From positions 1-64,000 of the forward strand of contig JAEPLN010000001.1 of the NCBI GenBank assembly GCA_017644425.1: DNA of 64,000 bases. Direction: 5' to 3'. The notes below the pieces were generated by a model, which was not told the origin of the DNA, did no database searches, and was given only the letters and a program-made list of their open reading frames with translations. This stretch comes from Prochlorococcus marinus CUG1433 (GTDB lineage: Bacteria; Cyanobacteriota; Cyanobacteriia; PCC-6307; Cyanobiaceae). A program made the translations under genes and the position numbers. How positions within the stretch are numbered: position 1 is the stretch's first letter; every line of letters starts with the position of its first letter. Below are positions 1 through 64,000 of this stretch, piece by piece.

Positions 1-215
1 AACCAGAAGAAATTGAAGTTAAAGAAGAATCAATAGAGGCAGAAGTAAAAGTATCTGAACCAGAAGAAATTGAAGTTAAAGAAGAATCAATAGAGGCAGA
101 AGTGAAATCAATTAAACCAAAAAAAAGAGCAGCTAAAGATGAAATATTAGACGTAGAAGTGAAATCAATTAAACCAAAAAAAAGAGCAGCTAAAGATGAA
201 ATATTAGACGTAGAA
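1..215 (+). repeat. tandem 57-bp repeats (two unit types)
   Basis: The string beginning aaccagaagaa recurs 57 bases later (1 and 58). The string beginning gaagtgaaatca also recurs 57 bases later (99 and 156). Each pair is almost identical at the DNA level, which points to recent duplication or ongoing homogenisation. More copies may lie upstream of the window. Confidence 0.85.
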
Positions 216-236
216 GTTAATTCTGATAATAAATGA
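1..236 (+). CDS. C-terminal tail of a 19-residue-repeat protein (5' end outside window)
   Basis: The frame is open from base 3 to a TGA at 234-236, so only the last 77 residues are seen. They are built from tandem 57-bp (19-residue) repeats: two acidic copies (pattern PEEIEVKEESIEAEVK) followed by two basic copies (pattern SIKPKKRAAKDEILDVEVK), then a short NSDNK end. The acidic and basic units have the same length and share an EVK end, so they probably diverged from one unit. There is no recognisable fold, and the charged composition suggests a disordered tail. I do not recognise the parent protein. Confidence 0.75.
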   Translation, partial: PEEIEVKEESIEAEVKVSEPEEIEVKEESIEAEVKSIKPKKRAAKDEILDVEVKSIKPKKRAAKDEILDVEVNSDNK

Positions 237-364
237 GATTTAAATTAAAGAATACCAAACGGAGTTGAAATCTAAAAGTTAGTTATTAGGAACAAAATAT
301 CATTACTTTAATTCAATTTAAAACGTCTTTATTTAATAATCTTGTGAAAGTTATAAAAAATATT

Positions 365-844
365 TTATGAATCTAATGCTACTTCAATAGCTGCTATCAA
401 GTTTTCGTCAAATGGTTTAACACCTGGTTTAAATCTTGCAATTACTTTACTATCTTTTCCTATTAGAAATTTCTCAAAATTCCATTCAACGTCTCCTTCA
501 GGTTCAACTTTGTTAAGAGTTGTGTAAGGCTCTGTTGTATTACCTTTAGCGTGAACTTTTTCATAAATTTCAAACTTAACTCCATATTTTGTGGAACAAA
601 ATTCTTTTATTTCTGAAAGAGAGTCTGGTTCTTGTTTTCCAAAATCATTACATGGAAATGCAAGTATTCTTAGGCCTTTTCTTGAATATAAATCATGTAG
701 CTTTTGAAGATCCTCATACTGAGCAGTATTCCCGCAATAACTAGCTACGTTAACCACTAAAATTACTTCCCCTGAGTATTCACCAAGTTTTATAGATGAC
801 CCATCTGCTGAAAGAACGGTAGTATTTTGAACGTCTACTTGCAT
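365..844 (-). CDS. glutathione peroxidase-like thiol peroxidase
   Basis: This 159-residue protein has the full thioredoxin-fold GPx core. The peroxidatic Cys is C37 in SYCGNT (Cys form, not selenocysteine), followed by the second family block LAFPCNDFGKQEP around residue 61 and the WNFEKFLI block at 121-128. GPx enzymes reduce hydroperoxides; bacterial Cys forms usually use thioredoxin or NADPH-linked donors. The catalytic tetrad of the family is Cys-Gln-Trp-Asn. Trp121 and Asn122 are present, but the position normally Gln (FPCNQFG) is Asp67 here. No signal peptide is seen, so it is probably cytosolic. It is a stand-alone gene with an AT-rich leader. Confidence 0.9.
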   Translation of the reverse strand: MQVDVQNTTVLSADGSSIKLGEYSGEVILVVNVASYCGNTAQYEDLQKLHDLYSRKGLRILAFPCNDFGKQEPDSLSEIKEFCSTKYGVKFEIYEKVHAKGNTTEPYTTLNKVEPEGDVEWNFEKFLIGKDSKVIARFKPGVKPFDENLIAAIEVALDS

Positions 845-991
845 GTCTTAAAAAAATCACCCCTTGAAGATAACATTGTATAGCATTTTTTGTGTCTAAA
901 TTATTCAATCGTTTTTAAGCCATTTCTTTTGTAAATTTTAATTTTTCATTTTTTTAACACTTTATAATTAATAATATTAGTTAATTTAAAT

Positions 992-1234
992 TTGGACCCT
1001 TTAGACCCACTCACTGAAATTATTTATTCCGGTCAAGGTTTTTCACCTGCAATTGCTTTAGAAAGAATTGTTTGGGCAATGATTGGAGTCTTTTTTTTAG
1101 GAGCAATTTCAAGATCAATTACTAATAGTATGCGAAGACAAAATTGGATTGGTGAAAAATCTTTATTCAGTTATTCTAAAGATAAGAAAATTAAAGATGA
1201 TTCATCTAAGCAACTTTCTGGTGATGATGACTAA
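992..1234 (+). CDS. small single-helix membrane protein, unknown function
   Basis: This 80-residue frame starts with TTG and ends 11 bases before purT, so the two are probably cotranscribed. One hydrophobic segment (about residues 27-43, IVWAMIGVFFLGAI) is followed by a basic stretch with RxxRRQN and a charged tail ending in acidic residues. The pattern suggests an N-out/C-in membrane protein with a cytosolic tail. No family recognised. Confidence 0.65.
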   Translation: MDPLDPLTEIIYSGQGFSPAIALERIVWAMIGVFFLGAISRSITNSMRRQNWIGEKSLFSYSKDKKIKDDSSKQLSGDDD

Positions 1235-1245
1235 TTTTTAGAATT

Positions 1246-2421
1246 ATGACAGATTCAATATTTTCTAAAAAAAGAATTTTATTACTAGGTAGTGGCGAGC
1301 TTGGAAAAGAATTAGTAATAGAGGCCAAAAGATTAGGATTAGAGGTAATTGCAATTGATAAATATAAGAATGCACCTGCAATGCAAGTCGCAGATTATTC
1401 AAAAGTAATTGATATGAGGGATAAAAGTATCTTAAAAGATGTTATTAAAGAATTTAAGCCTGACTATGTTGTGCCAGAAATAGAGGCACTTTCAATTGAA
1501 GCATTAAAAGAATTAGAAGATGAAGGTTTCAAGATTGTACCAAATGCAAGGACTGTAGAAATAACAATGAATAGAGACAAAATTAGAAACTTAGCTTCTA
1601 AAGACTTAAAAATAAACACTGCAAAGTTTGACTATATTTATGAATTTGATGATCTAGAAAAAAAAGCAGATGAAATTGGTTTTCCACTTTTACTTAAGCC
1701 ATTAATGAGCTCTTCAGGTAAGGGACAAAGTTTGGTTGAATCAAAAAATGATTTATATAATGCGTGGAAACAGGCAAAATCAAATTCTAGAGGAAATGTT
1801 AAAGGTGTAATTATTGAAGAATTTATTAATTTTGATTCAGAGTTTACTCTTCTAAGCGTAAGAAAAAACAGTGGTGAAAATATTTTTTGTTTACCAATTG
1901 GACATATTCAATCTGATGGTGACTATCAATGCAGTTGGCAACCTATAGAGATCAATGAGTCTTTAATGATTGAGGCTAAGAGAATCACAACTAAAATATT
2001 AAATAACCTAAATGGGGCTGGATTGTACGGGGTAGAGTTTTTTATAAGAGGAGATGAGGTTATATTTTCAGAATTATCTCCAAGACCTCATGACACGGGT
2101 ATGGTCACATTAGTTAGTCAGAATATAAACGAATTTGAATTACATTTAAGGGCGTTTTTAAATTTACCAATACCTTATATAGATTTAATAGAACCCTCTG
2201 CAACCAGAGTTATACTTTCTAACCAAGAATATATGAATCCTATTTATGAGGGTATTAATGAAGCATTAGTAGTTGAAAAGACAAAAGTGCTTATATTTGG
2301 CAAGCCAGTCTCCAGAAAAGGTAGAAGAATGGGTGTTGTGCTCTCATCAAATTCTGATATTAATTTGGCTAGAAAAAATGCAGATGAAGCTGCTCGTAAA
2401 ATAAAAGTCAGTACTAAATAA
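1246..2421 (+). CDS. purT: formate-dependent phosphoribosylglycinamide formyltransferase (GAR transformylase 2)
   Basis: PurT makes formyl-GAR from GAR, formate and ATP, the third step of purine synthesis, bypassing 10-formyl-THF. The 391 residues match the family length. The N-terminal Rossmann-like start carries LLLGSGELGKE (about 12-22), then the ATP-grasp domain with LLKPLMSSSGKGQS and an acidic metal-binding strand FSELSPRPHDTGMVT (about 280). The ATG lies 11 bases after a small membrane-protein gene. Nothing is truncated. Formate dependence is inferred from the family. Confidence 0.96.
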   Translation: MTDSIFSKKRILLLGSGELGKELVIEAKRLGLEVIAIDKYKNAPAMQVADYSKVIDMRDKSILKDVIKEFKPDYVVPEIEALSIEALKELEDEGFKIVPNARTVEITMNRDKIRNLASKDLKINTAKFDYIYEFDDLEKKADEIGFPLLLKPLMSSSGKGQSLVESKNDLYNAWKQAKSNSRGNVKGVIIEEFINFDSEFTLLSVRKNSGENIFCLPIGHIQSDGDYQCSWQPIEINESLMIEAKRITTKILNNLNGAGLYGVEFFIRGDEVIFSELSPRPHDTGMVTLVSQNINEFELHLRAFLNLPIPYIDLIEPSATRVILSNQEYMNPIYEGINEALVVEKTKVLIFGKPVSRKGRRMGVVLSSNSDINLARKNADEAARKIKVSTK

Positions 2422-2514
2422 ATATTAAATAAAAATAACGAAAAAAATACTTATTTCCTTTGTTTTTGTTCTCAGTTTCTCTGGGTATTATTTAAATATG
2501 TTCTCTCTTTCTCA

Positions 2515-2715
2515 ATGATAGAAAATTATAAAGGTTGGGATATAGCTTTAAATTGGGATAACAAAGACTATCTCGATAAGAATACTTCTAATGGCAATTT
2601 TTTTAATCAAAAGGAAAAATGGATTGGTGTTCACTTAAATGGTGAAAAAATCTATGGTTCTTCTCTAAAAGAAATTAGGCATATTATTGATTATCCTAGT
2701 TTGCATGCAAAGTAA
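2515..2715 (+). CDS. hypothetical protein, 66 aa
   Basis: A short soluble protein rich in aromatic residues, with repeated W and Y (YKGWDIALNWDN; KWIGVHLNGEKIYG). The end reads like a small beta-sheet followed by a helix (SSLKEIRHIID). Starts with ATG about 90 bases after purT. No signal peptide or membrane helix. Family not recognised. Confidence 0.6.
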   Translation: MIENYKGWDIALNWDNKDYLDKNTSNGNFFNQKEKWIGVHLNGEKIYGSSLKEIRHIIDYPSLHAK

Positions 2716-2729
2716 GTTAAAAGATTTTT

Positions 2730-2891
2730 TTAATTATCCTGATTATTTTCATTATCTTCAATTAGTTCATTAGCAAGTTTTCTTAAATCTCCCTTAATTG
2801 AGACCCATGTAAAAGCGATTATAAAAATTGAAGCAGATATTGCAACAGTGATTTTTTCGATAGGGGACATCCCAAGTGCGATAGCAAACAT
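2730..2891 (-). CDS. small membrane protein, 53 aa
   Basis: ATG at 2889-2891 opens a 53-residue frame: an N-terminal MFAIALGMSP, a single hydrophobic helix around residues 12-32 (ITVAISASIFIIAFTWV), then a charged tail with LRKLANELIED and a poly-acidic/Asn end. The codon pattern looks coding and no other gene occupies the stretch. Function unknown. Confidence 0.6.
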   Translation of the reverse strand: MFAIALGMSPIEKITVAISASIFIIAFTWVSIKGDLRKLANELIEDNENNQDN

Positions 2892-3056
2892 TTCAAAGCA
2901 AATTATAATTTTTCATTATATTGAATTTTTTTAAATAGTCTGAATCAAATTTGTTTTTGCAATGCTATTTAATTATTCAAAATATAATATTTTTAATTTA
3001 AATTACTTATTTTATGTTTTGTTACTGATTTCAATTTTATTCAGTAAGATTAGATT

Positions 3057-3277
3057 ATGGAAAAAAAAAATGCCCGCAATGTAAAAATTTAATTTTAAAA
3101 ACTTCTCCAACTTGTCTATATTGTGGAAGACCTAATAAATTTATAACTAAGGAATACGTCAATAAAAAGTGGAATAAAGATTATAATGAAAAGGCATTGG
3201 ATCATATCGTTGTTAACAAATATCTTTTATTAATTTTATTATTAATATTTACAATTGTTATTATTATATTTATTTAA
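3057..3277 (+). CDS. zinc-ribbon membrane protein with a frame break in an A10 tract at its start
   Basis: From 3071 the frame encodes CPQC-x11-CLYCGR, a four-cysteine zinc ribbon, then a charged linker and a C-terminal hydrophobic helix (LLLILLLIFTIVIIIFI) ending at TAA 3275-3277. That frame has no ATG, GTG or TTG upstream before a stop. An ATG at 3057 lies just before ten A residues (3061-3070) but is out of frame: eleven (or eight) A residues would give M-E-K-K-K-C-P-Q-C. So either an A was lost (mutation or sequencing error), or slippage on the A tract restores the frame. The intact downstream frame argues for a functional gene. Confidence 0.55.
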
Positions 3278-3291
3278 ATATCATTAATAAA

Positions 3292-5898
3292 TCAATCTAT
3301 AATTGCATCTAATACTTCTTTTGTATTTGTTGATAGTTTATTTTTTTTAATCTGCTTTATTGTTTCTTTCATATTACTTTTGTAAGGGTCCGAATAATAA
3401 TTGTATCTACTAAATACTTTCACAAAACGGGAAATTACAATTGGATTTAATTTATCAAAGTCAATAATCTTTTTTGCGATATATTTATAACCAGAACCAT
3501 CCATTGCATGAAAAGTACTATTTCTTGTTACGAAAGTATTTAATATAGCTCTTAAAGTGTTAGGTGATTTTGAATCAAAAAGCTTATTTTCAAATAATTT
3601 TTCAATGCTCCCTGTTTTTTCATCAATTTCTATTGATGCATTAAATGAGAACCAACTATCCAATACGACACTATTATTTTTCCATTTATTGAAAAATATA
3701 TTTGAAATAATTTCTCTTTCAGGACAATTAATCCTACTGAAAGAATTCAATGCAGCTTTTGCAAGCGTCATCGAATTACTATCGATATAATTAATTATTT
3801 TGCTTTTAATTTCCTCATCATTACTGTGTAAGAGTAGTTTCCAAATAGTTTCGATTAGTTTTCTTTCATTTTTACCTTCTGGCCAAACTTTATCTAAATT
3901 CTTCTCTATTTCTTGGAGCTTAAAATATAATTCTTTTTTTAATTTGGTACCGAATAAATAATTTAGTTCGTCAATAGTTTTATAAATTTTTAGAGGGTCT
4001 ATATTTTCCATCTCTGATTCAATTTCAGCAAATGTTGGAATACTTAGTAATTCTGATAAAAGAGATAAATTTATATCTTTATTTTTTATAAATGAAATTA
4101 ACGTGCTTATTAATTTATTTTCAATTTCATGATCTGGTTTCTTATCTAATCTGCATAAAATGATTTTTTTATAAAATACTTTTACTGTATTAGATAGTAT
4201 AAAAAAATCTTTTTCATATTTTAAGATTGAAAATTTTTCATCCAAGGAAGTGTCTGATTCCCACTCAACAGGTGCTGAGAATTCGCGAAAATAAGTTACT
4301 AAAGGAATTTTGAGTTGAGATTTTACATTCCTAAAAATAAATTCTTGTTTTTTTGTTTTTAAAACAACTGTTTTTTCTATTTTTTTATTTTCACCGCAAA
4401 ATATAGCTAGATTTATGGGAATTATTAGAGGTAAATCATTATATGGGTTTTTCTTCAATGGATTACTTTGAGAGGCTTGAATTGTAAGTTTTTCGTTTGT
4501 TTGATCCCAGATTCTCTTGAATTTAACTTTTGGTGTGCCATTTTGCTTATACCAGATTTTAAATTCTTTAGGATCGATTTCTTTATTATGTTCTAAAATT
4601 TTATCGACAAATTGGTCAATTGTTGCAGCCTTTCCATCATATGTTGAGATGTAATTACTAAATCCTTTATAGAAATTTTCATCTTTAACAAGCTTGTTAA
4701 GCATTCTAATTATTTCTGATCCTTTTTCGTATATCGTGGTGGTATAGAAATTGTCAATTTCTTTATATTTTTCAGGCATTACAGGATGAGAAGTTGGACC
4801 TGAATCCTCTCTAAATTGATTTCTTCTAAGAAATTTTGCATCCTCAAGTCTCTTGATTTCATGATTATGAAGATCTGCAGTAAATTGTTGATCTCTGAAT
4901 ACTGTTAAACCCTCTTTTAAAGATAATTGAAACCAATCCCTACAAGTCACTCTATTACCCGTCCAATTATGGAAGTATTCATGGGCGATCACACCCTCTA
5001 TTCTTTCTAATTCATCATCAGTGGTTGTTTCAGAATTAGCGAGTATTAGTTTTGAGTTGAAAATATTGAGACTTTTATTTTCCATTGCTCCCATATTAAA
5101 GTGCCTGACTGCAACTATATTGAATAATGACAAATCGTATTCAAGGTTATATTTGTCCTCTTCCCATCTCATGGATTTCTGTAAGGAACTTATCGCATGT
5201 TGAACAAATTTTTCATCGCCATACTCAACATAAATATTTATTTTTACTTTTTTATTCGATTTTGTTATGAAATTGTCTTTAACACAATTAAGTTTCCCCG
5301 CTACCAATGCAAATAGATATGAGGGTTTAGGATATGGGTCTTCCCAAATTATTTCATGTCGATTGTTTGTAAGATTATTCTCTTTTATGACGTTACCATT
5401 TGAAAGTAAAACAGGATAATCATTCTTGTCTGCTTCAATTCTCACGGTGTATTTGCTAAGAATATCAGGCCTATCAGAGTGAAAACTTATTCTTCTAAAT
5501 CCCTCTGCCTCACATTGCGTAGTTATAATTCCATTGCTTTCATACATTCCTAGAAGTGATATATTTTCCTTTGGTTTAATTATTCCTTCTATTTTTAATA
5601 AAAAATAATCTTTATTTATATTTTTTATTTCTAAGTTATTTTCTTTCTGTTCGTAGTATTCCTCTTCTAATAGTGAGTCATCTATAAATATTTTTTTTAA
5701 TAATATGTCCGTACCATCAAGAATCAGTTTTTTGGTATTTTTATTTTTCTTAACCAATTTTAGTTTCGTCGTAACATTAACAGCATTTTTTTTAATTACG
5801 AAGTCCAAAAATGTTTCTGGAATTTCATAATCAAATACTTTGTATTCTTCAAGTTTTACATATCGTGAAATGCTCTTTTGGTTTTTTGGGTTGTTCAT
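3292..5898 (-). CDS. pepN: aminopeptidase N (M1 family zinc metalloprotease)
   Basis: This 868-residue M1 aminopeptidase removes N-terminal amino acids from peptides. Family marks in order: an N-terminal beta domain, the substrate-binding GAMEN motif (270-274), the zinc motif HEYFH (306-310) with third ligand E329 in LKEGL, and an alpha-helical C-terminal domain with short repeats. Length matches E. coli PepN (about 870), and no signal peptide is present, so it is a cytosolic enzyme for peptide turnover. The C-terminal third is rich in Lys/Asn/Ile, as expected from AT pressure. Confidence 0.96.
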   Translation of the reverse strand: MNNPKNQKSISRYVKLEEYKVFDYEIPETFLDFVIKKNAVNVTTKLKLVKKNKNTKKLILDGTDILLKKIFIDDSLLEEEYYEQKENNLEIKNINKDYFLLKIEGIIKPKENISLLGMYESNGIITTQCEAEGFRRISFHSDRPDILSKYTVRIEADKNDYPVLLSNGNVIKENNLTNNRHEIIWEDPYPKPSYLFALVAGKLNCVKDNFITKSNKKVKINIYVEYGDEKFVQHAISSLQKSMRWEEDKYNLEYDLSLFNIVAVRHFNMGAMENKSLNIFNSKLILANSETTTDDELERIEGVIAHEYFHNWTGNRVTCRDWFQLSLKEGLTVFRDQQFTADLHNHEIKRLEDAKFLRRNQFREDSGPTSHPVMPEKYKEIDNFYTTTIYEKGSEIIRMLNKLVKDENFYKGFSNYISTYDGKAATIDQFVDKILEHNKEIDPKEFKIWYKQNGTPKVKFKRIWDQTNEKLTIQASQSNPLKKNPYNDLPLIIPINLAIFCGENKKIEKTVVLKTKKQEFIFRNVKSQLKIPLVTYFREFSAPVEWESDTSLDEKFSILKYEKDFFILSNTVKVFYKKIILCRLDKKPDHEIENKLISTLISFIKNKDINLSLLSELLSIPTFAEIESEMENIDPLKIYKTIDELNYLFGTKLKKELYFKLQEIEKNLDKVWPEGKNERKLIETIWKLLLHSNDEEIKSKIINYIDSNSMTLAKAALNSFSRINCPEREIISNIFFNKWKNNSVVLDSWFSFNASIEIDEKTGSIEKLFENKLFDSKSPNTLRAILNTFVTRNSTFHAMDGSGYKYIAKKIIDFDKLNPIVISRFVKVFSRYNYYSDPYKSNMKETIKQIKKNKLSTNTKEVLDAIID

Positions 5899-5963
5899 CT
5901 TTACAAAGAAGTTCAGAGGTCAAATAATCTAGAATACTTTTTTTAAAATTATAAGTTAGAACT

Positions 5964-6314
5964 TTAATCTTCTGATTGACAAAAATGCGTTTTAACTTCT
6001 CCAGAAGGAAGTAGTTCGTATAATGAAGGATTATTAACATCAAGCGATCCGTCATTATTAAATTGGTACCTCCAGTCCCATTTTTTATCTGTAAAGGAAA
6101 TATAATCTTTCCTTAGAGAGTATGGAAGCATAAGCTTTTTTTTATTCCAATTAATATTTATAAATGCGCCTGGCTTTAACTCAGATATCTTTTCTACTAG
6201 GGAAAAGTCACCATTAATATTATTTCTCATAACAAGATCAAGCTTTGAATTCTCACATATATAGCTACTATTTAAAGCTAATAAAAGTAATGAAGTAATT
6301 AAAAATGAATGAAT
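5964..6314 (-). CDS. exported hypothetical protein with probable ATT start
   Basis: The ATG at 6230 gives an 88-residue protein, but the same frame stays open upstream and encodes HSFLITSLLLLALNSSYICE, a typical signal peptide or lipoprotein-like leader. No ATG/GTG/TTG lies in that extension. However, an ATT at 6312-6314 sits seven bases after AAGGAG, an excellent ribosome binding site. I therefore place the start at ATT (116 aa), with 6230 as the conservative alternative. The mature part is Trp/Tyr-rich (NWNKKKLMLPYS, KKWDWRYQFNNDG) and resembles a small conserved cyanobacterial export of unknown role. Confidence 0.6.
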   Translation of the reverse strand: MHSFLITSLLLLALNSSYICENSKLDLVMRNNINGDFSLVEKISELKPGAFININWNKKKLMLPYSLRKDYISFTDKKWDWRYQFNNDGSLDVNNPSLYELLPSGEVKTHFCQSED

Positions 6315-6384
6315 TTTTTAACTCCTTATTATAAAAAATTTAATTTCAAGCTAAGTGACTTAATTAAGGATCTTTCTAGATCGA

Positions 6385-7101
6385 TTAAATCATAATAGAT
6401 TGCATACTCTTTAGATCTACAAGATTACAATTTAATTCCTCTTCATAATCCTGAACTGAAATAAAATTATTTAATAAACCTGAATATTTTGCATCTCCCC
6501 CTATGGTACTTGAAAGTATATATTTTGGATTGAATTTTTTAATCAATTTTGGGATTACATCAGCACCTTTTACAAAAGGACCTACTAGGGGTAATTCTAA
6601 ATTTTTTGTAGGAGTAATGACTGCATCAAGACTTTGCTTGTTTAAATTTTCATCAAGGTAACCATGGGGTTCTATATAAAAACCATTATCTTGATCATCT
6701 TTAACAATATATCCGTTTTCTATTTGTGGTACTGGAGCCCCAGCAGTAGCCTCAAAATTTAAATTAAAATAATTTGTCTTTTCAGTTGGCTTAAGCACTT
6801 TAATTGAACTAAAACCAATTTTTTTTAATGTTTCAACAGCACTTTTAGGGCAAATTATAGGAATATCCTTGCTGAACATTTCTAATGTTGGAACATGACA
6901 ATGGTCAGGTAATCCTTGGGTTAACAAAATAATATCTATTTTTTTATCTATTGAAATTTCTTCTTCTAGTGATCCTTTAAAAAACCACTCACCTGGAGGA
7001 AATATTAAATCTCCTTTGAGCCAAGGATCTATTATTAAATTCGTTTTTTTAAATTTTATTAGCCAACCATTTGAACCAAGGTAGGTCGCTTCAAAAGTCA
7101 T
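6385..7101 (-). CDS. metallo-beta-lactamase-fold protein with altered metal motif
   Basis: The 238-residue protein has the UlaG-like MBL layout: N-terminal TYLGSNGWLIKF and IDPWL strands, then a middle strand before the metal loop. The classic HxHxDH motif reads Q-G-L-P-D-H-C-H (about 62-69), so the first two His are missing while Asp and a following His remain. Further His and Gly near the end (PHGYLDE; STIGGDAKYSG) could still bind one metal. The family occurs in cyanobacteria and plastid-bearing plants, as far as I recall. Activity is unknown. Confidence 0.7.
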   Translation of the reverse strand: MTFEATYLGSNGWLIKFKKTNLIIDPWLKGDLIFPPGEWFFKGSLEEEISIDKKIDIILLTQGLPDHCHVPTLEMFSKDIPIICPKSAVETLKKIGFSSIKVLKPTEKTNYFNLNFEATAGAPVPQIENGYIVKDDQDNGFYIEPHGYLDENLNKQSLDAVITPTKNLELPLVGPFVKGADVIPKLIKKFNPKYILSSTIGGDAKYSGLLNNFISVQDYEEELNCNLVDLKSMQSIMI

Positions 7102-7166
7102 TATTAATTTATTATTTATTCGACTATAGGGTAATTTTGGCTTTATCGAGAAATTACAAATTTAGA

Positions 7167-7469
7167 TTAGTTTGCTTCATTTAAGATTTGAAATGACTTT
7201 CTTTTTAGATTAAATATTAAAACTTGATTATCTTTATAACTAATCTCAAAGTTTTCTTTTTCTAGCATTCGTATTGGTATTAGAGCTAGTCCTCCTGTTC
7301 CTGAAAATATGATTGGCATGGTGCTATTTTTAGTCCCATTCATTTTTTGTAAGTCTATAGCTTGAGAAACTATTTTTCTTGCTTTATCAAATCCGTAATC
7401 TTCTATTAATTCAGGCCATAAAAAGTTAACTGATTCATATTTCGAAAACTCAATTTGTACTGTTTTCAT
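7167..7469 (-). CDS. hypothetical protein, 100 aa
   Basis: Soluble protein with no signal peptide or membrane helix. It contains DYGFDKARKIVSQAIDLQKMNGTKNS and a strand-turn GTGGLALIPIRMLE, suggesting a compact alpha/beta fold. It lies between the MBL-fold gene and a 61-aa gene on the same strand, with gaps of 65 and 45 bases. Family not recognised. Confidence 0.6.
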   Translation of the reverse strand: MKTVQIEFSKYESVNFLWPELIEDYGFDKARKIVSQAIDLQKMNGTKNSTMPIIFSGTGGLALIPIRMLEKENFEISYKDNQVLIFNLKRKSFQILNEAN

Positions 7470-7514
7470 TAAAAAATAATAGATATATAGTGATTAATTA
7501 ATTACGATATTTAC

Positions 7515-7700
7515 TTAATTACTATTTTTAAACCTATCCATGACTAGTTGCAACATATCAACTACATCACCATCAGTTAAATTTAAATCCTTCTTTAAAT
7601 CATTGCAAGTTAAATTCATTTCAAGTGCCGCTTCAGCCATATGATTAACTTTTTGGTTATCACCGCCCAATGAAATAAAGGGATTGAAGTTTTCTATCAT
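7515..7700 (-). CDS. hypothetical protein, 61 aa
   Basis: Small acidic helical protein: SLGGDNQKVNHMAEAALE, then LKKDLNLTDGDVVDMLQLVMDRF. The second half looks like a helix-turn-helix-shaped segment, but a DNA-binding role is not supported by anything else. Upstream neighbour of the 100-aa gene on the same strand. Confidence 0.6.
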   Translation of the reverse strand: MIENFNPFISLGGDNQKVNHMAEAALEMNLTCNDLKKDLNLTDGDVVDMLQLVMDRFKNSN

Positions 7701-7807
7701 TTAATATTTGTTGTTACCACTTAGTTCTAGCTAAGAAATAATTAATTATCATTTATTGATACAGAAGCTTATAAATATGTTATTTAATATTTAGAAAGTT
7801 TTTATTT

Positions 7808-8188
7808 TTAAACCAGGGATATTGATACACCTTTTGATATCAATGCGAATCTTCTGGCTCTGACTAGTAAAGGAAATATCAAATTTGTTCGTTTATTTGA
7901 TTTAAACACTCTAGTAAGTAACAAAAGTAAACTACTTGAGGGATTATTTATCTGTTTGCAAATAGTATTAATTGCGTCTGCCCCATGAAAGATATTTTCA
8001 TCTTTCAGGAGAATAGCTCCTTTATCTAGGTCATAACCTTTATCTAGGAGGGATTTAATTAGAGTTAAATTTTTACGACCATCAAGAATTTTAATATTAT
8101 TTAACTTGCTTTTAATCTCAAGGAGCTCAGCAAAATGATTGCAGAACGGGCATTCTCCATCATAAATAAAGGTATAGTTGGAAGTCAT
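7808..8188 (-). CDS. DCC-family thiol-disulfide oxidoreductase (DUF393)
   Basis: The N-terminus YDGECPFCNHFAELLE carries the D-x-x-C-x-x-C signature of the DCC/YuxK family (Cys about 14 and 17). It is followed by ILDGR and a helical C-terminal half with a short hydrophobic stretch (SLLLLLTRVF). 126 residues matches family length. Members are thioredoxin-fold proteins of uncertain substrate. Monocistronic in appearance. Confidence 0.85.
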   Translation of the reverse strand: MTSNYTFIYDGECPFCNHFAELLEIKSKLNNIKILDGRKNLTLIKSLLDKGYDLDKGAILLKDENIFHGADAINTICKQINNPSSSLLLLLTRVFKSNKRTNLIFPLLVRARRFALISKGVSISLV

Positions 8189-8389
8189 TTGAAAAAAACA
8201 GTTTTGATGGTCTTAAAGTGCGTCAACAAAATAGTAACGCATTGATAATAAAACAAATAATAAAAATTTTGTGGATTTTTTATGATGGAATAGTTAAACG
8301 GTTCTAATAATTACGAAGAAATGTCTCAATATAGATATATTTTTCATAAAAATCTGTATGCTAACTCGGAGATATTATGTTTTAAAATC

Positions 8390-8527
8390 ATGAATTTATT
8401 AGCTTCTTTTGCTTTAGGTGGTTTCAATCCATGGGCAGCAGGCTTTGGAATTGGTTCTTTAGTCCTTTTTGGTCTTGTTGGTCTAGTGGCGGGTCCAAAC
8501 CTAAAGAATTTTGACCCTGATGCATAA
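8390..8527 (+). CDS. small membrane protein, 45 aa
   Basis: ATG 8390-8392 opens MNLLASFALGGFNPW, then a Gly-rich hydrophobic helix (AAGFGIGSLVLFGLVGLVAG) and the end PNLKNFDPDA. The longer frame from 8321 adds a low-quality N-terminus containing a second ATG and seems less likely. A strong rho-independent terminator follows 24 bases after the stop, so this is probably a monocistronic mRNA. It looks like a thylakoid micro-protein, but I cannot match it to a known photosystem subunit. Confidence 0.6.
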   Translation: MNLLASFALGGFNPWAAGFGIGSLVLFGLVGLVAGPNLKNFDPDA

Positions 8528-8551
8528 ATCACCATATTTAATATAGATTTT

Positions 8552-8578
8552 AAAAGACTCATTTGAGTCTTTTTTTTT
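8552..8578 (+). terminator. rho-independent terminator
   Basis: AAGACTC-ATTT-GAGTCTT stem-loop followed by a run of eight or more T. It ends the transcript of the 45-aa gene at 8390-8527. Confidence 0.85.
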
Positions 8579-8632
8579 GCGGTTTATTAAATTTATTTTT
8601 AGAATCAACCTAATCTATATTCTGCCAAAGAA

Positions 8633-8902
8633 ATGTTGTTAAATCCTTTTTATCCATTTACTTTTTTGAAAATCTCTTCTCTTAAGGCTACTATTGTTTT
8701 TTTATCAATTCTTTTAATTAAATCAAATTTACTTAGATTAAAAGGGGGGCTAATAGGAGGTCTTTTTGCATTGATACTCATATCGGGGATTTTTGCCTCT
8801 AGTACAATAGCTTTAGGATCTTTAGTTTATGCTTATCGATTAAAGAAGAAATCTAATTCTGATGATAATCAAATGCAGGATTTAGAAACTGTTAACGTCT
8901 AA
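8633..8902 (+). CDS. hypothetical membrane protein, 89 aa
   Basis: Two hydrophobic segments: a weaker one near 16-32 and a strong one with GGLIGGLFALILISG and further small residues (about 40-66), then a basic YRLKKK and an acidic, Asn-rich tail. A start further in, near the Gly-rich helix, is possible because the first part is compositionally poor. Family unknown. Confidence 0.5.
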   Translation: MLLNPFYPFTFLKISSLKATIVFLSILLIKSNLLRLKGGLIGGLFALILISGIFASSTIALGSLVYAYRLKKKSNSDDNQMQDLETVNV

Positions 8903-8933
8903 GATCTTTTGTAATGAATTTCACTTGGATAAC

Positions 8934-9050
8934 CTAAAATGGAGTTCCAGGTACAAAATGCAAGACTAAAAATCCAAAACCGGCAGCAAAAACTATTGAT
9001 ACTGCGATGATTAGAAGGCCCGATGCCATACCCCCTTCGTTAAACGCCAT
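8934..9050 (-). CDS. small single-helix membrane protein, 38 aa
   Basis: ATG at 9048-9050 gives MAFNEGGMASG, a helix (LLIIAVSIVFAAGFGFLVLHF) and the end VPGTPF. Base usage is more GC-rich than the flanks, which supports a conserved gene. Size and layout resemble low-mass photosystem or cytochrome subunits, but no known one matches by eye. Confidence 0.6.
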   Translation of the reverse strand: MAFNEGGMASGLLIIAVSIVFAAGFGFLVLHFVPGTPF

Positions 9051-9120
9051 TTAGTTAGTTATTTTTAAACTAATAATAGAACATATTTGTTCCCAGGTAA
9101 TAGTTTAAATTACTTATATA

Positions 9121-9300
9121 TCATCCAAATTTATTATTAATGGTATACAAAAGTAAAAAGATGGAAGTTAATGAGATGATAAAACCAAATATTATTAATG
9201 GTTTAGATTTGACGTTTTCTTCTTTGTTAAGCTTATTTTTAGAAGAAGAAAAATTTCTATCTTTTTTTTTATAAATAAGATTGGAAAAAGGTTTAATCAC
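9121..9300 (-). CDS. small tail-anchored protein, 59 aa
   Basis: GTG at 9298-9300 starts a frame with a very basic N-terminal half (YKKKDRNFSSSKNKLNKEE) and a C-terminal hydrophobic helix (LIIFGFIISLTSIFLLLYTI) followed by NNKFG. The topology suggests a membrane anchor with a cytosolic basic domain. Function unknown. Confidence 0.5.
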   Translation of the reverse strand: MIKPFSNLIYKKKDRNFSSSKNKLNKEENVKSKPLIIFGFIISLTSIFLLLYTINNKFG

Positions 9301-9323
9301 GATAAATTCTAGATTTAAACTAA

Positions 9324-9641
9324 TTACCCTAAAGTTTTGAACAAATCTTTATGGTAATCAACAACATTTTGACAACTTATTACAGGTGTAAATTCCATAT
9401 GGATGCCAAATTTGGCTCTCCATGGAGCAAAATGCTCGAAAATCTCTTTATCGCTCTCTGCCTTACATAAGCAAACTACTCTACCCTCCCCTGGAGCATG
9501 AACTCTAAATAACATCTCAAATTTATCTGTTTTATCTGATTTTGCAATTTCACCGTTTTCCCAAGCTTCTACAAATAATTGATAAGCTTTCACTTGATTC
9601 TCAATATCTGGGAATTGGCAGTCAGCAAGAAATAATTGCAT
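9324..9641 (-). CDS. DUF3303-type protein
   Basis: Starts at ATG 9639-9641 with MQLFLADCQFPD; a TTG at 9677 would add 12 residues but gives an N-terminus unlike the family. The protein is a small alpha/beta-barrel type: VEAWENG, FRVHAPGEGRVVCLCKAESDKEIFEHFAPWRAKFG, then FTPVISC. This is the pattern of DUF3303 proteins of cyanobacteria, about 95-105 residues. The biochemical role is unknown. Two Cys (VCLCK) lie in a central strand. Confidence 0.75.
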   Translation of the reverse strand: MQLFLADCQFPDIENQVKAYQLFVEAWENGEIAKSDKTDKFEMLFRVHAPGEGRVVCLCKAESDKEIFEHFAPWRAKFGIHMEFTPVISCQNVVDYHKDLFKTLG

Positions 9642-9733
9642 TGGAGTATTCTTAAGGTTTAAATCATTATCCCTCAAATACTTATTTATTAATGGGACTG
9701 TTTGAATTTGAAGATCAGAAAAAGAATATTTTC

Positions 9734-9883
9734 CTAAATAAAGTGAGAAGAGAGAGTCTCAAGGAATTTTCCAATATCTTTTTTATATAAACTATCTGTT
9801 ATTTTCAAAGAGAATAATTCATAATCATTTATATCTTTTTTTTTATCAAAATTAATATTCCCCTTTAATGAAATATTTTTCAT
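9734..9883 (-). CDS. hypothetical micro-protein, 49 aa
   Basis: ATG 9881-9883 to TAG 9734-9736. A charged, soluble peptide: MKNISLKGNINFDKKKD, then YELFSLKITDSLYKKDIGKFLETL. No membrane helix. Lies 92 bases upstream of the DUF3303 start on the same strand. Supported only by an open, plausible frame. Confidence 0.35.
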   Translation of the reverse strand: MKNISLKGNINFDKKKDINDYELFSLKITDSLYKKDIGKFLETLSSHFI

Positions 9884-9994
9884 GGAAATAGTTGATCACT
9901 ATTTAAAATTTAAACAAATATACGTAAAGGGCAAATTTCTTTACATTATGTTTTTTATGAAAGAAATTTCTAATGCAATTAGGAAAAAATTTAT

Positions 9995-10318
9995 TTATGA
10001 GTTAATTAATTTTTCTAGGATATATAAGAAAAAATTAGTTAAAGAAAAAATTACAGTTAATAGAGATGCAAAAACGGGTAATAAATTGAACCACAATTGC
10101 GAAGTTGTCATTTTTGAATCAATAGGCAGAAAATTGGTTCTTTTTTTAATTCTTATTTGTAACCAAAAAATAGATAATGGATAAATAATTCTTGAGAAAT
10201 TAATTATCAATGAAGGCAAAATACCTTGGTTTGAATAAAGTATAAATCCTGAAAAAAGGTATAACACCCAAATTAGCACCCTTTGAATCAGAACAAATCC
10301 CTTGCTTTTGCCAGACAT
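9995..10318 (-). CDS. small polytopic membrane protein, 107 aa
   Basis: Three hydrophobic segments (about 9-29, 34-56, 75-99) separated by a basic loop IRIKKRTNF. ATG at 10318, 6 bases after the stop of the GNAT gene upstream, so the two are probably cotranscribed. The opposite-strand frame at 9882-10184 is a mirror of this gene and has no hydrophobic or domain logic. Family unknown. Confidence 0.6.
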   Translation of the reverse strand: MSGKSKGFVLIQRVLIWVLYLFSGFILYSNQGILPSLIINFSRIIYPLSIFWLQIRIKKRTNFLPIDSKMTTSQLWFNLLPVFASLLTVIFSLTNFFLYILEKLINS

Positions 10319-10324
10319 TATTAA

Positions 10325-10807
10325 TTAATTAATTTTTATAATTTTAGTCATTTTATATCTTTCAAAAAAAATGTTATTTATATTAACTTTTTCTTTACGT
10401 ATAATTTTCCATTCATTTTTAAGAAATAATTCATAACTTATTAAGCTTGCTTCAGTATAAAGAGAGTCTAAACCTTCTTTCTTTGCTTCATCTTCTAATT
10501 TATGGAGTAACTTAGAGCCGTAGCCTTTTCTTTGGAATTTACCTTTACAGTAAAATAGCGCAATTCTATCGGAGGGATGTCTTGTGGCAAAAGCAATAGT
10601 AATTCCATGTTTACTTATAAGCCATCCTTTTCCTTTAATTATTGACTTATCAAAATTTGGGTTATTCCAAGCTTGGCTTGACCAGGCTCTTTTTTGATCT
10701 TGACTATAAATTTTTTCATCTAAAGATTGAATTGAATCAAAATAAACCTTCTTTAATTCCAGTTGATCTTTAATGGTAATTTGTCTTAAATTCATATAAA
10801 AATCCAT
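10325..10807 (-). CDS. GNAT family N-acetyltransferase
   Basis: GNAT enzymes move an acetyl group from acetyl-CoA to an amine. The acetyl-CoA pyrophosphate-binding motif is present as CKGKFQRKGYGSKLLHKLEDEA (Q/RxxGxG/A; about residues 93-113), with the preceding strand IALFYC and the C-terminal ELFLKNEWK / ERYKM. 160 residues is normal. Met5 is an alternative start. The gap to the divergent S51 peptidase gene is only 8 bases. The substrate cannot be told. Confidence 0.85.
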   Translation of the reverse strand: MDFYMNLRQITIKDQLELKKVYFDSIQSLDEKIYSQDQKRAWSSQAWNNPNFDKSIIKGKGWLISKHGITIAFATRHPSDRIALFYCKGKFQRKGYGSKLLHKLEDEAKKEGLDSLYTEASLISYELFLKNEWKIIRKEKVNINNIFFERYKMTKIIKIN

Positions 10808-10815
10808 TATTCAAT

Positions 10816-11496
10816 ATGCTTAGTAAAAATATAGTCGCAATTGGGGGAGGAGGGTTTGGACGTTCATTAGGCTCTCTTGAAATTGAAAAATATATAGTTT
10901 CTTTAAGTAATAAAAATAGACCTAAAATTTGCTTTATTCCAACAGCTTCTGGGGATAGTAGTTTGTACAAACTAAATTTTTATAGAGCGTTTTCTAAACT
11001 TGATTGTATAACAAGTCATATTGATTTCTTCTCTAGAACAGAAAACTTAGAAGATAAAGTTTTAACTCAAGACATTATTTATGTTGGCGGAGGAAATACA
11101 AAAAGTATGTTAGCTGTTTGGAAAGAATGGAATTTACATAAAATTTTGCGAAATGCTTATGAAAAAGGAATTGTAATGAGTGGTGTAAGTGCCGGTGCTA
11201 TTTGTTGGTTTGATAAAGGAATAACAGATTCTTATGCTGAAAAATTAGCCATAATTGATTGCTTAGGAATAGTTGAAGGCATTGCCTGCCCGCATTTTGA
11301 TGAAGAAAAAGAGAGGGAACCTTATGTTAATGATGTTATAAATAGAGAAATTATTAAATCTTGTATCTGTATTGAGGGTAATTGTGCCTTGCATATCAAA
11401 AATGATTTTCAATATTCCTCGATAGATTTTGGTAAAGGTAAAAAATGTTTTAGAGTCAATAAAGAAAATAATAATTTAAAGAAAGAAATCCTTTAA
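10816..11496 (+). CDS. peptidase S51 family protein (cyanophycinase/PepE-like)
   Basis: The fold is that of dipeptidase E and cyanophycinase: N-terminal VAIGGGGFGRS, ICFIPTASGDSS, IIYVGGGNT, and the nucleophile elbow SGVSAGAICWF with catalytic Ser about 118; the following CPHFDEE supplies the His. 226 residues fits the PepE-like branch more than full cyanophycinase. Prochlorococcus is not known to make cyanophycin, as far as I recall, so a dipeptidase role (Asp-X) is more likely. Soluble, no signal peptide. Confidence 0.85.
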   Translation: MLSKNIVAIGGGGFGRSLGSLEIEKYIVSLSNKNRPKICFIPTASGDSSLYKLNFYRAFSKLDCITSHIDFFSRTENLEDKVLTQDIIYVGGGNTKSMLAVWKEWNLHKILRNAYEKGIVMSGVSAGAICWFDKGITDSYAEKLAIIDCLGIVEGIACPHFDEEKEREPYVNDVINREIIKSCICIEGNCALHIKNDFQYSSIDFGKGKKCFRVNKENNNLKKEIL

Positions 11497-11518
11497 AAAG
11501 CTTTATTTTAAATATATT

Positions 11519-11923
11519 TTAGATATCTTCATTTTTTGAGATAGAAGTAAATTCAATACCTTTGTACTTTATAAATGAAGCTGTCCATACTTCTTTAGAA
11601 AGATTGCCAAGATATTTTAAGAATTGTTGTGTATCTCCGTCTCTTATCCATTCAGATTTGATAAACGGAAGCTCCTTCTGCATCCTTTTAGGATGCATAT
11701 GAACTAAAAGTAACCCTTTATCTTCAGAGACCCTTTTCAATGCACCTTCATCACTCCTTTGAAAAACTCTAAGCAGAAGATTTAAAACAACTTCTTCTCC
11801 AAGTTGTTTAAAATTTTCTGGATTGTCTAAACTATCTTTAACCTCTTTTCCTCCAAGAGGCATTGCTCTAACCAAGTTTTGCTCTATTAATGCTATTGCA
11901 ATTAGATAATCTTGACTGGCCAT
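11519..11923 (-). CDS. conserved hypothetical protein, 134 aa
   Basis: Mostly helical soluble protein. N-terminal half DYLIAIALIEQNLVRAMPLGGKEVKDSLDN, then VVLNLLLRVFQRSDEG, VHMHPKRMQKELPFIKSEWIRDGDT and a C-terminal strand-rich end. It is more GC-rich than its neighbours, which suggests conservation. No catalytic motif recognised. ATG at 11923. Confidence 0.65.
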   Translation of the reverse strand: MASQDYLIAIALIEQNLVRAMPLGGKEVKDSLDNPENFKQLGEEVVLNLLLRVFQRSDEGALKRVSEDKGLLLVHMHPKRMQKELPFIKSEWIRDGDTQQFLKYLGNLSKEVWTASFIKYKGIEFTSISKNEDI

Positions 11924-12089
11924 ATTCTAAAATAATACTTTTTTGTTATTCTAACCTCTCGAGTTCATGAAAATCCTTCATGGATTAAATATCTTTGATA
12001 AGACGAAAGGAAATAATTTATTAATTATTTTCCAATATAATTGGACTATTATTTTTATTTAATTTGTAAAATTAAATATTTTTTTTGTT

Positions 12090-12323
12090 ATGAGGTTTTT
12101 TTTATTTTTATTTTTCGGGATTTTTGTAGGTCTTTATTTATCATGGCCAGGTTTAGTAATGCCAGAAAATTGGAAATGTTTTAATCAAATTATTGCAAAA
12201 TCTGCAGAAGATAAAATTTCTCTAAAAGCTGTATTAGAGATTTCCCCCAGTTATTTTCTAAAGGCTAAAAATAAAAAGTCGACTTCAAAAATAAGAATCG
12301 TAGCAGATGCGTGTTTTCGTTAA
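12090..12323 (+). CDS. membrane-anchored or exported small protein, 77 aa
   Basis: N-terminal hydrophobic segment (MRFFLFLFFGIFVGLYLSW), then PGLVMPENWKCFNQII and a lysine-rich stretch ending KIRIVADACFR. Either an uncleaved anchor or a signal peptide; two Cys remain (about 30 and 75). Lies 32 bases upstream of the MTHFR-like gene on the same strand. Function unknown. Confidence 0.6.
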   Translation: MRFFLFLFFGIFVGLYLSWPGLVMPENWKCFNQIIAKSAEDKISLKAVLEISPSYFLKAKNKKSTSKIRIVADACFR

Positions 12324-12355
12324 TATGTTTAGTGATTAAATATAACTACTAAATA

Positions 12356-13159
12356 ATGAACGATAATATAAGATTTGAATTATCATTTAAAAATATTTCT
12401 CAGTTAGACAATAAACTTAATTTCTGTAAATTAAATAATATAAAAAATATCAATATTCCATGTAAAGGACTCATAAAGAAGGATTTATTTAATTCAACTA
12501 TTAAATATATATCTAAAGAATATAGAGAATTTAATGTGACTTATCACTATAGTCTTTATCATCAATATTCAAAAAATAAAGAAAAATCGTATCAAGATTT
12601 TTTAGATTTTGTTAAAAGTTCTCAGACTAATAAAAATTATGAAATTCTGCTTGTATCCGGATCAATTAAGAAAAAAAATTTTGACTCAGTTGATGTATTA
12701 GCTAATTTAAAAAAAGAAAAAAATTTAAAAGTTAAATTAGGCATAGCTTACAATCCATATTTGAAAAAATATTATAATGTTTCTTCAGAAAGAGAAAGGT
12801 TCGAAAGAAAAATTTCGACTGGATTAATAAATTCAATTTGGTTTCAATATGGCACAGATATTAAAGTTCTTCAGAGTGAGTTGAATTATCTCAAGAAAAT
12901 AGCAAAAGATGAAAGATTAAATCTATTTGGAAGTTTATTTATTCCTTCTAAACAATTTATAGCGCGTTTTAAATTTCGTCCTTGGAAAGAGGTATATATA
13001 TCAGAAAAGTGTTTGTTTGCATTAGATAATTTTTTTGATTTTACAAGTCATTTAGTTAGTTTTTATAAAAATAATAATATTACTCCTATAATTGAATCTG
13101 ATTTTTCATCATCAGAGAAACTTGATTCTGTTTATAGTTTTTTAGAAAATGAAAGATAA
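12356..13159 (+). CDS. methylenetetrahydrofolate reductase-like TIM-barrel protein
   Basis: The 267-residue protein follows the MTHFR barrel in order: an N-terminal strand with FELSF, a VTYHYSLYHQ segment where MTHFRs have CHLTC, EILLVSGS where they have LRGD, LGIAYNP with SERERFERKISTGLINSIWFQYG matching the 'K..AGA.FI.TQ' block, and a late barrel helix. The DNA is very AT-rich and the protein Lys/Asn-rich, so similarity is remote. Followed 20 bases later by a FAD-dependent oxidoreductase. Catalysis of CH2-THF reduction is only an inference. Confidence 0.55.
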   Translation: MNDNIRFELSFKNISQLDNKLNFCKLNNIKNINIPCKGLIKKDLFNSTIKYISKEYREFNVTYHYSLYHQYSKNKEKSYQDFLDFVKSSQTNKNYEILLVSGSIKKKNFDSVDVLANLKKEKNLKVKLGIAYNPYLKKYYNVSSERERFERKISTGLINSIWFQYGTDIKVLQSELNYLKKIAKDERLNLFGSLFIPSKQFIARFKFRPWKEVYISEKCLFALDNFFDFTSHLVSFYKNNNITPIIESDFSSSEKLDSVYSFLENER

Positions 13160-13179
13160 TTTATGTCAATATTAAACTT

Positions 13180-14346
13180 ATGAAAAGTGATGTTACTTAT
13201 GACTTATTAATAATAGGTGGAGGTATATCAGCGAGTGTTTTCGCTTCGAAGTATATGAAAAATAATGTTACAAAAAAAATTGGATTAATTGAAATTGGTC
13301 GTGGTCTTGGAGGGAGGTCAAGTACAAGAATAAGCAAAAAATATAAAGGATGGAAACTAAACCATGGTTCTCCTAATTTTAATATATCTAACAGTAAAAA
13401 TAATCTTCTATTAAAAAGATATATTGATGAATTATTGGAAAATAAGTATATAAAAATTGACGAATCAGAAATATTTTTTCTAAATGAAGATTCTAATTCA
13501 GAAATCAAAAAACTATCTGAATTTTCTTGCGGTGTTAATTATCTATCTTTAGATTCCATGGGTGAATTATCGAAAAAGATAATTGAGTCAAATAATTTAA
13601 AAGAGAAAATTGATTATTTCTTTGAAACTTCAATAGTTGATATGAAGTTCAATAATAAGGAATGGTTACTAACATCAAACAATGGCGACAAATTTAAGTC
13701 TAAATATCTAATTTGTTCCACTAATTTGTTGTTGCATAAGAGGTCTTTACAAATATTAAACGTCAATCAAATTCCATTAAGAAAAGCTATTCCAATTAAT
13801 AATGATAAAAAAATAGATTTACTATTAAATTGCTTAGAAGAACAAACATTTATTCCCAGGTTAACTTTTTTAATTTATACAAATGAAAATTATAGTTATA
13901 AAGATTATTATTCTAAAAAACAAAGGTATTTTTATTTAAAAAATAATTTAGAAAAAAAATATAGATTCGAAAGAATCATTTTTCAGTTGCAAGATAATAA
14001 TAAATTAGGAATTGTAATACATTCAAAAAACGCAGAGTTGATCAATTCTTATATGAGAGCTAAAGATAAAGAAGTTTTTAAAAAGAAAATAATTATAAAT
14101 TTCAATAAACTTTTTGAAGAGAATTCGGTAGTTCATAAATTAACTTTTGATGAAAAAATATCTATTATGAAATGGAGAGCTTCACAGCCTTCTGGCCTTG
14201 CCGTACCATTATCTTTACAATTTAGTAAAAAATATAGAATTGGATTCTGCGGAGACTGGTTTGAAGGCGATGGATTTGGCAGAATTGAAGGCTCAATTTT
14301 AAGTGCTCTAATATTAGAGAAAAAAATTAAAGACTTAATTAAATAA
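13180..14346 (+). CDS. FAD-dependent oxidoreductase (renalase/amine-oxidase-like)
   Basis: The N-terminal dinucleotide-binding motif LLIIGGGISASVFASKYM (about 9-26) is followed by the amine-oxidase/renalase signature GLGGRSSTR (about 43-51) and a LNHGSPNF segment. The C-terminal FAD block is IGFCGDWFEGDGFGRIEGSILSA. 388 residues. The substrate is unknown; renalase-like enzymes act on reduced nicotinamides or amines. Sits in an operon-like pair with the MTHFR-like gene upstream and overlaps the convergent kinase gene by 12 bases. Confidence 0.8.
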   Translation: MKSDVTYDLLIIGGGISASVFASKYMKNNVTKKIGLIEIGRGLGGRSSTRISKKYKGWKLNHGSPNFNISNSKNNLLLKRYIDELLENKYIKIDESEIFFLNEDSNSEIKKLSEFSCGVNYLSLDSMGELSKKIIESNNLKEKIDYFFETSIVDMKFNNKEWLLTSNNGDKFKSKYLICSTNLLLHKRSLQILNVNQIPLRKAIPINNDKKIDLLLNCLEEQTFIPRLTFLIYTNENYSYKDYYSKKQRYFYLKNNLEKKYRFERIIFQLQDNNKLGIVIHSKNAELINSYMRAKDKEVFKKKIIINFNKLFEENSVVHKLTFDEKISIMKWRASQPSGLAVPLSLQFSKKYRIGFCGDWFEGDGFGRIEGSILSALILEKKIKDLIK

Positions 14347-14931
14347 TTTTTTCAGAATGTGATCTAGATCGGTGTTTTTTTCAATAATAAATTTATTTGC
14401 ATTATTTTTTATGCTATTAGGTTTGAATTTTTCATAATAAATGTTCCATGATTTTAAGAAATCATTCTCAGCTTGTTTTTTATCCTTCCCCCTTTCTTTT
14501 AAATCTCTTTGAACAACTCTTTTCATGCACTCATTTTTTTTAATTTTTATTTCTAAAAAAATATAATCATTATTATTTAAAGTGTTTGAGAATTCTCTAG
14601 CAAATATACCCTCAACAATTAAAAAATTAATATTATTTGTTTCGTTTAAGATATTTTGAATTGTTTTCTTTTCGAAATTATAAGAACGATCACAGATTGA
14701 AATCCCATTCTTATAAATAAAATCAAAATCTTTTTTGAATAGTTTGTTATTGAAACTAATACTTCTATCAAAAAAACCTTCTACAAATTTTGGTAGTAAT
14801 TTACTTATTAACCCTGTCTTATAGTAGTTGTCAGTACTTAACACAATTCCATTTTTATTTTTTTTTATTATTTGATTTGATAAAGTTGTTTTCCCGCTTC
14901 CGGAAGGTCCACTTATAAAAATAAGCTTCAT
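14335..14931 (-). CDS. uridine kinase-like P-loop kinase
   Basis: Walker A GPSGSGKTT (about 8-16), followed by STDNYY, the uridine/phosphoribulokinase DxYY-like motif, and a catalytic region with IVEGIFA and KRVVQRDLKERGK (LID-type basic segment). 198 residues matches the uridine kinase family. Probable substrates are nucleosides or a small phosphoryl acceptor, but the exact one is unclear. Its 3' end overlaps the convergent oxidoreductase by 12 bases. Confidence 0.8.
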   Translation of the reverse strand: MKLIFISGPSGSGKTTLSNQIIKKNKNGIVLSTDNYYKTGLISKLLPKFVEGFFDRSISFNNKLFKKDFDFIYKNGISICDRSYNFEKKTIQNILNETNNINFLIVEGIFAREFSNTLNNNDYIFLEIKIKKNECMKRVVQRDLKERGKDKKQAENDFLKSWNIYYEKFKPNSIKNNANKFIIEKNTDLDHILKKLFN

Positions 14932-15197
14932 TTTGATGATCTGTTCTTTAATAAGATTTTAACTTTACTATTAATAAATACCTTTAAATTTTGAATATAC
15001 ATACTATCTTTTTTTAGCCTTTAAAATAATTTAGAATACCTTGCATTTGATCGTAAGCTTGCATAAATATTAAATGTGTGTCTTTATATAATTGTAAATA
15101 AATTATTTCTATTCAATTAGTCATTGTCTTGTTATTTATTCCTCTGGAATTTGATAATATTAAATTGAACAACTAATTTTATTACTTATATATTGCA

Positions 15198-15533
15198 ATG
15201 ATTTCTAAATTTCTCAGCAAACTAAAATCAATTTTATTTAAAAGTGCAGTAACTCCTGAAACTCCTTTAAAGAAAGAAAAAAAAGCAGCAAAGTCTGCAA
15301 AAACAAAAACAAAAACAAAAACAAAAACAAAAACAAAAAACAAAGCAGTAAATTCTAAGAAAAATATTGAAACTTTGTCTACACTTCCAGGTGTTGGAGC
15401 AAAAAGCGCAAAAGCTTTGTATGAGGCTGGATTTAAAACAACAAAGGCAGTAATCGCTGCTGATGAAAAAGATCTTCTTGCCGTGTCAGGAGTTGGAATA
15501 AATCTTGTTAAGAAGCTAAAAAAGCTTAAATAG
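15198..15533 (+). CDS. helix-hairpin-helix protein with a Lys-Thr repeat linker
   Basis: 111 residues in three parts: an N-terminal helix (MISKFLSKLKSILFK), a Lys-rich linker with about six KT dipeptides (about residues 34-46), and a C-terminal tandem HhH domain (LPGVGAKSAKALYEAG... LLAVSGVGINLVKKL). HhH domains bind DNA non-specifically through the backbone; the basic linker would add affinity. This suggests a nucleoid or repair accessory protein. The linker is encoded by a perfect hexanucleotide microsatellite. Preceded by about 266 bases with no gene seen. Confidence 0.75.
   Translation: MISKFLSKLKSILFKSAVTPETPLKKEKKAAKSAKTKTKTKTKTKTKNKAVNSKKNIETLSTLPGVGAKSAKALYEAGFKTTKAVIAADEKDLLAVSGVGINLVKKLKKLK
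15299..15340 (+). repeat. hexanucleotide (ACAAAA)n microsatellite inside the HhH gene
   Basis: C residues recur every six bases at 15304, 15310, 15316, 15322, 15328 and 15334, with only A between them. Each unit adds Lys-Thr in frame, so slippage would change linker length without breaking the frame. Confidence 0.9.
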
Positions 15534-15601
15534 TATAAATTTTACCTCTATAGAAATTAATAATATTAAAAATTCACAAAAAATTTTAAAGTTCTAGGAA
15601 A

Positions 15602-15778
15602 TTATCTTCTTCTTGCTTTTCTTCTTTGTTGCAATTTTCTTTTGTATTTTTCGATAGGGGTTTCATGATGTCTAAGTCTTTTTAAATCTGCAAAGATTCC
15701 AGATTTAGATACTTGTCTCTTAAATCTTCTTAGGGCAGATTCAATTCCCTCGTTTTCTCCTACTGTAACCTGTGTCAA
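15602..15778 (-). CDS. rpsU: 30S ribosomal protein S21
   Basis: The frame from TTG 15776-15778 gives 58 residues: [23 protein letters not shown], then [13 protein letters not shown] and the basic end [13 protein letters not shown], the unmistakable S21 pattern. S21 sits on the 30S platform and aids mRNA engagement in initiation. The TTG start is the only reasonable one. Confidence 0.95.
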
Positions 15779-15863
15779 AATTTTCTAAATAAAATATATT
15801 CTAGCACTTCATAAGATTTATTTAAACTTAAAACTTCTTCTTGGGTATTGACGGTCTATTTGG

Positions 15864-16322
15864 CTAATTTTTAGCCCACTCCACAAATCTTTTTTTATTA
15901 CTTTTTATATCTTTTAATGATTCAAAATAATATTTTTCCCAATTATCTTTAGGCAGTCCAAGAAATAACATTAGGTTTAATGGGTATTGATTGCTATCAG
16001 CACAATTTCTAAAGTCATCCCTGAATAAAAAGATTTCCTTTTTTAAAGCAATTGCGATACCTAATTCAATCATTACCCCTTCATCTGGTGGATTTCCATT
16101 AACAATCGCAAAAATACAATCACATTCTTTTAAATCAAGGAAATTACTTCTTGCAACCTGATATGCCCACTCACTTTCTTTTTGTATTAATGTTTTTGCT
16201 CTCTCAAAAGGTTCAAATACTTCTACATTTAAATCATTGAAGATTTGAATAAATTCATGTAGGAGGGTTTTAGTTTGTTTTGAAAATCCATATGGATTAG
16301 CCAAATATAATTTCTTTCTCAA
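15864..16322 (-). CDS. nucleoside 2-deoxyribosyltransferase family protein
   Basis: The N-terminal MRKKLYLANPYGFS and the block NGNPPDEGVMIELGIAIALKKEIFLFRDD match the NDT family: Asp in PPDEG and catalytic Glu in IELG of the D-x-G-x-x-x-E-x-G pattern. NDTs swap the base on 2-deoxyribonucleosides, a salvage reaction; related members hydrolyse dNMPs. 152 residues is normal. The start overlaps the end of the upstream phosphoribosyltransferase by 4 bases, so the pair is translationally coupled. Confidence 0.85.
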   Translation of the reverse strand: MRKKLYLANPYGFSKQTKTLLHEFIQIFNDLNVEVFEPFERAKTLIQKESEWAYQVARSNFLDLKECDCIFAIVNGNPPDEGVMIELGIAIALKKEIFLFRDDFRNCADSNQYPLNLMLFLGLPKDNWEKYYFESLKDIKSNKKRFVEWAKN

Positions 16323-16714
16323 CTTAAACCTCTTTTTTTGATGTACTCTTGGCGGTCATTTTTTGAATTTAAAGTATTTTCCCAAGGGAAAACAATCCAT
16401 TGATTTTTTTTTGTTACATGTACTGTATTCCACCATTTAGGTTTGACTTTACTAAATAATACAAAAAACATAGCCCCTTCAATATTTTTGAAGGTCGTCA
16501 ATGTAATACCTGTTTCATAAACATCATCTACTATTAGTGAATTCTTTATTGGTTCAGAAATTAAATCAATTTTTAATTTATGGCTTAGTGCTACAGCAAG
16601 ACATAATCCACCACGAGGAACTCCATATATTCCAGAAAATTCCTTAAGCCTACATTTATTAGCGATTTGTTCTACGCTCTTATCAAATTCGCTCCAAGTA
16701 AAATAACTTATCAT
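16319..16714 (-). CDS. phosphoribosyltransferase family protein
   Basis: Start taken at ATG 16712-16714 (MISYFTWSEFD); the upstream extension is a poly-Lys run. The PRPP-binding motif is SLIVDDVYETGITL (about 60-73), with GVPRGGLCLAVALSH as the diphosphate loop. The short, hoodless form suits small purine or xanthine-type PRTases. Ends by overlapping the NDT start by 4 bases; together they suggest a base/nucleoside salvage unit. Confidence 0.85.
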   Translation of the reverse strand: MISYFTWSEFDKSVEQIANKCRLKEFSGIYGVPRGGLCLAVALSHKLKIDLISEPIKNSLIVDDVYETGITLTTFKNIEGAMFFVLFSKVKPKWWNTVHVTKKNQWIVFPWENTLNSKNDRQEYIKKRGLS

Positions 16715-16715
16715 C

Positions 16716-16901
16716 TTAATTTTCTTTTTTTTCTGTTTTAGTAGCGTAATTTGAGGCAATTACACTTAAAAGTGCTAATACTTGCTCATTTGGACAATTA
16801 GTATTTTTTTTTAAATTTTCACATTCATTTATTATATTGGCGTATGTATCCTCAACTATCCCGTTCATTTGATCGATACTAAAAGAATATGGTTTATTCA
16901 T
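16716..16901 (-). CDS. hypothetical protein, 61 aa
   Basis: ATG 16899-16901 gives MNKPYSFSIDQMNGIVEDTYANIINECENL with a second half that is helical (NEQVLALLSVIASNYATKTEKK). A GTG at 16985 would extend it through low-quality sequence overlapping the upstream stop. The stop lies 1 base before the PRTase start, so it is part of the same operon. Confidence 0.55.
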   Translation of the reverse strand: MNKPYSFSIDQMNGIVEDTYANIINECENLKKNTNCPNEQVLALLSVIASNYATKTEKKEN

Positions 16902-16975
16902 TTTTAAATTATTAGTTATTTTATTTTTACTTAAATGTCCAACGAAGTAAATATTTTTTGTATTTAAAGATAAAA

Positions 16976-17479
16976 TTATTCCCACATTGGGTCATTTAAT
17001 TTTTCATTTTTAAGCGAAGAAGGAACATAAGTGTGTAATGTTTCTATTTTTATAGCCCATTTTTTAGAGTTTCCCTTTAAGATTTCGCTTTCAATTAGGT
17101 GTTTTAGAGGAATCCTTTTTCTTACATTAAGAAGTCCTAAACAAACTTCCCAGGCTTCATGATTTTTATAAATATCTAACCAAAAATCAAAAATATTTTC
17201 CAAGATTTCTAAAGGAATATCAAATGGAATCCCTATTGAAGGTCTTGCAATTAAATAATTTTTCTTTCTTAGTTCATTTAATAAATTATTTACGTTTAAA
17301 TTAATAGCTAAAAGAATATCTCTTGCTGATTCATTACCTATTAATTCTTTTCTATGGCAATCTAAAAGATTTTTATCTTCAAGGATATTTTCATCGCAAT
17401 TTTTTATTCCCACAATCCAAAACCCTTCGCCATTATTCACTCCACTAGCAAGAAATAGATATTGAGGAGAATTCTCCAA
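16976..17479 (-). CDS. conserved hypothetical protein, 167 aa
   Basis: Soluble protein. Marks: N-terminal SGVNNGEGFWIVGIKN, a helix SARDILLAINLNVNNLLNELRKKNYLIARPSIGIPFDIP, then FDFWLDIYKNHEAWEVCLGLLNVRKRIP and KWAIKIETLHTYVPSSL. First gene of the probable four-gene operon that ends with the PRTase and NDT genes. No family recognised; a link to base salvage is by context only. Confidence 0.6.
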   Translation of the reverse strand: MENSPQYLFLASGVNNGEGFWIVGIKNCDENILEDKNLLDCHRKELIGNESARDILLAINLNVNNLLNELRKKNYLIARPSIGIPFDIPLEILENIFDFWLDIYKNHEAWEVCLGLLNVRKRIPLKHLIESEILKGNSKKWAIKIETLHTYVPSSLKNEKLNDPMWE

Positions 17480-17701
17480 GATTTCAAATTATTTTTTCCA
17501 TTTTTAACATTTTTTGCTTTATATGAAAATAATTTAGCTATTCAATTAACAATATGAAGTTCTCGTAAAAAAAATTTTGTTGTTATATTGGAATTTTGAA
17601 AATGTTTGATTTAAAAGAGCTAAAACTAATGTTTTTAGATCCTACTGATTTAATAATCAATAATATAAATAAATATCTTTATAGTAATAAAGCAATTAAA
17701 T

Positions 17702-17929
17702 TTATTTTTTCTTAGGAAACAATTTTCCTATCCTTTCTTTTTGTATAGTTTCCTTTTTCGTTCTTATTTTCTTATCTTCTAGTGATTCTTTATTAGTACT
17801 TACAGCATAAATAATATAAAAAATCATACCAGAAAAAATTAGTCCCAATAATAGGATAAATATCCCTAAAGGCTCACTAGGACTAAAAATTTTAAGATCT
17901 AAGGCAGAATTCAGGGAGATTATCATCAA
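17702..17929 (-). CDS. single-helix membrane protein, 75 aa
   Basis: A hydrophobic helix (LGIFILLLGLIFSGMIFYIIYAV, about 22-43) is preceded by SALDLKIFSPSEP and followed by a strongly basic tail ending KLFPKKK. N-out/C-in topology is expected. Separated by 32 bases from the next minus-strand membrane gene; probably cotranscribed with it. Function unknown. Confidence 0.6.
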   Translation of the reverse strand: MMIISLNSALDLKIFSPSEPLGIFILLLGLIFSGMIFYIIYAVSTNKESLEDKKIRTKKETIQKERIGKLFPKKK

Positions 17930-17961
17930 TAAATTGATTCCTTAAAAAGCTTTACTGAAGT

Positions 17962-18225
17962 CTATTTAATTTCTTCGTAACCAAAGAAAGTTGAAGAGTC
18001 AGAATTCTTATACCCGTTAGCTGCCTCCTGAGGATTCTGAGCGTCAATCTTTCTCGCTTTAGCATGTATCATATTAAATGGAAAAATCACTGCACCAACG
18101 AAAAAATGCAGTAATAAGAAGTCAGAAGGTAATCCATTAGTCCATTCAGGGAAAAATAACAGAGTCATCAATGATTCGTACATATTTGGGATTTCATTTA
18201 AACTTCTGATATTATTGCTGAACAT
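17962..18225 (-). CDS. small membrane protein, 87 aa
   Basis: Contains the amphipathic-to-hydrophobic stretch SLMTLLFFPEWTNGLPSDFLLLHFFVGAVIFPFNM, then a basic HAKARKID and an acidic tail ending GYEEIK. It resembles a conserved marine picocyanobacterial thylakoid protein but I cannot name it. First gene before the 75-aa membrane gene. Confidence 0.6.
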   Translation of the reverse strand: MFSNNIRSLNEIPNMYESLMTLLFFPEWTNGLPSDFLLLHFFVGAVIFPFNMIHAKARKIDAQNPQEAANGYKNSDSSTFFGYEEIK

Positions 18226-18346
18226 ATTGCAATACTATAAATTTTTAATAAATTGAAATTTAATTCTTCATTTAATAATTATTAGTCTGATTTGAAAAAA
18301 CAACAAAAAAACTAATATATTATTTATTAGAATTAAATACCGGCTA

Positions 18347-18748
18347 TTGTTAAATTTCTTTTTTAGTTTATTTTTCATTACAATTTATCTGTTAAAACCT
18401 CCCTTAGCAATTGCATTTGAAAAGTCTGATCCTAGTGTATCTTTACTCCAAAATAGAATCTCGAATAATTTTTCTCGAAAATATTGTAAAGCTATCCAAA
18501 ATGGTTTTTCTAAAGATGAAGCAATGAAATCTGCTATTGTAAAAACAGAAAATATCATTTCTTTTTCTTATAATCCTCAAAAAAAATGGATTGAAAAAGA
18601 TGACTTATCAACTCAAATTTCATTGAGAGTTGTAAATGATTGTGGTAGGTCATTTGGATTAATTGGAAAGGAAGGGGTTGATTATTTTAAATCATACTTT
18701 CTAGAAATTTACGAAAAAACCACTCCTGACAAAAATTTTTCTAGATAA
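18347..18748 (+). CDS. exported hypothetical protein with signal peptide
   Basis: TTG start. Signal peptide about residues 1-23 (NFFFSLFFITIYLLKPPLAIAF). The mature part has RKYCKAIQNGFSKDEAMKSAI and VVNDCGRSFGLIG, with two conserved-looking Cys that could pair in the lumen or periplasm. 133 residues. The ORF continues into a 65-aa membrane-protein gene 9 bases later. Confidence 0.65.
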   Translation: MLNFFFSLFFITIYLLKPPLAIAFEKSDPSVSLLQNRISNNFSRKYCKAIQNGFSKDEAMKSAIVKTENIISFSYNPQKKWIEKDDLSTQISLRVVNDCGRSFGLIGKEGVDYFKSYFLEIYEKTTPDKNFSR

Positions 18749-18757
18749 TTTAACTCC

Positions 18758-18955
18758 ATGAATAATATTTCAGACAAATTAGTGATGACTATAATTCTAA
18801 TTACAATTCTTTTTGTATTTGGATTAATTTTTTCTGTAAGGTCTCCCGAGAGAAGGGTCATCGATTCGCCAATAATGTGGAAGGATGATTATTCTAATAT
18901 TTCAATTCTCAATAGTAATAACTATAAATACGAAGGAAACAAGATAATCTATTAA
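18758..18955 (+). CDS. small membrane protein, 65 aa
   Basis: A hydrophobic helix (VMTIILITILFVFGLIFSV, about 9-27) and a short polar tail rich in Asn/Tyr after RSPERRVIDSPIMW. Starts 9 bases after the exported protein, so probably the same transcript. Family unknown. Confidence 0.5.
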   Translation: MNNISDKLVMTIILITILFVFGLIFSVRSPERRVIDSPIMWKDDYSNISILNSNNYKYEGNKIIY

Positions 18956-19044
18956 ATTTAATTAAGTCTTGTTATCATAAACTCAAAAGTATTATTAGAG
19001 GTTCACTTACATAAGGAATAAATATTAGAAGTTTCAATTAATTC

Positions 19045-19428
19045 TTAATTTATGTAGTTTAATAGAACTGAAGCTAGTCTTAAATCATCATTAAACCAAG
19101 CTCTAATCGCCATAGACCTTCTAGGGTCATAAAAGTTTTGTTTCCTGTACCAACTAAGAACTTCAGAATCAGACTTTTGACCATTACATGATAAGCAACA
19201 TGGCACACAATTACTTGTACTGCTTTCGCCCCCTTTCGACCTTGGATGCAGGTGATCAAGTGATTCTGATGGTTTACCGCAATAAATACATTTATATTTA
19301 GTGAGTTTGTGAAGTGACTCTCTCCAACTTTTATTACTTATCTTTGGACATAGCTGATCAAGGTAAATTGCATCTTGTTTATGCATAAAATTCTTGATAT
19401 TTTTTTGATAATAACAGTTTTTTTTCAA
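19045..19428 (-). CDS. HNH endonuclease
   Basis: The HNH fold is complete: CIYCGKPSESLDHLHPRSKGGESSTSN and CVPCCLSCNGQKSD. His in LDHLHP and the Asn/Cys pairs give the metal site, with two CxxC-type pairs binding structural zinc. 127 residues, one domain. HNH proteins of this size nick or cleave DNA; no intein, intron or restriction partner lies next to it, so the role is unknown. A host function (repair or processing) is as likely as mobile origin. Confidence 0.9.
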   Translation of the reverse strand: MKKNCYYQKNIKNFMHKQDAIYLDQLCPKISNKSWRESLHKLTKYKCIYCGKPSESLDHLHPRSKGGESSTSNCVPCCLSCNGQKSDSEVLSWYRKQNFYDPRRSMAIRAWFNDDLRLASVLLNYIN

Positions 19429-19450
19429 TATTGAATAAAAAAAGCAAGAG

Positions 19451-19471
19451 AAGGCACTGAAAGCCTTTTTT
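19451..19471 (+). terminator. weak intrinsic-terminator-like hairpin
   Basis: AAGGC / GCCTT arms with a 7-base loop, then six T. It lies between the HNH gene and the TauE/SafE gene. The arms are short; it could be a terminator for antisense or read-through transcription. Confidence 0.3.
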
Positions 19472-19523
19472 ATCTTCTTAAAATTAGAAAAAAAATTATC
19501 AAGAATATTAAGATTTTGATTTT

Positions 19524-20336
19524 ATGCTTTATTTATTAGTTGATCCAATAGATAACTTTGATCATTCTTTATATAAAAGTATCTCTATATTTTTCATCTC
19601 TTTTTTTTCTAATACTTTTTCAGCAATTTCCGGAGGTGGGGCAGGTTTATTACAATTGCCAGCTTTAATATTATCTGGCGTTCCATATTATCAGGCACTG
19701 GCTAGTCATAAATTAGCAACAGTAGCATTAGGAATAGGTGGTTCATTAAGAAATTATAAATCTCTAAAAAATGATATTTATATTATTCGGTTAATTTTAA
19801 TTTTTGGTATACCAGGAGTAATTGCAGGGGCCTCTATCGTTAAATTTATATCAGAACAATATTTATACTTTTTTTTGGGATTATTCTCAATATTATTGGG
19901 TTTTTACTCGTTACTTAAACCAGATTTAGGTTTATCTTCTCGTAATAATAATCTTAATTTAATTCAAAAGATTAGATTTTTAATTTTTATTTCCCTCATA
20001 GGAGTTTTGAATGGTTCTATTTCCTCAGGTACAGGACTTATCGTAACAATACTTTTGATAAAAACTTTTGGAGTGGATTTTCTTCGTGCTATTAGTCTGA
20101 CTTTTTTTACTGTTGGAATTTTTTGGAATCTTACTGGAGCATTTTTATTAAGCAAAATTGGATCACTTTCTTTAAATTTACTGATATTATTAATAATTGG
20201 TTCTTTTACTGGTGGGTATTTGGGAGCTCATTTATCAAAATTAAAAGGAAATATATTAGTTAAAAAAACTTTTACATTAGTGTGTCTTTCTGTTGGTGTT
20301 AGTTTAATTGTTAAATCTTTGATAAATTTCCTTTAG
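19524..20336 (+). CDS. TauE/SafE family permease
   Basis: 270 residues with about eight hydrophobic segments and the family's two-repeat layout: N-terminal SAISGGGAGLLQLPALIL and SHKLATVALGIGGSLRNYK, then the second repeat with GVLNGSISSGTGLIVTILLI and LTGAFL. The family (COG0730) exports sulfite, sulfoacetate or related organosulfur anions in known members. Substrate here unknown. The gene's last bases overlap a possible antisense micro-ORF. Confidence 0.85.
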   Translation: MLYLLVDPIDNFDHSLYKSISIFFISFFSNTFSAISGGGAGLLQLPALILSGVPYYQALASHKLATVALGIGGSLRNYKSLKNDIYIIRLILIFGIPGVIAGASIVKFISEQYLYFFLGLFSILLGFYSLLKPDLGLSSRNNNLNLIQKIRFLIFISLIGVLNGSISSGTGLIVTILLIKTFGVDFLRAISLTFFTVGIFWNLTGAFLLSKIGSLSLNLLILLIIGSFTGGYLGAHLSKLKGNILVKKTFTLVCLSVGVSLIVKSLINFL

Positions 20337-20413
20337 TTTATTGAAAATACTAATACTGTTGTTGTCAAGATCATACCAAAAGCTGTTGTTGCAGTTAATA
20401 AAGATAAATTCAA
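20333..20413 (-). CDS. possible 26-aa membrane micro-peptide
   Basis: TTG start gives MNLSLLTATTAFGMILTTTVLVFSIN, a single hydrophobic helix of photosystem-subunit size. It overlaps the TauE/SafE stop by 4 bases. No ribosome binding site is evident. Weakly supported. Confidence 0.3.
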   Translation of the reverse strand: MNLSLLTATTAFGMILTTTVLVFSIN

Positions 20414-20487
20414 TTTTTTAAATATTAGTTTTTAGACAATTAATCGTCGTATTAGATAGTACTTTTAGTTAAAAATTTTAAAAAAGT

Positions 20488-20515
20488 AAAAAAAAGACCT
20501 CACAAATGTGAGGCC
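20488..20515 (-). terminator. rho-independent terminator
   Basis: On the minus strand GGCCTCAC-ATTT-GTGAGGTC (eight pairs, one G-U) is followed by eight T. No protein gene on this strand ends nearby, so it implies a short RNA. Confidence 0.85.
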
Positions 20516-20649
20516 AGGTGATGGGGAACCTTATTTTTAAACCAATTTCTAAAAAATTGCAAGCCCCTATCTGTAGCGGTAATTAATTAAGCTATAAGCA
20601 CTACAGGTAGTGTTTAGGAATTCTTATTGATTTTAGTCAGCTAATTTTT
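20488..20649 (-). ncRNA. candidate structured non-coding RNA
   Basis: The 369-base stretch 20414-20782 has no convincing gene but is structured on the minus strand. A strong rho-independent terminator (20488-20515) ends it. Upstream lie a GGGG/CCCC-closed stem around a CAATTT/AAATTG hairpin (20523-20567) and a CACTA/TAGTG hairpin (20599-20612). One arm of the last, ctacag at 20601-20606, can instead pair with ctgtag at 20571-20576, giving two exclusive folds. A TATAAA-like -10 at 20657-20662 would start a transcript near 20649. I cannot match it to a named cyanobacterial RNA. Confidence 0.5.
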
Positions 20650-20782
20650 AAATAATTTTATAATTGTTAAGACTCTTTGAAAAATTTCTTATTTCGAGAT
20701 TTCAAGTGTTTTAGTAATTTAACTTGTTAAAAATTTCATGCATTGTATCATTCATAAGAAGTTTGTTAGTTAAAAAGCCTTA

Positions 20783-21010
20783 ATGATTGAATTAACATTA
20801 ATAACTCTTTTGAACTATGTTGGAGATAATTTTTGTGTATATAGAGACTTAGGTCATGATAATTATAAATCTTTACTTCTTTCTTATAGTGATGCAAGCA
20901 ATAAATTTGGATCATTGGAAGTAAAAAGGGTTATAGAAAAATCAGATAATTTTAAAGTTACAGCAGTTGCTATTGCTGCAATTAAGTGCCCACAACATAT
21001 AATTAAATAA
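20783..21010 (+). CDS. hypothetical protein, 75 aa
   Basis: Small soluble protein: LLNYVGDNFCVYRDLGHDNYKSLLLSYSDAS and a C-terminal AVAIAAIKCPQHIIK. Two Cys. Its stop overlaps the next start by one base (TAATG), so the two genes are coupled. Family unknown. Confidence 0.55.
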   Translation: MIELTLITLLNYVGDNFCVYRDLGHDNYKSLLLSYSDASNKFGSLEVKRVIEKSDNFKVTAVAIAAIKCPQHIIK

Positions 21011-21276
21011 TGAAATTTGAATTAAAAACTGAAAATAAAGATTATGAAAAGTCATTTTCAAATTTTTTCAAAACTGTTTCTGTAATTATATTTATTGTTA
21101 TCTTCTGTGATATTGCATTAAAATTGGGAACTATTTCTAGAGATTATCAAATTGAAAGCAGTTGTAAGCTTTTATCTGTTGAAAAATCTAAATCAAATTT
21201 TAAAAGAATATCAAGACTTTCTAATCTCAAAAGTAAACAGAATATTTGGGATTTTTGTAGGGAGATTATTAAATAA
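21010..21276 (+). CDS. membrane protein, 88 aa
   Basis: One hydrophobic helix (VSVIIFIVIFCDIALKLG, about 24-41) between an acidic/basic N-terminus and a tail with KSNFKRISRLSNLKSKQNIWDF. Translationally coupled to the 75-aa gene upstream. Ends 3 bases before the convergent ABC permease gene. Function unknown. Confidence 0.55.
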   Translation: MKFELKTENKDYEKSFSNFFKTVSVIIFIVIFCDIALKLGTISRDYQIESSCKLLSVEKSKSNFKRISRLSNLKSKQNIWDFCREIIK

Positions 21277-21279
21277 TAT

Positions 21280-22074
21280 TTAGCTCGAAGCTGATGAGTA
21301 GAATCTTAATGCAAACAACCAGAACTTTCTTGAAGTAAAAATAAATACAGTAGCAACAATTCCTTCAAGCAATATTTGCCATAATTGAGATTGATCCAGG
21401 AAAACTTCAGATGGAATTGTAGTTATAAATGCAATAGGGATAATCACACTAAAAAATATTCTTAGAGAAAATGAAAATGAACTAAGTGGAAATCTTCCTA
21501 TATAAAGGAATGACCTTAATACTTCTGTCGCATTCCATGTTTTAACAAACCAAATAGTAGTTGTAGAAATAAAAAACCATAAGCTATATAAAATACAAAT
21601 AGAACAGATTATAGTAATTAAAGATAAAGTAATAAAACTAAAATTGAAATTTATCTGATTAATTCTTCCGCAGTACAATAAAAGGCATAATCCAAGTATT
21701 ATTTCTAAGAAGCCTGATGGGTTTATTTTTTTTAAGGAGATATAAAATTGACTATCAATAGGTTTTAAAAGTACAAAATCTAAAGTCCCTTCTCTTATGT
21801 GTTTAACTATTTCTGTAAGATTTGGATTGAACCAAGTATTAGTTATCCCATTTAATATTGTGTAAATAGCCTGTATTATCAATGCCTGTTTAAATTCCCA
21901 GCCTCCAATAATTCCATTATTTTGAAAGAAAATAGTTAATAAAAAAATACTACCTATTAAACTTAAAATAGCCGTAAAAAAATCAATTAAAATATTAGCC
22001 TTATATTCCAGCTCAGAAGCAAAAGAGGTGTGTAAAAATTTTGTATAAACTTTTAAATATTTTTTTAGATTCAT
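21280..22074 (-). CDS. ABC-2 type exporter permease (COG3694-like)
   Basis: 264 residues with six hydrophobic helices. An N-terminal YTKFLHTSFASELEYKANILIDF is followed by the motif NPNLTEIVKHIREGTLDFVLLKP typical of this ABC-2 group. Forms a heterodimeric channel with the upstream 264-residue permease; the ATPase gene heads the operon. Start overlaps the upstream stop by 4 bases. The substrate of this family is not established. Membrane, inner or thylakoid. Confidence 0.85.
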   Translation of the reverse strand: MNLKKYLKVYTKFLHTSFASELEYKANILIDFFTAILSLIGSIFLLTIFFQNNGIIGGWEFKQALIIQAIYTILNGITNTWFNPNLTEIVKHIREGTLDFVLLKPIDSQFYISLKKINPSGFLEIILGLCLLLYCGRINQINFNFSFITLSLITIICSICILYSLWFFISTTTIWFVKTWNATEVLRSFLYIGRFPLSSFSFSLRIFFSVIIPIAFITTIPSEVFLDQSQLWQILLEGIVATVFIFTSRKFWLFALRFYSSASS

Positions 22075-22865
22075 GATCCCATAGCAGTATATTTTTTAGT
22101 TCCTACAGACCATATTTTTTTAAATGCTGGGAAAAGTAATAAAATCCATATGATTTGCATGCTAAAGCCTCTAATAATATTAGTTTCATTTCCTGAAAGT
22201 AAGTTTGCTGGGAAATCTATTAGGTATGGAAAAGGGGTTAAATAAATCCAAGATTTAACATGATCGGGAAACGAGACTACAGGTGCTAAAAGACCTGATA
22301 GAAATAAAGTTGGAATAAATAGTAATCTTTCTATTGATGATGCTTTTTCTGTCCAGAAACAAAGACATGCAACAACTGACTGAATTAAAAATTGAATCAA
22401 AAAGGACAAGAAAGTCGATATTGCAGACAGGAAAAAAATAACTAAATTTGGAATCCATATGCTTTCTGGGTTAAATATAAAAAAGAATAATGCGATTATT
22501 AGTGCGAAAGGAAATCTTGTTATTTGCTCCGCAAGATGTTGTGCAAAATATCTGAAAAATGGATTTAAAGGTTGGATTAGATACGGAGATATTTTTCCCA
22601 TAAGAGAGTCTTCTTCAAAACTAAAAACAACCCAAACAACAGAAAATTGCCTTACAAAAAAAGCACACAAGAAATACCTAGAAAGCATAATATCACTAAT
22701 ATTTATGGATTCGTTAAGGTTATTGCTTGTCCATATGTTTAACATGAAAAAAGGAATTATTCCTGAAATCGCCCATAATGCAATTTCTATCCTATATTCC
22801 AACATATTTGAATATTGAACCTTTAGTAACGTGACTATTTTGCGATTAATCAGATTAGATATCAT
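22071..22865 (-). CDS. ABC-2 type exporter permease (COG4587-like)
   Basis: 264 residues, six hydrophobic helices, N-terminal KVQYSNMLEYRIEIALWAIS, and FEEDSLMGKISPYLIQPLNPFFRYFAQHLAEQ, which matches the 'G.l..yLLqPl' segment of the ABC-2/DUF990 group. Second half of the channel pair with the neighbouring permease. Overlaps the ATPase stop by 11 bases and the next permease start by 4, so the three genes are tightly coupled. Confidence 0.85.
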   Translation of the reverse strand: MISNLINRKIVTLLKVQYSNMLEYRIEIALWAISGIIPFFMLNIWTSNNLNESINISDIMLSRYFLCAFFVRQFSVVWVVFSFEEDSLMGKISPYLIQPLNPFFRYFAQHLAEQITRFPFALIIALFFFIFNPESIWIPNLVIFFLSAISTFLSFLIQFLIQSVVACLCFWTEKASSIERLLFIPTLFLSGLLAPVVSFPDHVKSWIYLTPFPYLIDFPANLLSGNETNIIRGFSMQIIWILLLFPAFKKIWSVGTKKYTAMGS

Positions 22866-23850
22866 AATCTTTTTTATTTAATATTTTTCCAATAATTTCA
22901 TCAATAGGAGGTTCATTTATATAAAAGTCTTCAACATCAAAATTATTTAGTATTGTTTTGAGTGCAGATGTTATGCAATTATTTTCAACTTTGAGTGTAA
23001 TTTCGTTATTTGATCTGTTTTTAACAATAAAACCTGATTTTTCTAATTGAATAGCTTCTTCTTCTGAGCGAAAAACTATAAGTATTTCTTTCACAGGACA
23101 AAGTTTTTTTAATAATAGATCAAGTTTTCCGTCATAAGAGATGGATCCGTTGTGAACACATATTACCCTCTTGCATAACGAAGTAATGTCTTTCATATAA
23201 TGACTCGTCAGGCAGATCGTTGCATTAGTATCCTCATTATATTTTTGAAGAAATTTTCTTAGATTTCTCTGTGCATTAATATCTAAACCAAGTGTAGGCT
23301 CGTCTAAAAATAATATATTTGGTTCATGTATCAAAGCTGCAAGTAATTCAGATTTCATACGTTGACCCAGAGATAGTTTTCTAACAGGTATGTATAATTC
23401 CTTGTCAATTTCAAGCATATCTGATAATTTTTTTATTCTTTTTTTTGCTTCGAACTTATCTATGTCATATATCGATGCATTTAAATAAAAAGATTCAATT
23501 GGTGGAAGATCCCAAATAAGTTGTTGCTTTTGACCCATTATTAAGGTGATATTCTTTAAAAAAGTTTCTTTTCTTCTGTAAGGTAAGTACCCAGAAACGA
23601 AAATTGAACCATCACTAGGATAAATTAATCCACAAAGTATCTTTAGAATTGTTGTTTTCCCGGCTCCATTTGCGCCTAGAAAACCTATTATTTCTCCTTC
23701 TTTGATTTCAAAGCTTATATTTTTAATGACTTTCAAACTTTTTGTTTGCCTTCTGAAAAAATGTTTAAATGTACCTTTTAAGCCAGGTTCTTTAGAAGAA
23801 ACATCAAATGACTTAGACAAATTTTTTACATCAATAATATTCTTAACCAT
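22855..23850 (-). CDS. ABC exporter ATP-binding subunit (COG4586-like)
   Basis: 331 residues. Walker A GANGAGKTT (about 58-66), Q-loop region NITLIMGQKQQLIWDLPP, signature LSLGQRMK, Walker B ILFLDEPTLGLD and H-loop LTSHYMKD. Longer than a minimal ABC ATPase because of a C-terminal domain of about 100 residues and an N-terminal extension, as in the COG4586 group. First gene of the operon with both permeases. Confidence 0.92.
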   Translation of the reverse strand: MVKNIIDVKNLSKSFDVSSKEPGLKGTFKHFFRRQTKSLKVIKNISFEIKEGEIIGFLGANGAGKTTILKILCGLIYPSDGSIFVSGYLPYRRKETFLKNITLIMGQKQQLIWDLPPIESFYLNASIYDIDKFEAKKRIKKLSDMLEIDKELYIPVRKLSLGQRMKSELLAALIHEPNILFLDEPTLGLDINAQRNLRKFLQKYNEDTNATICLTSHYMKDITSLCKRVICVHNGSISYDGKLDLLLKKLCPVKEILIVFRSEEEAIQLEKSGFIVKNRSNNEITLKVENNCITSALKTILNNFDVEDFYINEPPIDEIIGKILNKKDYDI

Positions 23851-23925
23851 TTCCGTTTTGATAATCTATAAAATTTATTCAATTTATTTATTTACTAATT
23901 TATTCTAAAGATAAATTTTTGTGAT

Positions 23926-24315
23926 TTAAAAAATATCTTTAAAAGATGCAATTAGCCAAAGAAAAAAGTTAATTGGATTAAGTAATTCCCTTACCTGATT
24001 TTTGTTTTCATACTGTAGCTCTTTTAAAGGATTAAAGACAATATCATAGTTCCCCTTTTTATAATTATAATTTCTTATTACATTACCGTTTTCGTCAAGG
24101 AGATCTATTTCATCTTCAAAAAACCATTGTTCTTTCCCATCAGATAATTGTAAGACTACTCCGATACCTTTACCATCGGTAATTCTAAAGTCACTAATTT
24201 TAGCAACTGATGAAACATTCACAGCATCAATAATTTCTTTTGTGAGTCTATCTTTGGATAGATCTAAATTTATTTGGACAGAGTTTCCTATTTTAGCCTT
24301 ATCTAAAATTGACAT
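23926..24315 (-). CDS. PetP-like protein (DUF2862) with C-terminal extension
   Basis: Residues about 1-75 match the PetP/DUF2862 domain: an SH3-like N-terminal strand set and the diagnostic ITDGKGIGVVLQLSDGKEQWFFEDEIDLLD. PetP is a small stromal subunit of the cytochrome b6f complex in cyanobacteria and red algae, of about 70 residues. Here 129 residues: an added tail with FNPLKELQYENKNQVRELLNP and a terminal amphipathic or hydrophobic segment (INFFLWLIASFKDIF). Whether it binds b6f is inferred. Stand-alone gene. Confidence 0.75.
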   Translation of the reverse strand: MSILDKAKIGNSVQINLDLSKDRLTKEIIDAVNVSSVAKISDFRITDGKGIGVVLQLSDGKEQWFFEDEIDLLDENGNVIRNYNYKKGNYDIVFNPLKELQYENKNQVRELLNPINFFLWLIASFKDIF

Positions 24316-24384
24316 TTTTAAGTCATTATACCTACTGATACAAAAATTACGAGATTAATACTAACTTATTGATTATTTCATTAA

Positions 24385-24531
24385 TTAAGATTCCTTGAAT
24401 AATGCTTCAAGGATTCTTTTAATTATAATTGCAAATACTCTCAAGAAGACAAAAAACAAACCTAACCATCCCAAAATGATAGCCATTGACAACAAAATTG
24501 AACCTAGATCACGCTGTAATAAATTCTGCAT
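24385..24531 (-). CDS. small membrane protein, 48 aa
   Basis: ATG 24529-24531 gives MQNLLQRDLGSILLSMAIILGWLGLFFVFLRVF then an amphipathic helix IIIKRILEALFKES. A single-helix micro-protein, with good codon pattern. No known photosystem subunit matched. Confidence 0.55.
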   Translation of the reverse strand: MQNLLQRDLGSILLSMAIILGWLGLFFVFLRVFAIIIKRILEALFKES

Positions 24532-24861
24532 GAATTTCTAAATTAAATAGAAGCCACTCTAACTTAATAACTTACTTTTCAATCAGGAATAGTGACAAAG
24601 TACTGAACTTTTTAATATTCTTTTTGCTAGGTTATTTATAAGAAGTGATTTATGAGCTAGGATTTGTTTAAGAAACCTAATTAAATACTTTGGATTTATC
24701 TTTAAATTCTTATATTGGAATACTATTCATCCTTATAGGTTTAATAGTTAGAGTTGATTTTAAATTCTCCATGCAAAAGGATCTCTAAAAAGATTTTAAA
24801 GTCCCTTTTTCGCTTAAATAAATCCTTTCGTTTTTTTTTATCTATAAATCTTTGGAAATAC
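24532..24861. other. intergenic stretch, little content
   Basis: No convincing gene. A TTG-started 32-codon frame (24690-24788, hydrophobic centre YIGILFILIGLIV) is possible but unsupported. The rest is plain AT-rich sequence leading to the terminator behind tRNA-fMet. Confidence 0.4.
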
Positions 24862-24889
24862 AAAAAAAAACAGCCTAAATGGCCGTTTT
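24862..24889 (-). terminator. terminator of tRNA-fMet
   Basis: On the minus strand AAAAC-GGCC-ATTTA-GGCTG-TTTT forms a stem (one mismatch) running into nine T, starting 4 bases after the encoded CCA. Confidence 0.6.
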
Positions 24890-24893
24890 TAAA

Positions 24894-24970
<77 letters not shown>

Positions 24971-25016
24971 GTATATATACAGCATACATCTGAAAGGGTT
25001 GTTTTTTCTAAAATCT

Positions 25017-25982
25017 TTAGGATTCTTGGAATTTTAATTGACCTTTAACTTCCATTCGAACTCCTTCAGAGAAATTAAACACTTTTTCTTCAATGTCTTG
25101 AATTCTTAAGTCAGATATCCACTCTAACTGTTTTAGCAAGTGGAGACTCACAGCGTGTTTAGCTCTTTTTGAACCATCTTCTACTTTTAAAGCCAATCCT
25201 ATGCCTTCATTTATCTTGCACAGGCACTGTATTCCCTCAGCGCCACCTTTACCTATAACTTGTCCATGAGAAGCCTTAATTATTTCTGTATCAAATTTAT
25301 TATTATCACTTATCATAATTGGATTGGTTGTCATGGCTCTACTGATTTGCTCTAATTCGGCATTTTCAGAACTGCTAAGAAGAGAATATAACTTAGACAT
25401 TTCGATAAGTTTTAAATAAAGAGTAGGAGCTCCACAATCATCACGTTCTGCATTTATTTCAGATAACGGGATTTCAAGTAATTCGGAAACAATTCTGAAT
25501 ATTTCTATTTGAAGAGGATGATCACCCTTTAGATAACTATCTAATGGCCAATTCATTTTTTTGCATGTAGCTAAAAAAGCAGCATGTTTGCCAGAACAAT
25601 TATGTTCTAGTGGACTTGTCTTTGATTTTGGACATTTAAGATTATTAATGTCAATGTCATATTCCCATAAAATTTTGAATGCTTCCCTTGAATGTATTTT
25701 TGATCCACTATGTGAACCGCATGATAATGCAATTGATTTTGAAGCATTATTTATTTTTGATGAAGCACCACTACTAACAAAAGGTATTGCTTGGAAAGGT
25801 TTTAATGCTGACCTTATAAAGCTTTTATATTCAGGATTTCCAGCGCACATTAAAACCCTACCTTTTTTATCAGTAATAACAGCGTGAATCTTGTGGATCG
25901 ACTCAATATTTGATCCTCTCATTAGGGTAGCTTGCAAGGGAGGATTGTTTGATGTGTAAAGGTTTTTAAAGTTTGAACTCAT
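25017..25982 (-). CDS. L-asparaginase II family protein
   Basis: 321 residues of the Asparaginase_II family (PF06089, the rhizobial/thermolabile type, unrelated to classic bacterial asparaginases): LMRGSNIESIHKIHAVITD, SAIKP-like RSALKPFQAIPFVSSGA, SCGSHSGSK, PLEHNCSGKHAAFLATC and RDDCGAPTLYL. It would hydrolyse asparagine to aspartate and ammonia. Start ATG overlaps the ycf36 stop by one base (TAATG). Soluble, no signal peptide, and no truncation is seen. Confidence 0.88.
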   Translation of the reverse strand: MSSNFKNLYTSNNPPLQATLMRGSNIESIHKIHAVITDKKGRVLMCAGNPEYKSFIRSALKPFQAIPFVSSGASSKINNASKSIALSCGSHSGSKIHSREAFKILWEYDIDINNLKCPKSKTSPLEHNCSGKHAAFLATCKKMNWPLDSYLKGDHPLQIEIFRIVSELLEIPLSEINAERDDCGAPTLYLKLIEMSKLYSLLSSSENAELEQISRAMTTNPIMISDNNKFDTEIIKASHGQVIGKGGAEGIQCLCKINEGIGLALKVEDGSKRAKHAVSLHLLKQLEWISDLRIQDIEEKVFNFSEGVRMEVKGQLKFQES

Positions 25983-26476
25983 TAAAAAATATTATATTGA
26001 AAAAACAAAATTCCTGTTAAAGCCAATACTGAAATAATAGAAAAAACTTGAATTAAATTTTTTAAAATAGGTTTTACCTCAATTGAGGCAATAAGTGCTT
26101 CTTTTTCTTTTAAAACTAATGGCTTTATCCATATTTGCCCGTCGTACCAGCCAGATTCTTCGTATTCAACTTTTTCAGAAGTTAATCTTTTAAATATATG
26201 ATTCCAACCAAGATAAAGTCTTAAAGATATTAAGAGAGGTATAGATAAGCTACTAAACAAACTTAAAAGAAAATATCTTAAAGTGGATGTTTTGAAATAT
26301 ACACTTCCTGAAGAAATAACAAGAAACAGTAAAAACGAGCCTATCCAGAACTTAATCAATACAAGAATTAATGATTTTTTTGTTTTTGGCCAAGAAAAAA
26401 TTTTAGATTTTGATAATTCTATGAATTCATTCGTTGGTTGTTGCTCCTTAGGGACAGGACATTTTGATTCGTTCAT
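25982..26476 (-). CDS. ycf36: Ycf36 / CGLD27-family membrane protein
   Basis: From ATG 26474-26476 (MNESKCPVPKEQQP) the protein has the CGLD27/Ycf36 pattern: PxP-x-EQQPxNE, two hydrophobic helices (about 37-57 and 62-85), LGWNHIFKRL, VEYEESGWYDGQIW, and a C-terminal helix. The 20-residue upstream extension is not conserved-looking. The family is shared by cyanobacteria and plastids; plant homologues affect metal balance or photosystem function. Lies between rsfS and the asparaginase gene. Confidence 0.85.
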   Translation of the reverse strand: MNESKCPVPKEQQPTNEFIELSKSKIFSWPKTKKSLILVLIKFWIGSFLLFLVISSGSVYFKTSTLRYFLLSLFSSLSIPLLISLRLYLGWNHIFKRLTSEKVEYEESGWYDGQIWIKPLVLKEKEALIASIEVKPILKNLIQVFSIISVLALTGILFFQYNIF

Positions 26477-26486
26477 AAAAAGATAA

Positions 26487-26831
26487 TTATGGAAATGAAA
26501 GATTATCCCCATTACTCCAGAATGATTCAAGATCATAATATTTTCTTACGTCTGGTTGAAAAATATTTACAATCAAATCACCATAATCAAGTAAAGCCCA
26601 TTTCGCTTCGCTTACTCCTTCCTTTCTTAATGGTTCAACTTTAGCCTTCTCTCTCAACTCTCCCTCAACAGAATTTGTTATGGATCTAACCTGTACATCA
26701 GATAGGCCCTCAGCAATTAATATCCATTCACTAATGAAAGAGACCTTGTCAATTTTTATAAGCTTTATATCTTTAGCTTTTTTTTCGTCACAAGCTCTGG
26801 CGGCAATAAGAACCAAACGTTTATTGTCCAT
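26487..26831 (-). CDS. rsfS: ribosome silencing factor RsfS (Iojap family)
   Basis: The core from ATG 26831 (MDNKRLVLIAARACDEKKAKDIKLIKID) is followed by ISEWILIAEGLSDVQVRSITNSVE, EPLRKEGVSEAKWALLDYGDLIVNIF, the RsfS signature. RsfS binds ribosomal protein L14 and blocks subunit joining under starvation. Start overlaps the DUF3318 stop by 11 bases. 114 residues. Confidence 0.93.
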   Translation of the reverse strand: MDNKRLVLIAARACDEKKAKDIKLIKIDKVSFISEWILIAEGLSDVQVRSITNSVEGELREKAKVEPLRKEGVSEAKWALLDYGDLIVNIFQPDVRKYYDLESFWSNGDNLSFP

Positions 26832-27459
26832 AAACATTTTCGCTAGAGACTGATTTTTCTGAACCTTCTTGTTGCGATAATTCTGATCTGGCTTTTTCAG
26901 CACTTTTTCTTAAAGCATCTAGTCTATCCTCAAAGAAGCTTCTTTTTTTCTTTTTTCGTGTCTTCTCAATGAGCTCTTTTAACGCTCCTCCAAGACTCTT
27001 ATAAGCATTTGGGATGCTGTATCCAAATCTACAAGCAAGATCTATAGCTCTTTCATCTGCAAAGATCGCATCTTGTAGTTTTTTTTCAGAATTATTCTTT
27101 ATATACAATCTATAACCTGCAAAACTTGATAAGCCAAGCGCTAGTAATAAAAGTAATCCATCTTGCACCCACAACTCTCCTATCGCTCCACCTAGGCCTA
27201 TAGCTAGAGCCGCCATTTCCCATCCATCTCTGGGAATTGCGTCATTCTGTATTTTTCCAACCTCGTGCCAAAACAATAAATTTCTATGGTCAATAGCAAA
27301 GTTATCCCATTCATCTAGATCTATTTGTATTTCTACTTCATCACGACCAATTTCCTCAAGGGTTATTAATGGAGGATCAATTGCAGCCGCAGCTTCAATA
27401 AATACCCAACTTTCATTCTCTGGAGGCAACAAACTTTTAAGTCGCTGAAGTTCGCTCAT
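26821..27459 (-). CDS. DUF3318 family membrane protein
   Basis: 212 residues: N-terminal MSELQRLKSLLPPENESWVFIEAAAAIDPPLITLEEIGRDEVE, then LFWHEVGKIQ, two hydrophobic stretches (about 81-98 and 100-117), DERAIDLACRFGYSI and a basic coiled tail. The pattern matches cyanobacterial DUF3318. Function unknown. Co-transcribed with rsfS (11-base overlap). Confidence 0.85.
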   Translation of the reverse strand: MSELQRLKSLLPPENESWVFIEAAAAIDPPLITLEEIGRDEVEIQIDLDEWDNFAIDHRNLLFWHEVGKIQNDAIPRDGWEMAALAIGLGGAIGELWVQDGLLLLLALGLSSFAGYRLYIKNNSEKKLQDAIFADERAIDLACRFGYSIPNAYKSLGGALKELIEKTRKKKKRSFFEDRLDALRKSAEKARSELSQQEGSEKSVSSENVYGQ

Positions 27460-27567
27460 AAAAAATTAATTTCTTTCAATACTATAGAAACAAATGTTGC
27501 TTTTCAAGTAACTTGATTAACATCTGATGATTTATAAGTAGCATGAAATAAACATAGGTTTTATATT

Positions 27568-30500
27568 ATGCCTCAAAGAGGTGATCTTAAAAAAATTCTT
27601 ATTTTAGGTTCAGGCCCGATTGTAATAGGACAAGCTTGCGAATTTGATTATTCTGGAACTCAAGCTTGTAAAGCTTTAAGAAAGGCTGGTTATGAAATAA
27701 TCTTGATTAATTCAAATCCTGCATCAATAATGACTGATCCTGAGATTGCAAATAAAACATATATTGAACCATTAACTCCAGAAATCGTTTCACAAATTAT
27801 TTTAAGAGAAAAACCTGATGCGATTCTTCCCACAATGGGAGGTCAAACTGCATTGAATCTAGCTGTTAAATTATCAGAGTCAGAATTTTTGATTAAAAAT
27901 AATGTTGAATTAATTGGTGCTGATTTAAGAGCTATTAATAAAGCAGAAGATAGAAGATTGTTTAAGGAATCGATGGAAAAAATAAATGTAAATGTATGCC
28001 CATCTGGGATAGCATCTAATTTGACTGAAGCAAAAGATGTCTCAAAAAAAATTAATTCCTATCCTCTCATTATTAGGCCAGCATTTACTTTGGGTGGTGT
28101 AGGAGGTGGAATTGCATATAACCTTGAAGAATTCGTCGAATTGTGCAAAACAGGTTTAGATGCAAGTCCTACTAATCAAATATTGGTTGAAAAATCACTT
28201 ATCGGATGGAAAGAATTTGAATTAGAGGTCATGAGAGATACTGCAGATAACGTAGTAATAGTCTGCAGTATTGAGAATTTAGATCCAATGGGTGTTCACA
28301 CTGGAGATTCTATTACTGTAGCTCCTGCACAGACCTTAACAGATAAGGAGTATCAGAGATTGAGAGACTTATCCTTGAAAATTATTAGAGAGGTGGGAGT
28401 TGAAACTGGAGGGAGTAATATTCAATTTGCAATAAATCCAGATAATGGGGAAGTAATTGTCATAGAAATGAATCCACGTGTGAGTAGGTCATCTGCTTTG
28501 GCAAGTAAAGCAACTGGATTTCCCATAGCTAAGATTGCAGCTTTATTATCTGTTGGCTATACACTTGATGAAATTGTTAATGACATTACACAAAAAACAC
28601 CTGCATGTTTTGAGCCGTCTATTGATTACATTGTTACCAAAATTCCTAGGTTTGCTTTTGAAAAGTTTAAAGGCTCTTCAAATACTTTAAGCACTGCAAT
28701 GAAATCTGTGGGAGAGTCAATGGCAATTGGTCGGTCTTTTGAAGAATCTTTTCAGAAAGCATTGAGGTCCTTAGAACTTGGTATTTATGGATGGGAATCT
28801 GATGCATTAGATGATTTTGAGAGCGAGAACGACTTATTAAATAGTTTAAGAAACCCTACATCTGAAAGAATTCTCATAGTTAAAAAAGCTATGGAACTTG
28901 GAAAAACTAATTCTTACATTCAAAAGGTGACTAATATAGATTTATGGTTTATCGAAAAATTACGTAATATCTTTAATTTTGAAAATGATTTTTTGAAAGA
29001 TAAGGAACTTTATACTCTAGATAGGGATTTGATGTTACATGCTAAACAATTAGGCTTTTCAGATCAACAGATTGCAAAGTTAACTAATTCTGAGTTTTTT
29101 GAAGTAAGAAGATATAGAAAAAAACTTAATATAAATCCAATTTATAAAACCGTTGACACTTGTTCAGCAGAATTCTCATCCTCAACTCCCTATCATTATT
29201 CAACTTACGAAGAATCTTTCATTAATTTTAATTCTCAAATTTTTGATAGCGAGATTTCAGAAAAAAGTAAATCAAAAAAAATTATGATTTTAGGAGGAGG
29301 TCCAAACAGAATTGGTCAGGGAATAGAATTTGATTATTGTTGTTGTCATGCATCATATCAAGCTTCTACAAATGGTTATAAAACAATAATGGTTAATAGT
29401 AATCCTGAAACTGTATCAACGGATTATGATACTAGCGATATTTTATATTTTGAGCCTGTAACTTTGGAGGATGTGCTTAACATAATAGAAGCTGAAAATC
29501 CTTATGGTTTGATTGTTCAATTTGGAGGTCAAACTCCACTGAAATTATCTTTGCCTTTATTTGAATGGCTTAAATCTAATGATGGGATCAGAACTGGATC
29601 AAAAATTCTTGGGACTTCTCCAATATCTATCGATTTAGCAGAAGATAGAGAGGAATTTACAAAAATTCTTGAAGAATTAAGTATTAGACAACCTTTAAAC
29701 GGTATTGCACGTAATCAAAATGAAGCAGAAATAGTAGCAAAAAATATAGGGTTCCCCTTGGTTGTAAGACCTTCATATGTTTTAGGTGGAAGGGCAATGG
29801 AAATTGTTAAAGATGAGAATGAATTATCGAGATACATTTCTGAAGCAGTTAAGGTATCACCTGATCATCCAATTCTTCTTGATCAATATTTGAATAATGC
29901 AATCGAGATAGATGTTGATGCTTTATGTGATTCAGAGGGTTCCGTTGTAATTGCTGGCCTAATGGAACATGTGGAACCTGCAGGAATTCATTCAGGAGAT
30001 TCAGCCTGTTGCTTACCATCCATTTCTCTTTCAAAATCAACAATAGACAATGTAAGGAACTGGACTAAATTAATTGCACAAAGATTAAATGTTGTTGGTT
30101 TAATTAATTTGCAATTTGCAGTAGTAAATGCAAATAATAAAGAAAATAAATTATTTATTCTCGAAGCAAATCCTAGAGCATCCAGGACAGTTCCATTTGT
30201 TTCAAAAGCCATAGGTAAACCAGTTGCAAAATTAGCTACTCAGTTAATGCAAGGTTTTACATTAGAAGATCTTAATTTCACAGAAGAATTTTCTCCAAAA
30301 TATCAGGCAGTAAAAGAGGCCGTTTTACCTTTTAAAAGATTTCCTGGGTCTGATACATTACTTGGTCCTGAAATGAGATCTACTGGAGAAGTAATGGGTT
30401 TAGCTAAAGATTTTGGAATTGCTTATGCGAAGTCGGAATTAGCAGCAGGTAATGGTGTCCCTTCAGAAGGCGTTGCTTTTTTATCTACAAATGATTTAGA

Positions 30501-30864
30501 TAAAAAAAATCTTGAGGAAGTTGCTAGAGAACTTTTGAATTTAGGATTTAAATTAATCGCAACAAAAGGTACAGCTTCATATTTGGTGAATTTAGGAATT
30601 CAAGTTGAAGAAGTTCTAAAAGTGCATGAAGGAAGACCAAATATTGAGGACCTAATTCGTTCGGGACTTGTTCAATTAATAATTAATACTCCAATTGGCT
30701 CACAGGCTCTTCATGATGATGCTTATTTAAGACGTGCCGCTTTAGAATATAATATTCCAACTTTTACAACTATTCCTGGAGCAAATGCAGCCATTAAGGC
30801 GATCAAAGCTTTGCAATGCAATAAGATTAATACTTACTCTTTACAAGAAATCCATAATTATTAA
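27568..30864 (+). CDS. carB: carbamoyl-phosphate synthase large chain
   Basis: 1098 residues with the two homologous ATP-grasp halves: first half [23 protein letters not shown] and [17 protein letters not shown]; second half [26 protein letters not shown] and [14 protein letters not shown]; then the allosteric MGS-like domain ([25 protein letters not shown]). It makes carbamoyl phosphate for pyrimidines and arginine, with CarA elsewhere. No truncation. Confidence 0.97.
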
Positions 30865-30868
30865 AATT

Positions 30869-31087
30869 TTATTCTAAGTTTTTTAGTTTTTCTCTTAATT
30901 GATTAACTAGAGAGTTTCGACTAATTGAAAGTAATTTGAGAGTATCTTGATGCATCTTAAGTTGTGTCTCCGCTATTTGTAGTACTTTTATAGATTCTTT
31001 TATTTCATTAGAAAGTTCATTTATTAAATATTTTTTTCCTTCAAAGGTTAAAACTGGATTTGCAGAATCATTTGTGTTTTCGCTCAT
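30869..31087 (-). CDS. hypothetical protein (DUF6447-like), 72 aa
   Basis: N-terminal PVLTFEGKKYLINELSNEIKESIKVLQIAETQLK followed by a second helix. The 'fEGk.Y.i..Ls.e.k' start reminds me of DUF6447, which I recall only loosely. Helical pair, probably a small scaffold or regulator. Convergent to carB with a 4-base gap. Confidence 0.5.
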   Translation of the reverse strand: MSENTNDSANPVLTFEGKKYLINELSNEIKESIKVLQIAETQLKMHQDTLKLLSISRNSLVNQLREKLKNLE

Positions 31088-31117
31088 GGATTTACTTTTT
31101 TAATAAATAAAATAGAA

Positions 31118-32824
31118 CTATAATTTTTTAATCAGCTGTTTTTCACATAATTCTTTATAAATTCCAGGTTTATTTATTAAATCAATGTGTTTCCCAACTT
31201 CAATAATTTCACCTTTATCGAAAACTACTATTTTATTGGCCTCTTGAGTAGTGGCTAATCTATGAGCAATTACGATAACTGTTCTATCTTTCATAGCTCT
31301 ATTAAGTCCTTTTTGTACTTCAGATTCTGATTCTGCATCTAACGCACTTGTGGCCTCATCTAAAAGGAGAATTGAAGGGTTCCCAAGTATTGCTCTTGCA
31401 ATTGCTATCCTTTGTATCTGACCACCTGAGAAATTTGATCCTCTTTCAGTTATTTCAGTTTCATATTTCTCAGGAAGCTTTTGAATGAAGTTGTGAGCGT
31501 TTGCTTTTCTTGCTGATTCTATAACCTCTTCTTTGGTGAAATTTCTGCCCATTCTTATTACATCAATAATTGTTCCTGAAAACAAAAAAGGCTGTTGTTG
31601 TACTAAAGCAATGTTTTTTCTAATATCTTTTGTATTTAATATTTTGAGATTTTTATCATCTATAAAAATGTCTCCATTATTTGGAGTTATAAACTTTAAT
31701 ATCAAAGCCAACATTGTACTTTTACCAGCTCCAGAAGCTCCAACAAATGCTGTGACTTCCCCTCTTTTAATTTCTAAATTGATATTTTTAAGTACTTGAT
31801 TATCTTTTTCGTAAGCGAAATTTACTTTCTTGAAACTTATCTTTCCTTCACAATTGGATATTCTTCGTAAATTTTCTTTGTCATCTTCGAAAGGTTCTTG
31901 ATTAATATTTTTCAACCTTTTTATTGAGGCTTCTGCCTGTTTATAGTCATTAAAATTTGTACTTACATGGCTTATTGGATCAATAAGCATTAATATTGCT
32001 GCAAAAAAACTACTAAATTCTTCGCTTGTTAGAAGGCCTAGATTTATTCTTGCGGCTCCAAAACCTAATATTGCTAATATTCCAAATGCTTCAACAAATC
32101 CTACTACTGGATGTTGAAATGCAAGTAGTTTTAATGTTTTATATTTTGCTTTTTTATTTGTACTTAATCTTTTATAAAATCTTTTCTCAATCCAATTTTC
32201 TGCAGCAAAGGCTCTTATGGTGGACATTCCATTTATAGATTCACCTATTAATCCTGCTAAATTACTTGTTGATTCCTGACTTTTTTCGGATGCTATTAAA
32301 ACTCTTCTTCCAAAACTGTTAACTGAAAGAATAATCAATGGTGCTAAAACGAATGTTGATACTGATAGTGACCAGTCTAAATAAAACATATAGATTATTA
32401 CCGCTAACAACTGTAAAGTGCATGGAATAGTATCTTGAGCTGTTTTATAAATAACTTCGCTTACCCTGTCTGCATCTTCTGTAAGTCTATATGTAATGTC
32501 TCCGGCTGAAATATTTTCAACGGAATTCATCTTTATTTTTTGTATTCTTCTAAATAAATTTCCTCTCATCACTTCACTAATTTCTAAAGATGGTTTTGCT
32601 ATGAATACATCCTGTCCAAATTGAGCAGTTTTCTGAACTAAAAATACAAATAAAGACTTAATTATTATGCTAGAAACCTTTGAAAGATCACCTGACCCAA
32701 TTGCTGGGATTAAGTTTCCAGCTAAATAAGCTAATAAAGGCCAACAAGCTACGTAAATAAGCATGCATACAAAACCCTTGATAAACCTATTTGAATATGG
32801 TCTGACCGGTGGTATTAGTCTCAA
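31118..32824 (-). CDS. ABC exporter, fused membrane and ATPase domains
   Basis: 568 residues: six hydrophobic segments in the first about 300, then the nucleotide-binding domain with Walker A GASGAGKST, signature NFSGGQIQR, Walker B ILLLDEATSALD and H-loop IAHRLATTQ. Type IV exporter half-transporter (MsbA/MDR-like), expected to work as a homodimer. Substrate (lipid, drug or peptide) unknown. Confidence 0.92.
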   Translation of the reverse strand: MRLIPPVRPYSNRFIKGFVCMLIYVACWPLLAYLAGNLIPAIGSGDLSKVSSIIIKSLFVFLVQKTAQFGQDVFIAKPSLEISEVMRGNLFRRIQKIKMNSVENISAGDITYRLTEDADRVSEVIYKTAQDTIPCTLQLLAVIIYMFYLDWSLSVSTFVLAPLIILSVNSFGRRVLIASEKSQESTSNLAGLIGESINGMSTIRAFAAENWIEKRFYKRLSTNKKAKYKTLKLLAFQHPVVGFVEAFGILAILGFGAARINLGLLTSEEFSSFFAAILMLIDPISHVSTNFNDYKQAEASIKRLKNINQEPFEDDKENLRRISNCEGKISFKKVNFAYEKDNQVLKNINLEIKRGEVTAFVGASGAGKSTMLALILKFITPNNGDIFIDDKNLKILNTKDIRKNIALVQQQPFLFSGTIIDVIRMGRNFTKEEVIESARKANAHNFIQKLPEKYETEITERGSNFSGGQIQRIAIARAILGNPSILLLDEATSALDAESESEVQKGLNRAMKDRTVIVIAHRLATTQEANKIVVFDKGEIIEVGKHIDLINKPGIYKELCEKQLIKKL

Positions 32825-32882
32825 GTTATTATATATTTAATTATTAATCCTACTTTATCAATATCTTTGGGTATAAAAAACA

Positions 32883-33059
32883 ATGAAATTGGATCAATTC
32901 TTAAAATGGAAAAATTTGGCATCTTCTGGTGGCGAAGCAAAAATTTTTATTAAATCGGGTTCTGTTAAGGTTAATGGTCTAATTGAAACTAGGAGAGGAA
33001 GGAAGTTAAACAAGGGAGATAAAGTAATATTTCTAAAAAATGAATTAATTTTTGAATAG
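32883..33059 (+). CDS. S4-domain RNA-binding protein
   Basis: 58 residues from ATG 32883: KLDQFLKWKNLASSGGEAKIFIKSGSVKVNGLIETRRGRKLNKGDKV, a bare S4 domain as in YaaA/YbcJ proteins. S4 domains bind structured RNA, often rRNA. Located upstream of tpiA-folP on the same strand. Confidence 0.85.
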   Translation: MKLDQFLKWKNLASSGGEAKIFIKSGSVKVNGLIETRRGRKLNKGDKVIFLKNELIFE

Positions 33060-33110
33060 TAACTTATTCAACTCACTTTGTATTAGTATATTTTTCTTGG
33101 AGATAGTATT

Positions 33111-33836
33111 TTGAGAAAATCTGTAATTGCTGGTAATTGGAAAATGCACATGACTTGTGCTGAGGCTAAATCCTATTTAGAAAAGTTTATTCCCTTAATA
33201 AAAAACATTAAAGACGACCGTAAAATTGTTATTGCTCCACCTTTTACAGCTATTTCAACCTTTTCGGATCATTCTGATTTTGAATATTTAGATATTTCTA
33301 GTCAAAATATTCATTGGGAAGATCAAGGGGCATTTACTGCAGAAATATCTCCAAAAATGCTTCTTGAGCATGGTGTCTCATATGCAATCGTTGGACATAG
33401 TGAACCAAGGAAATATTTTAGTGAAAGTGATGAACAAATTAATAAAAGAGCAGTTTTTGCTCAATCTAGTGGACTTACTCCAATAGTTTGTGTAGGAGAA
33501 ACACTAGAACAAAGAGAGAGAGGAGAAGCTGTTAGAGTTATTACTAGACAGGTTGAACAAGGATTAGAAAATACAGATCCATCTAATTTAATTGTTGCCT
33601 ATGAACCAATATGGGCTATTGGCACTGGTAAAACATGTGAGGCAGAAGACGCTAATAAGATATGTTCTTTGATTAGGAAATTAATAGGTTTTGATGATGT
33701 AATTATTCAATATGGTGGATCTGTTAAACCTAATAATATTGACGAAATCATGTCAATGAGTGATATAGATGGGGTGTTAGTTGGAGGGGCTTCATTAGAT
33801 CCGAATAGTTTCGCGAGAATTGCAAATTATCAATAA
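33111..33836 (+). CDS. tpiA: triosephosphate isomerase
   Basis: 241 residues; interconverts DHAP and glyceraldehyde-3-phosphate in Calvin cycle and glycolysis. Marks: N-terminal VIAGNWKMH with catalytic Lys, [10 protein letters not shown] with catalytic His, [11 protein letters not shown] with catalytic Glu, and the phosphate-binding GGSVKPNN. The block after His reads SEPR where most TPIs have SERR. TTG start with GGAGA upstream. Ends inside folP (17-base overlap), so the pair is coupled. Confidence 0.96.
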
Positions 33837-34665
33837 GAAAAATCCATGGCCAAAAGGGTGGGGCCAAAAAACTTCAATTATGGGAGTTATTAATTTAACT
33901 CCTGATTCATTTAGTGATGGTGGGGAATTAAACTCCTCAAAAAAAGTTATAGATCAAGTAGGCCATTTCTTGAGCAATGGTGTTGATGTTATTGATCTTG
34001 GTGCTCAAAGTACGAGACCTGGAGCTGAAGAAGTTGGATCTAATAAAGAAATAAAAAGATTGATCCCATATCTAAAATTAATAAAATCTGAATTTCCAGA
34101 TGTTTTAATTTCTATTGATACTTTTAATTCTGAAGTGGCTTACGAAGCTCTTTTAAATGGTGCTAACTGGATTAATGATGTCACGGGAGGAAGAAGAGAT
34201 ATAAAAATTTTGGATGTTGTATCAAAATTCAACTGTCCATTTGTCATAACTCATAGTCGTGGTAATAGTCAAAATATGAATCAACTCTCTAATTACCAGA
34301 ATGTATTGAGTGATGTTAAGTGCTCGCTTGATAATTTAATAAAAAATGCTTTAGAAAAAAATATATCTGAAAGAAATATAATAGTGGATCCTGGAATTGG
34401 TTTTTCAAAGGATATCATTCATAATTTGGAAATCTTGAGAAACTTAGATGTATTTAAAAAATGGAATTTGCCAATTTTGATAGGTGCATCTAGGAAAAGA
34501 TTTATAGGAGAAATTTTGAATGAGAAAAATCCCAAAGAAAGAGATATAGGAACACTTGCAATAAGTTGTCTTTGTTCTCAATTTAATATTGACATTGTGA
34601 GGGTTCATAACGTCAAACTAAATTATCAAATCCTGAAAGTAGCTGATAAGATTTACAGAAAATAA
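33820..34665 (+). CDS. folP: dihydropteroate synthase
   Basis: 281 residues, TTG start inside the tpiA end. Motifs: [39 protein letters not shown], and [11 protein letters not shown], then [11 protein letters not shown]. Makes dihydropteroate from pABA and pterin pyrophosphate in folate synthesis. A TIM-barrel soluble enzyme. The overlap with tpiA implies reinitiation. Confidence 0.95.
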
Positions 34666-34673
34666 TAAATTTA

Positions 34674-37600
34674 TTATTCTTTAACTCCTTCGATTTTATC
34701 TTCTACCTCTTGGTATAGTTCTTTCAACTGTTCAATATTCTCATCTGAAGTTTCCCAATATCCCCTACCATTAACTTCTAGCAAAGTTCCAACAATTCTT
34801 CTGAAACTATTAGGATTAAGATCCATTAATCTTTTCCTCATCTCTTCGTCATTTATAAATGTTTCATTAGTTTCTTCATATACAAAATTATCTACTTGAC
34901 CACTTGTCGCACTCCAACCAAGAGTGTAATTAAGTCTGTTAGAAAGTTCTCTAACTCCTTCATAACCAGATTTAAGCATACCTTCATACCACTTAGGATT
35001 TAAAAGTTTTGTCCTTGAGTCTAACCTGATAGTTTCTCCAAGTGTTCTAACTTGAGCATTGGAGGTAGTAGTGTCTGCTATATAGCTACTTGGTTCTTTT
35101 CCGTCATCTCTAAGTGTCTTAATCAATTTTGTTGGATCGGAATCAAAATAATGACTTACATCTGTTAGTGAAATCTCTGAGGAATCAAGGTTTTGAAATG
35201 TAACATCTGCTGTTTTCATTACTGACTCAAATACCTCTCTTTTTTGATTCATCTCGCCTGGATTATCAGCATTAAAAGCATATGTTTTGCGTGATAAATA
35301 CATTTCTTGTAATTCATTTTCTTCCTCCCAAGTTGAATTTTCTACAGCTAAATTAACATTTGAACTGTAGCTTCCACTCGCGTTAGAGAATACTCTCGCT
35401 GAAGCTTCTCTGATAGAGGTACCTTCTTTTTCTGCTTGTTCTAGTGAATGTTTCCTTACAAAATTAGATTCCAATGGTTCATCAGCCTCAGCAGCTAATT
35501 TGACCGCCTGATCTATTAATGCCATCTGATTTATAAATAGATCTCTAAAAACTCCTGAGCAGTTAACGACTACATCTATTCTTGGCCTACCTAATTCTTC
35601 TAAAGGGATTAATTCTAATTTGTTGATTCTTCCAACAGAATCTGGCTTTGGTTTTACACCGACAAACCATAAGATTTGAGCAAGTGATTCTCCATAAGTT
35701 TTGATGTTATCAGTACCCCATAAAACACAAGCAATTGTTTCAGGCCAAGTTCCTTGCTCTTCTTTTTGTCTTTCTATTAATTTGTCAACAACTGACTTTG
35801 CAGCAGCTACAGCTGCTGTAGTGGGGATTGATTGTGGATCAAGTGCATGGATATTTTTACCACTGGGTAAAACACCTGGATTTCTTATAGGGTCTCCACC
35901 TGGTCCAGGTAAAACATAATTTCCATCTAATGCTTTAATGAGGCTATCCATTTCTTTATCAGCACAGACCTGTTCTAAACAGAAAAGTAAGTAATCAAAT
36001 AATTTATTTAATTCCTTCTGGTTAACTTCATTAAATCCATTTAAGTTGCAGACCCTTAGCCAAGGGGTAGGTAAATTAAAACCAAATACTTTAAGAAAGT
36101 CAAACAATTTGGAAAGAAGTGATTTTTCTAAATAAACTCTGCCATCAACAATTTTTAAAGAGTTGACCATCGCAAAAATAGACTCTCTTGCTGTCTTTAT
36201 GATTTTTTCATTTAGCTCTACAAATTTAAGTTCACCTTTATTATTACCATCATAAATTTGTTCAATAGTTAGTCCCATGGATTCAGCTAGCAATCCAGGA
36301 AGAGATCTTAATCCCTCTTGCTCTCTCTCTAATGATGCAATATTTACAAGTGTTGCAACAGCTTCTTCTGCTGTTGGGGCTTCTCCAATAGTATGAAGAC
36401 CGCAAGGTAATAATCTACTTTCAATTTCCATCAACTGTTTATAGACATTCCCAACAAATAAATCTCTTTCATCTATTGAGAGTTCTTCTATATCTTTTGA
36501 AGGGAGCTCAACATCTTTGTCAAGATTACATTGTTTAGAAGTCTCAACTATTGCATTAACAATTTGAATACCCCTGCTATTTTCTCTTAATTGTTGATAA
36601 GAACCAACGAGTTCACTTAGTTCTTTAAGTCCTTTGTAAAGTCCTGCATTTTCCGCTGGAGGAGTCAGATAACTAATAGTTGAAGCATATCCTCTTCTCT
36701 TCGCAATTGTTGCTTCAGATGGATTATTCGCAGCATAGTAATACAAATTAGGCAATGATCCAATGAGAGAATCAGGATAGCAAGTTTCACTCATGCCCAT
36801 CTGTTTACCAGGCATAAATTCAAGTGATCCATGAGTTCCAAAATGAAGAACAGCATCAGCTCCCCAGATTTTTTCTACATAGGTGTAATAAGCGGCAAAA
36901 CCATGATGAGGACTAGCACTTCTTGAATAAAGTAACCTCATTGGATCACCTTCATAACCGAATGTGGGTTGAACACCTATAAAAACATTTCCAAAATGTT
37001 TTCCATAAATAAGAAGGTTTTGTCCGTCACTATTGAGGTTTCCAGGAGGTTTACCCCAATTCTCTTCAAGTCTTTGAGAATATGGTGTGAACTCTTCGTA
37101 TTCTTTTACTGACATCTTATGAGCAATATTTAACTCTGGAGAGCCATCCAACGCTTCAGGGTTGTTGATTACTTTTTCCATTAATTCTTTTGAATTACTT
37201 GGAAGTTCATCTATTTGATATCCTTTTGATTTCATTTCAAGAAGTACTCTATAAATTGAACCAAAAACATTCAAGTATGCTGCCGTACCAACATTTCCTT
37301 TGTCAGGTGGAAAACTAAATACTGTGATGGCTAATTTTTTATCCTTTCTTTGTTTAACTCTTAAAGTTGACCATTTTATTGCTCTTTCAGCTATTACATC
37401 AACTCGATCTTGGAGAGTATGCGCCTTACCTGTAGCATCATCACGACCTGAGAGAATAATAGGTTCAATAGCACCATCAAGCTCTGGAATTGCAATCTGT
37501 AGTGCTACCTGAACAGGGTGTAAACCTAGGTCACTATCTTCCCATTCTTGTGTGGTTTGGAAAACTAAGGGAAGTGCAACCATATAGGGTCTGTTTAACC

Positions 37601-38684
37601 TTTTTAGGGCTTCAATAGCTTTTGGATGATCTTGTCTTGCTGGACCACCAACTAGTGCAAATCCTGTTAGAGATACAACTCCATCTACTATAGGTTGATC
37701 CTTATTTATGGAATCATAATAAAATTCATTAACTGGTTTAGAAAAATCAAGACCTCCACAAAAGATAGGTAATACTCTCGCACCTCTGTATTCCAATTCT
37801 TGAATAACAGCAACGTAATGAGCATCATCTCCCGTAACGATATGACTCCTTTGAAGCACTAAGCCTATTGTTGGGGTTTTGTCATCTTTAGGATTTATAT
37901 CTTTCCTGTTATTTTCCCAATTTTGATATTCTTTAAGACTCTCAAACATGCAAGGAGCAAGAGGATGCCAAATTCCCAAGTCTGGGAATGTTTCAGGGTC
38001 TTGAATTTTGAATTCTTCTATTTGATCTTTAATAGTTTCTGAAACAGCGTACTTTTCAGAAATCATTAACAAGAAGTTTTTTAGGTTCTCAGTGGTGCCA
38101 CCTAACCAGTACTGAAAACTTAGGATAAATGTTCTAGCATCTTGAGCTTTTTCTACTGGTAGATATTTAAGTATTGAAGGTAGTGTATTTAATAACTTCA
38201 ACATTGAATCTTGGAAACTTGCTCCATCAGATTCTTTTTTCTTTTTTATTAAATCACCAATAATACTTTTAGATTGACCAAGTTGGGCCATACTAAATGA
38301 ACCTAGCTTATTTAATCTCATTACCTCTGGCATGGAGGGGAAAACAATTGATGCTTTAAGTTTGTCCTTAAATGGAGATACTGCATCAACAACTTTTTGA
38401 GCAAGGTCTTCAATGAAAATTAGAGAAGCAACGAATATATCTGCATTAGCTATATCTTCTTTAAAATCCTCAAAATTACTATCATTTCTAAGTTCTTCGA
38501 TAAGATAGCCGCTAAGGTCTATACCTATTGGCCCATTCATATTATTAATTGACTTTGCAGCTTCTGTTAAGGAATTTTGGTATTGTGGCTCAAGGACAAC
38601 ATAAACTGCTTTTATTACAACTTTGTGTTTGTTATCCTCAACAGGAGATACTCTGCGGTTTGCTGAGCGGACCTGCGTAAACAT
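34674..38684 (-). CDS. chlH: magnesium chelatase subunit H
   Basis: 1336 residues, the porphyrin-binding catalytic subunit that inserts Mg into protoporphyrin IX with ChlI and ChlD. Length and sequence (N-terminal [29 protein letters not shown]; central [25 protein letters not shown]-terminal YPLGWS-type [11 protein letters not shown]) are those of ChlH. First committed enzyme of the chlorophyll branch. Stand-alone gene, convergent to folP. Confidence 0.97.
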
Positions 38685-38786
38685 TGATTTTCTTTAAGTA
38701 TTTCTACCAGACTACGAATGAAAAGACGTTATTGTGTGCAATATAAATAGCGTGTAACAACCTTTAAAAAAAAAATTTTTAAAAAA

Positions 38787-39635
38787 ATGATTGAAAATTC
38801 CAAAAAACCCATACCAGTACTAGTATCCGGAGCTTTAGGTAGAATGGGTAGTGAAGTTGTTAATACTGTATTAAATTCTACAGATTGTGAACTTGTTGCA
38901 GCAATCGACATAAACGAAAAGAACAATGGTACAAATATTTCTGAATTATTGAAGGTAAAAGATTGTGATGTTTTTGTTTCAAATGATTTTGAAGGAACTT
39001 TATGTTCTGTTAGTCAAAATCATAGAAATGAAAAAATCAAACCTGTGCTAGTTGATTTTACTCATCCTGATTCTGTATATGAAAATACCAGATCAGCTAT
39101 TGCGTATGGTGTATCACCAGTAGTAGGAACTACAGGTCTAAGCCCTTCGCAAATACAAGATTTATCTGTTTTTGCTCAAAAAGCATCGGTTGGTTGTGCA
39201 ATAATTCCTAATTTTTCAGTAGGTATGGTTCTTCTTCAGCAGGCGGCATCGGTAGCTGCAAGGTTTTATGACAATATTGAATTAATAGAGATGCATCATA
39301 ATCAAAAAGCTGATTCCCCTAGTGGGACATGTATAAAAACTGCAGAAATGATTGAAGAATATCCAAAGAAATTTAATCAGAATTTAGTAAAAGAGTCTGA
39401 GTCATTGAAAGGTGTACGGGGTGGTCTCAGAGATTCAGGAATTAATATACATTCTGTACGATTACCAGGATTACTCGCTCATCAGTTGGTAATTATGGGA
39501 TCTCCAGGTGAAACTTACACAATTAAGCATGACACTATTGATAGAAAGGCATATATGCCAGGAGTTTTACAGGCTATTAATAAAATTGGTAATTATGAAA
39601 CTTTAGTTTATGGACTTGAAAAATTGATTTTTTAA
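38787..39635 (+). CDS. dapB: 4-hydroxy-tetrahydrodipicolinate reductase
   Basis: 282 residues of the lysine/diaminopimelate pathway. Nucleotide motif VSGALGRMG at 12-20, [14 protein letters not shown], then catalytic [13 protein letters not shown] and [17 protein letters not shown]. The divergent start is about 100 bases from chlH. Probably cotranscribed with the following membrane gene (gap 1 base). Confidence 0.95.
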
Positions 39636-39636
39636 A

Positions 39637-40278
39637 ATGTTAATTCCAATTAATTCAAGTCAAATTTCAAAACTTATTCCTGCAGTTGGAACAGGAAGTC
39701 AATTTAAGTACGCGTTGGGGAATCCGAGAAAAATTCTTCAAAGAGTAATAGTTTCATCAATTGGTGGATTTATCTCATTAATTATTAGTTCTACTGGAGA
39801 TCAAACTAATAATTTCTGGTTATTCCTATGTGTAGGTTTCTTTTTGTATATCATCTGGGGCCCAATTCTTGAATCAAGTAGAAAAAATTTGCAATTAAGA
39901 AAATATAAATTTTTTTCTATATTTGATGGCTATGTATCAGATATCTATAAAACAGAAAAGATTGAAAGTTCAAGAGAGCAATCTAATAGGCAAGGTCGAT
40001 TAGAAGTTATCGAAAACAAAAGGACTTGGTTAGTACTTGAATTAGAAGATGAAGATGGTTATTTGGAAAAATTAAGTTTTCCTATGGAAAATAAGCATAG
40101 TCAAATTAGGGTGGGTTCGAGTATTAGATGTTTAATAACATCTGATAACCGTAATTTTGACAGAGATTTTTATTTGACCGATGCTTGGCTTCCTGAAATT
40201 AACTTATGGGTTGGTGAGTATCCTTATCTATTAAGACCAGCTTTTGAGGAAATTTGCTATATTTATCTGAATAGATAG
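39637..40278 (+). CDS. conserved cyanobacterial membrane protein, 213 aa
   Basis: Two hydrophobic helices at about 40-57 and 66-84 (IGGFISLIISS; LFLCVGFFLYIIWGPILE), then a long soluble part with LRKYKFFSIFDGYVSD, and the C-terminal LTDAWLPEINLWVGEYPYLLR. Related cyanobacterial proteins are often mislabelled 'phosphate ABC transporter permease', as I recall; nothing here supports a transporter. Starts 1 base after dapB. Confidence 0.65.
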   Translation: MLIPINSSQISKLIPAVGTGSQFKYALGNPRKILQRVIVSSIGGFISLIISSTGDQTNNFWLFLCVGFFLYIIWGPILESSRKNLQLRKYKFFSIFDGYVSDIYKTEKIESSREQSNRQGRLEVIENKRTWLVLELEDEDGYLEKLSFPMENKHSQIRVGSSIRCLITSDNRNFDRDFYLTDAWLPEINLWVGEYPYLLRPAFEEICYIYLNR

Positions 40279-40297
40279 TTGATGCTTATATAATCTA

Positions 40298-41452
40298 ATG
40301 AAAAAAAATTTCAATTTTAAAATTGTTGGATCAGGTCCCACAGGTTTATTACTTTCAATTGCACTTTCAAAATTTGATTGCAATATTTTTTTAACTGATT
40401 TATTAACAAAAGATAGATTAATCGATAAGGATAAAACTTATGCAATTACTCACTCAACCAGAAAAATCTTAATTAAATTTAGTCTATGGGAAAAATTAGA
40501 ACCATATTTATTTGGCTTTAATTCACTCTCTATCGCAGACAGCTTAACTTCTTCATTAACTAATTTAACTATTAATGATTTAGATGACGATTTATATTCT
40601 GCTGGAAATATTGGCTGGGTAGTAAAACATTCAGATCTTATGAATATATTTTTTCATGAGATTGATAATCACGAAAATATTTTTTTTATGACGCCACAAA
40701 AATTACTGAACAAAAAAATATTATTTGATTATCAATTCTTTTCTACTGGTGCCAACTCTCTTGATAAAAAATTTCAAGATTACATAGATATAAAAAAATC
40801 TTATAATCAGTCCTGTTTAACTTTTAAAGTTTCTATTAGAGGTAATTGTGATATGCGCGCTTACGAAATTTTTAGAAAAGAAGGACCCCTAGCATTATTA
40901 CCTTTAGAAAAAAACTTATATCAAGTAATTTGGACTTCAAGTACATTAAAGTCTATTGACAGGTTAAATTCTGATAAAAATTTTTTGATGGATAATTTAT
41001 CAACTATCCTGCCTGATAAATTTAAGATAGATCAAATAATTGGCGAGTTAAACATATTTCCTGTCTCATTATCATTAAATTTACCAGTTTTAAATTTTAA
41101 AAAATTAGTTTTTGTTGGTGATGCATTCCATACATTTCATCCTGTTGGTGGTCAGGGTTTAAATAGTTGTTGGCGAGATGTTAATACTATTTTTGATCTT
41201 TTTAATAAAAATATTGCTCTTTCTAAAATGTATTTTAGGTTCTTTAAATTTAAATATTTTTCAAGCAGGATTTTTGATATTATTTTTACAATTTTAATTA
41301 CTGACTCTTTAATATCGATTTTTGCAAATAGAAATCTTTTTCTACTTCCAATAAGAAAACTTTCATTTCTTCTTTTAAATAATTCTTTTTTTATAAGAAA
41401 ATTAGTTCTTAATCAAATGACCAAATCGCTTATTTATTCCAGAATTAAATAA
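40298..41452 (+). CDS. FAD-dependent hydroxylase (UbiH/COQ6-like)
   Basis: N-terminal FKIVGSGPTGLLLSIAL, the FAD-binding Rossmann start; then a UbiH-type middle with KTYAITHSTRKI; and the second FAD block VFVGDAFHTFHPVGGQGLNSCWRD (GD...HP..GQG.N). 384 residues. Family members hydroxylate quinone precursors; in cyanobacteria a plastoquinone or related aromatic role is plausible. Follows the 213-aa membrane gene by 19 bases. Confidence 0.85.
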   Translation: MKKNFNFKIVGSGPTGLLLSIALSKFDCNIFLTDLLTKDRLIDKDKTYAITHSTRKILIKFSLWEKLEPYLFGFNSLSIADSLTSSLTNLTINDLDDDLYSAGNIGWVVKHSDLMNIFFHEIDNHENIFFMTPQKLLNKKILFDYQFFSTGANSLDKKFQDYIDIKKSYNQSCLTFKVSIRGNCDMRAYEIFRKEGPLALLPLEKNLYQVIWTSSTLKSIDRLNSDKNFLMDNLSTILPDKFKIDQIIGELNIFPVSLSLNLPVLNFKKLVFVGDAFHTFHPVGGQGLNSCWRDVNTIFDLFNKNIALSKMYFRFFKFKYFSSRIFDIIFTILITDSLISIFANRNLFLLPIRKLSFLLLNNSFFIRKLVLNQMTKSLIYSRIK

Positions 41453-41457
41453 AACTT

Positions 41458-41652
41458 ATGAATAATTATGTTTCTAAAGATATGATAGTTTACCTAATTG
41501 ATGAAATAGGTTTAGATGAGTCTTCTATAGAACTTGGTCTTAAATTATCTATAAAAAATAAGACTGCATTACCAATCTTATTGTGGAGTTATGGAATGCT
41601 AACTATTGAAGAACTGGATAAGTTATATTCATTTTTATTTAAAAAAATGTAA
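41458..41652 (+). CDS. DUF2949 family small protein
   Basis: 64 residues: IVYLIDEIGLDESSIELGLKLSIKNKTALPILLWSYGMLTIEELDKLYSFLF. The 'lP.vLW.YGlit..qLd.l' end is the DUF2949 signature of cyanobacteria. Soluble, helical. Unknown function. 5 bases after the hydroxylase stop. Confidence 0.8.
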   Translation: MNNYVSKDMIVYLIDEIGLDESSIELGLKLSIKNKTALPILLWSYGMLTIEELDKLYSFLFKKM

Positions 41653-41664
41653 TTATAATTCTGT

Positions 41665-41670
41665 TATAAT
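41665..41670 (+). promoter_or_regulatory. extended -10 promoter element
   Basis: TGTTATAAT contains TATAAT at 41665-41670 with the TG extension. Transcript start would be near 41677, giving a leader of about 45 bases with AAAGGA before the DUF3038 coding region. Confidence 0.55.
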
Positions 41671-41721
41671 CAGGTCAAATATTAAATAAAAACAATTATT
41701 CTTTTAACTAAAGGAAATCAG

Positions 41722-42219
41722 GTATCCCGGCAATCTATAGAGAAGCTTGATTTACTATTATTAATATTAGAGACCATTGATTTAAATGGTTTGGAGTCTC
41801 TTTATGCGCTATCTAATCAACTTAAGTTAAATGAAATTTTGCCTAATAAAATTACTATTTGGAAACTGAGGAATAATAATCCTTTGAGAAAATCTTATGT
41901 AAAAAATAATATCAGATTAGAGGAATTTGAAGCCCTTGTTAATATTACCGTTGAAATGTCAAAAATTTTATACCCATACATAAGAGAAATACTTCAGTCT
42001 AGAGAGGATCCAAAAAGTAATTCAGTTGTTTGGAGTGATTTTCATAAGCGATTTATAGAGTTAATTAATGAGAGATTTAACATAAATAGTATGAGAGTTA
42101 AAAAGCTTTTAAATCAAACTGAAAATGATGAAATTATCATAAAATCCTTGCTAACTTTGTCATTATGTATCTCTTCTGAGGGCAATAAAAAGTTAAAGAA
42201 TTTTTTATTTGGTTTTTGA
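41722..42219 (+). CDS. DUF3038 family protein, start codon unclear
   Basis: The TTG at 41791 gives 142 residues, but the same frame continues 23 codons upstream with VSRQSIEKLDLLLLILETID, which matches the family's N-terminal QLDLLLLALEAL pattern. No ATG/GTG/TTG lies there; the best ribosome site (AAAGGA at 41710-41715) is followed six bases later by GTA. I place the start at that GTA with low certainty. The protein is helical, YPYIREILQSREDPKSNSVVWSDFHKRF. Followed at once by DUF4335, its usual partner. Confidence 0.7.
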   Translation, partial: VSRQSIEKLDLLLLILETIDLNGLESLYALSNQLKLNEILPNKITIWKLRNNNPLRKSYVKNNIRLEEFEALVNITVEMSKILYPYIREILQSREDPKSNSVVWSDFHKRFIELINERFNINSMRVKKLLNQTENDEIIIKSLLTLSLCISSEGNKKLKNFLFGF

Positions 42220-42220
42220 T

Positions 42221-42811
42221 ATGTTGCAGAATACTTTTTTATTTCATCAATCTTCAGTTAGTCTTGAGATCATAGGGTTACCCGATTTTTCCAATAATGA
42301 AAGTAAAAGTCAAATATCTATAATTTCAAAATGGAAATTAAACATTATCAATAAACCACTTATTGAAGGAAAAATTGACCATCTAGAGCCAATTATGAAT
42401 GCATTTTATATTTATTCAAATCTTTTAGTAACTAATGAAAACCCTTTATATGAGTCCAAATTGATTGATATAAAAGCAGACAATCTTCATATACATAATA
42501 TTGTTCTCAAGAGCTCTAAACCAGATGTAAAACCGTTAATTATAAAGATTGGTAATTCGTTGTTGTCAGATATCATCAACTGTTTTGATCAGTTAAATGA
42601 ATCATCAAAAGTCAGAATAAAAAAATCTATTTTTTTTAATAATATGCCTAAAAGAGTAAAAATTCCATTAATCAAAAAAATTAAATTTACTAATTTTTTT
42701 CTACCGCCTTTAATCTCAATTTGTTCCCTAGTTCTATTTTCTTCTACTTTTATTTATTTTTATAATCCGCTTGAAAATAATGAAAAAAATGAATTTATTA
42801 ATCTTAAATAA
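42221..42811 (+). CDS. DUF4335 family protein
   Basis: 196 residues from ATG 42221. N-terminal LFHQSSVSLEIIGLPDFS matches the DUF4335 start; the rest is a strand-rich domain and a C-terminal hydrophobic helix (LISICSLVLFSSTFIYFYNP) with a short acidic end. Starts 1 base after the DUF3038 stop, the usual gene order in cyanobacteria. Membrane-anchored, role unknown. Confidence 0.75.
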   Translation: MLQNTFLFHQSSVSLEIIGLPDFSNNESKSQISIISKWKLNIINKPLIEGKIDHLEPIMNAFYIYSNLLVTNENPLYESKLIDIKADNLHIHNIVLKSSKPDVKPLIIKIGNSLLSDIINCFDQLNESSKVRIKKSIFFNNMPKRVKIPLIKKIKFTNFFLPPLISICSLVLFSSTFIYFYNPLENNEKNEFINLK

Positions 42812-42897
42812 ATACTTTGTAGCATCATTATTGCAAAAACGTTAATCTAGGATAATTTCTTTTTCATAACAATTATTAATTGTTTGAACTTTGGTAT

Positions 42898-43266
42898 ATG
42901 GCAGATTTAAACATCCCCAATTTGAATATGAAATCTGATAAATATATATTTAAAAAAAAATTAAGTTTAAGAAGAAAATCAAAAAAAAGATTATTTACTG
43001 AATCTACTCTTATGTTTATTTTAAGTCTTTTATTAATATATATTATTTATTTAATACCTGATAAAAATTTACTATTAAAAAATTTGCCTAGTGCTTTTAA
43101 TAGATCTTTTCTATTGATAATTGATCTTTTTTCAAATATTTTTGACATATTTATAGTATTGTTTATTTTTCTCTCTTCATTTACTGCTTTGATTTTATTA
43201 ATAGGATCTCTTTATAGGATTTTTAGGATATCTATTAGAAAAACAAAACAAATAAATTTTAGATAA
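42898..43266 (+). CDS. hypothetical membrane protein, 122 aa
   Basis: ATG 42898 gives MADLNIPNLNMKSDKY; the N-terminal half is very basic (KKKLSLRRKSKKRLF), followed by two hydrophobic helices (about 39-55 and 78-106). Basic N-terminus cytosolic. No family recognised. Confidence 0.55.
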   Translation: MADLNIPNLNMKSDKYIFKKKLSLRRKSKKRLFTESTLMFILSLLLIYIIYLIPDKNLLLKNLPSAFNRSFLLIIDLFSNIFDIFIVLFIFLSSFTALILLIGSLYRIFRISIRKTKQINFR

Positions 43267-43267
43267 T

Positions 43268-43429
43268 TCAGATAGGTTGCATTAAGCCACCGCTACCGGA
43301 ATCAGAGTCATCATCGTCATTTTCCGTTTCTAGTCCCAATAATGCGTAAATTCCAATTACTATGGATGACAAAATTAAAGATAAAGGAAGGATAGAACTT
43401 TGAATACCAACGTCTATATACTCACCCAT
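43268..43429 (-). CDS. small membrane protein with acidic tail, 53 aa
   Basis: ATG 43427-43429: MGEYIDVGIQSSILPLSLILSSIVIGIYALLGL, then an acidic NDDDDSDSGSGGLMQPI. The sequence is more balanced in composition than the flanks, a sign of conservation. Single helix, acidic C-terminal end; identity unknown. Confidence 0.6.
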   Translation of the reverse strand: MGEYIDVGIQSSILPLSLILSSIVIGIYALLGLETENDDDDSDSGSGGLMQPI

Positions 43430-43501
43430 GAACAAGAAAAATTTTAATAAACCTAACCGAAATTAAACTCTTTCGCGAATTTTAAATAATTTTTTAATAA
43501 T

Positions 43502-46500
43502 TTATTCTTTTTTAACTATAAGATCTTTGTCGAAATTATTTATTTCTTTAACAAAAGAACCAAACCAATAAATTAATTGATCAACTTGATTTTGAATTTC
43601 TGTTACCCCTAATCCCCTTATGGTTATCATGGAAAATTGCTCTCCTTCATTAAAATTAAATTTATTTTGAACACTACTTGATAATGAATTTTTAAGAATT
43701 TTAAAAGTAGATTTTTTTAATTTTGTCTCAATCAAAATGTTTGGTTTTATAAGTTTGATTTTGTTAAAACCACATTTTTTAGCAAGTAATTTTAGTCTCA
43801 TTATCATAATTAATGATTCAACAGGTTTAGGTAAAGTTCCATATCTATTAACCCAGTCTGTTGCTAATTCAGTTAATTCATCATTATTTGAACATTCAGT
43901 CGCAGACTTATAAGCCTCAAGCTTCTCCTCTCTGTTTAATATCCATGTTGCAGGTATAAATGCATTTATTGGAAGATCAATTTGTGTGTCGCTAACTTCT
44001 GGTATTTCTTGCCCACTGATTTCTGAAATAGATTCATGGAGCATTTCTATATATAAATCATAACCAATAGCATTAACCTTTCCACTTTGTTCTTCCCCTA
44101 GTAAACTTCCAACACCTCTTATTTCCATATCTTTCATTGCCAGTTGGTATCCACTTCCTAGTTCCGAAAAATCTTTTATCGCTTTCAATCTTTGTTTTGC
44201 AGCGTCATTAATTTTATTTATATTTGGATAAAATAACCAAGCATGTGCTTGTACCCCGCTTCTTCCAACTCTTCCCCTGAGTTGATAAAGTTGTGAAAGT
44301 CCAAATTTGTGTGAGTCTTCAATTATGATTGTATTTACTTTAGGGATGTCTAATCCACTTTCAATGATAGTTGTGCATATCATTAGATCTACTTCTCCAT
44401 TATTAAAAGCAATCATTGCATTTTCAAGATCTGTTTCGTTCATTTGCCCATGAGCAACAATAAATTTTAAGTTTGGAAACATATTTGTTAATTTGTTTAC
44501 TGCTTGATCAATATCAGAAATTCTTGGAAGAACATAAAATATTTGACCTCCCCTATCTAGTTCTTGATTAATTGCAGTTCTTATAACATCCATATCTATT
44601 TCAGATAAATATGTTTTTATTGATCTTCTTGATGGAGGAGGAGTATTTAGTAAGCTCATTTGTCTCAGTCCAGATAAGCTCATATATAGAGTTCTTGGAA
44701 TTGGAGTTGCCGAGAGAGTTAACACGTCTATGTTGGTTTTGATTTTTTTAATTTTCTCCTTTTGTCTTACTCCAAATCTTTGTTCTTCATCAATTACGAG
44801 TAGTCCTAAGTTTTTGATTTCAATTTCTTTTCCTAAAATTTGGTGCGTTGCAACAACTAAATCAATTTTGTTATTTTTCAACCCTGCATAAATCTCTTTT
44901 CTTTCATTAACTGTTTTGAATCTATTTAGTAATGATACTTTTATTGGGTAAGGTGAAAATCTATTATTAATTGTTCTCCAATGTTGCTGAGCTAAGATCG
45001 TTGTGGGTGCTAATAATATTACCTGCTTGCCTGATGTAATAGCTTTAAAAATAGCCCTTACAGCAACTTCTGTTTTCCCAAATCCTACATCTCCACAAAC
45101 TAGCCTGTCCATTGGCTTATCGCTTTCCATATCAGATTTTATTTCTTTTACAGCAGTAATTTGATCAGGGGTTGGTTGATAAGGGAATGAATCCTCTAAT
45201 TCATCTTGCCAAGGACCATCTTCTGGGTATATGTGTCCCTTTAATTTTTCTCTCTTTGCATAAAGTTTTAAGATATCGAGAGCAACTTTTTTGATTTGTT
45301 TCTTATTTTTCTCTTTTATTCTTTCCCATTCTGTTCCTCCTAATTTATTTATTTTTGGCTTTATTTTTCCGGTAGACCTATATCTGTTAACACTACCAAG
45401 TTGATCAGCGGCCACACTTATCTTCCCATCTTGATACTGAATGACTAAATAATCTCTTGAATCTCCAGTTATATTTATTTTTTCTATTTTTAAAAATTTT
45501 CCTATTCCATGATTTTTATGAACTATATAATCACCTGGAATAATCTTGTTAACATTTATATTTGAACTGACACTTCTTTTTTTTCTTCTAATAAATACAT
45601 TATTAAAAAAAGATTGTTGAGAAAATAATTCTTTATCTGTTATGAGGACAACCTTCCATATCGGAAGATAAAAACCCTCGATTTCATAATTGTTCTTATT
45701 TTTTATAATTAAGGGAATTGAATTATTAATAGACTTAAATGCTTCATCAATATCATTAGGATTGTTTAAGAAGTTTGTATTACATTCGTGCTCAAAAAGT
45801 AAAGTTCTAGTTCTCAATGGTTGTGCTGATAATATCCATACTTTTTCATTATTTTTTATATTCTTATTTATATCATTGGATAATTTTCCTATATTTTTAG
45901 AGTATGAATTTAATCTTTTATCGTTTAATAAAAACCTATTATCAATATTGTCTTTAGATTCAAATTCATAAAATTTTATTAAATTAAAATTTCTTATTGA
46001 ATTTAATATTTCGTCAAATTTTAAATGCAAATTAGGTTTGGCCTTTAAATTAATATCATTATTTTTAAGGTTCTCATTTAATTCATTTACACAATTATCA
46101 AAATTACTTTCTGAATCTAAATACCAATTATTGGCAAATTTTTTACAATCTTCTAATTCATCAATTACTAGAATTGTTTCCCTATTAATAAAATCTATTA
46201 TATTTGAGGGTTCTTTTTCAATTATTCCTAAATAACGATCAAGATTATTTTTATTTATATCTTCTGAATTAAAAATACTGTTCTTAGATAAATTCTTTAA
46301 CTTATCATTTATTAGCAAATCAAATCCAGCCTGTATTATTTCAATATTATTGATACTTTCTAAAGTTTTCTGTGTATTGGGATCATATTCTCTTATTTTT
46401 TCAATTACATTATCAAAAAATTCTAATCTTACAGGAAATTCATTATTGACAGGATAAATATCTATTATTTCCCCTCTCCTACTCCAGAATCCTTCTACGG

Positions 46501-47014
46501 AAGTCACATTCTCCTTCGTATAACCCAACATAGTAAGTTTATTTGCTAATTCTTGAATCTCGATTTGAACTCCTTTTTGCAAATCTAACTTGTTTTCAAT
46601 AAATAAGTTTTTATTTATTAGATGAGGTTGTAGTGATCTCTCTGTTGATATAACAATCTTTAGTTCTTTTTTCTCTTTTTTTATTAATTTAGATAAAACA
46701 GTAAGCTGACTAAATTCAATCTCTTTGGATTTATTAATTGATGCGTATGGTAGATGTTCTGTTGGAGGATAATATAAAACTGCTTTATCATTTATACTTT
46801 CAAAATAACCAATCCATTTGTAGGCAATTTCTACATTAGGACAAATTAATAATATATTTTTCCCCTCTTTTTTTGCGATGCTATCTAAGATTATTGATTT
46901 AGCATATCTACTTGAACCAACAATATTTAATTCATTATTTTTTGAAATTCTTTTTATTAATTCAGAAGTAATTTGTGAGTTAGAAATATAATCAACTAAA
47001 GTATTTAAACTCAT
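43502..47014 (-). CDS. mfd: transcription-repair coupling factor
   Basis: 1170 residues. Order: UvrB-like N-terminal domains (LIKRISK..., VTSVEGFWSRRGEIIDIYP), RNA polymerase-interacting CarD-like domain (IIPGDYIVHKNHGIGKFLKI), helicase domains with Walker A VCGDVGFGKTEVA, DEEQRFGV, LSATPIPRTL, and the TRG/C-terminal domain. Removes RNA polymerase stalled at DNA damage and recruits UvrA. Length and order match Mfd; nothing is lost. Confidence 0.96.
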   Translation of the reverse strand: MSLNTLVDYISNSQITSELIKRISKNNELNIVGSSRYAKSIILDSIAKKEGKNILLICPNVEIAYKWIGYFESINDKAVLYYPPTEHLPYASINKSKEIEFSQLTVLSKLIKKEKKELKIVISTERSLQPHLINKNLFIENKLDLQKGVQIEIQELANKLTMLGYTKENVTSVEGFWSRRGEIIDIYPVNNEFPVRLEFFDNVIEKIREYDPNTQKTLESINNIEIIQAGFDLLINDKLKNLSKNSIFNSEDINKNNLDRYLGIIEKEPSNIIDFINRETILVIDELEDCKKFANNWYLDSESNFDNCVNELNENLKNNDINLKAKPNLHLKFDEILNSIRNFNLIKFYEFESKDNIDNRFLLNDKRLNSYSKNIGKLSNDINKNIKNNEKVWILSAQPLRTRTLLFEHECNTNFLNNPNDIDEAFKSINNSIPLIIKNKNNYEIEGFYLPIWKVVLITDKELFSQQSFFNNVFIRRKKRSVSSNINVNKIIPGDYIVHKNHGIGKFLKIEKINITGDSRDYLVIQYQDGKISVAADQLGSVNRYRSTGKIKPKINKLGGTEWERIKEKNKKQIKKVALDILKLYAKREKLKGHIYPEDGPWQDELEDSFPYQPTPDQITAVKEIKSDMESDKPMDRLVCGDVGFGKTEVAVRAIFKAITSGKQVILLAPTTILAQQHWRTINNRFSPYPIKVSLLNRFKTVNERKEIYAGLKNNKIDLVVATHQILGKEIEIKNLGLLVIDEEQRFGVRQKEKIKKIKTNIDVLTLSATPIPRTLYMSLSGLRQMSLLNTPPPSRRSIKTYLSEIDMDVIRTAINQELDRGGQIFYVLPRISDIDQAVNKLTNMFPNLKFIVAHGQMNETDLENAMIAFNNGEVDLMICTTIIESGLDIPKVNTIIIEDSHKFGLSQLYQLRGRVGRSGVQAHAWLFYPNINKINDAAKQRLKAIKDFSELGSGYQLAMKDMEIRGVGSLLGEEQSGKVNAIGYDLYIEMLHESISEISGQEIPEVSDTQIDLPINAFIPATWILNREEKLEAYKSATECSNNDELTELATDWVNRYGTLPKPVESLIMIMRLKLLAKKCGFNKIKLIKPNILIETKLKKSTFKILKNSLSSSVQNKFNFNEGEQFSMITIRGLGVTEIQNQVDQLIYWFGSFVKEINNFDKDLIVKKE

Positions 47015-47085
47015 TTATAATTATCAATCTTGATTACAAATATCCGATACATTATATTAGATTTTATACAGATTGTGAATAATAT

Positions 47086-47799
47086 TTGATGGATTCAGCC
47101 GCAATAAATTCTTTTATACCCACACTAGATCAGGTAGACAGTTGGTACGAAATCTTTACACTTTTACCAATATTAATTGCTCTAGAATTATTATTGTCAG
47201 CTGATAATGCTGTCGCACTAGCTTCTCTTACTAAATCCCTCGAAAGTTCAGAATTAAGGTCAAGAGCCTTAAATATTGGTATAACAATATCTTTGTTATT
47301 TAGAATTATTCTCATCATATTATCTAATGTTCTTCTCAAATTTATTTTTATTAGGGTTTTTGCCGGTTTTTATTTAATATACTTATTCTTCTCTAATGTT
47401 TTTTTAAATTCAGATATAGAAAACTCTGAAAATGGTACAGATAATAAAAATAACAATTTTAAGTTCTTAAGAGTTGTAGCACTTCTTTCGATTACTGATT
47501 TTGCATTTTCTATAGACAGTATTACTACCGCTGTTGCTATAAGTGATCAATACATATTAATTATGTTTGGAGCAGTAATTGGTGTATTAGCATTAAGATT
47601 TACATCGGGGATTTTTCTAAAACTTTTGGATATATTTTCTAGATTAGAAACAGCCGGTTACGTAGCAATTTTGATTGTTGGGATTAAGCTTTTACTTAAT
47701 ACATTAATTAAAGAGTCTATTCTTCCAGACTATTATTTTTATATTTTGATTCTTTTTGCATTCATTTGGGGATTCTCTAAAAAAGAATCTAAAACTTAA
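47086..47799 (+). CDS. TerC-family integral membrane protein
   Basis: 237 residues with about seven helices. Family acidic/polar signature LIALELLLSADNAVALASLTKS and the second repeat LLSITDFAFSIDSITTAVAIS. TerC proteins transport or sense metals such as Mn (e.g. Mn efflux, thylakoid biogenesis in plants). In a Mn-demanding phototroph, Mn handling is a sensible inference. Convergent to fmt with a 4-base overlap. Confidence 0.85.
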   Translation: MMDSAAINSFIPTLDQVDSWYEIFTLLPILIALELLLSADNAVALASLTKSLESSELRSRALNIGITISLLFRIILIILSNVLLKFIFIRVFAGFYLIYLFFSNVFLNSDIENSENGTDNKNNNFKFLRVVALLSITDFAFSIDSITTAVAISDQYILIMFGAVIGVLALRFTSGIFLKLLDIFSRLETAGYVAILIVGIKLLLNTLIKESILPDYYFYILILFAFIWGFSKKESKT

Positions 47800-48782
47800 T
47801 CTGAGAAATAATCACCTACTGTTGGTTTTAATTGTTGTATCAATTGATTTTTGCTAGATATGTTTTTGCCTTCAAGCTTTGCTTCTAACAAAATAATCGG
47901 ATCAGTTTTAGTTGAAATTATTATTCCTTCATTTTCTATTACGGCAACAATAATACCTGGTTTTGAATAATTGCTCCATAAAATGTATTTTTTATTTTTT
48001 ATTTCATCACTACTCAAAACTTTGATTTTAATTATTTTTAGGTTCTTACCTCTAAAAGTTGTATTTGCTCGCGGGTATAATGCTTTTATTTTTTGAGAAA
48101 TTTTTAATGCCTCATCACTCCAAACCACTTTATAATCTGATTTTTCAATCATTCTTGCGTAGGTAATTCCTCTTCCAAGGTTATTTTGTTTTGTTAATTG
48201 AAAATTAGTATTTTTATTTATATTTTCCTCGATTAATGATGTACCATTTAAAAATAATTTTGCCGATAAAATACTAAGTTTTCCCATAAGTGTATTTAAA
48301 TTATCGTTATTATCAATTTTAATTTTTTCTTCCAACAATATGTCGCCAGTATCTAGTCCCTCATTCATTTTCATAATTCCTACACCAGTAAATTCATCGC
48401 CTTTTATCAGGGACCATTGGATTGGGGCAGCACCACGCCATCTTGGAAGTAATGAAGCATGTGCGTTCCAACAACCAAATTTTGGAATTTCCAATATCTC
48501 TTTGGGTAATATTTTTCCGTAAGCTATAACAATAAATAAATCACAAGAAAGTGATTTAAGTTCATTTATAAAATCTGTATTGCCCTTGATTTTTTCAGGA
48601 GTATAAATTTTTATAGATTCTTGCTCGGCAATTCGTTTAACAGGTGAGGATATTAATTTATTTCCTCTAGATCTTTTCTTATCAGGTTGGCTAACTACTG
48701 CAACTACCTCGTGCTTAGATTTAATAAAAATATCGAGACTTGCAATTGAATATTCAGGTGTTCCCCAGAATATAATTCTCAC
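47796..48782 (-). CDS. fmt: methionyl-tRNA formyltransferase
   Basis: 328 residues. Marks: RIIFWGTPEYSIASLDI, VVAVVSQPDKKRSRGNKL, catalytic ARWRGA-type block LLPRWRGAAPIQWSLIKGD and EGLDTGDILLEEKI; C-terminal OB-like domain. Formylates Met on initiator tRNA, whose gene lies in this window (24894-24970). Start overlaps the tldE stop by 4 bases. Confidence 0.96.
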   Translation of the reverse strand: MRIIFWGTPEYSIASLDIFIKSKHEVVAVVSQPDKKRSRGNKLISSPVKRIAEQESIKIYTPEKIKGNTDFINELKSLSCDLFIVIAYGKILPKEILEIPKFGCWNAHASLLPRWRGAAPIQWSLIKGDEFTGVGIMKMNEGLDTGDILLEEKIKIDNNDNLNTLMGKLSILSAKLFLNGTSLIEENINKNTNFQLTKQNNLGRGITYARMIEKSDYKVVWSDEALKISQKIKALYPRANTTFRGKNLKIIKIKVLSSDEIKNKKYILWSNYSKPGIIVAVIENEGIIISTKTDPIILLEAKLEGKNISSKNQLIQQLKPTVGDYFSD

Positions 48783-50131
48783 GCGTCACCAGTTATGGAT
48801 AATTCATCTACCCATATATGTGGAGATATCCCACTTGTTGTTACCTCCTGGCTTGATTCTATATTTAGTATATTTTTCAAAAGATATTTGATGTCTCCTG
48901 CTACTGTGGCTGATTCTATTGAGATTTTTTCCCCGTTTTTATAGAGCCATCCATCAAATGGAAGAGAAAATGACCCTTGACTGGCTCTTACACCTGCATG
49001 GATTGCATTTAATTCTTCGATATAAACAAATTCTCCCTGATAAGTAGAGTGATCCAGTGATGTTTTGAGGTCAAAGTTTTCCTCTGATTTTTCAACTACA
49101 ATCCAATCAGGGGATACTGAGACTTTTGACCCTAGTCCAGCGTGGCCAGTGGGATTTGTTTTAAATATTCTTGCAGTTGATTCAGAGTGTATAAAATTTT
49201 CAATTCTCCCTTTGTTAATTAAACATAGTCTTTTGGTTGGGGTTCCTTCTCCATCAAATGGGGAAGAAGAAATATTCTTTTCGTGTAGACCATCATCATA
49301 AATATTAAGTGCTTCTGTAGATATTTTCTCTCCAATTGAATTTTTATTAGATAAGCTAACTCCATCTATAATGCTTCTAGCATTAAACATTGAGCTGAAG
49401 GCGCTAATAATAGTTAAAAAAGACTCTGGGGAAAAGCATATTAAATATTTATCAGTTTTAATAGATGAATAATTTAAGTGAGAAATTGTCTTATTTGAAG
49501 CCTCTCTAATACACGACTCTATATCTATATCATCAACTCCGTATCCAAGTTTTATGGAACCTGAACTACGAGGTTTCTTATTTTTTTCTTCTGCTCTTGC
49601 ATATAAATATAGCGCAGCTTGACTTTTGGAATAACTTCGAAAGGCACCATCACTATTTGCATAAACTCTCTCAAAAAAACTCTCAGATAAACCATTATAT
49701 GGTACAGATTTTATGGATTCATGGCTTTTTAATAATTTTACTTCCGCTTCTCTTAAAAGAGTAAGTAATTTTTTTATTCCAACAGGATTTCTTTTTTTTA
49801 CTTCCTTAACTTTAATAGGATCCTTCGATAGCGGTGAAAATTCTGTACTTTCATTCTTATTGCCAAAATCAGAGGCTATATTTGCTTGCTTAAGAGCCTT
49901 TTTAATACCAGATTCACTAATATCACTTGTTGTTGTAATACCAACTAAATTAGATTGATTCCAAACTCTTATAGTTAAAATTTGCTTTTGTGATGCCTTA
50001 AGTTGTTTAGCCTCTCCTTTATCTACTTGAACAGAGAAATCATTAGAAAAGCTTGCACCATAATCCCATTTTCTTAGATTTAGAGATTCTGCCGCATCTG
50101 AAATTTGAGTTGTTATTTCTCTTGAATTCAT
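48779..50131 (-). CDS. tldE: TldE/PmbA-type metalloprotease partner
   Basis: 450 residues of the TldD/PmbA family, N-terminal TQISDAAESLNLRKWDYGASF and C-terminal GEFVYIEELNAIHAGVRASQGSFSLPFDGWLYKNGEKI. It lacks a HExxxH motif, as TldE subunits do; TldE pairs with TldD in a protease that trims peptides. TldD precedes it by a 3-base gap. Substrate here unknown. Confidence 0.85.
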   Translation of the reverse strand: MNSREITTQISDAAESLNLRKWDYGASFSNDFSVQVDKGEAKQLKASQKQILTIRVWNQSNLVGITTTSDISESGIKKALKQANIASDFGNKNESTEFSPLSKDPIKVKEVKKRNPVGIKKLLTLLREAEVKLLKSHESIKSVPYNGLSESFFERVYANSDGAFRSYSKSQAALYLYARAEEKNKKPRSSGSIKLGYGVDDIDIESCIREASNKTISHLNYSSIKTDKYLICFSPESFLTIISAFSSMFNARSIIDGVSLSNKNSIGEKISTEALNIYDDGLHEKNISSSPFDGEGTPTKRLCLINKGRIENFIHSESTARIFKTNPTGHAGLGSKVSVSPDWIVVEKSEENFDLKTSLDHSTYQGEFVYIEELNAIHAGVRASQGSFSLPFDGWLYKNGEKISIESATVAGDIKYLLKNILNIESSQEVTTSGISPHIWVDELSITGDA

Positions 50132-50134
50132 ATC

Positions 50135-51556
50135 CTATCTTCCACCAACAGTGATTGAATCAACCTTAATATGAGGTTGGCCAACAGTTACATTGACACT
50201 TCCACTGATTGATCCACAAAATCCAGGTGCTAATTCAAGGTCATTCCCGCACATTGATATTTTTGGCATTACTTCTTTAGCCTCACCAATCAAAGTTGCT
50301 CCCTTTACTGGATTTGTTAATTTACCATTTTTAATTAGATAACCTTCTTCTACCGCAAAATTAAATTGTCCTGTAGCACCTACACTGCCTCCACCCATTG
50401 ATTTGCAGTAAAGACCATCGCTAATACTATTTATAAGATCTTCTTTGGAGTAATCACCTTTAGCTATATAAGTATTTCTCATTCTTGAAGCTGCAGCAAA
50501 AGAATAATTTTGTCTTCTTCCACTTCCTGTTCTTTTATGACCAGTTCTTAATTCACCTGCCCTGTCAGATATGAATTTTTTTAATATTCCATCTTTTATA
50601 AGAACTGATTTTTCAGGTTCCATACCTTCATCATCCACTGATAATGAACCAAAGGATCCTTCTGATATCCCTTCATCTATTGCTGTTACAGATTCATGTG
50701 CAATTTTTTCATTCAATTTATTCTCAAATGGTGTTGTTCCTCTCTCAATTTGAGTAGTTTCAAGTAAATGACCGCAGGCTTCGTGGAATATAACGCCACC
50801 AAATTTATTAGCTAATACAACAGGCATTTGTCCAGCATCAACATAATCTGCATACAACATATTCATTGAGCTTTCAACCACATCATTAGCTGCTTTTTCG
50901 TGATCCCATAATCTGAATTCACTAGGAATTCCTGAAGATCCAAATCTTCTACTTCCACTAGATCTATATTGAGCATCACTAGCAATTACGTTGAGTCCAA
51001 CTGTTTGATGCAACCTAATATCTGAGACATAGGTTCCGTCGCTGGAGGCTATTATTACTTCTTGCAGATTTCTTGAGTAACTTCCTTTTCTTGTTATTAT
51101 TTTATTATTTTTTTTTAAAGACTTTGTGCTGACTAAAAGTTTTTCACTTATCTCATGAATTGAAGGGACTTCATTAATCCATTTCTTCTTTGATAAACCA
51201 TAGTCCCTATGTTTATTTAAACCGTTAAATACTTCTTTTTTGTTGTCTGTTATGTCTAACATCTCAATAGCCTGAGATACCGATCTCATCAAGCCATGCT
51301 TTGTTAAATCATTTGTACTTACAAATCCATCCTTTTTTTCTTTAAAGATTCTAATACCAGCACCCCTTCCAAAGGATGGACTTACACTTGTAATAAAATC
51401 CTCCTCAGCTAATACACTGGAATTGTCGGTACTCTCTAAAAATATTTCAACAAAATCAGCACCAAGTCCAATTCCATAGAAAATAATTTCTTCTAATAAA
51501 TCTTTATTGCAACTACCAAAAACAATTTCATTTGATTTGATTTGTGACGAAAGCAT
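50135..51556 (-). CDS. tldD: TldD metalloprotease subunit
   Basis: 473 residues. Zinc motif HEACGH (HExxxH, residues 258-263) in GGVIFHEACGHLLET, with the later SMGGGSVGATGQFNFAVEEGYLI and NDLELAPGFCGS blocks supplying a Cys ligand. Forms the TldDE barrel protease with the next gene. In other bacteria TldDE matures modified peptides or degrades unfolded peptides. Confidence 0.92.
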   Translation of the reverse strand: MLSSQIKSNEIVFGSCNKDLLEEIIFYGIGLGADFVEIFLESTDNSSVLAEEDFITSVSPSFGRGAGIRIFKEKKDGFVSTNDLTKHGLMRSVSQAIEMLDITDNKKEVFNGLNKHRDYGLSKKKWINEVPSIHEISEKLLVSTKSLKKNNKIITRKGSYSRNLQEVIIASSDGTYVSDIRLHQTVGLNVIASDAQYRSSGSRRFGSSGIPSEFRLWDHEKAANDVVESSMNMLYADYVDAGQMPVVLANKFGGVIFHEACGHLLETTQIERGTTPFENKLNEKIAHESVTAIDEGISEGSFGSLSVDDEGMEPEKSVLIKDGILKKFISDRAGELRTGHKRTGSGRRQNYSFAAASRMRNTYIAKGDYSKEDLINSISDGLYCKSMGGGSVGATGQFNFAVEEGYLIKNGKLTNPVKGATLIGEAKEVMPKISMCGNDLELAPGFCGSISGSVNVTVGQPHIKVDSITVGGR

Positions 51557-51587
51557 TTGAGTTTATGAATCTACTCTGTATAAAAGA

Positions 51588-52760
51588 TTATCTAATCGAA
51601 GGTTGAAAATCTTTGCTATCAAGAGGCTTTAATAAGTATAGTCTTAATAATTGGTAACCGTTTGATAAATATTTAGGTAATTTCCTAAAAGTTTTGAATA
51701 CTTTATTTCCATCATCGCTTGCAATATCGGTAAGAATCTTATTATTATCGACTATTTTATCTAATCTTCCATAAAAAGATTTATCATAAACGTCTAGTAC
51801 TACAGGAAAAACTCTTGCAGAAGTTTCATTTGTTTTATTAATAACAAACTGGTCGTAATCTTTGGCATCTAATCCTAAAGAAGCGTAGAAATCTTTTTTG
51901 ATTCCCAAATCCCTTGCATACATAGTTGCAAATACAGCAAGTAAGAAGAACCTAGACCATAACTTAGATGTTAATGGAAGATTGTTCAAAAAGTATCTAA
52001 ATCTATGGAAATAGTCAAATAGTGGATGTGTGAAGGTAGAGCCCCCAATGGTAATTTTTTGGCTTAATGATTTAACTGTGCGAGGTTGTGCTTTCATTAA
52101 TGCATCAAAGAAATCACCATGCCTATTTTCATCTTGACACCAATTCTCAAAATAATTAAATAGTGGAAAAATCTTACTATCTGGGTTTTTTTCAAGATGC
52201 CTGTAAATTGCTATGTATCTCCAATAGCCTATTTTTTCCGATAAATATGTGGCATAAAAAATACTTCTTGGTGGGAAATAAGTGTAATCCTTATTGGCTG
52301 TTAAAAATCCTAAATCTAACTGTAATCCAAAGTCGCTCATTGATTTGTTCAAGAATCCTGCATGTCTAGCTTCATCTCTGGCCATGTGAGCGAAACATTC
52401 CGCAAGAAGGGGATTTTTGTCTTTAATTCTTCTACTAAGCTCTTTATAAAGTAAAAAACCAGAAAACTCTGAAGTGCAACTTCCCTCAAGAAAATCAACA
52501 AAAAGTTCTCTCGTCTCAGGATCAAGTTTTTCTGCAGCTCCTTCGAATTCACTATTTCTTACAAAATGATGCCTATTATAATCTTTCCTAAATTCTTCGC
52601 ATATAGCTTCTAATTCTTCCTCGTTTATTGATAAATCCATATTTTCCATTGCCTCGAAGTCAGTTGTATAGAACCTTGGGGACAATATTGTTTCCTTTGC
52701 GGGCACCTTCCCATTATTTATTTCTTTTTTATTTTTAGATTCAATGGTTGATTGAGACAT
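51588..52760 (-). CDS. acsF: Mg-protoporphyrin IX monomethyl ester oxidative cyclase
   Basis: 390 residues of the aerobic cyclase that forms chlorophyll's fifth ring. Diiron ligands are visible in [10 protein letters not shown] (E130, H133) and [12 protein letters not shown], plus an early EFxE segment around residue 98. C-terminal basic. Length is normal. Needs oxygen and an accessory protein (Ycf54), not in the window. Separate from chlH by 13 kb. Confidence 0.96.
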
Positions 52761-52842
52761 CTTTATCTGTTTTATTAATACTATTATTTACTATGATTTG
52801 TATTTTCGAGGGAAAAGTTAACTTGGTGTCATTCTTTTATAA

Positions 52843-53331
52843 TCAATTAACTCCTATAAGCTTTTGACCGTTTAATCTCTGCAGTACCCTTGAAATTATT
52901 AATTTAAGGGTAATTCTTTTCTCGTCGATTAAAAATGATTCTATAATGCTTGGCTCTTGATTTGGCTTCGATAATGAAATACTTTTTAATGAACTAATGT
53001 CTTCCTTCTCAAAGGAAAGCCAAAATATGCAAATATCTTTTATTTCACAATTTATTACCCAACATTTATCCCCGGCAATTGGTCTATTAGTATTTTTGAG
53101 ATTAATAAAATTAATTTCTAAACCTCTTTGATTTATCTCATCTATAAATGCAGGAATCAAATGTTCATTAACAAATTCTTGGAATGGTTTTTTTTCTATA
53201 GGAAGTTCTTTTTTTGGCTTGGGGATATCTTTATCTGATTTAGATAATTCCGTTTCCTTTGGTTTAGATACATTAGTTTTGTCAGGTATTTCATTGTCGT
53301 CTTTAATATTTTGTTCTAGATTTTCTTCCAT
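52843..53331 (-). CDS. DUF2996 family protein
   Basis: 162 residues. The N-terminal third is charged and disordered-looking (KPKETELSKSDKDIPKPKKELP). The C-terminal domain EFVNEHLIPAFIDEINQRG, IAGDKCWVINCEI, CIFWLSFEKEDIS matches DUF2996 of cyanobacteria and plants. Function unknown; the acidic N-terminus may be a flexible linker. Upstream of acsF by 82 bases on the same strand. Confidence 0.8.
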   Translation of the reverse strand: MEENLEQNIKDDNEIPDKTNVSKPKETELSKSDKDIPKPKKELPIEKKPFQEFVNEHLIPAFIDEINQRGLEINFINLKNTNRPIAGDKCWVINCEIKDICIFWLSFEKEDISSLKSISLSKPNQEPSIIESFLIDEKRITLKLIISRVLQRLNGQKLIGVN

Positions 53332-53397
53332 AAAAAAATTATATTACACATATTATAAATAAAAAATTATTTTTCATAAATATAAAAATTTTTTCTC

Positions 53398-53859
53398 CTA
53401 CCAATCATCCTCTTCATCTTGCCAATCATCATTATTTACAGGGCTATTTGAATAATTTTGATTTCTATTTAAATTTTTATCTTCCATATTTTTTACTACT
53501 CTGTAATTAACCGATATTGTTGGTTGAGTATCTCTAATATCCCTTTGAGGTGGGATATCAATATTTGATTTTATTTCTTCTTCATTATTAGTTGGATCAT
53601 AATTTTCTTCTATATATTCAAAGTTATTTTTTCTGGAGCTAGTAATTGTGACGTTTAATAAGGTACTCATAATAAGACCTGAAAAAAAAGAAATACTTAT
53701 CAACTTACCTATTCTTACTTCTTGTATAGTCCATTTAAAATATCTAAACGAACTCTTCTGATTATTATTTGTGTATAATAAAACTTGTAATATTACAATT
53801 AAAAAGAGCGTTAATAATTTAAATTTATTTTTTAAAATCATACTTAAAGTTTTCTTCAA
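53398..53859 (-). CDS. membrane protein with acidic C-terminal tail, 153 aa
   Basis: Two hydrophobic helices: LLTLFLIVILQVLLYTN (about 14-31) and a second (about 52-70) after FRYFKWTIQEVRIGKLISISFFSGL, then a long polar tail ending NDDWQDEEDDW. The layout resembles LapA/DUF1049-like two-helix proteins. Function unknown. Confidence 0.6.
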   Translation of the reverse strand: MKKTLSMILKNKFKLLTLFLIVILQVLLYTNNNQKSSFRYFKWTIQEVRIGKLISISFFSGLIMSTLLNVTITSSRKNNFEYIEENYDPTNNEEEIKSNIDIPPQRDIRDTQPTISVNYRVVKNMEDKNLNRNQNYSNSPVNNDDWQDEEDDW

Positions 53860-53902
53860 ATTATTTTTGTATTAAAAATTCCATAATATTTTTTAAAGTT
53901 TT

Positions 53903-56125
53903 TTATGTTAACTCTAGATCAATTTGATATTTAAGAATATCTACTTTTATAATTTTTACGACTATTTCGTCTCCAACTTTATATGATTTCTTAGATTTCC
54001 TTCCAATCAATAAATTTTGCCTTGATCTGTATTCGTACCAATCATTATTAAGTGTACTGACGTGGACTAAGCCCTCCACATTGAGTTCGGATATGTCAAC
54101 AAAAAAGCCATAACTTTGTACTGATAATATAGTGCCGCTATAAGTATTTCCGAGAAGTTTTTCTGCTTCTCTTACTTTCTTAATACTTATCATATTTGAT
54201 TTATATTGATTTATTTTGTTTTTTTCTTCTTTAAGTTTATCTATAACAAATTTATTCAGTAGTGTATCGATGTTCTTTGAAATTGATGAATTAAATATAT
54301 TCCAATTTATGTGCTCCATTGAATTATTCTCCATTATATTTACATCTTTAAAATTATTTTTCTTTGATTTCTTGCCATTAATTATCATATTTAAAATACA
54401 GTATTGGTTCAAAAGATTTGTCAAGTCATATCCTGGCATTGTCCATGGAGAAATAAATATTTTATCTGAATCATTATTATCTGAATCTTTAAAATGTAAG
54501 CTTATTTCATTTTCCTTAAATTCATTTATTAAAAGTTTATGTAGTATTCTTTTTTTATTATCATCATCACATAATTTAAGTATTTGACTAAAAGTTAAAT
54601 TACCATCTTCATTTAGTTCTAAATTATTGCCGATAAATTCTGAATATTTAATGATTTCATTTACATTTATATAGTCCAAATCCTTTGAGATGTACCCTGC
54701 GCTTTTTAATCCGTATTGATTTGAATGTTTGAACCATATTGAATTCCCTTCGTACAAAATTGGAGCAAGATATGTTTGGCAATCTTCTTTTTTTAGAGGC
54801 TCAAAATATCCTTTAGAGTATTCAGCTGGGTTATGAATAAAAAATTCATCTAGTGATCCAATTTTATTTATTGGAGTAGGAATTTCAACTTTTCCTTCCA
54901 GAAGATGTTTTTTCCTAAGTGATTTTGAAATTTCTAATATTTTTTCTAATTCTTCGATATGGTCCTTGATAGGTTTTAATAATCGAGAAGTAATTCTAGT
55001 CTTACTTTTCCTAGATAGAAGTGCTTCAGTGTGTTCACTTCTAACGATTAATGAACACTTTACTAAAGTAAGATGAAATGACCATTTTGTAATTTCGTTA
55101 TCACTATTCAAATGCATACAAAGACTTATTGCTTCTTTCGTTTCTCCTAATTTAAATTCAGAGTGTTTTCTTATGTTCTCACTGAGATAGTTTTGCCATT
55201 TGTTTAATAAAGGATATGACTCAGATCCGTTAAAAAATATCTCTAAAGAATTTTTACTATTTAGTTCTAGTCTTTCTGCAACACTATTTGTATGAATCCA
55301 TAATTTTGTACATTTACCTTTATCTTGTTCTATTTGAATGATTGGGAGCATTGGTGAATTGTCAGAATCCCAACTTCTAAACAAATATGAATTTTTATCT
55401 GATAAGTCAATTCTTTCCCTTTTTTCTAGTTTCTTAGATTCAATGATGTTTTTATTACTAAAATTAATAATGTTGCTTTTAGATAAAACAAAATCAGTAT
55501 CTAGTTCCTCATTATCATTAAGTTGTAATTCTTTTAAAACATGCCCTAACCCCTCGTCTTGACCTATAGGAAAACTATCAATCTCTACCTTAACTATGTT
55601 TTTATATTCTGGATTATAGTTATATTTTTTATCGTCTTCTGGAAGTTTTATTTTAGAGAGAATCCTATCATCAATAGGAATAGCATATGCATTGTTATTT
55701 ATTATCTCAACTTTAGAAAGAAGAATCTGATTTGATCTTTCAAGAATACAATCGACTATTCCTTCAGGTGATCTTCTTCTATACCCCTCTTTAAGTATCC
55801 TGACTAAAACTTTATCACCATTCCAAGCATAATTAAGCAGATTTTCTTTAATGTAGATATCTTCTTTATTTTTTTCTCTTACGGCAAAGCAATACCCTTT
55901 ACTGCTACATCTTATTTTAGCGACAATGTGACTGCTATCTTTTATAAAGGTATATTTATTATCTTCATTTTTGTTAATAATTTCAAGTTTTTCTAGGGCT
56001 GTTAGAGCGATTTCTAATTTATCTTTATCAGATTTTTTAGTGATTTTTAAAGATTTGCATAATTTTTTATATTCTAAACCTTCTGACTGATTTAAATTAT
56101 CAATTATTGAAGATGTTGTGAACAT
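53903..56125 (-). CDS. RNase II/R-family protein (Zam-like) with eroded catalytic motifs
   Basis: 740 residues in RNase R order: winged-helix N-terminus (about 1-60), cold-shock domains (64-185), an RNB region (about 236-575) and a C-terminal S1 domain (about 660-740, YSGTILSVQSYGFFVDISEL). In canonical enzymes the RNB start carries four Asp (ID-x5-D-x-D-D) and the end TSPIRRY. Here these read LFRSWDSDNSPM (248-259) and FISPWTMPGYDL (557-568), so the metal-binding Asp and Arg residues appear gone. The cyanobacterial 'Zam' proteins share this family. It may bind RNA without cleaving it. Confidence 0.75.
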   Translation of the reverse strand: MFTTSSIIDNLNQSEGLEYKKLCKSLKITKKSDKDKLEIALTALEKLEIINKNEDNKYTFIKDSSHIVAKIRCSSKGYCFAVREKNKEDIYIKENLLNYAWNGDKVLVRILKEGYRRRSPEGIVDCILERSNQILLSKVEIINNNAYAIPIDDRILSKIKLPEDDKKYNYNPEYKNIVKVEIDSFPIGQDEGLGHVLKELQLNDNEELDTDFVLSKSNIINFSNKNIIESKKLEKRERIDLSDKNSYLFRSWDSDNSPMLPIIQIEQDKGKCTKLWIHTNSVAERLELNSKNSLEIFFNGSESYPLLNKWQNYLSENIRKHSEFKLGETKEAISLCMHLNSDNEITKWSFHLTLVKCSLIVRSEHTEALLSRKSKTRITSRLLKPIKDHIEELEKILEISKSLRKKHLLEGKVEIPTPINKIGSLDEFFIHNPAEYSKGYFEPLKKEDCQTYLAPILYEGNSIWFKHSNQYGLKSAGYISKDLDYINVNEIIKYSEFIGNNLELNEDGNLTFSQILKLCDDDNKKRILHKLLINEFKENEISLHFKDSDNNDSDKIFISPWTMPGYDLTNLLNQYCILNMIINGKKSKKNNFKDVNIMENNSMEHINWNIFNSSISKNIDTLLNKFVIDKLKEEKNKINQYKSNMISIKKVREAEKLLGNTYSGTILSVQSYGFFVDISELNVEGLVHVSTLNNDWYEYRSRQNLLIGRKSKKSYKVGDEIVVKIIKVDILKYQIDLELT

Positions 56126-56195
56126 GTTATAGATGTATACCTATAAGTTATTTAGGATATATATCTATTATTACATCTTTTATACAAGCTTAGAA

Positions 56196-56507
56196 CTATT
56201 TATTATCTTTGTCTTCTTTTTCTTCATTGTCGATAACGAATGAGTTAATCAAAAGCCTTATGCCAATTATAAAAAATGTTATTGAGGCTATAGATTTAAG
56301 AGCCACTTCTGGTAAAAAACTTGAAATAGATCCACCTGTCAAAGCTCCTAGTAAACTTGCAAAGACAAGTGCAGAAGAAGATCCTAAAAAAACAGCTAAT
56401 GGTTTATTAGACGTGCCGCTTATAGTTAAGGTGGCTAGTTGAGTTTTGTCACCTAATTCAGCAATAAAAACAGTTAGAAATGTCGAAAGTAATAAACTTA
56501 AAACCAT
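56196..56507 (-). CDS. half-size UPF0016 (GDT1/TMEM165) membrane protein
   Basis: 103 residues, three helices. Carries the family motif ELGDKTQLATL in the first helix region (about 17-27). UPF0016 proteins exchange Mn or Ca for protons; most have two such repeats in one chain. Here one repeat, with the second on the adjacent gene; the start ATG immediately follows the upstream stop. Confidence 0.88.
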   Translation of the reverse strand: MVLSLLLSTFLTVFIAELGDKTQLATLTISGTSNKPLAVFLGSSSALVFASLLGALTGGSISSFLPEVALKSIASITFFIIGIRLLINSFVIDNEEKEDKDNK

Positions 56508-56834
56508 TTATAAATATTGTTTATAAGTATCATAAGCTAAAAAAACACTTATTATTATCATTAAAATTCCAGTAAATAATGCAAATCTACTTGGAGATAT
56601 TTTTTTTGATAACCATTTTCCTATTAGGACACCCACAATACTAGAGCTTATCAATGCTAGAGAACTTCCAAGAAAGACAATTATTGGCTTTCCGGATTCA
56701 GCAGAAAGCATGAGCGTTGCTATCTGCGTTTTATCTCCAAGTTCAGCAATAAAAATTGTTGTAAAAGTTGTAATGAATATAGACAAGAAACTTTTCTCTA
56801 TTTTGTTTTCTTGTTTTTCCAATTTACTATTCAT
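56508..56834 (-). CDS. half-size UPF0016 (GDT1/TMEM165) membrane protein
   Basis: 108 residues, three helices, with motif ELGDKTQIATLMLS (about 31-44) after a short basic N-terminus. Companion of the gene just downstream; together they would form the heterodimer equal to a full-length Mn exporter. Overlaps the YkgJ-type gene by 4 bases. Confidence 0.88.
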   Translation of the reverse strand: MNSKLEKQENKIEKSFLSIFITTFTTIFIAELGDKTQIATLMLSAESGKPIIVFLGSSLALISSSIVGVLIGKWLSKKISPSRFALFTGILMIIISVFLAYDTYKQYL

Positions 56835-57178
56835 TTTTTTGAAACGGCTGTTTTAAAACTTTTCATCTCTTTACTTCGATATCCATAATTTGATGAAATA
56901 TGTTGTTCACAGCAATCTATAAGAAATTTATCGCCGGACTTCAGATATTCTTTAAATCTAGTTGAAAATTCATTTACTCTACAAAAATGAGGTCTACTGT
57001 CGTAAATTAAGCATTTTTTATTTTCTCTGTCCAGGTTCTTACACCAACCGTCTTTAGCAGTCATTGAATTTATTAAAGCTATATCTTCGTGATTAAGTTT
57101 TTCTTTTAAACCACTCCTTTCTTCCAAGTTGAATTTACAACATGCGCCGCAATTCTCTATACATGTCCATGATTTCAT
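56831..57178 (-). CDS. YkgJ-family cysteine cluster protein
   Basis: 115 residues, N-terminal KSWTCIENCGACCKF, then CKNLDRENKKCLIYDSRPHFCRV and DCCEQHIS. Cys spacing is that of the YkgJ zinc/iron-binding family. Function unknown. Cotranscribed with the two UPF0016 genes (4-base overlap), which suggests metal-linked work. Confidence 0.88.
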   Translation of the reverse strand: MKSWTCIENCGACCKFNLEERSGLKEKLNHEDIALINSMTAKDGWCKNLDRENKKCLIYDSRPHFCRVNEFSTRFKEYLKSGDKFLIDCCEQHISSNYGYRSKEMKSFKTAVSKK

Positions 57179-57260
57179 AATTTAATTCAATCTTGTTACG
57201 TATCAGTACAGTTCGATCATTTATTTGTAAAAATAGTATCACAAAACATATTCATTAATC

Positions 57261-57338
57261 ATGGCAACACTTATTCCTTTAGCTGTAGTTGCGCTAGCAG
57301 GACCAGCAATAATTGCTCTTGTATTTTACCGTAGATAA
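57261..57338 (+). CDS. psb30: photosystem II protein Psb30 (Ycf12)
   Basis: 25 residues: MATLIPLAVVALAGPAIIALVFYRR, the Psb30 pattern (VxxxAGPAIIxLxxxRR). A single-helix PSII subunit at the periphery near PsbE/F and PsbK. AT-rich leader between it and the divergent YkgJ gene. Confidence 0.85.
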   Translation: MATLIPLAVVALAGPAIIALVFYRR

Positions 57339-57347
57339 AAATTCTCT

Positions 57348-58112
57348 TTGGTGGCTTATCTCGAAGGTGTTTATTGGGATTTAGATGGAACTATAGCAAA
57401 TACTGAATTAGAAGCTCATTTACCTGCTTTTAATAATGCTTTTAAAGACCTTGGTATTAAATGGTATTGGGATGAAAAAAAATACATAGAGCTCTTGAGG
57501 ATAAATGGGGGCAAGAATAGAATTGCTTACTACTCCAAATCAATTAATGATGACTTTTCTGAAGATATAATTATAAAAATACATGAAAAAAAACAGCTTC
57601 ATTATCTAGAAATAATAAAAAGAAATACCGTGCAATTTAAAACTGGTGTTTTTAGGTTAATAAACGAATTACATAAAAAAAAAGTAAGACAATTTATTGT
57701 TACTTCAAGTTCCAGAAAGCAAGTTGATTTACTTCTTGAATATCTATTTAATGGCTTCAATCCCTTTGAGTTCATTATTTCAAGTGATGACGTTGAATTA
57801 AAGAAACCAGATCCAATACCTTATTTTAAGGCAATTCAATTAAGTGGTATCAAAGAAAATAACTCAATAGTTTTCGAAGATTCTAATCCAGGATTGAAAT
57901 CTTCTTTAGCAGCTAACTTGCCGACAATTTTTATTCCTTCAAATATTCCAATAGTTCTTGAGGAAAATATTAGATTAGATTGTATTTTAGACAGTCTTGG
58001 TGATGAGAATAATGTGGCAAACGTTATTAAAGGCCCTAAACTAAAAAAATCATATGTTGACCATACCTTCCTAAGTGATTATTTAACGTCTGTTAGTGAT
58101 GCAAAAAACTAA
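57348..58112 (+). CDS. HAD-superfamily phosphatase (CbbY-like)
   Basis: 254 residues. HAD motifs: WDLDGTIANTE (nucleophile Asp), FIVTSSSRKQ, KKPDP and FEDSNPG. Cap domain type I, as in CbbY/Gph. CbbY-like enzymes hydrolyse sugar bisphosphates that inhibit Rubisco; direct proof is lacking. TTG at 57348 or GTG at 57351 starts it, 10 bases after psb30. Confidence 0.88.
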   Translation: MVAYLEGVYWDLDGTIANTELEAHLPAFNNAFKDLGIKWYWDEKKYIELLRINGGKNRIAYYSKSINDDFSEDIIIKIHEKKQLHYLEIIKRNTVQFKTGVFRLINELHKKKVRQFIVTSSSRKQVDLLLEYLFNGFNPFEFIISSDDVELKKPDPIPYFKAIQLSGIKENNSIVFEDSNPGLKSSLAANLPTIFIPSNIPIVLEENIRLDCILDSLGDENNVANVIKGPKLKKSYVDHTFLSDYLTSVSDAKN

Positions 58113-58425
58113 TTTTTCAAGAATTACCTACCAACTAAATAAATTGCTTTTTGGTTTTCTAAGTGATACTTGGAGGTCTAAATCTATTAGCTTAATTTCT
58201 GTTTTGACAGGTTATTTTTTGTTCGCAAATTTTGTTACAAAATTCATATCTGAAGGCAAAAATGAGTTAATTATGGTTCCGATAATTATTGTTTTCATTG
58301 AAATTATTATTAGAATTAAGCCTTCACCATCTTCAAAATTTTATGATATTTGGTCCGTGGTTGATAAATTACGAATAGGCGCAATTTATGCCATTATACT
58401 AGAGGCATTTAAATTAGGATCTTAA
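58096..58425 (+). CDS. ycf20: Ycf20 (DUF565) membrane protein
   Basis: 109 residues; GTG at 58096 or ATG at 58099. Pattern RSKSISLISVLTGYFLFANFVTKF and IVFIEIIIRIK followed by a final helix fits Ycf20. Its start overlaps the HAD gene by 17 bases. The family in green algae affects photoprotection, but its molecular role is open. Confidence 0.8.
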   Translation: MMQKTNFSRITYQLNKLLFGFLSDTWRSKSISLISVLTGYFLFANFVTKFISEGKNELIMVPIIIVFIEIIIRIKPSPSSKFYDIWSVVDKLRIGAIYAIILEAFKLGS

Positions 58426-58428
58426 AAG

Positions 58429-58599
58429 CTATTCTTCTTCTTCTTCTTCTATAGGGTAAACAAATCCTTGAGCTTTACCAGTTAAAACTGATTTACCTAA
58501 AGATATTGCTTTTTGTGCTGCTATTGCTGCTTTTCCTTTCCAAACAGCATGCCTTTGGTTTCTTTTGCTTTTTGATTTTTTCTTCTTTGGTACAGCCAT
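58429..58599 (-). CDS. rpmF: 50S ribosomal protein L32
   Basis: 56 residues: [20 protein letters not shown], then [16 protein letters not shown] and an acidic C-terminal Glu run. L32 pattern clear. The four zinc Cys of some L32s are absent, i.e. a C-minus paralogue. Convergent to ycf20. Confidence 0.95.
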
Positions 58600-58730
58600 T
58601 CTGTTTCTTTATTTCCTTATAATAATATAACCTTTAACTGGTTATCTCCAAAACTTTTGAGTATATTTTGTTTATATACGTCCATTTTTTAAATAAGCAT
58701 ATATGCTTTATTAATAACTTATAAAGATTA

Positions 58731-60485
58731 GTGTTCAGATCTAAATTTTCTTATTCCAATTCTAAATCAAGTTATTCGGATCTTCTAGAGGATATAGAGG
58801 CGGGAAAAATAGAATCAATATTTTACTATCCAAGACAGAGAGAAATTGATGTTTTATATAAAAATGGTGACAAATTTAAAATACCTATCCTTTACAACGA
58901 TCAGTTAATCCTTGAAAAGGCTACTGAAAATAAAGTGGAACTTACAGTCAATAATAGTAGAAAAGAAGCCTCAGCTGCTAATTCGTTTGCTTCAATCACC
59001 CTTTTACTGATTTTTATATTAGCTTTAGTTCTAATATTGAGGAGTACATCAAAATTAGCCTCTAGGGCCTTTGGTTTTACCAAAAGTAAAGCTAAATTTG
59101 TAACTATTGATGACGTAGAAACGAGATTCGATGATGTCGCCGGTGTTCCTGAGGCAGCTGAAGAATTAAAAGAGGTTATAACTTTTTTGAAAGAACCCAA
59201 AAAATTTGAAAATCTAGGGGCAAAAGTTCCTAAAGGAGTACTTTTAATCGGCCCTCCTGGAACAGGTAAAACATTATTGGCTAAAGCAATCGCTGGTGAA
59301 TCAGGAGTCCCCTTTCTCTCAATATCTGCATCTGAATTTGTAGAACTTTTTGTTGGTGTTGGCGCAAGCCGTGTCCGTGAGCTTTTCATTAAGGCTAAAG
59401 AAAAATCTCCTTGTATAATTTTTATTGATGAAATTGATTCTATTGGTAGGCAAAGAGGGTCTGGGATCGGAGGTGGAAATGATGAAAGAGAACAAACCCT
59501 TAATCAGCTTCTAACTGAATTAGATGGTTTCGCTGATAATTCAGGGATTATTGTTTTAGCGGCAACAAATAGACCAGATATTTTGGATGCAGCATTATTA
59601 CGACCTGGAAGATTTGATAGAAAAATAGAAGTTATGCTCCCTGATTTAGATGGAAGAAAAAAAATTCTTTCAGTACATGCACTTTCAAAACCACTTTCAA
59701 GCGAAGTTGACTTAGCATATTGGGCTTCTAGAACAGTTGGATTTTCTGGGGCAGATCTTGCAAATTTGATGAACGAGAGTGCTATTCATTGTGCAAGAGA
59801 TGAATCCAAATTAATCAGTGATCTGCATATAGAAAATGCTCTTGACAAAATTACAATTGGACTTCGAAGTTCTTTAATAACTTCTCCAAATATGAAGAAA
59901 ATAATTGCTTACAACGAAGTAGGCAGAGCAATTGTATCTGCTGTTAGAAATGGGATTGAATCAGTTGATAAAATCACAATTTTGCCTAGATCTGGGTCTC
60001 TAGGAGGATATACAAAAATATGTCCTGACGAAGATGTAATATCTAGTGGCTTGATTTCAAAAAAATTATTATTTTCAAAAATTGAAATTGCTCTAGCAGG
60101 AAGAGCAGCAGAAACTATTGTTTTTGGTGAAAATGAAATTACTCAATGCTCTATAAACGATATCTCTTTTGCGACTAAGATTGTAAGAGAAATGGTTACA
60201 AAATATGGATTTTCAATTATTGGTCCAATTGCAATGGATTCTGATAATAATGAAATGTTTTTGGGAGATGGATTATTTACAAGAAAGCCACTCATAGCAG
60301 AAAATACTAGTTCTAGAATAGATAATGAAATCATAAAGATTTCTAAAATATCATTAAACAATTCAATACAAATTTTGAAAAAAAATAGAGTCTTACTAGA
60401 TAAATTAGCTGACATACTTCTAAATAAAGAAACTGTAGATAAAAAAGTATTTAAATTAATAACTTCTAAATTCTTGAAAGTTTGA
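58731..60485 (+). CDS. FtsH-like AAA+ protein lacking the protease zinc motif (FtsHi-type)
   Basis: 584 residues from GTG 58731. The N-terminal FtsH domain begins at about 15, one hydrophobic helix (88-104), AAA+ module with Walker A GPPGTGKT (174-181), Walker B IIFIDEID and an arginine-finger block (RPGRFDR). The zinc motif HExxH is N-E-V-G-R (395-399): both His ligands are gone; only the Glu and the third-ligand Asp (D477) remain. The frame has a stop just before the GTG, so the first membrane helix is also missing. ATPase/unfoldase yes, peptidase very unlikely. A membrane gene follows 39 bases later. Confidence 0.88.
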
Positions 60486-60524
60486 TTTAATTGTTTTAAG
60501 TTAAATTAAAAATATAATATTATC

Positions 60525-61277
60525 TTGATAATTAAAAACAATATAACAAAATTCTTATTTACAATTTCATTCTTACTTATTCTCCCATTAGTACAAAAAC
60601 AATGGTTTAATTTGTATCTATTCAATATTAATAATATCTCGTTTTATTCAGTTCTTTATTATTTGAGCGGTATGATATGCCCCTCCCTGGTTTGTTTAAA
60701 CTCTTTAAACAATTATACATACTATACTTTTAATAATAATAAAATTATTAGTAAAAATACTATTAAGGGTAAAGGACTATTATTCTTAGTAGCAATAAAT
60801 TTGATATTACTTTCGTACTTTATAATTGATTATATATTAATAACTTTTGATCTTTCATGTAATATATTCTTTGAAGAACTAAATTTACCAAAACCGAATA
60901 TTTTTCAGATTAGTTTATTTATAATTTTAAATTCTATCTTATTAATTTTAAAGAAATCTAGGTTTTTAATTAAGAAATTAATATTGCTAAGTTTTATTAT
61001 GAATTCTTTTTACCTTTGGTATTTTCAAATTAATAATATTTATGTTGATGATAAGTTTCATATTTATAGATATTTTAGTTTCAATGATTTAAATCTAATT
61101 AATATTTTTATCTTAATAATTATAGAAATCTCTTATTTTACTTGGTCATTTTTATCATATAAAACTAATCTAAGCGATTGGACCGTAAACAAACCCAAAA
61201 AAGGGGATGTATTCCCCCTTTTGAATATGATTATTTTTTATTTTTTTATAATTATTTATTACTCAAATCTTAGTTAG
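60525..61277 (+). CDS. polytopic membrane protein, 250 aa
   Basis: TTG start. Seven or so hydrophobic segments: ITKFLFTISFLLILPLV, then FLVAINLILLSYFIIDYILITF, and others to the end YFFIIIYY. Cys in a LSGMICPSLVCLNSLNNYTYYTF block. Very AT-rich (Ile, Asn, Phe). Stands 39 bases after the protease-dead FtsH gene on the same strand, so a partner or substrate role is conceivable. The 3' end holds a hairpin that may also end the opposite gene. Confidence 0.65.
   Translation: MIIKNNITKFLFTISFLLILPLVQKQWFNLYLFNINNISFYSVLYYLSGMICPSLVCLNSLNNYTYYTFNNNKIISKNTIKGKGLLFLVAINLILLSYFIIDYILITFDLSCNIFFEELNLPKPNIFQISLFIILNSILLILKKSRFLIKKLILLSFIMNSFYLWYFQINNIYVDDKFHIYRYFSFNDLNLINIFILIIIEISYFTWSFLSYKTNLSDWTVNKPKKGDVFPLLNMIIFYFFIIIYYSNLS
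61196..61222. terminator. bidirectional terminator inside the end of the 250-aa gene
   Basis: AAAAGGGG at 61199-61206 pairs with CCCCTTTT at 61215-61222 over an 8-base loop. The minus strand continues in TTTTTT, so it would end the prx transcript; the plus strand has four T. It lies within coding sequence about 55-80 bases before the plus-strand stop. Confidence 0.5.
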
Positions 61278-61292
61278 AAGTTTCTAATCCTT

Positions 61293-61877
61293 CTATAGCG
61301 CAGAAAAATATTCCTTACTACCTTTGGGGTCCTCTAACATTGTTTTCTCCCCAGGGGTCCAGTTTGCTGGACAGACTTCATCTGGGTTTGCCGCAACGTA
61401 CTGATAACCTTGAAGAATCCTTAGTGTTTCATCAACATTTCTACCAACAGGAGCCTTGTTAACTGTCGTATGCATAACTACTCCTTCGGGATTGATAAGG
61501 AATAAACCTCTATCGGCCTCTCCATCATCGTTAAGAACATTGTAGGCCTGGCAAATTTCTCTTTTTAAGTCAGAAACTAATGGGTAATTAATATCACCTA
61601 TTCCACCTTCATTTCTTGGAGTTTGTATCCAAGCTAGATGACAGTGTTTGCTGTCAACTGATACACCAAGTATTTCAGTATTAAGTGCTGAGAAATCTTG
61701 ATATCTATCACTAAATGCAGTGATCTCTGTTGGACATACAAATGTAAAGTCTAAAGGGTAAAAGAATAAAACAACCCATTTACCTCTTAGACCTGAAAGT
61801 GTAATCTCTTTAAACTCTTGATCATATACTGCTGTAGCACTAAAGTCTGGTGCTTCTTGGCCAACTCTTAAGCTCAT
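61293..61877 (-). CDS. 2-Cys peroxiredoxin
   Basis: 194 residues. Peroxidatic C48 in [13 protein letters not shown] and resolving C169 in [21 protein letters not shown] (GGLG flexibility motif) and a C-terminal YFSAL end resembling YF, typical of overoxidation-sensitive forms. Reduces H2O2 and organic peroxides using thioredoxin. Convergent to the 250-aa membrane gene. Confidence 0.96.
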
Positions 61878-61976
61878 GAAAAAATTTGTCCTTAATTAAA
61901 TTATTTATGGTCTGAATGACCGTAATAAGCATTATAATTTTATTAATTATAAATTAGCAAGTTTTTTTTTTATAAA

Positions 61977-62102
61977 ATGAATTGGCATTACTCTTTTACT
62001 AGAAAGTTTACCATTTTGAACCATAGCAAACTCTTAAAAAATCTCAAGAAAGAATTAATTAAATATCCAATTAACAGACATGATAATAAAAATTTGCATT
62101 AA
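61977..62102 (+). CDS. possible micro-protein, 41 aa
   Basis: ATG 61977 gives MNWHYSFTRKFTILNHSKLL then basic KNLKKELIKYPINRHDNKNLH. A TATAAT lies about 40 bases upstream. No other gene in 61878-62180. Weak support. Confidence 0.3.
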   Translation: MNWHYSFTRKFTILNHSKLLKNLKKELIKYPINRHDNKNLH

Positions 62103-62180
62103 AAGAAATTTTTTTTTATTTTAGATTCGTTTAAATCCCAATCTCTATAATGAATATTATCCTTTTTAGTATTTTTAATT

Positions 62181-62339
62181 ATGGCAAAATATATTGAAAG
62201 ATTAAAGGATAAAATTAAAATAAAAAAGTTCGATCCCGACCAGCCAATTGGAGCTTGGATTTTCGTTGTAATATTAAATATAGTCGGATTTGCTGGTTTT
62301 TATTACTTAAAAGTAAATCACATACAACTAGGCAATTAA
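62181..62339 (+). CDS. small membrane protein, 52 aa
   Basis: Basic N-terminal segment MAKYIERLKDKIKIKKFDPDQP, a hydrophobic helix (IGAWIFVVILNIVGFAGFYYL) and a short tail. Stop 4 bases before the convergent 73-aa gene's stop. Unknown. Confidence 0.55.
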   Translation: MAKYIERLKDKIKIKKFDPDQPIGAWIFVVILNIVGFAGFYYLKVNHIQLGN

Positions 62340-62343
62340 AAAC

Positions 62344-62565
62344 TTATTTTATTTCCTTTTTGATTGAGCGACAAAAATTTTCTAATCTTTCACAGCTAGT
62401 TAAGTCGGGTAAAGTCCATATTGATTCTTTTTCCGGTATTGGATCTTTACTCCATTCTTTAAATTCCTCCATTATTGAAGAATTATTCAACTTTGATATA
62501 ACCTTTCTTCGTTTTTTTAAATATTTACGGATAACTATTAAGTTTTCTTCTATATATTCCCTCAT
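62344..62565 (-). CDS. hypothetical protein, 73 aa
   Basis: Charged helical protein: MREYIEENLIVIRKYLKKRRKVISKLNNSSIMEEFKEWSKDPIPEKESIW then LTSCERLENFCRSIKKEIK. The overlapping plus-strand frame (62255-62590) has no domain and starts inside the 52-aa gene. Family unknown. Confidence 0.55.
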   Translation of the reverse strand: MREYIEENLIVIRKYLKKRRKVISKLNNSSIMEEFKEWSKDPIPEKESIWTLPDLTSCERLENFCRSIKKEIK

Positions 62566-62629
62566 AAATAAATTCTATATCTTATCTTAATTTAACATCT
62601 GACTTGTTCTGATTTATGAGAGAACTTGA

Positions 62630-62800
62630 TTAGACGTTTTGTACTACATGAAAAAGTCCAAATGAGTAACCACCTATTAGTATCCAGCCAAGCACACTTG
62701 AAATAATTGTGGATCTTCTATTATGTCTTCTGATAGCTGATTCAATCATCTCATTAACTTCATCTTTACTAAGGTATTCTTTTCTAGAATTTTTTTTCAT
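62630..62800 (-). CDS. small single-helix membrane protein, 56 aa
   Basis: ATG 62798-62800: charged N-terminal half (KKNSRKEYLSKDEVNEMIESAIRRHNRRS) followed by a helix TIISSVLGWILIGGYSFGLFH. Tail-anchored layout; unknown. Confidence 0.55.
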   Translation of the reverse strand: MKKNSRKEYLSKDEVNEMIESAIRRHNRRSTIISSVLGWILIGGYSFGLFHVVQNV

Positions 62801-62930
62801 TTTTTTCTTTTACAATAAACGAATTTATAAAAAAGTGAGTTTATGATTTTTAGTTAAGGTAAGATTTTATATTTAGCATTGAATATATTATGAAATTTAA
62901 AGAGTAAATTATAAAATTGTAAGATAAAGT

Positions 62931-63143
62931 ATGTGCATTGATGATAATAGTTTTTTTATACAAACAATGAATATTAATGATAGATCTGTTTTAGAAATGC
63001 TTAATAAACTTATTGCTATTAATAGGTTAAATAAAACTCAAATTCTTCAAATGGCTAATTTGGTTTCAATATCAAATGATATCAATGATTTAAAGGATAA
63101 TTTGCAGTGGGAAAGTTCTAAATCATTTCATCAAAATATTTAA
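62931..63143 (+). CDS. hypothetical protein, 70 aa
   Basis: Two starts fit: ATG 62931 or Met13 (MNINDRSVLEMLNKLIAINRLNKTQILQMANLVSISNDINDLKD). Helical, soluble, no motif recognised. Confidence 0.5.
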   Translation: MCIDDNSFFIQTMNINDRSVLEMLNKLIAINRLNKTQILQMANLVSISNDINDLKDNLQWESSKSFHQNI

Positions 63144-63224
63144 AATAAAGAAAGTTCTTGTTTGTTAATAATAAACTTGAAATTTAAATGCAAGATAAAG
63201 CAAGATAAATAATAGTTAAAATAA

Positions 63225-63383
63225 TTAATTATGAGTTTTATAAAAAACTTTCTCTTGATTAATAAAATTAAGTGTTGTTTTCTTATCATCTCTAAATGAT
63301 TTAATTAATATTGTAGAAGTGATGATTATCATAAATAAAATAAGCAAATCTCCAACAGTAATCCCTCTCTCCTTAAGATTCAT
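63225..63383 (-). CDS. small membrane protein, 52 aa
   Basis: ATG 63381-63383: MNLKERGITVGDLLILFMIIITSTILIKSFRDDKK then TTLNFINQEKVFYKTHN. One central helix; unknown. Confidence 0.5.
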   Translation of the reverse strand: MNLKERGITVGDLLILFMIIITSTILIKSFRDDKKTTLNFINQEKVFYKTHN

Positions 63384-63544
63384 AGTAAAGCATTATTTTG
63401 TTTAAATATAGCTGTTTTTATTTGATAAACTTATATTTTTTACAAACATGCTAAAAATGTATATTAAGGAAATATAAAAAGAATATAAAAATATTAAGAC
63501 TATTACCTTTTGAATCATATAAAAAAAATAGATCAATTATTTAT

Positions 63545-63718
63545 ATGGAATTCAAAAAAAAAATAAGTAGTTCTAACACTCCTGATTTTTTCTCTAAAGA
63601 GATGATTATCACAAAAAAATCTCTTAATGAAAATCAACTCAAATTCACTTATCAAAAACGGTTAATCTCAGATCTGGATTACAAGCACAAGGAATGGTCA
63701 AAATCTATTGACAGTTAG
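63545..63718 (+). CDS. hypothetical protein, 57 aa
   Basis: ATG 63545: MEFKKKISSSNTPDFFSKEMIITKKSLNENQLKFTYQKRL, then SDLDYKHKEWSKSIDS. Charged, no helix span. The next minus gene ends 2 bases beyond. Unknown. Confidence 0.45.
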   Translation: MEFKKKISSSNTPDFFSKEMIITKKSLNENQLKFTYQKRLISDLDYKHKEWSKSIDS

Positions 63719-63720
63719 TT

Positions 63721-63873
63721 TTAAAAGCTTTCGTTGATTATATTTAAAAGTTTATTTCTTTTAATTGTATTTTTCTCTTCCCAATAATGGGTTACTTCAT
63801 CATTAATAATGGGTTTTGCTTCATAAGCTAGATACCAAAGAATAAATCCGGCAGGAAATATTAAAATATGCAT
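63721..63873 (-). CDS. small protein, 50 aa
   Basis: ATG 63871-63873: MHILIFPAGFILWYLAYEAKP then a charged helix DEVTHYWEEKNTIKRNKLLNI. A short N-terminal hydrophobic patch. Possibly a membrane-associated micro-protein. Unknown. Confidence 0.45.
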   Translation of the reverse strand: MHILIFPAGFILWYLAYEAKPIINDEVTHYWEEKNTIKRNKLLNIINESF

Positions 63874-63909
63874 GGCAAAAATTAGTTGACTTAAATCAAA
63901 TATAGTGCA

Positions 63910-63930
63910 ACACTTGTAATATGCAAGTGT
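63910..63930 (+). promoter_or_regulatory. palindromic operator-like site
   Basis: ACACTTG (63910-63916) and CAAGTGT (63924-63930) form a perfect 7-bp inverted repeat with a 7-base spacer TAATATG that resembles a -10 element. It lies 19 bases before an ATG. Typical of a dimeric repressor or activator site. Confidence 0.5.
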
Positions 63931-63949
63931 GACACTAATTTTTTTAATT

Positions 63950-64000
63950 ATGCCCTCTCCGAGGAAAAGAATTGGTTATTTGCCAAGTGAAGAAGTTCAT
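63950..64000 (+). CDS. start of a gene cut by the window end
   Basis: ATG 63950-63952 opens MPSPRKRIGYLPSEEVH and runs off the window. Too short to name. The basic start and the palindrome just upstream are compatible with a small DNA-binding regulator, which is only a guess. Confidence 0.5.
   Translation, partial: MPSPRKRIGYLPSEEVH

Follow-up and report, generated by a model that had tools for sequence, protein, structure and literature searches.

The ftsH4 locus

The window analysed here is a 64,000-nucleotide stretch of the genome of Prochlorococcus marinus CUG1433. One of its genes, ftsH4, encodes an FtsH-like protein (Table 1); the genome has three other FtsH genes, and HExxH is present in every one of them. 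In profile searches the product of ftsH4 matches the NCBIfam FtsH family TIGR01241 with 653 bits (cut-off 600) and the Pfam AAA domain with 157 bits, and its M41 peptidase domain scores about 153-156 bits against 231-257 bits in the other three. The AAA+ motor has the parts that define an FtsH: Walker A and B, the FVG pore loop, sensor 1 and the arginine fingers. The initial annotation had called this half intact, with Walker A at residues 174-181, a Walker B and arginine fingers, all of which were found; it had also read NEVGR for HExxH at residues 395-399, which the open reading frame confirms. An FtsH protease is further defined by HExxH plus Asp and by two N-terminal membrane helices. The ftsH4 product has NEVGR in place of the motif (79/79) and a single helix, and because the zinc motif is lacking it is kept out of the active FtsH proteases. 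It fits the descriptive definition of an FtsHi, in which the M41 and AAA+ domains are present and HExxH is absent. An AlphaFold2 model of the protein (mean pLDDT 76.6) is similar to solved structures of FtsH and also to those of the Ycf2-FtsHi motor, 8xku and 8xqw, a likeness that is expected because any FtsH would show it.

Elsewhere in the window, at 56196-56834 on the reverse strand, two adjacent short open reading frames of 103 and 108 amino acids each carry ELGDKTQ. This is the signature of UPF0016/GDT1-type transporters, and the two frames are half-size genes.

Table 1. Features of the ftsH4 locus in the window
Feature	Position	Strand	Basis
ftsH4, protease-dead FtsH, 584 aa, GTG start	58731..60485	+	ORF and profile matches, MED4 FtsH4 primers, gene order
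TAA stop, in frame, three codons 5' of the ftsH4 GTG	58722..58724	+	sequence; kept in about 76/79 named high-light genomes
FtsH_ext-like domain, residues 10-74	58758..58952	+	PF06480, 29 bits (weak)
Lone predicted membrane helix, residues 83-106 (corresponds to FtsH helix 2)	58977..59048	+	hydropathy 2.9; helix 83-106 in AlphaFold2 model
Walker A GPPGTGKT, residues 174-181	59250..59273	+	K180, T181 in every aligned ortholog, dead or live
Pore loop 1 FVG, residues 207-209	59349..59357	+	all dead orthologs, bar one V to I
Walker B CIIFIDE, residues 228-234	59412..59432	+	D233, E234 in all orthologs aligned
Arginine-finger block RPGR, residues 291-294	59601..59612	+	R291, R294 in all orthologs aligned
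Inactive M41 peptidase domain, residues 384-575	59880..60455	+	PF01434, 153-156 bits
NEVGR at the place of HExxH, residues 395-399	59913..59927	+	79/79 readable named high-light genomes
Asp477, former third zinc ligand	60159..60161	+	D in 77/80 high-light sequences
rpmF (ribosomal protein L32), divergent neighbour, synteny marker	58429..58599	-	gene order
HAD-like hydrolase, upstream synteny marker	57348..58112	+	gene order
2-Cys peroxiredoxin, 3' neighbour of ftsH4 in Prochlorococcus	61293..61877	-	gene order

Identity of the gene

Of the published qPCR primers (PMC6300248), those designed for MED4 FtsH4 fit the ortholog of genome G015 with zero mismatch, and the MIT9313 FtsH4 primers fit that of G103 equally well; the MED4 FtsH1 and FtsH2 primers match the orthologs of the paralogs L002 and L001, respectively. 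These exact matches identify the window gene as Prochlorococcus FtsH4. The HAD hydrolase gene and divergent rpmF flank ftsH4 in protease-dead and protease-intact orthologs across the family, and the peroxiredoxin gene lies near it in Prochlorococcus. The conserved order of HAD, rpmF and ftsH4 thus establishes orthology without a protein tree.

The product is presumed to be the counterpart of Synechocystis FtsH1 (Slr1390). It groups with FtsH1-like sequences from across the class, in a tree built without a named Synechocystis sequence. In the literature this assignment was called 'less obvious' than those of the other FtsH proteins (Bonisteel 2018, PMC6300248), and FtsH4 has been treated as a protease with functions parallel to those of Synechocystis FtsH1 (Bonisteel 2018, PMC6300248; PMC11262661).

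Fixation and origin of the altered zinc motif

The set of named genomes comprised high-light Prochlorococcus only and gave 80 ftsH4 loci, 79 of which read through. YNEVGR, Walker A, Walker B, RPG and the GTG start are each present in all 79 readable genomes. A second, overlapping set of 32 high-light genomes has NEVGR in all but one member, which has NEGGR. Since NEVGR is fixed in 79/79 named genomes, a sequencing error is ruled out; the fixation expected among sister strains is borne out, and the HExxH that would have spoken against it is found at this place in none of these high-light genomes. No ftsH4 and no adjacent HAD gene were found in G073, or in the less complete G105 and G120. G073 is 99% complete, and its case may be a true loss of the locus or an assembly gap.

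Intact HExxH is found in the orthologs of all sampled Cyanobiaceae outside the dead clade where the gene was located, among them MIT9313 (HEIGH), and likewise in seven relatives at the level of the class. The dead forms are distributed over five genera. Next to NEVGR of the high-light strains, genus g45 has NEVGK and HEAGR; genus g30 has NEAGK, HEIGK, NEVGR, NEIGR, YEIGR, NEIGI and NTIGR; and genus g55, possibly LLI, has Q[IV]IG[KR] in 20/20. The very divergent G060 has RNASK, and G065 has NEAGK. Genus g30 presumably contains SS120, which we take to be G065.

The dead orthologs, from high-light and several low-light genera, form a single clade with a support of 99/98, or of 98 in a second tree from which the four ligand columns were removed, and this clade is nested inside the protease-intact picocyanobacterial orthologs. 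The loss of the motif in FtsH4 has a single origin. On a quick tree with long branches flagged, the counted label changes are one for the second His, at least three for the first His, at least three for the Glu and at least four for the Asp; the one loss of H399 lies right at the base of the dead clade. Live orthologs are near-invariant at 54 positions of M41; of these, H399 and A474 alone have been lost from each of the four dead clades, and the second His is Lys or Arg in every aligned dead sequence except one. The single change at H399 and its loss in every dead clade indicate that the second His was likely the first to go, being replaced by a basic residue, and that the other ligands drifted afterwards. 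The basic side chain may occupy the place of the zinc ion and bridge E396 and D477. The initial annotation held that the third ligand remains. An Asp is indeed present at 477, but it is not fully constrained, being Ser, Asn or Glu in 3/80 high-light sequences and often lost in low-light ones.

A viral origin was rejected: no relative of the ftsH4 M41 domain was found among viral contigs, and the FtsH proteins of such contigs nearly all have HExxH. In all, 72 IMG/VR contigs classed as viral (L307-L378) carry an FtsH relative, the readable ones nearly all with HExxH; some may be misclassified cellular DNA.

Selection on the motor and on the former active site

All 32 aligned dead orthologs, G060 included, retain K180, T181, D233, E234, sensor 1 N280, R291, R294 and the pore loop, apart from one V to I in that loop. 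By a simple counting method applied to the same ten high-light genomes for all three genes, dN/dS is 0.055 for ftsH4 (0.029 in AAA and 0.095 in M41), 0.017 for FtsH1 and 0.010 for FtsH2. FtsH4 is therefore more relaxed than its paralogs, yet firmly constrained. This is the purifying selection that had been proposed, and the relaxation of the whole gene that would have contradicted it is not seen. A dN/dS of 0.055 and an open frame in 79/80 rule out a pseudogene.

Nowhere in the dead domain is conservation stronger than in the helix that once held the active site. Helix 389-408 has 36 extra synonymous codon variants and one residue variant, against 231 and 125, respectively, in the rest of M41 (Fisher p = 9e-6), where variants and not phylogenetic events were counted. 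High-light strains show no erosion of the dead site. Judged from sequence, most Prochlorococcus have one FtsH that lacks the cutting site and keeps its ATP-driven motor, a state preserved by selection. In the ten high-light genomes dS of ftsH4 (0.23) is well under that of ftsH1 (0.63) and ftsH2 (0.38); recombination and codon constraint are possible causes.

The first membrane helix

The protein had been described as a helix-truncated FtsH. The helix is indeed absent, and a TAA precedes the GTG, but the truncation does not belong to the pseudo-protease package. In dead orthologs 6-27 residues precede the FtsH_ext motif, with a convincing membrane helix in none; on the same hydropathy scale the N-termini of the paralogs reach 1.9-2.9. 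The close protease-intact relatives, MIT9313 included, also have no hydrophobic stretch at the N-terminus, and such a stretch is present in some relatives with larger genomes. Since the helix is missing in protease-intact relatives too, the truncation is older than the zinc loss and separate from it, and helix loss as a part of the inactivation was rejected. The missing helix could weaken mixing with two-helix partners.

In several of the class-level FtsH1-like orthologs (L196, L200-L205) the hydrophobic N-terminus ends in A-x-A and resembles a cleavable signal peptide. The single-helix topology of the mature protein may predate the picocyanobacteria.

Possible functions of FtsH4

FtsH works as a hexamer, and in M41 peptidases the loss of a zinc-binding His ends zinc binding and cleavage. 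With moderate confidence, FtsH4 is best described as a subunit that contributes ATPase activity only and shares a hexamer with a protease-active FtsH. Such mixing into FtsH hexamers had been suggested in the initial annotation and is plausible. Prochlorococcus FtsH4 would have descended from a cyanobacterial FtsH1-type subunit, in which the second zinc-binding His was changed to Lys or Arg before the high-light clade and most of the low-light ones diverged. By M41 chemistry this change would have abolished zinc binding and peptide cleavage. The AAA+ motor stayed under strong selection. The hexamer partner in the same cell is probably Prochlorococcus FtsH2, of the Synechocystis FtsH3 type; the candidate in this genome, L001, is protease-intact with HEAGH. 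FtsH4 would take part in recognising, unfolding and threading membrane proteins, and the partner would cut them. We infer the loss of catalysis, the partnership and the role. The partner of FtsH1 in Synechocystis is FtsH3; the complex of the two is essential (PMC11287208) and controls stress regulators. FtsH1 is a type-B subunit (PMC9020784), and according to the account given there, citing Zhang 2010 and Yu 2013, inactivation of the type-B protease is tolerated and that of the ATPase is not. In MED4 the transcript pool is dominated by isoforms other than FtsH4 (Bonisteel 2018, PMC6300248), so that the share of FtsH4 in the hexamers may be small.

A mixed hexamer is not the only assembly that would suit a retained motor. 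It is possible, though doubtful, that FtsH4 assembles only with itself and that these homohexamers, like the plant Ycf2-FtsHi motor, work at the membrane as an unfoldase, extractor or chaperone that does not cut. The fully retained motor residues, the topology unlike that of the paralogs and the resemblance of the model to 8xku and 8xqw agree with this proposal, and the frozen active-site helix (36 synonymous variants to one residue variant) suggests a new constrained role. However, any FtsH would be expected to look like FtsHi in structure, and the Synechocystis FtsH1 type is reported only in a complex with FtsH3 (PMC11287208, PMC9020784). It is unlikely that FtsH4, as a bacterial FtsHi of independent origin, uses ATP to extract or unfold proteins at the membrane on its own, its frozen helix with Lys or Arg serving as a binding or gating surface.

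The gene might instead be decaying under relaxed selection and heading for loss, as the fast evolution and long branches of the dead lineages, the loss of near-invariant residues (18-35% in M41 vs 5-12% in AAA) and the failure to find the locus in G073 and the less complete G105 and G120 could suggest. The open frame in 79/80 named genomes, the overall dN/dS of 0.055 and motor residues invariant across four genera and G060 make such decay quite improbable. It is still harder to believe that the altered site binds metal or cleaves by another chemistry: most high-light genomes do keep E396 and D477, but by established chemistry Lys or Arg at 399 is no normal zinc ligand, genus g55 has lost E396 and D477 is variable.

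Prochlorococcus are the most abundant photosynthetic cells of the ocean. The prediction from sequence that FtsH4 is unable to cut in most of them would recast protein turnover in the most abundant phototroph. It also sets up a natural experiment on mixed FtsH hexamers: can one type of subunit do without its protease site? Sister strains with an intact site, such as MIT9313, are ready controls.

Comparison with FtsHi and other known systems

FtsHi1-5 of plants and algae and the Ycf2-FtsHi motor are likewise FtsH-like, with AAA+ kept and HExxH absent; plastid FtsHi is a component of the Ycf2/FtsH12 import motor. In plant FtsHi2 the first His is also Asn, in the motif NEAAM (PMC11266112). The motif of FtsH4 mostly ends in G[KR], unlike most plant FtsHi motifs. 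The initial annotation had proposed a cyanobacterial counterpart of the plant proteins. As a matter of descent this was not upheld: the nesting of the dead clade among protease-intact picocyanobacterial orthologs, in a tree without plant sequences, rules out descent from a plastid-type FtsHi and indicates that the zinc motif was lost inside Prochlorococcus, independently of plants.

FtsHi in Prochlorococcus is not wholly unreported. One FtsHi was counted in P. marinus SS120 in a single sentence (Mishra et al. 2019, PMC6460958; repeated in PMC8197885), very probably the SS120 ortholog of ftsH4. That count concerns one strain and does not include clade-wide fixation, a single origin, protease-intact sisters or selection; no account of the first three was found in the literature searched.

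The published FtsH4 of MED4 and of MIT9313 are the same gene as ftsH4 of the window. The zinc motif is lost in MED4 and intact in MIT9313, whereas the published view is that of a protease. Synechocystis FtsH1, the likely ortholog according to the published tree, is a type-B FtsH and the partner of FtsH3. FtsH1-like orthologs outside the family differ from the window protein in having HExxH (7/7) and a hydrophobic N-terminus. The closest engineered parallel is the protease-dead mutant of Arabidopsis FtsH2 (var2), a type-B subunit whose protease is dispensable and whose ATPase is not, as PMC9020784 summarises Zhang 2010. The natural FtsH4 repeats this laboratory type-B mutation; the Arabidopsis change was engineered, whereas that of Prochlorococcus is natural and fixed.
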